A stretch of DNA of 34,086 nucleotides from NCBI RefSeq assembly GCF_003730195.1, contig NZ_QWGG01000019.1:1-34086 (forward strand), given 5' to 3'. Of the stretch, positions 1 to 34,086 are shown piece after piece. Origin of the DNA: Halosimplex salinum (lineage in GTDB: Archaea; Halobacteriota; Halobacteria; Halobacteriales; Haloarculaceae). Below the pieces are notes generated by a model. It saw nothing but the letters and a program-made list of their open reading frames with translations. It searched no databases and was not told where the DNA came from. The position numbers were made by a program, and so were the translations under genes. Positions within the stretch are counted from its first letter, which is position 1. Each line of letters opens with the position of its first letter.

Positions 1-281
1 CTGTCTCAGTAGCCGCCGCATTCAAGAAGTCGTTAACCGAAGCTACGTCTTGCAGGGCGTTGGAGCTGGTGGACACAGTTTCCAAACCCTGCGGCCTCCC
101 TTGGGAGGCTTTCTATGACACGCTCTATGTAGGCCTGCCCGGAATCCACAGTGCCACCAGCACGGAACAACGCGCCTCGCGGCCCGCCTAATTCCATTCC
201 TTTCTGTTCTTCTAACTCTACGATGATGTCTTTTGCTTCGTCGAGCTTCTGTACTCGAACGCTTGCGTTTGTTTCTTGCAT
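1..281 (-). pseudogene. Unrecognised gene, apparently frameshifted, running off the left edge
   Basis: An ATG at 281 opens an acidic reading frame (MQETNASVRVQKLDEAKDII...) that stops at 33 after a basic, low-quality tail (QLQRPARRSFG). Just past about position 100 a neighbouring frame on the same strand carries haloarchaeal-looking sequence (LETVSTSSNALQDVASVNDF) that stays open to base 1. The simplest reading is one gene with a frameshift between about 91 and 112, around CTCCCAAGGGAGG, whose C-terminus lies outside the window. An authentic short 82-residue protein is the alternative. A TTTTAAAA box at 316-323 suggests it is or was transcribed. I do not recognise the family. Confidence 0.4.
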
Positions 282-656
282 TGGTTCGACCCGAACAGGT
301 TGAGAATCTACCCACTTTTAAAACTCTGCCTCATAGCCGATTCAGACCCCAGATAGAACACGAACATCTGGCTCCAACTAGCCCTAACGATAGAAGATAC
401 GACACGTGAAATATCGAATATACCAGTTACAGCGCCTGGTGTGGTCGAATTCTTGAAGTAGTGTTACAGAACCTGTATTTGCGTGCGAAGCTCCCCAGAC
501 TAGCGAGACCAACAATGGAAACTACGGAATCGCTGTACAGACCACACGTGAGGGTGTTGATTGGCGGCTGTCCAAGCGGCCGCGGGAAGTCTCCAATACC
601 ACCACCGACGGTCCTCTGCAGAAGGAGAAGGTACCACCTGATACCACGCAGCATCA
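282..656. other. Intergenic stretch with one promoter and no convincing gene
   Basis: Apart from the TATA box at 316-323, I see nothing here with good coding character. A minus-strand frame of 77 codons starts at a GTG overlapping the stop of the Vsr-like gene, but its product is not acidic and resembles no family I know. Confidence 0.4.
316..323 (-). promoter_or_regulatory. TATA box for the left-edge gene
   Basis: TTTTAAAA read on the minus strand lies 35-42 bases before the ATG at 281. Archaeal transcription starts about 25 bases after the box, so the expected leader is about 10 nt. Confidence 0.5.
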
Positions 657-1820
657 TCACTCCTCAATTAACGGGTTGATTGTCCGTTCGATAAGTGCGT
701 CCGTCAATTCCTGGTCGTGCCGGATGCATACCAGATCGATGTCATGCTCGTTGCACAGTTCCTTCTTTTTCTGGTCGCGCTCCTGCCGCTGTTTGAGGCC
801 TTCCTCGCCACCCCAGTGATCCACTGCCTCGTAGTGCTGGATTCCCTGGTATTCAATTCCGACCTCGGCTTCTTCGAGAAAAATATCTAGCTCCAGTCCG
901 TTGAGAAAGTCCGGCCGGTAGTGACGCTTGATGGTGTGGTCTGGATAGTTCGATTCCACGAGCTGGTAGAGGATGGTTTCGCTGGTCCATCGGTTGCCCT
1001 TCTTGTAGTGGCCGAACGCCTGCCGAACCTCGTTCTCGACAGTGTCCATGATCTCCTTGCGCTCCGCCTGCAACTGGTCCTGCAGCTCCGCGAAATCCTC
1101 TGCTTCGTCGTCGGGTAGTGGATCCATCTCTTCGTAGGGCTCCCGAGCCTTGCGGATCCGGCGGTACCGCTCCTCCCGGTCGATATCATCCGGCAATTCG
1201 TCCCGGACCTCGTCAATCGCTTCCTCTTTCTGTTCCCTAATCTCTCGTTCGCGTTCCCATTTCTTCTCTTGGAGGCGTTCGTATCGGTCAAGGCGGTCGC
1301 GGAAGCCATCGTCCAAGATGTCGGTGAGATCTTCGGGAAGGGCGTCGTGGAGATAGTCATTCCCGCCGCAGACTCCGTATTCGTACTGTTGCTGGTTGAC
1401 ATACCAACCGTGTTTTTGCGTGAAGACGGTGCCGTACATCTCGTGACAGTACCGGTATTCGGGGACGACGCCGTTACAGCGGTGGCAAAGCTGGTCGGCA
1501 AAATTGAGTTCCTCAATGATGGCGTCCGGTGAGTCAACATCCGTATCCGGTACTTGATCAAGTGTATCCTCCGGAAATTTCCGACTGAGAATGTTCTCAA
1601 CTGATGGTGTACGGCCAGAGACAGCAGGGTTCTCCATTTCACACCGGGTGTAGTTCCGGATCGCGTCCTTCGCACAACTGCAAAAATGGAGGTCACCATT
1701 CGATTCCGGTTTAAACCCGATGAACACACCGTAGTGGGCCGGGTACTGAACGATCGGGTAGGGCAGTTTGTCCTGCCGGTTTTCACGGCCGGGATCCACG
1801 ACAATAGGGTTCTCCGCCAT
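657..1820 (-). CDS. Vsr-like (PD-(D/E)XK superfamily) endonuclease with Cys clusters
   Basis: A 387-residue protein. The C-terminal block from about residue 300 has the signature of Vsr-like single-domain endonucleases: D312, then GIEYQGIQHY (E323, Q325, H329), HWGG, and a downstream RDQKKKELC with R348-D349. This suggests cleavage of DNA, possibly at mismatches or as a homing or restriction nuclease. The N-terminus has Cys clusters (C47, C49, C60; C112, C115, C125) that could bind zinc. The stretch 178-260 is very rich in E, R and K and is probably a coiled coil. The fold assignment is from motif recognition; the biological role is inferred. It is transcribed alone, and the ATG at 1820 is the first good start. 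Confidence 0.65.
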   Translation of the reverse strand: MAENPIVVDPGRENRQDKLPYPIVQYPAHYGVFIGFKPESNGDLHFCSCAKDAIRNYTRCEMENPAVSGRTPSVENILSRKFPEDTLDQVPDTDVDSPDAIIEELNFADQLCHRCNGVVPEYRYCHEMYGTVFTQKHGWYVNQQQYEYGVCGGNDYLHDALPEDLTDILDDGFRDRLDRYERLQEKKWEREREIREQKEEAIDEVRDELPDDIDREERYRRIRKAREPYEEMDPLPDDEAEDFAELQDQLQAERKEIMDTVENEVRQAFGHYKKGNRWTSETILYQLVESNYPDHTIKRHYRPDFLNGLELDIFLEEAEVGIEYQGIQHYEAVDHWGGEEGLKQRQERDQKKKELCNEHDIDLVCIRHDQELTDALIERTINPLIEE

Positions 1821-1887
1821 ATTTTGTCGTTATCCACTAACAGAACGAGGTTTCAAAAATCCATGTATCAGCATTGCTTGAGTGATC

Positions 1888-2622
1888 TTAGTCTACGAGC
1901 GTCACCTCCACTCCGTATTCCAGATGTGGTGTTTGTCGGCTGCGGTGATCGCTGACAGCGTCGTATAACGCCTCCACGTAGATGTCGTGAATGGTCGCTT
2001 CGACGTCGTCACTCACATCGCCGGTGACGTGCTCGTCAATGAACCACGTTGCCGCCCTGTCTGCTTCAATGTAGATGGCTTCATCTTCGTGCGCGGTCCA
2101 CGCAGTGCGCCCGGTCCATCCAGCGAGCCCTTCGTAGAGCCTCTCTTTGACGACCTGTTCCGACCCAGTCTGCCATCTGGTTACGAGGTCGTCCGCGACC
2201 TCCGTGACGTTTCGGACGAGAGCGGTGAACGGTTTGACCGGTCGCCCGACCGCTTCGTGAGTGTCGATTGCGTCAAGCGCTTCGCTGCGGATGCGGTCAG
2301 CGATGAGGTCGTGGTCAAGTTCCAGCGCTTCAACTTGAAGGGTTTCGCCGTGATCTTTGACTGCAAGACCGTTTCCGCCGCCGGCCTCCGCCCACGTTTG
2401 AACCCCGATCCACTCCTCGCCGGTTCTGATGAGGTGGTCAGTCACGCTGTGACTGGAGTCGTGATCGCGGTTATGAGCGCGAACGGTGACGTCACAGGCC
2501 TTCCCTGGGTGATCGTGTTTGAGAGCTTCTCTGGCTTTGTCTTCTACCGTTTCGAGGGCCACGTTCTTCTCGTTGCCCTGATCTGTGCTTTCACCGACTT
2601 CAGATGCGGTTTTTCGTGTCAT
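1888..2622 (-). CDS. Acidic hypothetical protein, 244 aa
   Basis: The very high Asp/Glu content and the ATG at 2622 make this the coding strand rather than the long antiparallel frame. No membrane segment, signal peptide or catalytic motif is visible. The middle (about 45-75, SSHSVTDHLIRTGEEWIGVQ) could be a beta-rich domain and the rest looks helical. It is separated by 67 bases from the downstream Vsr-like gene on the same strand. I do not recognise the family. Confidence 0.6.
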   Translation of the reverse strand: MTRKTASEVGESTDQGNEKNVALETVEDKAREALKHDHPGKACDVTVRAHNRDHDSSHSVTDHLIRTGEEWIGVQTWAEAGGGNGLAVKDHGETLQVEALELDHDLIADRIRSEALDAIDTHEAVGRPVKPFTALVRNVTEVADDLVTRWQTGSEQVVKERLYEGLAGWTGRTAWTAHEDEAIYIEADRAATWFIDEHVTGDVSDDVEATIHDIYVEALYDAVSDHRSRQTPHLEYGVEVTLVD

Positions 2623-2918
2623 TGGTGTCGCGTGCTGTCCGCTGATCGTACTGCTAACACGCGACGTCCGACGACGCGCTGGCCTCGCGTCGGCAAGGGT
2701 CTATGATACCAGGGATTGCGGTATCGAATTAGTGTACCAGAGAGGGTCTATGCATCGTCAGCTTGTAGATGCGGGGAGATTCTCGGGCGTCGCTTAATTG
2801 CTCAAATGAACCTGCCAGGTATAAACCCTCGTCCGCTGGACGTGCAGCGATCACGACTTCTCACTCAGCAGGATACGCATGGGTCAAAGGACGGACTGTT
2901 TTGCGTTCCCACACTACC
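2623..2918. other. Intergenic stretch without a recognised feature
   Basis: The first part is the upstream region of the 244-aa gene. The sequence GGGTCTATG occurs twice (about 2697-2705 and 2746-2754), but I cannot assign it a function. No open frame here looks coding. Confidence 0.3.
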
Positions 2919-3068
2919 TCACTGGTCGTCTCGCAACACCCACGGTTTCGCATCAGAGTTGTACTCGCTGATCTTCCCGCTGTGACTGCGTGTCTCCGTG
3001 GCGAGCACGCCGATATGTTTGAGTTGCTGGACGAAATTGAACAGTGCGTTCGTCCGGATAATGTCCAT
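2919..3068 (-). CDS. Small ORF, possible winged-helix fragment
   Basis: This frame encodes 49 residues beginning MDIIRTNALFNFVQQLKHIG and ending KPWVLRDDQ. The pattern N-A-L-x-x-F-x-x-x-L-x-x-x-G-V-L followed by a polar wing-like segment resembles the recognition helix and wing of winged-helix regulators. An in-frame TGA lies 24 bases before the ATG, so it is either a small protein or the last piece of a broken regulator. A Met-initiated frame a few codons upstream (MNKEETRR...) is offset by one base, which would fit a frameshift. Composition is ordinary for the host. Confidence 0.35.
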   Translation of the reverse strand: MDIIRTNALFNFVQQLKHIGVLATETRSHSGKISEYNSDAKPWVLRDDQ

Positions 3069-3198
3069 TTCTTCGAGTCTCTTCCTTGTTCATTTACCTC
3101 ACAGCCGCTCAGAGTACATAGAACCCAAATAAGATTGGAAATGACACATTTTGAGCTTCTGGAGATGTACAGGAATCCTATTGACAGAGAGATGATTA

Positions 3199-3981
3199 TT
3201 ATGTATCCGTCTGTTGTAATGTGTCGATCTCCTCCTGCGAGTAGACGCCGTTTGGCTGTAGGACGATTCCGGTGAATCGATTACCGCCCTCTGTAAGACT
3301 TGCAAGTCTAGAATCATCATCTGGGACAAATTTCTCCCACGTCATTTTGCTTCTCACCATTCCATCGTCAGTTGAGAAGTGGGTGATACGACAGTTTTTG
3401 TCTTCGGGCTCGTCAACCACGGATACCTCCCGGACTGTGGCTTCTTCAATGATCCGGCTACAGATTTGGCCCCAGTATGGGAGACCAGCGATGTGATCGC
3501 AGTCTTGATAGTCGGCACCACAAATCGAGCATAGAAACTGGTCGACCACTAATCCGGGGCTCAGATACGTCTGCGGTGGGAATACAAACGTCTCGATCCA
3601 ATCGTACTTTTCACGTAAATTCTGAATATCCTCAGTCCGCGTAATTGCATGAGCGGCCTGTGCGGATTGCAGAAAGTCTTGGGCATCAACTAATTCGCTC
3701 CACGCATTTCCCCAGTCCTGCTTCTTCAAGGCGAGCCACATATTCAATTCGGCGCGTACCGCCTTACAGCCGCATCGCATCGCAAGCAGGAGATTCGCGG
3801 TATCCTCATCGCGGTGTTCGATCGCCTCTTGTTGGCGAGCGTTCACCGTCTGGATAAACTCGGTTAAGTCCTCGACAGCCTCCAACTGGAGGTCAGTATC
3901 TCGTGGGAGAAATGTCAGGGTCTGTGCGTCGTGGGCTACGTTCCGATACTCGGTGAGCAATGGGATATCATCCTCAGTCAT
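3199..3981 (-). CDS. Hypothetical protein with Cys/His-rich C-terminal motif
   Basis: A 260-residue protein starting at the ATG at 3981, which overlaps the stop of the upstream gene by 8 bases, so the two are translationally coupled. The frame stays open further upstream but that part is the shadow of the neighbour. Residues 1-150 are helical. Near residue 165 comes FLCSICGADYQDCDHIAG, then WGQIC and later VREVSVVDEPEDKNC: a C-x2-C, C-x-H, C arrangement suggesting a metal site. The string CSICG...CDHI.G..Y is one I associate with uncharacterised proteins of prophage and defence regions, but I cannot name a function. It probably acts with the 153-aa partner. Confidence 0.65.
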   Translation of the reverse strand: MTEDDIPLLTEYRNVAHDAQTLTFLPRDTDLQLEAVEDLTEFIQTVNARQQEAIEHRDEDTANLLLAMRCGCKAVRAELNMWLALKKQDWGNAWSELVDAQDFLQSAQAAHAITRTEDIQNLREKYDWIETFVFPPQTYLSPGLVVDQFLCSICGADYQDCDHIAGLPYWGQICSRIIEEATVREVSVVDEPEDKNCRITHFSTDDGMVRSKMTWEKFVPDDDSRLASLTEGGNRFTGIVLQPNGVYSQEEIDTLQQTDT

Positions 3982-4435
3982 CGTGATCAAGTTCCTCATC
4001 AATCTCTGATAACACGGTTTCGAGGTCATCCGGGTGGCCTTTGTACTGGAATGTTTCCCACTCCCCATCTGCTGTTTCTTGCTTGATTGTGACGTCGACT
4101 TCGCGCTCAGCTTTCGCAATATAATAGTCAGCGATCGATCGGATGGCGGTCTTGATGACATCCTTGTTCTTCCGGTAGAACGCATAGGAAACAGCCAGAG
4201 CAGGAAGCCCGATTTCGACCGACCGCTCAACGGCGATAGACGCCGAGTCGTCCTCTGTTGCCATCTGACAAGGGACATCATTCGAGGCCAAGACCTTCCG
4301 AATCGTATCGGTCGCATTTTCATAGACGTAGAGTTCATCACCGTCCTGTTTCGTCCGTTCACGAGGGAGCAAGTAAATCGAATCTGTATCCGCTGCCAAT
4401 TTCTGAAGAATCTCCGGATACGAAGGCTGTGGCAT
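3974..4435 (-). CDS. Hypothetical protein, 153 aa, first gene of a coupled pair
   Basis: The ATG at 4435 opens a frame ending at 3974, where it overlaps the next gene. An N-terminal alpha/beta part (1-70) is followed by VEIGLPALAVSYAFYRK (about 72-88), which could be a short membrane-associated or buried helix. A C-terminal domain (about 105-150) pairs a beta strand, EREVDVTIKQ, with GEWETFQYKGHPDDLETVLS. That layout resembles the small effector-associated proteins found next to effectors in conflict systems, but the resemblance is only structural in outline. A GGGAGGT just before the start is a plausible ribosome site. Confidence 0.6.
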   Translation of the reverse strand: MPQPSYPEILQKLAADTDSIYLLPRERTKQDGDELYVYENATDTIRKVLASNDVPCQMATEDDSASIAVERSVEIGLPALAVSYAFYRKNKDVIKTAIRSIADYYIAKAEREVDVTIKQETADGEWETFQYKGHPDDLETVLSEIDEELDHDD

Positions 4436-4625
4436 ACCTCCCCGTTCACAGGTGGTCTTGAAAAACCCTCCCTGACTGCGTACGATTCAAAGAGATCTTC
4501 GGCTATCCCCCTCGGTGAACCTTGAATCAGTCTTCAGACCAGCGATAACGCTAGGAACTTCGAGATTCAATCCGATCTCGTCTTGCTGGATGAGCGCGAA
4601 CAGGCCTTGCGCCGATAGGTGTCGG

Positions 4626-6716
4626 TCACGGGTTGAACAGGGTGTCCGCTAAGTCGCTGCAGTATTCGGGGTTGTCCTCGTCTTGGTGATGGGGATTCGG
4701 GATCACGTCACCGTCCACTTGGAGTTCGGGTATGCCGTCGCTATCGGTGGTGATGTGGGCAGTATACCAGATCACGCCATTCAGGTTGTCATCTAGTAGT
4801 GGCCATCCCTGGAGGGCGTCGTCGGGGTCACGAACGGGGCGGTCGTCAACGGCTTGGCCTGTTTCAGTGTCGTACGTGAGTTGGATTTTCAATGAGCCGT
4901 AGAGCGAGGCCACGACCTGTTCTGGCATGATTTCTGATTGGGTGATGTCGAGCGCGATGAATACGGGGTCTTCTGTCAGCTCGGCCGTGTTGGTGTAATC
5001 GGATTTGAATTTGTCAGCGATCTTGTTGTATGCAGTGTTGGGGATGCCGATCACCTTGTTTGCGACGTCAAGATTACGCCAAAGCTGTGGTGCTCGGATT
5101 TCGATGTAGTTGTTGTCCACGACCACGTCCACGTCCTTGTCCAATTCCTCACCGGTCTCGTGGTGGTGTAGTGGAACGTCGATACGGTAGGTGAGGCCGT
5201 GGTCGTCAAGCCAGAGAAAGAACCCGATTTCACTCAATGTGGATTCGAAGGCGTCCCCGAGCAGTTGCTGTTGCTTCGCCGCTGGTATCTGATTCCAGTT
5301 TTCTTCAAGGAACGTGAGATAGGTCTCTGCATCGTTTCGGAGGAGATCAAGCATCGGGTGGTACGTCGCTTGGTCAATCTTCCGCGATAACCGGGTCTGG
5401 AAGTGGCTTTTGAGCTGGGGGTACTCGTTGAGTCGAGTGAGGATGCTTTGATCGTATTCCCGGTTTTCGAGGTGATCGTTGAGGACGTTGTAGAGGTGGT
5501 AGTACACCTCTTTGTTGTGTTGCTCGTCGTCAGCTGGCTCTTGATCGATCAGTTCATTGTCGACGGGGCGGACAAAGGCTGGTGTATCGATCGTGGTGAG
5601 GAAGTCGGCGAGACTGGTTGCCGTTGACCGGTCGTATGCGGTGGCGAAGAAGAGTTCACCGACCGCCTTTTGCAGCAGTTGAAGCATGACGCGACGGTAA
5701 CTTGGATCGTATCGGTCAATGACCAAGCCAGCGAGGCGTTCCGGGCCGTCTTTCCCGGCGGCGAACACCGTTTCAACGGCGTGAAACGCAGACGGGAATG
5801 TATCAACGCGGGCGAGGACGGCGGAGAGGATAGCATCGTTTTCATCCGCAACGTGGTCCACGAGTTGCGTGGTTGACGTGAGGTTGGTGTCGCTCAGGGT
5901 GACCGCGAAATCGGCTAATTGGTCTGTTGCGTCGGGGAAATCCATGTAGAGGAAGTGGACCGGGACGTCATCGACGGTACCTTCTGTCATGCCGTGTTCT
6001 GCGAGCGCGAGATACTCTTCGAGATGGACCCGTTCGATGTGGCGACCGTATTGTTGAAGAATACGAGGAATGTGGGCGGGATTATTCCGTCCGATGTTGA
6101 GCGTTAGGTCCCACAGGTCGGGGTTGGCCGTGAAGACGGCTGTAATAGCACGGATCACTTCGGTATGAAATGCGGGGTCGTCAGCCAGTTGTTTCAGCGC
6201 GTCAATGAGTTGTGGTGGGAGTTCTGTGTCCTCAAAGGCGGTTGCCAGGCCGCGGATTCCTGCTTCGACTTTGGTTTGGTCGTGGCTGTCCAGCAACCGA
6301 CGGAGTTCGGCTGTTGCGTCGTCGCGGGGAAGTCCGGCAATGACTGGGCCAATGATGGGGTGTGTCCAGTCAGCGGTGTCAACGGGGAGTTCGGTGTAGA
6401 GTTCCTGCGCTAAGATGGGGTTGGACTGCATGTATTCTCCAAATGCGGTATAAAAGTCGCCCCAGGCGAGGTCGGCGTTGATGTGGGGTGCGAGGCGTTC
6501 GAGATTAGCTGCGAGGTCGGTGGCGGTATCGGCGGTGTCAAGGGTTAGTCTAACGACAAGGGGGAAGTAGGCGAACGGTTCATCGATGATCCATTCGAAG
6601 AGGGTATCGTACTGGTCCTGTGTGAAATCGCCGTGGTGATCGTCCCACCATGCTTCAAGCTCGTCACGATTTCGTCGACGTGCTTCAACCCGGTCATAGA
6701 TATCATCCATGTCCAT
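4626..6716 (-). CDS. Large helical-repeat protein with degenerate nuclease-like domain
   Basis: I place the start at the ATG at 6716 (696 aa) rather than up to 40 codons earlier, because a TTTAAA box lies 29-34 bases upstream, the normal spacing for a leaderless haloarchaeal transcript. Residues 1 to about 480 are alpha-helical with HEAT-like pairs (for example PAHIPRILQQYGRHIERVHL and LIDALKQLADDPAFHTEVI). Around 520-545 the sequence DKDVDVVVDNNYIEIRAP has a D...E-x-R pattern like a PD-(D/E)XK core with Lys replaced by Arg, so activity is doubtful. It follows the ubiquitin-like operon on the same strand but has its own promoter. Role unknown. Confidence 0.6.
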   Translation of the reverse strand: MDMDDIYDRVEARRRNRDELEAWWDDHHGDFTQDQYDTLFEWIIDEPFAYFPLVVRLTLDTADTATDLAANLERLAPHINADLAWGDFYTAFGEYMQSNPILAQELYTELPVDTADWTHPIIGPVIAGLPRDDATAELRRLLDSHDQTKVEAGIRGLATAFEDTELPPQLIDALKQLADDPAFHTEVIRAITAVFTANPDLWDLTLNIGRNNPAHIPRILQQYGRHIERVHLEEYLALAEHGMTEGTVDDVPVHFLYMDFPDATDQLADFAVTLSDTNLTSTTQLVDHVADENDAILSAVLARVDTFPSAFHAVETVFAAGKDGPERLAGLVIDRYDPSYRRVMLQLLQKAVGELFFATAYDRSTATSLADFLTTIDTPAFVRPVDNELIDQEPADDEQHNKEVYYHLYNVLNDHLENREYDQSILTRLNEYPQLKSHFQTRLSRKIDQATYHPMLDLLRNDAETYLTFLEENWNQIPAAKQQQLLGDAFESTLSEIGFFLWLDDHGLTYRIDVPLHHHETGEELDKDVDVVVDNNYIEIRAPQLWRNLDVANKVIGIPNTAYNKIADKFKSDYTNTAELTEDPVFIALDITQSEIMPEQVVASLYGSLKIQLTYDTETGQAVDDRPVRDPDDALQGWPLLDDNLNGVIWYTAHITTDSDGIPELQVDGDVIPNPHHQDEDNPEYCSDLADTLFNP

Positions 6717-6744
6717 TAGTGGGATCGAGTTTGGGGCAGTCCAA

Positions 6745-6750
6745 TTTAAA
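6745..6750 (-). promoter_or_regulatory. TATA box of the helical-repeat gene
   Basis: TTTAAA on the minus strand, 29-34 bases before the ATG at 6716. This fixes the probable start codon and implies a leaderless mRNA. Confidence 0.5.
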
Positions 6751-6808
6751 CGACGTGCCGTTCGGTAGTTACTGGGTTCTGGAACGGCGTATCCTAACGT
6801 TCGTAGTC

Positions 6809-7072
6809 CTATATCCGTGGTGTGAACATGAACCACTTAACGCCGGCCACGAACGTCCCGATCAGCACCTGCCCAATCACCTGTCCCACCGAAGTCGGCG
6901 GCAGGTACTTCGTGATAAAATACTCCAGTGTCATCAGGATGAACTCGCCCTGCACGAGGTGCGGAGCTGCGTTAAGCAGCGCCAGCAGGCCCGCACCGTA
7001 GATGTAGAACGCGATTGGGTTCTTGAACGGCCCTTTCAACCAATACTTCAGAAGTCCTGTTTTGTACCCCAT
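6809..7072 (-). CDS. Small membrane protein, last gene of the ubiquitin-like operon
   Basis: An 87-residue protein whose ATG directly follows the stop codon of the E1 gene with no gap. Two hydrophobic segments, about residues 19-37 (PIAFYIYGAGLLALL) and 61-82 (VGQVIGQVLIGTFVAGVKWF), look like membrane helices. The N-terminus is basic (GYKTGLLKYWLKGPFK), suggesting it faces the cytoplasm. The strict adjacency implies co-expression. It may anchor the conjugation machinery, be a modified substrate, or act as a membrane effector; the sequence does not decide between these. Confidence 0.65.
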   Translation of the reverse strand: MGYKTGLLKYWLKGPFKNPIAFYIYGAGLLALLNAAPHLVQGEFILMTLEYFITKYLPPTSVGQVIGQVLIGTFVAGVKWFMFTPRI

Positions 7073-9253
7073 CTACCGCTCACCCTCGTACAGATCGACC
7101 GCTCGTTGCGTCAGCGTGTACCTGTTCGAGGTCCGCCGCCACCCGATCGGCGCGTAGTCGTGGTCGCCCTTTTCGACGTTCGCGGCCTCGATTTCCTGCG
7201 CGACCTCGTCGAACAGGTTCATCCGCTCCTCCTCGTCGTCCCCCGCGAAGAGCCGGTCACGAATAGCCTCCATGACCTCCTCCGAATCCAGGTCCGTCGT
7301 GTCGATATCCAGCAGGGCGGCGACGAACTGCCGGACCTCCGCATCGTCCCCAACGTGAGCTAGGAGGCGCTCCATCTCCTCGTCAATGATGGGACCGAGG
7401 TCCTCGTCGTAAAGCCGTTCTTCCGTCCGCTCGTGGAAGATGAATGACCGGCCGCCCTGTGGCTCGTGCTGCTCGACCAGTCCGACTTCGTTCACCAGGT
7501 TGTCGATGTGGTTCCGTGTGGCCGTCGGCACGCTCTCAAGGATCTGCCGCGTCCGAACCTCCGGGTCGGTCCCCGGCAACGCGTCCTGCCCATATAGGTA
7601 GGCCACGACGTCAGCCTGTCCCTCGGCGCTCCGGTTCGTGGGATACTCCTCGTTGATGAAGTTGATGACGGCCGGCTTCCCTGCTGTCCCCCACTTTTCC
7701 TCGTACCGCTCAACCGCGTCTGGGTCGCCACAGACCTCGCAGTCAGGATGCGGGTTCGTGAACCGGTGCATCCCTTCGACCGGTACCCCCAGCATGTTGT
7801 GGGTGAACCGGTTATTGACCACCGCCTCCGGGAAGTGCCGCTGCTTGATAACCTCGCCCGCGAGCAGCACTCCCGCTGTGACTGGGAGGAACGGAACTGG
7901 TACCTCCATATCCGCCCCGCCGAGATCGATGTGACCGCAGTGTAGTCGGAACCAGTCGCTGAACCGTTCCCCTGGCTCCGGCACCGTGATATCGTCGTCG
8001 CCGTCGACGTACGCCGTGACTTGGTCCACCTGCTCTTGGGTGAACGCCGCATTGTCCGTGTTCATCTCGACGAGTGTCTCCGTTTCGAGTCCAATCTGAT
8101 CCGACAACACGGACATCTCCCGCGTCACTCCGTCCTGCCGACCCTGGTGCTTGCACGCCAGGCACTGCCCCTCGCCGAACACCACGCGCAGCACAACGTA
8201 GTCGCCCTGCTGATTCGTCGCCGCATCCAGGACCGTCTCCGGGAAATCCCACTGGATCTGCTTCCGCGCCCGCACCGTGTCCACCGCCGACACCACTAGC
8301 TCCAACGCGTCCGCATCGACTCGGTCAGAAAACTGGATGTACGGCTCGGGATGGGCCTGTACCGAGAACGTCAACGCCGGGTGTGCGTCAACCACGGCTC
8401 GCTTCCCGACCTTAGCCTTCATCGACCCCACATCCCGCCGGTACGCCCAGATATACCTGTTCAGGTTCGACGCCGACACCTCGTCGCTGTCCACCAGCCG
8501 GATGGTCCCCCTTATCGCATCCAACGCGCTCAACGTCTGTACGAGGGCACCACCGCCGGCACCCACGCCGACCACGTTCAGATTGTGGAGGTTTACGACT
8601 CCCGGCAGCTCGGGGTTCGCTGGATCGGCCCGATCGACGGTGTAGTCGTACGTCGAGAACGTTACTGACCCGACCGGGGTCACCCGACCTCGGACGTTCT
8701 CTGCGCCGACAGTCTCGCGGAGCATCGCCTTGAACACTTCGGCCACACCCATGCAGGCAGCCGTATAACTGCCGACTGGGTTCACTTGACCGCTGAACGG
8801 CGTCGCCGTCTCGTCCGTCGTGGCGTGGACAAGCCACCCGTTCGACCCGACCGACACCGTCGCGTCCTCCGCCCCCGCGCCCAGGTGAAGCGTGGCATCG
8901 GCCCCGTCAGGCTCCACTGTCTGCCGGACTGTGACCGGCGAGTCGATGAGCGCAGCGAGGTCCGCGACCGCCTCGCCGACCGTGCCTGCGTCGACGCCCG
9001 GCACGTGGACCCTGCGGTCCGCATCACGCGGGAGTGCCACTGCCACTTCGTCGACGATGGGATGCAGACGCGCAAGCAGGTTGACCGTCGTGAACAGGGC
9101 GTGCTGGCAATTCTCGTTCGCTGGCTCCGCGACGCTGACCGTCACGTGCCGGTCCGCGACCGCGGCGACGGCCCCGTCCGGGTCGCCGTCCATGAGGCAC
9201 GTGACCGCGGTCTCCGTCCGATCCGAGTTCCAGGATGGTGTCTCGCTAGCCAT
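7073..9253 (-). CDS. E1-like ThiF/MoeB-family adenylating enzyme
   Basis: A 726-residue activating enzyme that should adenylate the C-terminus of the ubiquitin-like protein encoded upstream. The Rossmann ATP-binding loop is GVGAGGGALVQTL (G229, G231, G233), followed by VDSDEVSASNLNRY (D255, D257, N263, N265, R266), K279 and the acidic VSAVD (D325), the classic ThiF/MoeB/E1 set. Two CxxC pairs (C364/C367 and C505/C508) match the structural zinc site of the family. The transfer cysteine is not certain; C439 in RLHCGHIDL is a candidate. Residues 1-215 form an extra N-terminal region and about 560-726 contain winged-helix-like segments, so it is longer than MoeB. It starts 3 bases after the JAB gene ends. 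Confidence 0.85.
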   Translation of the reverse strand: MASETPSWNSDRTETAVTCLMDGDPDGAVAAVADRHVTVSVAEPANENCQHALFTTVNLLARLHPIVDEVAVALPRDADRRVHVPGVDAGTVGEAVADLAALIDSPVTVRQTVEPDGADATLHLGAGAEDATVSVGSNGWLVHATTDETATPFSGQVNPVGSYTAACMGVAEVFKAMLRETVGAENVRGRVTPVGSVTFSTYDYTVDRADPANPELPGVVNLHNLNVVGVGAGGGALVQTLSALDAIRGTIRLVDSDEVSASNLNRYIWAYRRDVGSMKAKVGKRAVVDAHPALTFSVQAHPEPYIQFSDRVDADALELVVSAVDTVRARKQIQWDFPETVLDAATNQQGDYVVLRVVFGEGQCLACKHQGRQDGVTREMSVLSDQIGLETETLVEMNTDNAAFTQEQVDQVTAYVDGDDDITVPEPGERFSDWFRLHCGHIDLGGADMEVPVPFLPVTAGVLLAGEVIKQRHFPEAVVNNRFTHNMLGVPVEGMHRFTNPHPDCEVCGDPDAVERYEEKWGTAGKPAVINFINEEYPTNRSAEGQADVVAYLYGQDALPGTDPEVRTRQILESVPTATRNHIDNLVNEVGLVEQHEPQGGRSFIFHERTEERLYDEDLGPIIDEEMERLLAHVGDDAEVRQFVAALLDIDTTDLDSEEVMEAIRDRLFAGDDEEERMNLFDEVAQEIEAANVEKGDHDYAPIGWRRTSNRYTLTQRAVDLYEGER

Positions 9254-9256
9254 GTA

Positions 9257-9886
9257 TTAGACCTCCAAGACAGTCTCCTCGATGACGAACTGGTCCTCGA
9301 TCTCGCCATCGTCCAGCAGCCGCCATCCGTCGTCTGCGGTGTAGACGTACACCCCGCAATCCCGGAGATCGTACACTGGCGTCTCTCCGAAATCCGGGAC
9401 GACGATGGAGACGAAGCCCTCGTGGAAGCTGACGGCCTTCTCCTCGTCCACCGGCGAATGCCGCGCGACCCCGGGATGGGAGTGCACCTGTGCTAGGACA
9501 AGCTGGTCACGGTCCCGGAGTTCCAGGTTGATCTCGGTCATTTTCCGCAACGGCACCTTCACGCCGCCGTGACGCGCGTTCGCAGTCGGGTAGACGCACG
9601 TGGTGATGTACGCCTCACCATCGGTGACCGCACCCGCCCAGAACACGTACGCCTCTGTCCCCTCGGCACCGTGTGCCTCAATGAACCGTTGTGTCTCGCG
9701 GAGCACCGCCGTCGGGACGTAGAATTTCTCGATGGGACCCGAGAGGCCCCGCGTCCGCCGACCGTTCCCGGGAGAGACATACGGCCGCGAGAGCCGCGCC
9801 CGGCCGCCGTCCTCCTCGTCATCGCCGTTCGGCTCCGGCGGGGTCCGTCCGAACCGGTCGCGGAGCCACGCGATAACCCCGGTCAT
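9257..9886 (-). CDS. JAB/JAMM-family metallopeptidase (deubiquitinase-like)
   Basis: A 209-residue protein with the complete JAMM zinc motif: VHSHPG with H135 and H137, then S144 and D147 (H-x-H-P-x6-S-x2-D), plus an upstream glutamate, probably E78. In this superfamily these residues coordinate zinc and hydrolyse isopeptide or C-terminal peptide bonds of ubiquitin-like proteins. Residues 1-50 are low-complexity, charged and probably disordered. The start ATG at 9886 overlaps the E2 stop in an ATGA arrangement, and the E1 gene follows after 3 bases. It likely either trims the modifier precursor or removes it from targets. Confidence 0.85.
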   Translation of the reverse strand: MTGVIAWLRDRFGRTPPEPNGDDEEDGGRARLSRPYVSPGNGRRTRGLSGPIEKFYVPTAVLRETQRFIEAHGAEGTEAYVFWAGAVTDGEAYITTCVYPTANARHGGVKVPLRKMTEINLELRDRDQLVLAQVHSHPGVARHSPVDEEKAVSFHEGFVSIVVPDFGETPVYDLRDCGVYVYTADDGWRLLDDGEIEDQFVIEETVLEV

Positions 9887-10257
9887 GAGCGGATCATCCC
9901 GTGGATCTTGTGCACCATACTCGGGAGGTCGTACTTTTCCGGATCCCAGTCGTCCTCCCGCTCGTCATGGTTGTAGTTGGTGTAGCACTCCCGGGTGCCG
10001 TCGATGCAGATGCCCTTGTCGCTACGGATTCCACGGGCGTGGTCTGGCCACTTCCCGTCGAACTGGTACGACGGGGCCTGCTGCGGGAAGTTGTCGAAGT
10101 TCACCGCCAGGGTGTACTCCGTGCCATCCACCGGCATGTCGACGAACACGTCCATATCGTCGACCTTAACCGCCCACCCGTTCCGCTCGACGAGCGACGT
10201 GGCCTCCAATCGCTCGACCTGATCCGCCATCTTCGTCTTCGAAAGTTCGTCGTCCAT
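9883..10257 (-). CDS. E2-like (UBC-fold) conjugating enzyme
   Basis: A 124-residue protein. The core of the call is KGICIDGTRECYT followed by DDWDPEKYDLPSMV: a cysteine (C84) after a strand, then W-x-P (W104, P106) and a helix. This is the arrangement of the active-site Cys and the WSP motif in eukaryotic E2 enzymes. The preceding VDGTEYTLAVNFDNFPQQAP matches the strand and the P-x-x-P-type loop of the fold (FPQQAPSYQF). C91 is a second candidate. It would receive the modifier from the E1 and pass it to a target. A GGAGGT site stands 10 bases before the ATG, and the gene overlaps the JAB gene by 4 bases. Confidence 0.8.
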   Translation of the reverse strand: MDDELSKTKMADQVERLEATSLVERNGWAVKVDDMDVFVDMPVDGTEYTLAVNFDNFPQQAPSYQFDGKWPDHARGIRSDKGICIDGTRECYTNYNHDEREDDWDPEKYDLPSMVHKIHGMIRS

Positions 10258-10267
10258 GGAACCCGCT

Positions 10268-10273
10268 ACCTCC
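10268..10273 (-). promoter_or_regulatory. Shine-Dalgarno site of the E2 gene
   Basis: GGAGGT on the minus strand, 10 bases before the E2 ATG and directly after the Ubl stop codon. It supports translation of E2 as an internal operon gene. Confidence 0.6.
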
Positions 10274-10277
10274 GGAG

Positions 10278-10535
10278 TTAGATGACCTCGGGTTCGGGTT
10301 CCAGCACGAGCTCTGCACCGTCGTTGATGCCGAGTTCGGTGAGGGTTTTGTTCCCCGGAAGGGGGTCGCCGTCGTGGACGAGCTGGTACTGCTTCGCCTT
10401 CGACGGGTCGATGTCCAGCCGGCCCATGACCGACGTCTTCAGTGCCTGTACTTTCTGGTTTGCCGGGAAGTCGTCCTCGATATCGCCGCTGCTACTGACG
10501 ATGATGAGGTCAACGAGGTTGTCGTTCTCGCTCAT
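10278..10535 (-). CDS. Ubiquitin-like modifier protein (Ubl), first gene of the operon
   Basis: An 85-residue beta-grasp candidate starting MSENDNLVDLIIVSSSGDIE; a GTG-type extension of 13 codons is unlikely because it overlaps the promoter. The layout is that of ubiquitin: a first strand (VDLIIVSSSG), a helix (VQALKTSVMGRLDI), then YQLVHDGDPLPGNKTLTELGINDGAELVL, which parallels the ubiquitin segment with I44-type strand, L-x-D-x-x-I loop and final strand. The tail is LEPEPEVI and has no diglycine, unlike ubiquitin or SAMPs. The E1, E2 and JAB genes follow on the same transcript, so it is the probable modifier, perhaps after C-terminal trimming or through unusual chemistry. Confidence 0.75.
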   Translation of the reverse strand: MSENDNLVDLIIVSSSGDIEDDFPANQKVQALKTSVMGRLDIDPSKAKQYQLVHDGDPLPGNKTLTELGINDGAELVLEPEPEVI

Positions 10536-10569
10536 ATTCGTTTTCCAGTGGACCTGTTGGGCTGGGGGA

Positions 10570-10576
10570 TACATAA
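10570..10576 (-). promoter_or_regulatory. Probable TATA box of the ubiquitin-like operon
   Basis: TTATGTA on the minus strand lies 35-41 bases before the Ubl ATG, which predicts a leader of about 10-15 nt. Confidence 0.4.
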
Positions 10577-10658
10577 TGCTATCCTAAACTACTATCAATC
10601 GGAGTATTACAAACCCTACTTTCGTTCGATAGGAGCTAGCCACCACTCAAAGGAAGCA

Positions 10659-10690
10659 TAATTAAACTTCACCTCCAAAGTGGGAGTGAA
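10659..10690 (+). promoter_or_regulatory. Promoter and candidate operator of the TrmB-type regulator
   Basis: TAATTAAA at 10659-10666 is a good TATA box 28-35 bases before the ATG at 10694. Directly after it, TTCACCTCC (10668-10676) and GGGAGTGAA (10682-10690) form an imperfect inverted repeat with a 5-base spacer that covers the expected transcription start. A repressor bound there would block its own gene, and could influence the divergent Ubl promoter about 100 bases away. Confidence 0.45.
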
Positions 10691-10693
10691 CGG

Positions 10694-11437
10694 ATGCCTC
10701 TGAAGGATGAACTGAAGGACGCCCTCGACTGGAGTCAATATGAGGCCGCAGCGTACGCGGCGCTCGTCAAGGATGGACCGATGGAGGCGAGCGACATCGC
10801 TCTTCGGGCAGACATTCCCGATTCACGCATCTACAGCATCCTCTCGGGACTTGAGGAGAAAGGGTGTGTCCTCAAACAGGGCCGCCGCCCTGCCGAGTAC
10901 GACGCCCAGCATCCTCGGTACGTCATCCAAGACGAACAGGAGCGATTCATCGATGAATCCGACGAGGTTGAAGCGAAGCTTGCGAACGCCTGGGAGACGG
11001 AGCGCGATGACAACGTTGACCACACTGACGACTCTTGGGTCCTCGCCAGCGCGTCAGGGACCGTGAGCGAGATCCGCCGTCTCATCGACGACGCTACCAG
11101 TAGCGTCCGGATCGTCGACACCGACCTCCGCTGGATCAGCCGCCGAAAGGACGTAGATACGCTCCAGGAACTCGCCGCCGACGGCGTTGACATCCAGATC
11201 ATCGGTGCCTCCGAAACCGCGTTGGACAACGTGAAGGACCTCGAAGAAGCAGATCTCCGGTATCATGGCGACCTCGACAAGGCTTATTATATCATCGATG
11301 AGAAACACGTGATTATGCGGATTCACTCCGGCCGAACAGGAATCGTCTTCTCAGAGGAACAGACGGCAAGAATTTTCGGTACGGACTTCGAATCTACATT
11401 AGATCGGACAACAAAGGTGGACACCAATGCTTCGTAG
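10694..11437 (+). CDS. TrmB-family transcriptional regulator
   Basis: A 247-residue protein. Residues 1-75 are a winged helix typical of the family (LDWSQYEAAAYAALVKDGPM, EASDIALRADIPDSRIYSIL, GLEEKGCVLKQ). From about 110 the C-terminal part (RIVDTDLRWISRRKDVDTLQ, GVDIQIIGAS, YYIIDEKHVIMRIHSGRTG) has the PLD-like alpha/beta fold of TrmB regulators, where ligands or partner proteins are usually sensed; the catalytic HxK motif is absent. It is transcribed divergently from the Ubl operon and overlaps the next gene by 11 bases. I infer that it controls itself and probably the Ubl operon. Confidence 0.75.
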   Translation: MPLKDELKDALDWSQYEAAAYAALVKDGPMEASDIALRADIPDSRIYSILSGLEEKGCVLKQGRRPAEYDAQHPRYVIQDEQERFIDESDEVEAKLANAWETERDDNVDHTDDSWVLASASGTVSEIRRLIDDATSSVRIVDTDLRWISRRKDVDTLQELAADGVDIQIIGASETALDNVKDLEEADLRYHGDLDKAYYIIDEKHVIMRIHSGRTGIVFSEEQTARIFGTDFESTLDRTTKVDTNAS

Positions 11438-11900
11438 ACAGCTTCTCCCGCTGGCGCTCATGTACGCACATCACGAGGAGCCGATAGAGGGGCGGACACG
11501 GCTCCAAAAGATGATATTCCTCCTACAGAAGAAGTTCGAAGAGGATGACGGTGGTCTCCCGATTTCGGATAAGTACAATTTCACTGCGTACGATTACGGC
11601 CCGTTCTCACAGCCGCTCTATGCCGATCTCGACGAACTGCGCGGCGAGGACTCGGATAAGAACAAACTCGTCGTTGAACGGTCCGACACCTTCGACCGCG
11701 GCAAGGTCAAATACCGGTACGAACTCACACCTGCGGGAACCACTTTCATCGAGGACGAACTCGCCGACGACGCGAAGTTCCAGGAGATCCTCCGCAGGGC
11801 CGAAGAGATCAAGGAAGAGTTCAACCATCTTTCGCTGAGCCAAGTCATCGAACGCGTTTACTCAGAGTATCCAGAGTACGCCGAGAACAGCGTCCTCTGA
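11427..11900 (+). CDS. YwgA/Panacea (DUF4065)-like protein
   Basis: A 157-residue protein. The N-terminal GRTRLQKMIFLLQKKFEEDD and YNFTAYDYGPFSQPLYADLD match the pattern of YwgA and Panacea-domain proteins (RLQK..YL....., Y....YGP.S..L..DL..L). These are frequently phage- or toxin-antitoxin-associated and in several cases antitoxins. Its ATG lies inside the end of the TrmB-type gene, so the two are translated together. It may act as the sensing or neutralising partner of that regulator or of the divergent Ubl operon. The function is inferred from context; the family match is moderate. Confidence 0.6.
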   Translation: MLRRQLLPLALMYAHHEEPIEGRTRLQKMIFLLQKKFEEDDGGLPISDKYNFTAYDYGPFSQPLYADLDELRGEDSDKNKLVVERSDTFDRGKVKYRYELTPAGTTFIEDELADDAKFQEILRRAEEIKEEFNHLSLSQVIERVYSEYPEYAENSVL

Positions 11901-12001
11901 CGTTAATCTCCTCCTCGATCCCCAGAGAATCGACAGATGTGGAGAGGTTGAATAAAGTCGTTTCAGAACAGTGTGATACAGATGTGCCTGCCTATAATCA
12001 G

Positions 12002-12009
12002 TATTATTT
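12002..12009 (+). promoter_or_regulatory. TATA box of the GHKL ATPase gene
   Basis: TATTATTT stands 24-31 bases before the ATG at 12033, consistent with leaderless transcription. Confidence 0.45.
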
Positions 12010-12032
12010 GACTGTATAACGACCCAATCTGT

Positions 12033-13475
12033 ATGTCAACATCGACACGAGAATTTGACTTGAACATGGAGGAGGTCCTAGAGGCGTGGGGACCAGCAGA
12101 CGCAGCACGCGAAATCATTGCGAACGCCCTAGACGAGGCCGCCCTCACAGACACAGATGATCCAGACATCTATAGCGACGACGGCACGTGGCATATCCGG
12201 GACTATGGACGCGGATTCCGGTACGAGCATCTCACCCAGGCTGAAGACGAAGAGAAACTGAACAACCCTGACAAGGTGATCGGAAAGTTCGGTGTCGGGA
12301 TCAAAGACGCAATTGCGACCTGTCACCGCCACGGAATCGGCATTACGATACATTCTCCCTACAACACGTTCACCGTAAAGGAAGCCCCGAAACACGGATT
12401 CGAAGAAATTGAGACCCTTCACGTTGAGATCCACCCACCAGAGAAAGACATCAAAGGCACAGAAGTCTTACTAGACGGGATCACGGACGAGGATATCGAG
12501 GCGGCAAAGCAGAACTTCATTGATTACACTGACGCAGAACTACTCGAACAGACCCGGTTCGGGGACGTGTACGAAGTTCCGGAAAACGAAGATGCGTCAG
12601 TGTTCGTGAGCGGGCTTCGTGTGGCATCAGAGCCGAACTTCCTGTTTAGCTACAATATTACGAACACGACGAAGAAAATCAACGACGCGCTAAATCGTGA
12701 ACGGTCAAACGTAGGTCGGACAGCGTACTCAACGCGAGTGAAGAAAATCCTGCAAGCCTGTGAGTCAGAGACTGTAGCATCACGATTAGTCGATGACTTG
12801 AACGAGTTTGTAACTGGTGAGACGCACGACGAGTTAGACTGGAAGCCGGTGCAGGTCCATGCGGTCAAGATTCTGAATTCGGAACGGGACGTCGTGGTGG
12901 CGACACATGATGAGCAGAATCGGAGTCAGAACTTGTTCGACAATGCTCGCTCAGACGGCTATGAGATCGTTACTATCCCAGACCGAATCAAGCCGGATAT
13001 CGAGGACACCACTGACGTCAACGGCGACCAAATTCGTGGAGCTGAAGCATATCGTGAAGAATTCAGAGAGTCGTTCAGCTACGAGTTTGTCGAGGAGGAC
13101 GATCTTACGGACGAAGAGTTGGAGATGTGGGAGTTGCGGCATGACGTGTTCTCGTGGGTTGCATTGCCGGATGATGGGTGGGAAGCAAAAGTGTCGGAGT
13201 CGCTGCGGACAACCGATTCATCGAGGATGGTGACCTGCGAACACGAGGATGAGCAGATCATCGTTCACAGAGATCTCTTAGCCTACGACACACAACCGTT
13301 TCTTTGCAGTCTGATAGACATTGTTGCGTTCGCGCATGGAGGCGAACTACTCCACAGAGAGATGCTGGCAGACATCGCTGGAGCTGTCAGTGCCGAATTG
13401 ATCGGAGCGGCTGGACAGGCGGACAAAGATCCTGTGTTCCCCGGGAAACAACTGGAACCAGAACCGAACGAATAG
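12033..13475 (+). CDS. GHKL (Hsp90/MutL/MORC-type) ATPase domain protein
   Basis: A 480-residue protein with all the nucleotide-binding motifs of GHKL ATPases near the N-terminus: N-box AREIIANALDEA (E28, N31, D34), G1 IRDYGRGF (D57, G59, G61), G2 KFGVGIKDA (G84, G87, G89) and G3 KGTEVLL (G142, T143). There is no histidine-kinase phosphoacceptor domain. The layout is closer to stand-alone Hsp90-like or MORC-like ATPases, several of which belong to antiviral systems. Residues 200-480 carry no motif I recognise (FLFSYNITNTTKKINDAL; DIVAFAHGGELLHREMLADI). It is monocistronic with its own TATA box. The substrate is unknown. Confidence 0.75.
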   Translation: MSTSTREFDLNMEEVLEAWGPADAAREIIANALDEAALTDTDDPDIYSDDGTWHIRDYGRGFRYEHLTQAEDEEKLNNPDKVIGKFGVGIKDAIATCHRHGIGITIHSPYNTFTVKEAPKHGFEEIETLHVEIHPPEKDIKGTEVLLDGITDEDIEAAKQNFIDYTDAELLEQTRFGDVYEVPENEDASVFVSGLRVASEPNFLFSYNITNTTKKINDALNRERSNVGRTAYSTRVKKILQACESETVASRLVDDLNEFVTGETHDELDWKPVQVHAVKILNSERDVVVATHDEQNRSQNLFDNARSDGYEIVTIPDRIKPDIEDTTDVNGDQIRGAEAYREEFRESFSYEFVEEDDLTDEELEMWELRHDVFSWVALPDDGWEAKVSESLRTTDSSRMVTCEHEDEQIIVHRDLLAYDTQPFLCSLIDIVAFAHGGELLHREMLADIAGAVSAELIGAAGQADKDPVFPGKQLEPEPNE

Positions 13476-13612
13476 GATCGCTACAGACTCAATCTGATTA
13501 ACTGACACAGTGGGCCTTCCTTGTTGAGCAGTGAGTAACAGCGCTGTTTGGTGGTCGTGATATCCGTAAGTGATGAGCGATTCCGGTGCGGCCCGTGCTA
13601 AAGTCTACTAAA

Positions 13613-13735
13613 ATGACTTTGCTGAAGCACCTCCATGAGTTGACCACATGTTCTAAGCAGGTCTACGAACTCGGTAGGAAGATAGGATCCCCTTTACATC
13701 AACGGTTGAGGGCTTCAACGGAGCAGCCAATCTAA
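13613..13735 (+). CDS. Possible 40-aa ORF or remnant
   Basis: An ATG at 13613 opens a short frame, MTLLKHLHELTTCSKQVYEL, ending in STEQPI. It lies in the 275-base gap between convergent genes. The Leu/His/Arg-rich character resembles the N-terminus of some transposases, but the length is too small to decide. The remaining intergenic sequence around it has no recognised feature. Confidence 0.15.
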   Translation: MTLLKHLHELTTCSKQVYELGRKIGSPLHQRLRASTEQPI

Positions 13736-13750
13736 CCAAAATACTGTTTC

Positions 13751-14116
13751 CTACCCTCGTTCGGCTACAGACAAATACAGTGCGTAGTTATCCGTCAGTT
13801 CTCCCGTATCACGGTCTTCGGTTCGCTGAAGATTGATTTCTAATCGGGTTTCTTCCCCTTCGAACTGCAGGAGCGGTTTGAATAGACTTCCAACTGTCTC
13901 CACAAACTCCGGTGCGCCCGTGACGCGGATATCAGAAATCTCGGTTGCGTATTTACTCCCAGAGAAATCGTTGGGCTTTGCAACTACAGATTCTCGAATT
14001 TCCTGTTCAGTGGCTTCGTCGAGGCCATTTAACCATTCGGTTGCATGTCGTTTCACAACGTACCCAGAGTCCGTCGTGGGAAGTTGCTCTAACTGAGTCA
14101 CACCACTGAATTGCAC
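13751..14116 (-). CDS. Hypothetical protein, 121 aa, downstream of the helicase
   Basis: GTG start at 14116, 36 bases after the helicase stop, so probably the last gene of the methylase-helicase transcript. It is a small mixed alpha/beta protein: a helical part ATEQEIRESVVAKPNDFSG, then strands in EISDIRVTGAPEF and LEINLQRTEDRDTGEL. No Cys/His cluster, membrane segment or nucleotide motif is visible. I do not recognise it; position suggests an accessory subunit. Confidence 0.5.
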   Translation of the reverse strand: MQFSGVTQLEQLPTTDSGYVVKRHATEWLNGLDEATEQEIRESVVAKPNDFSGSKYATEISDIRVTGAPEFVETVGSLFKPLLQFEGEETRLEINLQRTEDRDTGELTDNYALYLSVAERG

Positions 14117-14152
14117 GTGATGGTATTTGAACTTCAGCGCCTACCGGACTAC

Positions 14153-17100
14153 TTACTCCTGCCCCTTCAAGTACATCCCCGCGACGACGTGCGGAGGCTC
14201 TTCCTGTTCTTCCGCCCATTCCTGTCGCTCTTCGTATTTTTCTTGCAGATTGTACCGAGAGATGATCTCCCGGACAGCCGCCACCAGTTCTTCACCAGTG
14301 ACTTCCTCGTTACGAAGATCTCTGAACTCATCGAGGATCTGATCTGCCGACACGGTCTCAACGATATCCTGGAACTGTGCCAGCGTCCGCTGTTGATCAG
14401 TGTTTTCTACAGACGACGCGACCTCCCCGAGTTCGTCAACCACATAATCACGGTCGATACTCGCACCTTGCCGAGCCTCTCGCTGGAACTGACGACGCTT
14501 ACCCATGTCATCGCCGAACTCCGTCCGCGCCACCTGTACAGCCCGTTCGTAGCGACTGTCGAACGTCTCTGCGTCAACGGAGGCGACTGGCTCATCAACA
14601 GGACACGTGATAGTTTCGACGATGGTATCCTTCTCCTGTGAGGCTAGGTCTTGTCCCCCTTCGCTCGGGAACGTTACGAGGTACGGGGTCGTGTAGTCTC
14701 CTTGTCGATAGACAATGACGACGCCATCGTACTCTCGGTTCCACTCCATTGCGCTCCGAATCCCGTCACGATCATCCAACCAACTGAGGAGGTCCGGATG
14801 CTCTTGCTTTAGGTCCTGAAGGCTACTCGCAGGACCGATAAGATCGTCGCTTCCGATGATCTCGTTCACGTCGTCTTCGACCTTCTCAATGTCCTCTTCG
14901 GCGTAGATATCCTCCATGTACGACCGGTTCACGTTATCCTCGGGACTTAGGATCTCCCCGTCTTCACCGAGAACACTACTGATCTCTTGCACCCGAGACT
15001 CAACGCGGTCAACGATGCCGAGTTCCTCTTCGAGTTCCGTTTCCGGTAGGAAGTTGAGCGCGTAGATGTCGTCGTGGCCGCTCCCGAGTCGGTCAACCCG
15101 ACCGATTCGCTGAATTAGACGGAGAGGATTCCAGTGCAGGTCGTAGTTGATGACTAAATTCGCATCCTGAAGATTGACCCCTTCCCCCGCCACGTCGGTT
15201 GCAAAGAGGACATCAATCTCGTCACTCGGGTCGATTTCATCCCGCGCATCATTCGCCTCTGGAGCGAAACGCTGGATGATCTTCTCCACATTCGAGGTAT
15301 CACTCGTAGCGCTCGCAAACCGAACATCATCATCGAGCAACCCTCGATCTTGGAACTGTTCGAACGCAGCTTCCAGATACTTCACTGTGTCAGTAAACTG
15401 TGTGAATACGATGAGCTTCTCAGCTCGATCACCACGCTGAAGAATCTCATGTGACCCAATTCGGAGATTCCCGAGAAGCTGCCTGAGCTGTTCAGCCTTG
15501 TCATCCATTGCGTAGTCGTCCTGGATGTCCTGGTGGAACGGTTCCAACGTGGCTTGCAGATCAGCAAGGAGTTGGATATCAGTCTCAAGGTCGTGCTTCA
15601 ATTCGTCAAGATGGAAGGCCTCCGTCTGGTACGCCGCGTACTCACCCTCCTCGACCATCTCGTCGATCTCATCCAGGATAGTGTCGATCTGCTCCCCACT
15701 ATTGATGAGCTCGGAGACATCGCTCCCGACAGCGACAGTTCCTTCGTCAAGGAGATTCCGAAACATCCGGTAACTCCGAAGCATCCGATTGAGAGACGTG
15801 TAAAAGGCATGAACACTGCTTTCCAACCTTTTCAGCAAGTTGGACTTCATCAACCCACGAATGCTCCTCCCCATTGAGGAAAGGTTCTGATACGGGTCTT
15901 GATTCGCGTATCCCGTCTTAAGGTACTCTTCTTGACCCAGGGAATACCGAGCGAACGTGAGGTCCTCTAACGTCTCTACAATCGCATCGTACAGTGAATC
16001 ATTGACGCCGTCCGCTGTCGAGTATGTCTCGTGCAGGTTGTAATCAACCGTCTGTAGGTGCCGATCCGGGAGGTACCGACGTTCCCCACCCATCTGAAGG
16101 TACACTTGACCATCCTCATCCTCCTTGCCGTATTGGTCGATGATGTCTTGGCGAGTCCGCCGCACCATCACGTGGCTCAGAAGGTTCGAGAGGTCAGTCT
16201 CATCGTTCTCAGCCATTTGCGTGAAGTCATAGAGGTTCGGCGGCGTAATCGGAATTTGCGTGAGATCCTCGATGTGGAACAGCTTGATCTGATTGTACAC
16301 GTCCCAAGCGCTCTTCGTGTACGGCGTCGCAGTCAGGAGGATCGTCTGATTGACCGTCGGCAGGAATGACTGTAGATTATCGTACCGGTGCGTATCGTCA
16401 TTCCGGAAGTGGTGGGCCTCGTCAACGAGACACACTGTCGTGTCGTCGTGCTCTTCCAGGAGAGTTTCGTGGAAATCCTCCTTCGAAACCATCCCCAGGC
16501 TGATCACCTCCGCGTTGAAGTTGTACCGCTTGTTGACCATCCGCTCCCACATCGGCTGGAGATGTTTCGGTGAGATGATCAGCATCTTTCCCTTGTTCCC
16601 ACGGAGCCGATTCCGCGCATGGAAATGTTCGAGTAGACCGAGGCCGACGAACGTCTTCCCCATCCCGACGACGTCGGAAACCAGAACCCCGTCGTACTTG
16701 TTGGCGATTCTAATGCCGCGATTCACCGCCCACTGCTGGAACTCGTAGAGGTCCTCGTACACGTCGAACGACTGGAGGTAGTCCTCAGCAGTCTCCAACG
16801 TCTCCTTGTAGAGTTCGTAGAGAATCTTCGTATACACCAAGTACGGTGCCGGAAGACCAGTACCACTGCTGACCCCTCGGAGTGTTGCCGTCGTGTCATC
16901 TGGCAATGAGTCGCCCGGAAGTGCCGGTGGCTCGTCTTCCGTCGATACGTGGCCTGGATTGTTCGAGACCCAAGAGTCCTCGAACGCGTCCAGAAGATCG
17001 GCGTCGAATTCGACGGCGTCGTCCCACAGGTCATCGAACCAATCCTTGAGTTGGGTGACCTTCTCGTTGTAGACCGGAGCGTTGAGCTCCGTATTGCTGT

Positions 17101-17662
17101 GTAGACCACTGAGACTGAGATTTGACGAGCCGACGACGCCGACATCCTTTGGGGTGAAAATGTCTCCTTCGTCTTTCTCGAAGAGGTACGCCTTTGCGTG
17201 GAACCGTTCTTGAAGATACAACTTAGGCTGGATACGTCCCTGTTCCAGCCAGTCGATCAGCTTCGTGAAGAACGCCTGGTTTTCCGCAGTGGGATTCTCG
17301 TAGAGCAGCTGGTTTGAGTAGTTATTCGCAGTTTCGGCACGGATCTCTGTCCGCTCACTCCATTTGACGTTTTGCGACTGTTTGAATTTCGTCCCGGTGA
17401 GATTCAGATTCTGATGGGCCTCGATAAGCTCGTCAAGTCCCTGCTGATCAGGGTTCCCTAACAGAATCTGGAGCGTTCCTCCATTGTCCAGAAATTCATC
17501 TAACTCTGGACGGAGACGTTTGAGGCCACTCATGTAGAGATACCCGACAGCAATACGAACGCGGTCAACGTTTGGACTCTCCAGCCCTGTTTTCAGGACT
17601 TCATCTAACCGGTCATATTTCCGGTTATCGATGATACCAATCTCAGCGGAATCGTCACTCAT
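14153..17662 (-). CDS. PLD-domain plus SNF2-type helicase
   Basis: A 1169-residue protein. Residues 1-215 are a phospholipase D-like domain with FHAKAYLFE (H155, K157) and GVVGSSNLSLSGL, an HKD-type half site that in such helicases acts in DNA binding or cleavage. The SF2 motor follows: Walker A VVGMGKT (G333-T337), DEAH box VCLVDEAHHF (414-417), LLTATP (444-447) and, near residue 857, QRIGRVDRLGS (motif VI). Long helical linkers of about 600-720 and a C-terminal region complete it. It starts 6 bases after the methyltransferase stop, so the two are one unit. Helicase-methylase pairs of this type occur in DISARM and other restriction-like defence systems; I infer the same role. Confidence 0.8.
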   Translation of the reverse strand: MSDDSAEIGIIDNRKYDRLDEVLKTGLESPNVDRVRIAVGYLYMSGLKRLRPELDEFLDNGGTLQILLGNPDQQGLDELIEAHQNLNLTGTKFKQSQNVKWSERTEIRAETANNYSNQLLYENPTAENQAFFTKLIDWLEQGRIQPKLYLQERFHAKAYLFEKDEGDIFTPKDVGVVGSSNLSLSGLHSNTELNAPVYNEKVTQLKDWFDDLWDDAVEFDADLLDAFEDSWVSNNPGHVSTEDEPPALPGDSLPDDTTATLRGVSSGTGLPAPYLVYTKILYELYKETLETAEDYLQSFDVYEDLYEFQQWAVNRGIRIANKYDGVLVSDVVGMGKTFVGLGLLEHFHARNRLRGNKGKMLIISPKHLQPMWERMVNKRYNFNAEVISLGMVSKEDFHETLLEEHDDTTVCLVDEAHHFRNDDTHRYDNLQSFLPTVNQTILLTATPYTKSAWDVYNQIKLFHIEDLTQIPITPPNLYDFTQMAENDETDLSNLLSHVMVRRTRQDIIDQYGKEDEDGQVYLQMGGERRYLPDRHLQTVDYNLHETYSTADGVNDSLYDAIVETLEDLTFARYSLGQEEYLKTGYANQDPYQNLSSMGRSIRGLMKSNLLKRLESSVHAFYTSLNRMLRSYRMFRNLLDEGTVAVGSDVSELINSGEQIDTILDEIDEMVEEGEYAAYQTEAFHLDELKHDLETDIQLLADLQATLEPFHQDIQDDYAMDDKAEQLRQLLGNLRIGSHEILQRGDRAEKLIVFTQFTDTVKYLEAAFEQFQDRGLLDDDVRFASATSDTSNVEKIIQRFAPEANDARDEIDPSDEIDVLFATDVAGEGVNLQDANLVINYDLHWNPLRLIQRIGRVDRLGSGHDDIYALNFLPETELEEELGIVDRVESRVQEISSVLGEDGEILSPEDNVNRSYMEDIYAEEDIEKVEDDVNEIIGSDDLIGPASSLQDLKQEHPDLLSWLDDRDGIRSAMEWNREYDGVVIVYRQGDYTTPYLVTFPSEGGQDLASQEKDTIVETITCPVDEPVASVDAETFDSRYERAVQVARTEFGDDMGKRRQFQREARQGASIDRDYVVDELGEVASSVENTDQQRTLAQFQDIVETVSADQILDEFRDLRNEEVTGEELVAAVREIISRYNLQEKYEERQEWAEEQEEPPHVVAGMYLKGQE

Positions 17663-17668
17663 GAGAGT

Positions 17669-20600
17669 TCACCGTTGCCTGTCCCGCTCTCGAACTTGTT
17701 TCGTTAGGCGTTCCACGCCGTCATAGACTTCCTCACGTTCGTCTTCCGATAGGCCAAGAATGTCGAACATCACGTCATCCAACTTTTGCCGAGCAGGATC
17801 GTCGAACTCCTCAAACACCGCTTCTGAGTCTCGCTCTTTCATTTCGTCGAAGGCATCGCGGAGACGACTCTCGTTGTCCTCACTGATCTCACTGGGATCG
17901 GGGATCAGGTATTTTGCCACCTCATACACCTTCGTATCGACAGACCGGCCACTACTTTCCCGCCCTGAGATCACCTTCACCATTGCGTAGTAAGTCGAAT
18001 TAAGGATTGCCGCAAGAAGCTCTGAATCTGCCGTTGACTCCGGATCTGAAACAATCCCATACATCCGATTATCCAGATAGTGAGGTTGTTCTGAATAGTA
18101 GGCTACATGTTCCGTGTAGTGAGTCATCTGCCAGAATACCCTCGCCTGTTCAACCTCGTCCTCAAGTGAATACCAGGGGTTACGACTACTAAGGGTCGAA
18201 CTGCTGGGGTATCCTTCCTCTTCCCCGTAATTGATGTAGTCCTGTAGTGCTGAATCTGAAGGGTTCTCCGGGATGAGAACCATTCTGGTATCCAAATCGT
18301 CTTGCTTGATGAGTGGCCGGTTTAGAGGCCGAGGACTCTTTACTGTCGGATGGAGGTACTCATCAGGGATTCCAAATTCCTGAACAAGTTCATCACTAGG
18401 ATAGAAGAACGAGTTCTTTCCGGTAGTAACCCCGCGGAAGACTTCAGCAACCGAATCCAAAGTAACGAATTGGTCCTGGTTCTGGTTTAGAATCTCGAAG
18501 TAGATGTCGGGAGCTTGCAGGAACTGGCTCCATTTCGCGTCACCCGAGTATGATCCGGCTGGTCGTGCAGCCGCCCCACTATCATTGTACGATTCGATAC
18601 CTGCTTGTAGCCCCTCAACACCGGTCTGTTCTGAGAACACGCGCTCAGTGCCATCCCCATTTGCCTCTTCAACTGCACCACCACCTAGTCGCCAAAGGGA
18701 CGCCTCAGGGAGCGTAACTCGCCGTCCGCTTTCCACAGGGGTGTATCTGAGGGTCTCACCACGGTAGTCAATAGTTGAAGTGTCCGTGTCTCCATTAGCG
18801 AAAACCTGCTCCATTACGTCGGTTCGGACGATGTTTTCGTAATAATCGTTGAACGTCACGAAGCCGGCCTCTCCGCTGAGAGTTTCGCTAGCAGTCCGTT
18901 CGGCCATCGTAATGACGGTATTCACGTCAGCTTCGTCGAAAATTGGTCCAGCTCGGTTGTCAAGCAGACACTTGAGGTTTCCAAACCTGAGCAAGCCTTC
19001 TTGAAGTTTTTGACCATAGTTCACGTCCAGCCAAGAATTGGACGTAATATAGGTGAGAGTACCACCGTTACGCAATAAATCGAGACCCTTAAAGAAGAAG
19101 TAGACGTAGATGTCACTTCGTTTGTAGGGATTCAACTCAAAAGTATCCTGTACGTAGGCACTGAGGTCGTTCTTGTACTGCTTTTTGAGATCCTTGAATT
19201 TGGTGTCGTCCATCGCATCCAACCGCTCTGGATGAATCCCTTGGTCGATGATATCTTCCTGGCGAACGTATGGAGGATTCCCAATGACGACGTCAAACCC
19301 GCCTTCAACCATCACGTCTGAGAAGTCGATATCCCACATGAAGAATCCAGCAGCGCCAGCTTCATCGATTGCGTCACGTACGTTCTTGAGTTCTTCAATA
19401 CGGTCCTCGGTATCCTCGTCAGTCTGATCGTCCATTGTATCCCCAGTGAGAGTTCCCTGAACTCGATCACTGGAGAGGTTGTCAATCAGGCCGTCAATAT
19501 GTGTACGGAGTAACTCAACCTGCTTTTCTTCAATCTCTTCCGACCGATCTGCCTCACCTTCGAAGTGCTCTCTTTTCAGCTCCTTCAGTTCGGTGAGTAA
19601 ACCACCCGTATCTCCATCATATGTGCGAGTCAGGGTGTCCAACGACACAAACTCTCCGTCCAATTTCTGAATGAGGCTGTCGCCGACTTTGAGTTTGAAA
19701 GAGAAATTCGGGAGAACAGGACGCTGGTCGGGGATTTGCTCTTCCCCTTCAACGAGTGATAGCCAAAGCCGGAATTCTGCTACACGGACGGCCCAATCCT
19801 TGACATCGACACCATACAGGTTTTCGTTGATTATCTGCTCTTTGAGGTGGTAATCCGGGGTCGTGTCCAGTTTTCGGTACAGTTCGGTGAGAACCTGTTT
19901 CATTCCCACTAGGAATGCACCGCTACCACAAGCGGGGTCAACGATACGGAGCTCATGAAGAATCTCCTCTAGCTGCTCTGTTTCACCCGTATCTTCCGTG
20001 TCCCAATCCTGCGGCTCGCTGAAGATGAACTCGACAATCCGCTGTTTCCCTTTAGCATCGAGTCCGTTGGCGTGGTCGCAGAACTGCTCGTACAGAGACA
20101 TTCGGCACATTAGGTCAACCTCAACACGCGGTGTGTAGAAGATACCAGCCTCACCGCGTTCCTGCTCGGCAATCAAGGACTCGTAGATCTTCCCGAGCAT
20201 TGCCGGATCGACGGCGACGTCGATGTCGTAGGGGCTCTCCTCGGTGACCGTGAAGTTGTACTGTTCGAGGAACTCTTCGATCACCGACTTAAGCGCTGAG
20301 TCAGACAGGAACGTGTCACGTCCGTCCTCCTCTGTCGGCTGGAAGAGCCCACCGTTCATATACGGGAGTCCAGCAATGACGGACTCGATCTCGGAAGGGA
20401 GATCAGCATCGATCTCTCCACCTTCTGGGCTATTCATACCGTCGAAGAACAGTGCCGAGAGCCACTTCTCGTGGAACACGTCCTCTTCGTCGGACAGCTC
20501 GTACTGCTGGTGGAACCAGCGGACGAAGTCCTTTCGCTCACCGATCCAGCCCTTCTTCTGGAGGTAGTAGAAGAACATCAACCGGTTGAGCGTGGTGTGC

Positions 20601-21283
20601 GCATACCGGTCGGCGTCCTCAATCTCCAGGCCTTTCCGGCGGAGTTCCTTACTGAGCGTATCAAAGGCGCTCTTGTAGTTTTCGTAGAAATCCTCGGTAA
20701 CGGGCTTGACTCGGAACGCCTCGTCGATACGTTCTGCCAGCCGCCCCTTGCTGGCATCCATACTTGACAGCGCGTTAGCGACGGTGCGGTGGGTCTCGCC
20801 TTCACCGAGCGTGTACCTGCGCAGCACTGGGCGACCAGTCGTGATGTCGTCGGTGCCTTCCTCGTAGGGAGTGACGAGGTGCCAGACGTCCTCGTCTGGC
20901 GCGTGGAATACAGTCAGGAAGGAACCATCGATGGCCCAGCCACTCGTTCTGTCCGACCGAGTGAGGCTCTGGATAGCGTTCCGCTCGGCTGTCCGGGTCA
21001 GCTTCTCCAACTCAACGTAGATTACGCGGAAGTTCCCCGACTCGGCGAAGAGCCGAGCGACGTTCGCCCGGGCCGTGTTCGGCCACTCGTGAACAGGAAT
21101 ATCTTGCCACGTAGCGTCCCCGAGGGGAGACGTCGTCTCATTGAAGTTAAGGACCTGAACGAAGAGATCCTGGAAGAACTGAGTCGCTGCCTCTCCGGTA
21201 GAGCGGTAATCACGCTCGAATTCATCCAGAGAGAGATCCTCATCAAGTCGGCGTCGAATTTCCTGGGTTTGATCGTCAGTCAT
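17669..21283 (-). CDS. Eco57I-like adenine-specific DNA methyltransferase (large)
   Basis: I choose the ATG at 21283 (1204 aa); an upstream in-frame GTG at 21352 is possible. Motif I is IVDPACGSGAFLVG at about residue 450 (S-adenosylmethionine binding) and motif IV is DVVIGNPPYVRQE at about 668, which together define N6-adenine methylases of the Eco57I/PglX/DrmMI kind. The 400-residue N-terminal part contains FRVIYVELEKLTRTAERNAI, an E-x-x-K region like the nuclease-related N-terminal domains of such enzymes, but I cannot confirm catalytic residues. The C-terminal 350 residues resemble target recognition domains. It is followed after 6 bases by the helicase. Modification of host DNA with helicase-dependent attack on unmodified DNA is the likely scheme. 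Confidence 0.8.
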   Translation of the reverse strand: MTDDQTQEIRRRLDEDLSLDEFERDYRSTGEAATQFFQDLFVQVLNFNETTSPLGDATWQDIPVHEWPNTARANVARLFAESGNFRVIYVELEKLTRTAERNAIQSLTRSDRTSGWAIDGSFLTVFHAPDEDVWHLVTPYEEGTDDITTGRPVLRRYTLGEGETHRTVANALSSMDASKGRLAERIDEAFRVKPVTEDFYENYKSAFDTLSKELRRKGLEIEDADRYAHTTLNRLMFFYYLQKKGWIGERKDFVRWFHQQYELSDEEDVFHEKWLSALFFDGMNSPEGGEIDADLPSEIESVIAGLPYMNGGLFQPTEEDGRDTFLSDSALKSVIEEFLEQYNFTVTEESPYDIDVAVDPAMLGKIYESLIAEQERGEAGIFYTPRVEVDLMCRMSLYEQFCDHANGLDAKGKQRIVEFIFSEPQDWDTEDTGETEQLEEILHELRIVDPACGSGAFLVGMKQVLTELYRKLDTTPDYHLKEQIINENLYGVDVKDWAVRVAEFRLWLSLVEGEEQIPDQRPVLPNFSFKLKVGDSLIQKLDGEFVSLDTLTRTYDGDTGGLLTELKELKREHFEGEADRSEEIEEKQVELLRTHIDGLIDNLSSDRVQGTLTGDTMDDQTDEDTEDRIEELKNVRDAIDEAGAAGFFMWDIDFSDVMVEGGFDVVIGNPPYVRQEDIIDQGIHPERLDAMDDTKFKDLKKQYKNDLSAYVQDTFELNPYKRSDIYVYFFFKGLDLLRNGGTLTYITSNSWLDVNYGQKLQEGLLRFGNLKCLLDNRAGPIFDEADVNTVITMAERTASETLSGEAGFVTFNDYYENIVRTDVMEQVFANGDTDTSTIDYRGETLRYTPVESGRRVTLPEASLWRLGGGAVEEANGDGTERVFSEQTGVEGLQAGIESYNDSGAAARPAGSYSGDAKWSQFLQAPDIYFEILNQNQDQFVTLDSVAEVFRGVTTGKNSFFYPSDELVQEFGIPDEYLHPTVKSPRPLNRPLIKQDDLDTRMVLIPENPSDSALQDYINYGEEEGYPSSSTLSSRNPWYSLEDEVEQARVFWQMTHYTEHVAYYSEQPHYLDNRMYGIVSDPESTADSELLAAILNSTYYAMVKVISGRESSGRSVDTKVYEVAKYLIPDPSEISEDNESRLRDAFDEMKERDSEAVFEEFDDPARQKLDDVMFDILGLSEDEREEVYDGVERLTKQVRERDRQR

Positions 21284-21343
21284 GGATATCGAATTTGATG
21301 GAAACGTTTGATTGGACGACGTAAATGGACATACAGCACCTTG

Positions 21344-21356
21344 CTCTTGCACCCAA
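21344..21356 (-). promoter_or_regulatory. 13-base motif upstream of the methyltransferase gene
   Basis: TTGGGTGCAAGAG on the minus strand, repeated exactly at 22282-22294 in the promoter of the winged-helix gene. Both copies face the same way and stand upstream of minus-strand genes of one module, so it may be a shared operator or promoter element. Confidence 0.35.
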
Positions 21357-21420
21357 CTTAAATGTTGATTTGGATCCGGGTTCTTGATATTCCCGCTACA
21401 GTGAGGTGGACTCGTCTGAT

Positions 21421-21960
21421 TTAGGTGAACTGCATCAAATCGTCCTTCAAATCAGCGAAGATTTTCTCTGCCGCCTCAATATTCCGACAGCCGGTGATCA
21501 CAATTCGACCAGTAGCGAAGAGAAGTACGACCCCATCCTCTTCAGGAGGGCGGTAAATGAGACCCGGAAATTGCTCGGGTTCGTACTCCGTCTGTTCGAG
21601 CCCTAATCCGATAGCGAGTGCATTTAGATTTAGAGTCCGGTCAAGGTCTTCCGTACAGACATAGTTTTGAACAGAGAACCACTCATCAGTCGCGTTTTCG
21701 ATGGCTCCGATATTGGATAGGAAGGTCAGAAAACGCTCTCGGAGGTGAAAGAGTTCTTCCTTCGAGGTTGGCCCGGTGATAATGTACTTCCCAGTTCTGT
21801 ATAGGGTGATTAGCGGTGTGTCTTCCTCGAATCGAAGATACATCCCTGGGTACTTCCCGGGATCGTATCTTGCTTGGGGCTGACCGATTTCTTCAGAAAG
21901 TGTCTCAAGATCAAGTTCAGCATTGAGTGAGCCAGATCCAACCATGTTTACGACTTCCAC
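21421..21960 (-). CDS. Divergent TATA-binding protein (TBP) paralogue
   Basis: A 179-residue protein with the two direct repeats of TBP. Repeat 2 is close to canonical (SVQNYVCTEDLDRTLNLNAL, EYEPEQFPGLIYR, GVVLLFATGRIVITG) and repeat 1 is diverged (VVNMVGSGSLNAELDLETL, KYPGMYLRF, LITLYRTGKYIITG). The conserved minor-groove asparagines are N5 and N99. The phenylalanines that intercalate into TATA DNA are kept in repeat 2 (F131, F148) but both are tyrosine in repeat 1 (Y37, Y54). GTG start. It lies 39 bases after a winged-helix gene and upstream of the methylase-helicase pair, so it may direct transcription of this module. Haloarchaea often carry several TBPs, some on plasmids. Confidence 0.85.
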   Translation of the reverse strand: MEVVNMVGSGSLNAELDLETLSEEIGQPQARYDPGKYPGMYLRFEEDTPLITLYRTGKYIITGPTSKEELFHLRERFLTFLSNIGAIENATDEWFSVQNYVCTEDLDRTLNLNALAIGLGLEQTEYEPEQFPGLIYRPPEEDGVVLLFATGRIVITGCRNIEAAEKIFADLKDDLMQFT

Positions 21961-21999
21961 TGTCGGTCACCCCGCAGAGAGTTCAGTAGAATAGTTAGA

Positions 22000-22254
22000 T
22001 CATTCATTTTCGGAGGCACTCAATTCCCACAACTTAGCGTTCCCAACTTTTCGAGAAGTGAGTCTCTCCTCTGCATCCATTTCAGTAAGTTTCGCATGAG
22101 CAGTCCTATACGCACAACCGACTTCGTCGGCTACTTCTTGAGTACCAGCTGAGCCCCCTAGTGATTCTAAGGCAGATAGAAAGTCCTCTGGAGTGTACCG
22201 CTCAGTGTATTTCCCCGTCTGCTCATCTCGGTCCTTGGGCATTACTTCGTCCAT
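22000..22254 (-). CDS. Small winged-helix transcriptional regulator
   Basis: I place the start at the ATG at 22254 (84 aa), because a TTTAAT box lies 22-27 bases upstream and the frame upstream of it crosses the promoter. Residues 20-80 are a winged helix: TPEDFLSALESLGGSAGTQE, VADEVGCAYRTAHAKLTEM, then the wing RLTSRKVGNAKLWEL. The twin palindromes 37-91 bases upstream are plausible binding sites for it. The TBP gene follows after 39 bases, suggesting a regulator-TBP operon. Confidence 0.7.
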   Translation of the reverse strand: MDEVMPKDRDEQTGKYTERYTPEDFLSALESLGGSAGTQEVADEVGCAYRTAHAKLTEMDAEERLTSRKVGNAKLWELSASENE

Positions 22255-22275
22255 TGCACCTACCTGTAGAAGGGG

Positions 22276-22281
22276 TTTAAT
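22276..22281 (-). promoter_or_regulatory. TATA box of the winged-helix/TBP operon
   Basis: Minus-strand ATTAAA, 22-27 bases before the ATG at 22254. The 13-base motif TTGGGTGCAAGAG (22282-22294) abuts it on the upstream side, where TFB contacts or a regulator would sit. Confidence 0.45.
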
Positions 22282-22290
22282 CTCTTGCAC

Positions 22291-22345
22291 CCAATGCATC
22301 CTAATGCAATGGCAGCACTTTTACCAATGCAGGCTAATGCATTGG
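22291..22345. repeat. Twin 22-bp inverted repeats, candidate operators
   Basis: Two copies share the layout CCAATGCA, six-base spacer ending CTAA, then TGCATTGG. The copy at 22324-22345 has perfect 8-base arms (spacer GGCTAA). The copy at 22291-22312 has one mismatch in the right arm (TGCAATGG; spacer TCCTAA). Their centres are 33 bases apart, about three helical turns, so both would face the same side of the DNA. They lie between divergent operons and next to the TATA box of the winged-helix gene. Confidence 0.6.
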
Positions 22346-22348
22346 ATA

Positions 22349-22420
22349 GGGAAGCCCGGCCCAATGGGAAGTTCAGTGTAGAGGATACCCGCGTGGTGGA
22401 GCACGCGGGCGGGGCTTCCT
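22349..22420 (+). ncRNA. Candidate structured RNA or structured 5' leader
   Basis: GGGAAGCCC (22349-22357) can pair with GGGCTTCCT (22412-22420; eight Watson-Crick pairs plus a terminal G-U). Inside this, CCCGCGTG (22388-22395) pairs perfectly with CACGCGGG (22402-22409) around a GTGGAG loop, and CCCAATGGG may form a small third hairpin. The long closing stem around a strong hairpin suggests a folded RNA rather than a simple operator. A TTTTA element near 22319-22323 would start transcription close to 22347. It precedes the 22441 gene by 20 bases, so it could be its leader or an independent small RNA. Confidence 0.35.
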
Positions 22421-22440
22421 GATAATCCAAGGTAACCCCA

Positions 22441-23040
22441 ATGGAAGACTCAACTCCAGACCGACAAGAAGGCACGGATTGGAAGATTATTGAAGGAATA
22501 ATTCAGCTAGAAAAAATCGCGCTCGGGGAAGGGGCCGCGGTTTGTGAAGGCTGCGGTAATAAACTGCGGGAAGGCACACCGGTTGTCGTGTTCGCCTTCC
22601 GGCCGGTTGAGCAACTGGCTTTCGAGATCGGGCACGTGAAATGTACTGAGTGTCGGCATGAGCCGACGGAGTATTTCACGCTCGGTGTGCGTGAGCTTGT
22701 CTTGGATGGCCGGATCGGTACGTGTACTGATCCTGCGACTCAGTCGTCATGGCCTGTCTTGCTGGCCCCGCAGCCGCGTGCGGTGAGTCCGGCGGATGCG
22801 ACGACGGTACAGCCGCTGCCGGGCGTGGCGTGGTTCCGCCGTCCGATTGCGCGTAGCGACACGTTCGTTACTGCGGATTGCGAATCGACACGCAAACCCT
22901 GGCAGCGGCCGGTGGTGCGGGCTGACGGCTTGGCCCGGGATGGTGCGTCTGAACCGGATGCTGGTTCGATGAGTGATGACGTGACTGAAAGGACTGCCCC
23001 ACATGCTGCTGATGGTGGTTGTCAGGGAGGTGCTCGGTGA
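22441..23040 (+). CDS. CxxC zinc-site protein, first gene of the RAMP operon
   Basis: A 199-residue protein. After an acidic N-terminus there is AVCEGCGNKLREGTPVVVFA and, 30 residues later, IGHVKCTECRH: two CxxC pairs (C35/C38, C68/C71) forming a likely treble-clef or zinc-ribbon domain. A second region (90-150) is less structured, and the last 40 residues are low complexity. In type IV CRISPR systems the gene next to the Cas7-like csf2 is csf1, which also has a CxxC...CxxC zinc site, so it could be a csf1 counterpart. Similar zinc-finger proteins occur widely in haloarchaea, so this is only an inference. The next gene begins 2 bases after its stop. Confidence 0.55.
   Translation: MEDSTPDRQEGTDWKIIEGIIQLEKIALGEGAAVCEGCGNKLREGTPVVVFAFRPVEQLAFEIGHVKCTECRHEPTEYFTLGVRELVLDGRIGTCTDPATQSSWPVLLAPQPRAVSPADATTVQPLPGVAWFRRPIARSDTFVTADCESTRKPWQRPVVRADGLARDGASEPDAGSMSDDVTERTAPHAADGGCQGGAR
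23026..23032 (+). promoter_or_regulatory. Shine-Dalgarno site of the RAMP gene
   Basis: GGAGGTG, 10 bases before the ATG at 23043. It selects that start over an earlier in-frame GTG at 23019 and supports coupled translation with the preceding gene. Confidence 0.6.
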
Positions 23041-23042
23041 CG

Positions 23043-24008
23043 ATGCATGGGGAGCAGGACACCCGGGCCTTCGATGCTTCGCACCTCGACATCGATTTCG
23101 ACCTTCCGCGTCCTGTCGATGAGATGGCGTTCCCGGACCTGTATGTCGGGCTGGATATCGACCTGCTGGCACCAGGCGATGGGATCGTTACGGATCGACA
23201 CCATGCGTCGGCGGATCGGTACGAGGCGGATGATCCGCAGAATCAGATTGCGGGCCAGATTTCGCCGTTCACGTTGTCGAGCTGGCTGCGGCATGGCTGT
23301 GAGCGGGTGGTGCAGGCGGCGGGCGCGACGGTCTGCCATCCGGGCGAGGCGAACGCGGATTACATGCTCGAAGACGTGTACGACCGCGATCTTGATGCCG
23401 GGTATCACGAGAAAGGCAGTTGTGTTGATGGCGATGGCGACGCGGGCTGTGTTGTCCACGACTTGTTCGGTGGGTTCGGTGATCGGGCGGGCCGCGTGAT
23501 TCGCCGGCCGATTCGGTTCTCGCCGATTCGACGGCAGGTGGATGTGACGAAGGGTGAGGCGGAAGCTCACTACCGGCAACTCAACACGCAGGTGCGGTCG
23601 CGGAATGCTGAGGATGAGGGGCAACCGCTTCGGCAGGCGACGCGAGATGTAGTCGGCAATCTCGTCGGAACTTGGCGACTCACGCTCCGCGAACTGAAGC
23701 CCGAATACGTGGGGCTGCTCGTTGAGGCGATCGATTACTTGGATGCGCATAGCGATGAATATGCGATGCAGCTTGGCGGTGCGCGGAACTTCGGTGCCGG
23801 GATTGTCGATGCTGAGGTGGTGAACCCGTTGTACTCGGACGCTGAGCTGCGGCGCGTGTATAATCGCGCGCAGGACGCGACGAGCGGGATGGACACGAAA
23901 GACGATGTTTGGCGTGACCAGTGTCGTGAGGCGTTCGTGCTGGCGTTGCAGGCGCGGACGGCTGCGCGTGATGGTGATGTGCCGGTGCCTGGAGGTGAGT
24001 CGGCGTGA
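23043..24008 (+). CDS. RAMP-superfamily, Cas7-like protein (Csf2/Csm3-like)
   Basis: A 321-residue protein with the hallmarks of Cas7-type RAMP proteins. The segment QISPFTLSSWLRHGCERVV (about 72-90) corresponds to the I-x-G-S-S-L-R-G-x-L-R motif. CVVHDLFGGFGDRAGRVI (136-153) matches the C...LFG....GR element. Near the C-terminus comes MQLGGARNFGAGIVDAEVV (242-260), the glycine-rich loop. Such subunits form the helical backbone that holds crRNA in type III and IV complexes. No repeat-spacer array, Cas1, Cas2 or Cas10 is visible nearby. Type IV systems often lack adaptation genes, so a type IV-like or unnamed RAMP system is possible. Translation is coupled to both neighbours. Confidence 0.6.
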   Translation: MHGEQDTRAFDASHLDIDFDLPRPVDEMAFPDLYVGLDIDLLAPGDGIVTDRHHASADRYEADDPQNQIAGQISPFTLSSWLRHGCERVVQAAGATVCHPGEANADYMLEDVYDRDLDAGYHEKGSCVDGDGDAGCVVHDLFGGFGDRAGRVIRRPIRFSPIRRQVDVTKGEAEAHYRQLNTQVRSRNAEDEGQPLRQATRDVVGNLVGTWRLTLRELKPEYVGLLVEAIDYLDAHSDEYAMQLGGARNFGAGIVDAEVVNPLYSDAELRRVYNRAQDATSGMDTKDDVWRDQCREAFVLALQARTAARDGDVPVPGGESA

Positions 24009-24331
24009 CGGGGTCTGACGGGGCTGACGATGGTGGTGTCGATGACGATGTGGATGCGGATGAGGATCTTGATGAGCTTCACCCGGTGTCGTCGTCGCTG
24101 CGGACGGCTCAAGAGCAGGAGGGTGGGACAGATCGAGTAGTGGAGGCTGGAGATGGGCAGGCGGAGTCGAAGGGGTCGGGTGGTGATGGCTCGGGGTTGG
24201 ATGAATTAGCTCCAGTGTCGTCGGCGGTTCGGACGGCGCAGAGCCCATCCGATGTTGATGCTGCGGGTGATGACAGTGATGCGGGTGCGTCGGATGAGGA
24301 GAGTGGTGGCGGTTTCGGGGGTGGGAGGTGA
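24005..24331 (+). CDS. Acidic low-complexity protein with two copies of a 15-residue motif
   Basis: GTG start overlapping the RAMP stop (GTGA), with GGAGGTGA six bases before it, so translation is well supported. The 108 residues are mostly Asp, Gly, Ser and Glu and are probably disordered. Two near-identical segments stand out: LDELHPVSSSLRTAQ (22-36) and LDELAPVSSAVRTAQ (65-79). These look like linear binding motifs that tether two partner molecules on a flexible chain. The function is unknown, but the position suggests a scaffold or regulatory peptide of the RAMP complex. Confidence 0.55.
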   Translation: MTGSDGADDGGVDDDVDADEDLDELHPVSSSLRTAQEQEGGTDRVVEAGDGQAESKGSGGDGSGLDELAPVSSAVRTAQSPSDVDAAGDDSDAGASDEESGGGFGGGR

Positions 24332-24780
24332 TGCCGGTGGGCTGGGGGTGCGATGGTGGCTGGTGTGACTGTCGTAGCAGAGAGGCGGTGCTCGTGGTGG
24401 GGCACCGCTCACGCCAGGCTGTGGCTGCTCGTGTGGCAGGCTGTGGTGGACCTGCCGCTGCGAGTGGCAGTGAGAGTGACCGTGGGTGCGGTGAGCGAGG
24501 ACAGCCGTCGGGATGCGTGGTGGTGTCCCGACGTCGTTGCCCGACCGGTCACTGCGTCGGGGCGAGTGAATCTGCGTGGCCGCTTCAACGGGTGCGCGTT
24601 CGATCGGGTGCTGCGTGGCGAGTTTGGAGAACACTTGAAACGGGGTGTGTGGGGGTGCAGTGGTGTCCTGAGTGTGGTGGTTGTCACCGTGTGCGTGGTG
24701 GCACTACGTTTGCGAAGAACCTGGAGTGGAAACGGAGGGGTGTGTGGATGACTATCGTCCAGCAGGTGAGACACGTATGA
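24331..24780 (+). CDS. Cys-rich protein of uncertain reading frame
   Basis: This frame begins at the ATG overlapping the previous stop and ends with an ATGA overlap into the next gene; its C-terminus is convincing (VQWCPECGGCHRVRGGTTFA, NLEWKRRGVW), with a probable zinc site. Residues 1-100, however, are Arg/Gly/Cys-rich and unlike haloarchaeal proteins. A second frame from an ATG at 24353 has a more host-like, GC-rich third position over 24353-24640 (VVDLPLRVAVRVTVGAVSED, VTASGRVNLRGRFNGCAFDR) and then deteriorates. One explanation is a frameshift near 24640-24670, either a mutation, a sequencing error or a programmed event. I record the frame supported by both gene junctions. Confidence 0.4.
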   Translation: MPVGWGCDGGWCDCRSREAVLVVGHRSRQAVAARVAGCGGPAAASGSESDRGCGERGQPSGCVVVSRRRCPTGHCVGASESAWPLQRVRVRSGAAWRVWRTLETGCVGVQWCPECGGCHRVRGGTTFAKNLEWKRRGVWMTIVQQVRHV

Positions 24781-25526
24781 GTGGATTCGAGATCTGGGGA
24801 GATGTTGACCGGTACCGGTCTGCAGGTGAGGAGTCGGACGAGCATTTGTGGGGCAAAGTAGAATTAGACCGGCGACAGGAAGATAAACGGAAGCCGTGGT
24901 TCGAAGGTGAATACCAGTTCGAGAAGAAGGTTGCTGACCGGGTCCCGGATTGTTTCGTACGCGGTGAAGGGCTGAATCGGTGGATCGAGTTCGTTGCTGG
25001 GTCCGATCAGCCGTATCGGGCGAAGACGCGGGAAGCGTTACGCTTGGGGTTCGTGGTGCATTGGGTGTTCCATACCGATCATCGTGAGCAGATGCGTGAC
25101 GCACGTGAGGCGCTCGAACCGGAATTAGAGGGGCCGTTCCGGTTCGGTGAGTACGATCCGTTGAACGGTCTGTTAACGGTAGGTGATCCGGTAACGTTCA
25201 AGAATTATGAGTTTCGGGTGGAGTCGATGCGGGAGTTCGAGCCGCGGTCGTTCCTCGGGTATCGGCGCGGTGCGGCGCATATTGCCCGGCGAGAGAATTC
25301 GTATGATCTTGGGATGTTTGACCTGGCTGGGTGTCAACGCCGGATTTTCACCGACTACCCGCAGGGGAAGTACTTCCGCGCCGTTGCACCTGGACAAGCG
25401 TTCGACACGGCAACGTTCGGATTTCCCACGGAAGACGGGCTTGAACGCCTTGTTGACGACGAACAGGTCACGCGACTCGGACCCGTCCGACGGCGAGACG
25501 CTGAGGAGTGGACAGTGTCTCGGTAG
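24777..25526 (+). CDS. Degenerate nuclease-like (CoiA-type) protein, last gene of the RAMP operon
   Basis: A 249-residue protein starting at the ATG that overlaps the preceding stop by 4 bases, with AGGTGA seven bases upstream. FEKKVADRVPDCFVRG (about 48-63) followed by LNRWIEFVAGSDQPYRAKTR (66-85) and GFVVHWVF resembles the PD-(D/E)XK core of CoiA-like nucleases (D58, E71), but the usual lysine position holds valine, so catalysis is uncertain. The second half (from about 125) is rich in aromatic residues and includes RDAEEWTV at the end. It probably works with the RAMP protein on nucleic acid. Confidence 0.5.
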   Translation: MSGFEIWGDVDRYRSAGEESDEHLWGKVELDRRQEDKRKPWFEGEYQFEKKVADRVPDCFVRGEGLNRWIEFVAGSDQPYRAKTREALRLGFVVHWVFHTDHREQMRDAREALEPELEGPFRFGEYDPLNGLLTVGDPVTFKNYEFRVESMREFEPRSFLGYRRGAAHIARRENSYDLGMFDLAGCQRRIFTDYPQGKYFRAVAPGQAFDTATFGFPTEDGLERLVDDEQVTRLGPVRRRDAEEWTVSR

Positions 25527-25663
25527 AACACGCCACTCTCTCCGGTGTGGAACGCTTTTGTTCAAATCTTCAATGACTGCTCGCCATGGGGAGAAGTGAA
25601 AGCGTTGCCACCTTGTCAAATGAGAAACAACCGAACACGTTTCTACGATGTTAGAATTGGATA

Positions 25664-26602
25664 TCAGGGCTTGTGTCCTTGTTTTTCAACTTTCTCTGTT
25701 GGATATGATAGGAGGCCCGATTTGCAATCGGAACAAATCTCATACTGGCTCTGCCGAGCTTGCTGAACCTCTTGGAATATGAGATCGGCATGAAGTGGTT
25801 CGATAACTCGTCCGCAGGATGTGTCGAGAGTCACCCCCGGGATTCGAAGGTCACTCGAAACATCCTCCATCGTTTCTTTTTTGATATGGTGCCAGGTTTC
25901 TCCCTCAACGACGATACCAGCACCATCTAATTCGAGACTGTTACTGATTGGAGCGGCTGGAATCCGATCGATGATTTCCGTCCGGCCTGGATCTACATCT
26001 GAGGCGAGTGAGGATTCTGGGTGAATATCGTATGTATTCACGACGTATCCGTCAGTGACCTGTTCAAATTCGAGGAATTTGACGACGGTCGTCGATGGGT
26101 TCTCTTTACGTCCAAGGTACTCCCTTTGATTGATGTCGTAGAGATGTACTGCATTGTCAGGAAACGCTGTCGTTACAGCTGCGAAACGACCATTTGGTGA
26201 GATAGTAATTGGCCCGGCATTGCTTTCAAATTCTTCCTCAAGAACGAGTTTCCCGGTTGGATCAAAACCGATGAACTTCGTTGCGTCACGCCCAATTGCT
26301 ACGACAGAACCATCATTAGCTGGTATCGCTTTATCAACAGGAATCGTTTCAGTTACTGAGACGACCTTTTCATCCTTGATTAGACAGATCCCTGTAGGTT
26401 CATGCACACCATCGATTGTAGTCGATTCTCGGGTTGCGAATGCTGTTCGATAATGCCCATCTTCAGACGTATAGGAACGAAGACTACGCGTATCTTCAGG
26501 GAAGAAATCAGGGTACTCTTCTTGATCAAACAAAGCCCAGTTATCCTCGTATACAAGTTCTTCATCCGCAACTAATTCAATATGATCCGGGTGATGACGC
26601 AT
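25664..26602 (-). CDS. Beta-propeller-like (WD40/YVTN) protein with C-terminal CxxC
   Basis: A 312-residue protein. The segment GPITISPNGRFAAVTTAFPD followed by NAVHLYDINQREYLG is a typical propeller blade (S-P-x-G-x-x-x-A...V.LYD). Other blades are suggested by GSVVAIGRDATKFIGFDPTG and HYRTAFATRESTTIDGVH, so four to six blades are plausible. The tail has ICSDCKSG, a lone CxxC. It is divergent from the two-domain nuclease gene at 26663 with only 60 bases between, and both promoters use the same GATACATC region, so the two may be a regulated pair. Function is unknown; propellers of this sort often act as sensors or scaffolds. Confidence 0.55.
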   Translation of the reverse strand: MRHHPDHIELVADEELVYEDNWALFDQEEYPDFFPEDTRSLRSYTSEDGHYRTAFATRESTTIDGVHEPTGICLIKDEKVVSVTETIPVDKAIPANDGSVVAIGRDATKFIGFDPTGKLVLEEEFESNAGPITISPNGRFAAVTTAFPDNAVHLYDINQREYLGRKENPSTTVVKFLEFEQVTDGYVVNTYDIHPESSLASDVDPGRTEIIDRIPAAPISNSLELDGAGIVVEGETWHHIKKETMEDVSSDLRIPGVTLDTSCGRVIEPLHADLIFQEVQQARQSQYEICSDCKSGLLSYPTEKVEKQGHKP

Positions 26603-26623
26603 AGTCTATTCAGGTAGACACCG

Positions 26624-26636
26624 GTAGATACATCTT
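26624..26636. promoter_or_regulatory. Overlapping divergent promoter region
   Basis: The sequence GTAGATACATCTT lies about 27-39 bases upstream of the GTG at 26663 and about 22-34 bases upstream of the ATG at 26602 on the other strand. It offers a TATA-like element in both directions (GATACATC / GATGTATC). Shared or competing transcription is likely. Confidence 0.35.
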
Positions 26637-26662
26637 CTCCATCCATTATCATAGTTATAATT

Positions 26663-28663
26663 GTGGCTGCATTTCTTGAACCGCTTCTCCAAGAGCAACT
26701 ATGGTATTGGTTGGAGACAGAGAAGGGCATGACTGTTGATGGTGAGGTTAAACTTAGCACTGGCCGGATAGATCTCGCCGCTGAGACTCCAGATGGAAAG
26801 TACATCGGTATCGAAGTGAAACGTGGAAGCGGGTTGGAATTCGGTTCCGAACTATACGAACAGGTTCACCGATATATCGAAAGCGGAGTTTTTGACGAGC
26901 TCTACTTTGCGTCAAGATCTGTGGACCCACTTATTAATGAGCTTGAAAACAATCAAAGTCCTAATGTTTCAACTCTAAATCAAGCAAGCAAACAGATCAG
27001 AGCTGCTGTTGGATCCAGTTCCACCACGATCAAGGACGCGAAATCCCGCATTCAAGAGGAAGTTCCTGAACGGTTATTGAATAGCACTAAGCCAGGTCAG
27101 ATGGGAAGCGTGAAATCCTACGTTTATGATAAACTTGAACGAGACGTAGGAGATGAGTCAACAGAAGCGACAATTAGTGAGGGGATCCGGTATCTTCGGC
27201 GCGCTGAGTGCCCCACGGAAATTGGAGTTATTCACGTCCCACTAAATTTGCATGAAGTGCTTCAGGATCTTGAGCGCGTTCACGAACCCAAAAGGGCATA
27301 TGAACCGATCGTTCGACGAGATGCTGAGCAATTAGATCGAACAGACACCCCTGATTTCGAACGTCGTGAAGAACCCTGGATACGCCACAACGTGTGGAAG
27401 AAGTACGGCGGGCTTCCAGAGGGCTATCTTCCAAACGTACGATCATCCGATCAATCATATCGGCCGATTGACCTCATGAGTTTCTCTGGGGGGTATGATC
27501 CAACCGAAATCTTAGATTCAGGGGAAGGGAAAGTGATCGGAGTTGAGGCGAAAGGCGAGTCCTCGTTTGACAAGGAGCGCCTCTCAAGGCAATTATCCGA
27601 GTTCTTGACCACGAAATCGCTTACGCATTTGTATCTCGCTGTCCCCACCACACTCAGGACGAAGGCAGCTCAGATGCTGGATAATCATGAGGATGGGGAA
27701 AATATTGGGCTTATTACGGTTGATGAGAGGGGAGATTTGACAACTATTCGTGATGCGCCTCATTTGGACTTCCGACACGATGGATATATGAGCCGATACA
27801 GTCCCCAAAAAATAGGTTATGGGGATGTTGCGATAGCCGATGGACGAGAAGTCATTTCTCCCTTCCTTACCACAGAAGAGAAGGAGCGTATCGAATACAG
27901 TGATGCGACCGAACGTGCCCTCGATCTTCTCAAGGATAACTCCAAATTGGCGAATAATGACGGGTGGATTGAAAATGAGAAACCTACTGATCTGTATCCC
28001 ACGGAGGACACGTTCAACAAAGAGGGGACTGCACGCGCATATCTCTTGAAAGGAATGTCAGCAGCCCCATATTACGCAGGTGACCAGCCTGCTGGGTCAA
28101 CAGTCTCCCCGAAAGAGGGATATGTGAGATTGAGTCTCACGGAATACGAGGTGGATGATGAGTTTGCGCTGAAGCTTCATTTCGGACAAGGTAGTTGGGA
28201 AGGTGGATACATCAGTATTGTCGGCGATCAAGTCCAGACACTAATTGATATACTTGCGTCATTCGAAACAATTCAAGGCGGATCGGTTCCTGGCCAGGGT
28301 AAATACATTGATTTGGAATCGTTCCCATTCGACCGGGATCAGAATGAACCCCATAGAGTATCTGGAGGGTCAGGAGATGTTGAACCTCTTCTCCTTAACA
28401 TCGAAATTTTACAGAACGAGCAAGATACTGCTGCCCGAGTACAGTTAGGTGACGAGGAGGAGCAGGGAGTTGATGTTGTGATGACTAAAATACAGCTCTT
28501 TGATCTACTGGCGTCAATAGCAATTCTTAGAGAGGGTAATCGGCGGAAGCTCCCCGGTGAATACCGGTCCTACCCTCGGATCGGTCCTTCTGGCGAAAAT
28601 ACTTGGGATATTGGGAGAGATATTGAACAGCGAACAAATCCGGATCCCCCAGAAGAGTGGTGA
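26663..28663 (+). CDS. Protein with two PD-(D/E)XK nuclease motif sets
   Basis: A 666-residue protein starting at a GTG at 26663; an in-frame TAG lies upstream at 26615. The first motif set is GRIDLAAETPDGKYIGIEVK (D37, E51, K53). The second, after a helical linker of 200 residues, is YRPIDLMSFSG ... KVIGVEAKGESS (D270, E295, K297), followed by LSRQLSEFLTTKSLTHLYLA. Both have complete D...E-x-K triads and the helix that normally follows. The C-terminal 200 residues show two similar strand-rich blocks (about 485-530 and 570-625) of unknown role. The lower GC content than in the Ubl operon suggests separate acquisition. I infer a DNA nuclease, possibly self-contained defence. Confidence 0.65.
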   Translation: MAAFLEPLLQEQLWYWLETEKGMTVDGEVKLSTGRIDLAAETPDGKYIGIEVKRGSGLEFGSELYEQVHRYIESGVFDELYFASRSVDPLINELENNQSPNVSTLNQASKQIRAAVGSSSTTIKDAKSRIQEEVPERLLNSTKPGQMGSVKSYVYDKLERDVGDESTEATISEGIRYLRRAECPTEIGVIHVPLNLHEVLQDLERVHEPKRAYEPIVRRDAEQLDRTDTPDFERREEPWIRHNVWKKYGGLPEGYLPNVRSSDQSYRPIDLMSFSGGYDPTEILDSGEGKVIGVEAKGESSFDKERLSRQLSEFLTTKSLTHLYLAVPTTLRTKAAQMLDNHEDGENIGLITVDERGDLTTIRDAPHLDFRHDGYMSRYSPQKIGYGDVAIADGREVISPFLTTEEKERIEYSDATERALDLLKDNSKLANNDGWIENEKPTDLYPTEDTFNKEGTARAYLLKGMSAAPYYAGDQPAGSTVSPKEGYVRLSLTEYEVDDEFALKLHFGQGSWEGGYISIVGDQVQTLIDILASFETIQGGSVPGQGKYIDLESFPFDRDQNEPHRVSGGSGDVEPLLLNIEILQNEQDTAARVQLGDEEEQGVDVVMTKIQLFDLLASIAILREGNRRKLPGEYRSYPRIGPSGENTWDIGRDIEQRTNPDPPEEW

Positions 28664-28894
28664 TATCTGCTCTATCTAATAGCGGTGTTGGCCTAGCGGG
28701 TCGAAATGTGTACTATTCTACGATGCGGACGAGGTCGATACGGTGACAAAAGAAGAACGCCTCAAAATGAATGGGGGAGGGTATCGAGAGGCTCTCCAAA
28801 ATGGAACGCGAGCGACTGAGTGACCAGCGCAGGCGACCGGAGCCAGAGTCGGCTATGCACGGGGGTATTTACGTGTCTCGACACTAACTGAAGT
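28664..28894 (+). other. Gap with a possible gene remnant and the VWA promoter
   Basis: The stretch 28694-28822 reads as acidic protein without a good start (FYDADEVDTVTKEERLKMNG), ending in TGA, which may be a remnant or a 26-aa ORF from a GTG at 28743. A TATTTA box at 28866-28871 stands 24-29 bases before the VWA start. GTGTC (28873-28877) and GACAC (28880-28884) form a short inverted repeat just after the box, a possible operator. Confidence 0.35.
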
Positions 28895-29518
28895 GTGGAC
28901 ACTCACGTGACCTTCGTCCTCGACTCTTCAGGTTCGATGCAGTCTATCGAGGACGACACACGTGGTGGATTCAATTCGTTTTTGACTGATCAGCGGGCGG
29001 AGGAGGGGCAGGCAACCGTTACACTCGTCGATTTTGACACGACAGTGGATATCACGTACCGTGGTCGTGACATCGAGGAAGCCCCAGAACTTACTGACGC
29101 AGCGTACACGCCGAGCGGACAAACCGCGCTACACGACGCGATCGTCACAGCGATCGAACAGGCGGATACACAGTTCGATAAGAGGGACACCCCACCTGAG
29201 AACGTAGTTATTGTCGTGTTGACTGACGGGAAGGAGAACGCGTCAGAGACACCGAAAGCGACGGTACGGAAGATGGTTGAGGCACGGCAAGAAGACGGGT
29301 GGGAGTTCCTGTTTATTGGCGCGAATCAAGACGCTGCGCTGACAGCCGGCGAAATCGGCGTGGATAAAGACCGGACACTCAATATGGATGCCAGTAGTGA
29401 AGGCACGCAGGCCGCCTACGATTCGGCGTCCCAACGCATCAGTAACGCACGTGCAGAAGGGACAACTGACGGGTTCACTGATGAGGATCGTTCCCGGCAG
29501 AAAAACGCTGATCAGTAA
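28895..29518 (+). CDS. VWA-domain protein
   Basis: A 207-residue protein starting at GTG 28895, as fixed by the TATTTA box 24-29 bases upstream. It has the MIDAS metal-ion site of von Willebrand A domains: FVLDSSGSM (DxSxS, residues 10-14), a threonine in YTPSGQTALHDA and VVIVVLTDGKENAS with the second aspartate. There is no signal peptide or membrane anchor, so it is cytoplasmic. The tail after 170 is polar (GFTDEDRSRQKNADQ). VWA proteins usually mediate metal-dependent protein contacts and often pair with AAA ATPases; no such partner is adjacent. Confidence 0.75.
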   Translation: MDTHVTFVLDSSGSMQSIEDDTRGGFNSFLTDQRAEEGQATVTLVDFDTTVDITYRGRDIEEAPELTDAAYTPSGQTALHDAIVTAIEQADTQFDKRDTPPENVVIVVLTDGKENASETPKATVRKMVEARQEDGWEFLFIGANQDAALTAGEIGVDKDRTLNMDASSEGTQAAYDSASQRISNARAEGTTDGFTDEDRSRQKNADQ

Positions 29519-29578
29519 TTCGCTCGGTGCCTGAGACGACCATATCGTGTCGCATATAAATCCATTTTTGCGGGTTGT

Positions 29579-30874
29579 TCAGGCCGGTGTGCCTGCGCTG
29601 GGTTTCGCTGGGAATTCATCCAGTAATGCAACTGCGTGTGTTAATTCGTGTTCTGATTGTGGGTAGATGGGTAACGGGGCTTCTGTTTCTGGTGCGACTG
29701 GGACTTGGACTTGTTCGCTGTGGTCGAAGATTCCGAATCCGAAGAGTCGGAGTTGCTCTGATTCATCTGGCTGGGTCTGGGTGATGAATTTGAAGTCTGT
29801 TACTTGCTCGCCGTCACCGTAGCAGTCCCTGTAGGTCTGCGCAGTGTGGGCTACACGAGAGCCTTGTTGAGCACCGAGGGGTTGTTCGCCGTCACTGCCA
29901 TTCGTTAAGCGGTCGTGGACGTGCTGGTACCACTGGTCGCAAATCGAGCCGTCACCGTACTCCACGTCGGAATTTGGCGAGGAGAGTACGTGTTCGATAT
30001 GGTTTTGCAGGAGACGGAGCGCTTCGTATTGTTCCGTGAGTTCTGAGCGTGGCGGCAGGTCAATGGGGAAGTCTGCTAGGCGCTCTGCAGGAAGGATGAC
30101 TCCGTTTTCGACGTCGTGTCTGTTGGTTAATTCGAATGAGGAGAGTGCTGCGAAGCCGGCGGAGCCAACACCAAGCCCCCACACGTCACGAAGTTCGTCT
30201 CGGAGGTCGTCGTCGATTGACTCTGGTAGGTCAGTCGGGATTGTGTAGGTTGTTTGCTCTGCGGACGGGACTTCGATGTAGATGTGAGTGCCGGTGGATC
30301 CGTGTACGACTCGGTGTTGCCGGTGCTGGGATTCGCCATTGAATGTTGCAGTGTCTCGGAGCCACTGGTACTGCAGGTAAGCACACAGGGCGACGGCCAA
30401 GAGACGCTCTCCGTCGTGGAACATTTCGTTGTACTCGTGGATCGTCTCGTAGCTGTACCCGGCAGCGGTTGCGATTGCTTCAACGAGCGGTTCGAGGAGG
30501 ACAGGGGCGTTCCCGGTAAGCCCGAGTACCCATTTGGCTGCATCGCCGTCGAATAGTTGGTTAACGCCGTGTGTCTCGATGAGTTGGAGTGCGACTTGGA
30601 CGCGGCTTTCAATCGACAGTTCGTCAGTCGCCCAGTCGATATTGGTTATGTCTCCGATTGTGGGGTCGGTGGGTTCCGCTCCTTTGGTGGACAGATGATC
30701 GAGGTCGTGGAGGAGGTAAAAGAGCTGATCGGGGAAGAACTCGTCAAGGGCTCTACCGCTGCTTTTTACGATCTCAGCACCTCTGTCTGTGACTTGGAAC
30801 GTGTTGACCGGGTTGTTGTCACCGGCTGCGTGGATGAAGTAGCCGTCGTCTTTCCGACGTTTCAGCGTAGGCAC
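29579..30874 (-). CDS. Hypothetical protein, 431 aa
   Basis: GTG start at 30874, fixed by a TTTATT box 26-31 bases upstream. The N-terminus is strand-rich (KDDGYFIHAAGDNNPVNTFQ), the middle helical (ETIHEYNEMFHDGERLLAVA) and the end charged and proline-rich (FPAKPSAGTPA). No catalytic motif, membrane helix or zinc site is seen. The acidic composition makes it a credible host-type gene. I do not recognise the family. Confidence 0.55.
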   Translation of the reverse strand: MPTLKRRKDDGYFIHAAGDNNPVNTFQVTDRGAEIVKSSGRALDEFFPDQLFYLLHDLDHLSTKGAEPTDPTIGDITNIDWATDELSIESRVQVALQLIETHGVNQLFDGDAAKWVLGLTGNAPVLLEPLVEAIATAAGYSYETIHEYNEMFHDGERLLAVALCAYLQYQWLRDTATFNGESQHRQHRVVHGSTGTHIYIEVPSAEQTTYTIPTDLPESIDDDLRDELRDVWGLGVGSAGFAALSSFELTNRHDVENGVILPAERLADFPIDLPPRSELTEQYEALRLLQNHIEHVLSSPNSDVEYGDGSICDQWYQHVHDRLTNGSDGEQPLGAQQGSRVAHTAQTYRDCYGDGEQVTDFKFITQTQPDESEQLRLFGFGIFDHSEQVQVPVAPETEAPLPIYPQSEHELTHAVALLDEFPAKPSAGTPA

Positions 30875-30899
30875 GAGTAGTGGTCGTCACCACTGTGGG

Positions 30900-30905
30900 A
30901 ATAAA
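30900..30905 (-). promoter_or_regulatory. TATA box of the 431-aa gene
   Basis: Minus-strand TTTATT, 26-31 bases before the GTG at 30874. Confidence 0.45.
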
Positions 30906-31049
30906 CCATAGGTGCCGTATTGCTGAGAGGCTTCTCCGGGCAAGTTCTATGTCGTGGGCTTACGATGTGGTCTGTATGTCTCTGCCGGTATTTGATGTTG
31001 GCTGGCCAGAAATGGATCGCTGGTGAAACATATTTCGCCTTAGATTAGT

Positions 31050-31667
31050 ATGTTCGACAAAATAACGAATCTGTTCCAGTCTGGGGCAGATGTTCCGGAC
31101 TTGATCGTTGGACTCGGGTTAGAGGAGTGGTACCTGAACCTTTCCGATGAGCAGCGTCAGAAACTCTACGAGTACAGCACGTTCTTCGGGACTGGCGGGG
31201 AAATTAATCTGCTTGATCAGGGCGTACAGGAGACCTCGCAGTCGGCAAAGGAGTACTTGAAAGGCGTTGGCGGGACTGCAGCGAGTGAGAAAGACTACGC
31301 GTTCGCAGAGACGGTCTTGCTCGAAGCGTTAGAGCGAGATGATGGGTCGGCCACGAGTACACACTTCGCGTATAACGAGCTAATTGACGTGTACTACAAG
31401 CAGCGTGACGACCGCGACGATGCGATCGAGAAGTGTATTGAGTACTGTAAAAAAGACATTGAGATCGCTGAGGAGTTTGTGGCTGAGTTCGGCGAGGTGC
31501 CGCGAATCCCGGCGTTCAAGCGTCTCGCTATCATTTACGAGCGGCAAGACCGGTACGAGGAGACAGTTGCCGTGTGCGATCAAGCACTCGATATCGGGAC
31601 GCCGGATGGGACGAAAGGCGGATTTGAGGGACGGAAAGAACGCCTCCACAAGAAGATGAACGATTAA
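31050..31667 (+). CDS. TPR-like helical protein
   Basis: A 205-residue, mostly helical protein. The pairs DYAFAETVLLEALERDDG, HFAYNELIDVYYKQRDDRDD and AFKRLAIIYERQDRYEETVA ... CDQALDIG follow the A/B helix spacing of tetratricopeptide repeats, with the typical small-residue and aromatic positions. There are no enzymatic motifs. TPR proteins bind other proteins. It stands alone between two differently oriented genes, so no partner can be named. Confidence 0.6.
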   Translation: MFDKITNLFQSGADVPDLIVGLGLEEWYLNLSDEQRQKLYEYSTFFGTGGEINLLDQGVQETSQSAKEYLKGVGGTAASEKDYAFAETVLLEALERDDGSATSTHFAYNELIDVYYKQRDDRDDAIEKCIEYCKKDIEIAEEFVAEFGEVPRIPAFKRLAIIYERQDRYEETVAVCDQALDIGTPDGTKGGFEGRKERLHKKMND

Positions 31668-31765
31668 TCGAACCAGTCATCAAGAACTTCCCGTCCAGTA
31701 GTGGGTGTGGAAAGGTGACTGGCGATACGCCTATCTGATTGTAAGTACCCACGGACATCGAGCTG

Positions 31766-31924
31766 ATGGATACGCACCATATCTCCTACTCGCCAGAACG
31801 AGTCGTTCGGGTCTGTCGGGAGTGCCACCGGAGTATCCACCAGGAGCCGGGCTACTACGACGGTTTCGAATCGGAGACCACAGCGGGAGCGCCAGTCTCG
31901 GGTCTCATGAGTTATTCGGGATAA
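31766..31924 (+). pseudogene. C-terminal fragment of an HNH endonuclease
   Basis: This frame encodes 52 residues from an ATG at 31766; a TAA in frame lies 22 bases earlier. THHISYSPERVVRVCRECHRSIHQ matches the end of HNH nucleases: the His pair, then C17-x2-C20-H21 and H25. The N-terminal half with the first CxxC pair is missing and is not found in the other frames just upstream. It is therefore most likely a leftover of a broken mobile or defence nuclease, though a small zinc protein is possible. Confidence 0.4.
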
Positions 31925-31929
31925 ATCGC

Positions 31930-32661
31930 TTATTCCCGGCTTCGTGCTTCCTCAAAGGAATATGACGAGAAAATCACATTTGAGTCGTCTATAGAATACT
32001 GGAAGAGGCGTTGGAAGTCCCGTGTATCGTCTTCTGATAACGTGGAGGTCAACTCCCCGTCGAAGCGCACCCAGTGGAAATCTTCTAGTCCATAGTCGTC
32101 TTCTCGGGATGCCATTTCGTGCCCAAACATACCGATAACGTACTTTTGCTTCTGACCCGGTTCGAGGAATTCTGTGGTGCCTCGCCAGTCCCCCGCGCCA
32201 CCTTCGTAGACTTTCATCTCTTCTGGCAACTCATCGTATGAGAGGTTATCATCGAGAATCAGATCACTTGCTTCCGTGTCTGAGGTAGGTGCAAGCGAGA
32301 TTCGGATTGTGGCCTCTATGGGTACTTGTCCGGTATTCTCAAAGACAAGCCATCCACCCCCATCTTCTAACGATTCGTGGTGGATTGAGAGTTGAGGACG
32401 CCTCATGAACTTGACCTCCTCCCGCATGTACTTCGTCTGTTGTTGGCTGGAGTAGGCCGTTATCGCAGTGATGAGCGCTAGGAAGAGTGTCCCGAATGCC
32501 ACAGCCTCCTGTGCAGTGTACAGATTGGTATGGTGGTAGACTATGACCGACGCGAGAAAGAGTAGTACCGCTCCGATTACGGGCCACCCCTTGTACTCGA
32601 ATAACCCGTTCAATCTTCTCACACTCAAGAGGTATTGTGGATCCGATATACTATTTCCCAC
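31930..32661 (-). CDS. Two-helix membrane protein with soluble C-terminal domain
   Basis: A 243-residue protein. Two hydrophobic helices lie at about 26-44 (WPVIGAVLLFLASVIVY) and 52-68 (AVAFGTLFLALITAITAY). A soluble domain of about 170 residues, largely beta, follows (LSIHHESLEDGGGWLVFENT, PIEATIRISLA, GLEDFHWVRFDGELTS). The GTG start at 32661 directly abuts the stop of the upstream nuclease gene, so the two are co-translated. It may anchor the nuclease or be a membrane effector triggered by it. I do not recognise the domain. Confidence 0.6.
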   Translation of the reverse strand: MGNSISDPQYLLSVRRLNGLFEYKGWPVIGAVLLFLASVIVYHHTNLYTAQEAVAFGTLFLALITAITAYSSQQQTKYMREEVKFMRRPQLSIHHESLEDGGGWLVFENTGQVPIEATIRISLAPTSDTEASDLILDDNLSYDELPEEMKVYEGGAGDWRGTTEFLEPGQKQKYVIGMFGHEMASREDDYGLEDFHWVRFDGELTSTLSEDDTRDFQRLFQYSIDDSNVIFSSYSFEEARSRE

Positions 32662-33180
32662 TCAGGCTCGATACCCAATTACAGCGATATCCTCGACGTG
32701 CAGAACACTCCGCATGAACTCCAGTGTAGTAATCGAGTGCTGAAACAGGTTGCCGTACTCAGGGTGTTCAGCAGGAACAATCAAGCAACCAAACTCGATT
32801 ACATCCCGGCCACCGTCTCGGGTCTTCCCACCTCTAATGAACTTCAGGATATCATCGCTAATCCGCTTGCGCTGAGCCTTCTCGACCTCGACCGCAATCC
32901 GTTTCTCTGGATGGTACAGGTCGACACTGTGGTTGAACTCGGGATGCCAGAGCATGGTCTTGGGGTTGCGGCCGGATTTGGCATCCCATTCGTACTCATA
33001 CTCTGGTAACGACTCAGCAACCAGACCGTCAAAATCCTCATTAAGAGTGCTCTCCGGGACCTGTTCCAGACTTGAGATTATCTTCTGGTACTCATCACCG
33101 GGGAACCGTCGAGAACTCTTCTGAGACCGAATCTCACTCAACCGCTTCTCTTTCACGACCTCGACCATGCGTTGTCGCAT
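32662..33180 (-). CDS. PD-(D/E)XK-like nuclease
   Basis: I choose the ATG at 33180 (172 aa); a TTG five codons earlier and an ATG at 33168 are alternatives. NHSVDLYHPEKRIAVEVEKA holds D87 and E98, with E100-K101 in place of the usual x-K, and ISDDILKFIRGGK then VIEFGCLIVPAEHPEYG follow the strand-helix-strand order of restriction endonucleases. Proteins with the pattern I-x-V-E-V-E-K ... D-x-L-K-F are often restriction-like. It is the first gene of a two-gene unit with the membrane protein. Confidence 0.6.
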   Translation of the reverse strand: MRQRMVEVVKEKRLSEIRSQKSSRRFPGDEYQKIISSLEQVPESTLNEDFDGLVAESLPEYEYEWDAKSGRNPKTMLWHPEFNHSVDLYHPEKRIAVEVEKAQRKRISDDILKFIRGGKTRDGGRDVIEFGCLIVPAEHPEYGNLFQHSITTLEFMRSVLHVEDIAVIGYRA

Positions 33181-33195
33181 AATTGAACGGCTCAA

Positions 33196-33696
33196 GGATA
33201 AGAGTACGACTCTAATGGGGGTTCTCGATGCTATCGGGTAGTATTGGCGCGTTGGCCGGGCTCTGTGGAGTGATAGTATTCGCTTGTGGTGGCGTAAGCT
33301 CGGGGACCAGGCCCTCCCTGCGTTTCAGTTGGGATCGATGAGCGCTCCTCAGCTGCCAGCCCATCCACGGCGTTGGAAGCGTTGATAGTTGCTGCGAGTG
33401 CGCTCGTGGCGGCTTGTAAGCAGGTTGTTTTACCCGACGAATGAGGCCATCTATGGATTACGAAGAATTCGTTGTATGTTGCGGCGAAGTATTGGAAGTG
33501 TTGCGTCGAATGGGCGAGTCGAAATCCAGCGGGAGACGCAGTGTATCGGGGGCTCTTCGGACGTGTTGCTGAGAGCACGAGGGTTTATCCCTGCGTGCTA
33601 GTTTCGCCCGTTCACCATGCTATTCGAAAGAGAACAAGTTCAGAAACGAGAACAGGGCCACCCCATCAACGTGATTGTAGTCGTCGGGGTGGGAAC
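33196..33696. other. Intergenic stretch of 500 bases without a convincing gene
   Basis: Frames on both strands exist but their products are neither acidic nor family-like. On the minus strand a segment, SSGKTTCLQAATSALAATIN, looks like a P-loop by chance and lacks the rest of an ATPase. The upstream region of the nuclease gene (CTTATCC near 33198-33206) is the only probable site. Confidence 0.35.
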
Positions 33697-33972
33697 ATGA
33701 ACGCTGCTACAAGATACGTGGAGGCATCGGAGACAGGGTCGCCACTGCACGCGTATGTTTCAGATCATGGGCAAGGCGTGTCGCAAAGCGAACTCGAACA
33801 TCCGAAGATTGCTGGTCGGTCGATAACTCTCTCAAACGACGTGGATACTAACGACCAGGATCTCATCGCGGCTGGGATTCGAGCGACTGACCCGGCCGAA
33901 AAGTCGTGTTTCGCTAATGCGCTTCAACTGTGGGAGTACGATAATCGATTTACGTACGTCGTATGTGTTTAG
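33697..33972 (+). CDS. Truncated hypothetical protein, 91 aa
   Basis: The ATG at 33697 begins MNAATRYVEASETGSPLHAY and the frame ends CFANALQLWEYDNRFTYVVC-V. The final segment resembles haloarchaeal proteins in which K-C-F-x-N-A...Y-V-E-G is followed by a longer HAW-containing domain; here the frame ends just after the equivalent of Y-V-E. It therefore looks C-terminally truncated. Function unknown. The downstream 110 bases hold no gene but carry a strong hairpin. Confidence 0.4.
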   Translation: MNAATRYVEASETGSPLHAYVSDHGQGVSQSELEHPKIAGRSITLSNDVDTNDQDLIAAGIRATDPAEKSCFANALQLWEYDNRFTYVVCV

Positions 33973-34056
33973 CCCGGGCTGATTTCGTCACTGTCTCGTA
34001 GGAGGCGTTCAATGGGGGCCGTATGCACTGGCAGCAGAGTTCCGGTGCGGCTCTGA

Positions 34057-34085
34057 GGGATGGGCTCCATGGCGGAGCCCATCCC
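34057..34085. repeat. Perfect inverted repeat with 12-bp arms
   Basis: GGGATGGGCTCC (34057-34068) and GGAGCCCATCCC (34074-34085) are exact reverse complements separated by ATGGC. No T-run follows within the window, so it is not a plain terminator. A transposon end of the IS200/IS605 kind, a recombination site or an RNA hairpin are all possible; the sequence beyond the edge is needed to decide. Confidence 0.6.
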
Positions 34086-34086
34086 G

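Follow-up and report, generated by a model that had tools for sequence, protein, structure and literature searches.

A reduced HRAMP locus in the haloarchaeon Halosimplex salinum, probably cut down by two internal deletions, retains a putative nuclease gene under selection

The haloarchaeal RAMP (HRAMP) system of Makarova et al. 2019, on which we follow PMC8730458 and PMC12669027, is an array-less CRISPR derivative of haloarchaea that combines diverged Cas7 and Cas5 proteins with extra nucleases, often of the HNH or PD-(D/E)XK type, and with further proteins that are uncharacterised in these accounts. The ARAMP of Asgard archaea is likewise an array-less CRISPR derivative and is distantly related to HRAMP, but most ARAMPs carry Cas1 (PMC8730458), whereas none was found for the locus described here. 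This locus lies in a stretch of 34,086 nucleotides from Halosimplex salinum, hereafter the window, and resembles HRAMP in its haloarchaeal host, its diverged Cas7 homologue, its uncharacterised proteins, the presence of a putative extra nuclease and its lack of an array, but it is devoid of the Cas5/Cas6-like RAMP, of the conserved protein D and of the exonuclease. HRAMP is a predicted RNA-guided defence working without an array, and we know of no published experiment on it. Judged by its gene content, the window locus belongs to HRAMP and is neither a type IV CRISPR-Cas locus nor an unnamed system. HRAMP itself is already known, but neither the series of reduced loci that keep the nuclease nor the HRAMP-specific repeat, both presented below, has been described to our knowledge, the HRAMP literature being known to us through reviews.

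With the Cas7-like protein of the window as query, homologues were found in 97 of 392 haloarchaeal genomes. The relatives in named genomes occupy 23 loci, all haloarchaeal, 22 plasmid records also matched, and no relative was found in the viral contigs searched. Sixty-four loci could be oriented, and their common gene order, which holds in most of those bearing gene A, is A-B-(C)-D-(E)-F-G-(H or I). Gene A (42/64 loci) encodes a CxxC protein, B the Cas7, C a variable acidic protein, D a conserved protein of about 240-300 aa with no family match, F a Cas5/Cas6-like RAMP, G a DnaQ-like exonuclease (RNase_H_2, E 4e-4), H a nuclease and I an HNH-type protein (Pfam HNH above cut-off), while the position of E is taken by a variable ORF or by nothing. 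A second HRAMP subtype consists of B-D-F; most of its loci are devoid of A, and none in this set has G. The predicted model of the F protein is usable (pLDDT 72) and indicates a RAMP-like fold, its best matches being Cas6 nucleases and Cmr3 (E about 1e-4, probability 0.95-1.0); profile searches of F, D and A against the PDB gave no meaningful match. Where the D-F interval is long, E in most cases shares NTGA overlaps with the D stop and the F start, which argues that it is translated.

The genes described in the window are all on the plus strand, from 22441 to 25526, and are preceded by a divergent regulator gene. The features are as follows.

22000-22299, minus strand: HRAMP-associated divergent winged-helix regulator of 99 aa, with a homologue likewise placed upstream in 30 other HRAMP loci
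22441-23040, plus strand: gene A, first of the operon, a 199-aa CxxC...C protein whose C35, C38 and C68 are shared by 28 relatives
23037-24008, plus strand: gene B, HRAMP Cas7-like, with motifs found in 48 relatives and sub-cut-off matches to RAMPs, Csm3 and TIGR03986
24005-24331, plus strand: gene C, acidic, carrying the repeat LDELxPVSSxxRTAQ twice; according to the junction alignment it continues in frame into the final codons of the deleted gene D
24309-24317: deletion junction 1, gene D (285-300 aa) removed, from the alignment to relatives; shared with genome G376
24328-24747, plus strand: gene E, variable Cys-rich ORF, weakly constrained, with a 3' end frame-shifted relative to its relatives
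24629-24649, plus strand: single copy of the HRAMP-specific repeat, GAACACTTGAAACGGGGTGTG, from the motif comparison across loci
24748-24780, plus strand: gene F remnant, MTIVQQVRHV followed by a stop, from the junction alignment
24760-24768: deletion junction 2 at the direct repeat CAGCAGGTG, the rest of F and all of G removed; shared with G376
24777-25526, plus strand: gene H, putative PD-(D/E)XK/CoiA-like nuclease of 249 aa, from an alignment of eight homologues, and under purifying selection

Compared with the full operons L003, L004 and L005, the window matches over A-B-C, then jumps over D to E and over F and G to H, the two deletions amounting to about 0.8 and 1.7 kb. The first removed D, which we take to be the uncharacterised conserved protein of HRAMP. 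At the second, the beginning of F, ATGACTATCGTCCAGCAGGTG, is joined to the beginning of H, CAGGTGAGACACGTATGAGTGG, within the 9-bp repeat CAGCAGGTG, so that no Cas5 homologue is left; F is present in the relatives and in a second HRAMP copy on contig C25 of the same assembly. Since only ten codons of F remain, with a stop overlapping the start of H, the window locus is a deleted derivative of an HRAMP locus and not a complete HRAMP. The Cys-rich ORF E is part of what lies between D and F in HRAMP operons, and in the window it extends into the initial codons of the deleted F. An earlier note on this DNA had described a five-gene unit coupled by overlaps, with an acidic repeat protein and a Cys-rich protein. 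Both ORFs exist and the NTGA overlaps are present (A/B at 23037-23040, B/C at 24005-24008, C/E at 24328-24331, F remnant/H at 24777-24780), but, in view of the two deletions, the unit is a remnant from which D, F and G are missing.

Gene B is open, and the Cas7 motifs that the note had seen in its 321-aa product proved to be kept, in the forms LRHGCE, LFGGF and GGARNFGAG: in an alignment of 48 relatives, W81-L82-R83-H84 with E87, L141-F142-G143-G144-F145 and G245-G-A-R-N-F-G251 are invariant or nearly so. The start is most likely the GTG at 23037, giving 323 aa, because the relatives start at an ATGA there. The profile evidence for a Cas7 identity is weak and consistent across models: Pfam RAMPs scored 16.2 bits against a cut-off of 22.1 (E 0.016), with 33/48 family members matching the same model (best E 2e-4), and Csm3 (PADLOC, 0.007) and TIGR03986 (0.024) also matched below cut-off. 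A PDB profile search gave no meaningful match. The AlphaFold2 model of the 321-aa protein, in which the ferredoxin-like RRM core of RAMP proteins was sought following the note, was too poor (mean pLDDT 46.8) to speak for or against such a core. Of its 50 best Foldseek matches, none with E <= 0.001, 47 carry CRISPR protein descriptions; most of these are Cas7 proteins or effector complexes that contain Cas7, from types III, VII, IV and I. This result is supportive only, as a low-confidence model is weak evidence. With the type III Csm3/Cmr Cas7 proteins, the window protein has colinear motifs in common (LKGKLRSLxE, C..C..LFG and a Gly-rich loop) besides the weak profile matches, but the locus is without Cas10, Csm2 and an array, and hhalign placed the motifs of gene B and Csm3 in the same order but without significance (P = 0.26). 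The type III gene set (Cas10, csm/cmr) was not found among the operon genes of the 64 loci, to which the Cas10 search was confined, and a Csm3 family search of the window's genome returned nothing. The protein encoded at 23037-24008 is considered a real Cas7-like member of HRAMP.

Both deletions recur in G376, a genome of another genus of the same family, in which a 651-bp stretch over the two junctions is colinear at 92% identity; an assembly artefact is therefore ruled out, and the alignment indicates that the deletions are old and shared. The G376 locus has lost its Cas7 too, by an in-frame A-C fusion. Other loci are reduced in other ways. In G464, an A with a broken CxxC is fused to the tail of D and followed by E and H, and G087 keeps remnants of A, C and D together with H; neither genome has a Cas7 match. 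In G434, both A and B are missing and an insertion interrupts the E repeats, and a locus of G109 (L092) lacks D and F and has a Cas7 without the Gly-rich loop. As the loci of G376, G464 and G087 fall into three clades of the H tree, the loss has occurred at least three times, which gives at least three independent reductions. As a control for nuclease retention, loci with I were compared with loci with H: intact Cas7 was absent from about 3/30 loci with the HNH gene I and from 4/12 loci with H, a tally that is suggestive and not significant. A solo degenerate Cas7-like gene in G039 (L093) adjoins an AddAB-like helicase/nuclease operon, without D or F. Downstream of H in two loci (L005:13280-14388 and L146:5643-6988), a VapBC-like pair lies by a second, truncated 3' end of H.

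Gene H starts at the ATG at 24777 and not at 24672. Its product shows a pattern recognised by eye in the alignment of eight homologues, E..D...D...IE(F/I)V..S.Q..R.K, which is that of CoiA-like PD-(D/E)XK nucleases; the K/Q usual after the E is replaced by V in all homologues, and no family profile or PDB entry matched. Between the sister remnants of the window and G376, dN/dS was 0.09 for H, 0.32 for A, 0.59 for C and 0.71 for E, with a third-position excess of H over E (Fisher p = 0.0013), so that H has remained constrained after the loss of the core, with the caveat that recombination could have moved H and that A is more diverged than C-H between the two. In the full operons the values were 0.12-0.21 for H, 0.34 for A, 0.39 for C, 0.45-0.58 for E and 0.08 for B; as E is weakly constrained there too, its value in the remnants is not specific.

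We favour, with a probability of about 0.8, the reading that two internal deletions have reduced an HRAMP operon to the present locus, that selection keeps H and that Cas7 is probably on its way to being lost, as has happened in the sister locus of G376. In an intact HRAMP, Cas7 (B), the Cas5/Cas6-like RAMP (F) and protein D would form an RNA-binding effector complex, which would bring the associated nucleases (G, H or I) to the nucleic acid of invaders. The window copy, having lost D, F and G, would be unable to build this complex by itself. H would be what selection still keeps, its translation being preserved by the in-frame fusion and the stop/start overlaps at the junctions, and the predicted nuclease may still cut nucleic acid. 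The deletion series amounts to a set of natural knock-outs, in which the Cas5-like protein, D and Cas7 were lost stepwise in at least three lineages with H under selection, and points to a nuclease able to work independently of the core derived from CRISPR.

The window Cas7 is intact, 94-95% identical to the Cas7 of the full operons L003, L004 and L005, with a dN/dS of about 0.08, and may therefore still be functional, perhaps together with the other HRAMP copy in the genome. That copy, on C25, is fuller (A, B, D, F, G and I), and its Cas7 is 71% identical to that of the window; G109 also has a D/F-less copy besides a full one. These data would fit a functional minimal HRAMP, consisting of Cas7, A and H without D, F and G or receiving D and F in trans from C25. 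We consider this unlikely, however, because the sister locus with the same deletions has lost Cas7, the D/F-less Cas7 of G109 has no Gly-rich loop, and G087 and G464 keep H without any Cas7. Moreover, the assembly (28 contigs) has an estimated contamination of 4.6%, and the window contig (C10) and C25 may therefore not be of one genome. Slightly less probable still is that everything at the locus is decaying, H included. C, E and the F remnant are indeed decaying, and elsewhere A and B have been lost beside the disrupted E repeats of G434 and the CxxC has been broken in G464, but H has a dN/dS of 0.09 between the two genomes sharing the deletions and is open in all three reduced lineages.

The single repeat copy of the window belongs to a motif close to CACTKGAAACRGGGTGTG, which occurs in 2-5 copies, mostly 33-99 nt apart, between D and F in several loci and genera (e.g. 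L017:3427-3640). An exact search of 195 genomes gave seven hits, all in the D-F interval of HRAMP operons and from four families. Apart from L070, whose copies differ in frame, the copies are all in frame with E (TLETGCV), and the third positions of the GAA and TGT codons are nearly fixed against a mixed background. The motif is a candidate element for a guide or regulatory step. It might be an operon-embedded source of guide RNAs, F cutting the transcript at the repeats and Cas7 being loaded with the pieces between them, which, if true, would explain the origin of the guides in a CRISPR derivative devoid of an array. The confinement of all seven exact hits to HRAMP, the 2-5 copies at 33-99 nt in several genera, the unusually fixed third positions and the differing frames of L070 speak for this. 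It is nevertheless quite improbable, as most HRAMP loci, including the C25 copy, have no such repeat, the sequences between copies are often near-duplicates, the distances between copies are nearly always divisible by 3, as would also be expected of a protein repeat, and the possible hairpin shows no compensating changes. An adaptive mini-array was rejected because the segments separating the repeats are in many cases tandem copies of nearly the same sequence and because no turnover of the E region is seen between relatives. An RNA hairpin of the repeat was rejected as well: the folding of single copies is weak (z about -2 at best), in the L017 variant the stem is disrupted with no compensating change, and whole regions fold no better than shuffles. 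A search of Rfam gave nothing. The motif may be a protein repeat, a regulatory site or an RNA-processing site.

Type IV CRISPR-Cas is a derived class 1 system with a Cas7, which it has in common with the window locus. A type IV-like system or a RAMP system not yet named, as the earlier note proposed from the CxxC protein preceding the Cas7-like gene and the absence of an array, is very improbable, because the neighbourhood survey of the 64 loci contradicts it, gene content and haloarchaeal spread being those of HRAMP, already named (PMC8730458, PMC12669027), and because no csf1, csf2 or csf3 match was found in Pfam, NCBIfam or PADLOC. The neighbours differ from those of type IV, and the CxxC protein exists but does not match Csf1. 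The RAMP operon without array or adaptation genes was correctly recognised: genome-wide searches yielded no Cas1, no match to the common haloarchaeal CRISPR repeat, which is not an exhaustive search for arrays, and no Cas6 with the Pfam model, a weak one recovering only 2/14 controls.

Several other genes of the window deserve mention. A PLD/SNF2 helicase and a type IIG restriction-modification protein (14153-21352, minus strand) adjoin the HRAMP remnant, and eight further HRAMP loci, the C25 copy among them, have one or both of these genes, or relatives, at their side. An extra TATA-binding protein gene (21421-21960, minus strand) lies beside the HRAMP genes, and TATA-binding protein genes are also found near HRAMP in L004, L056, L057, L071 and L080. 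Finally, a 726-aa ThiF-domain (E1-like) protein encoded at 7073-9253 on the minus strand is possibly another defence gene.
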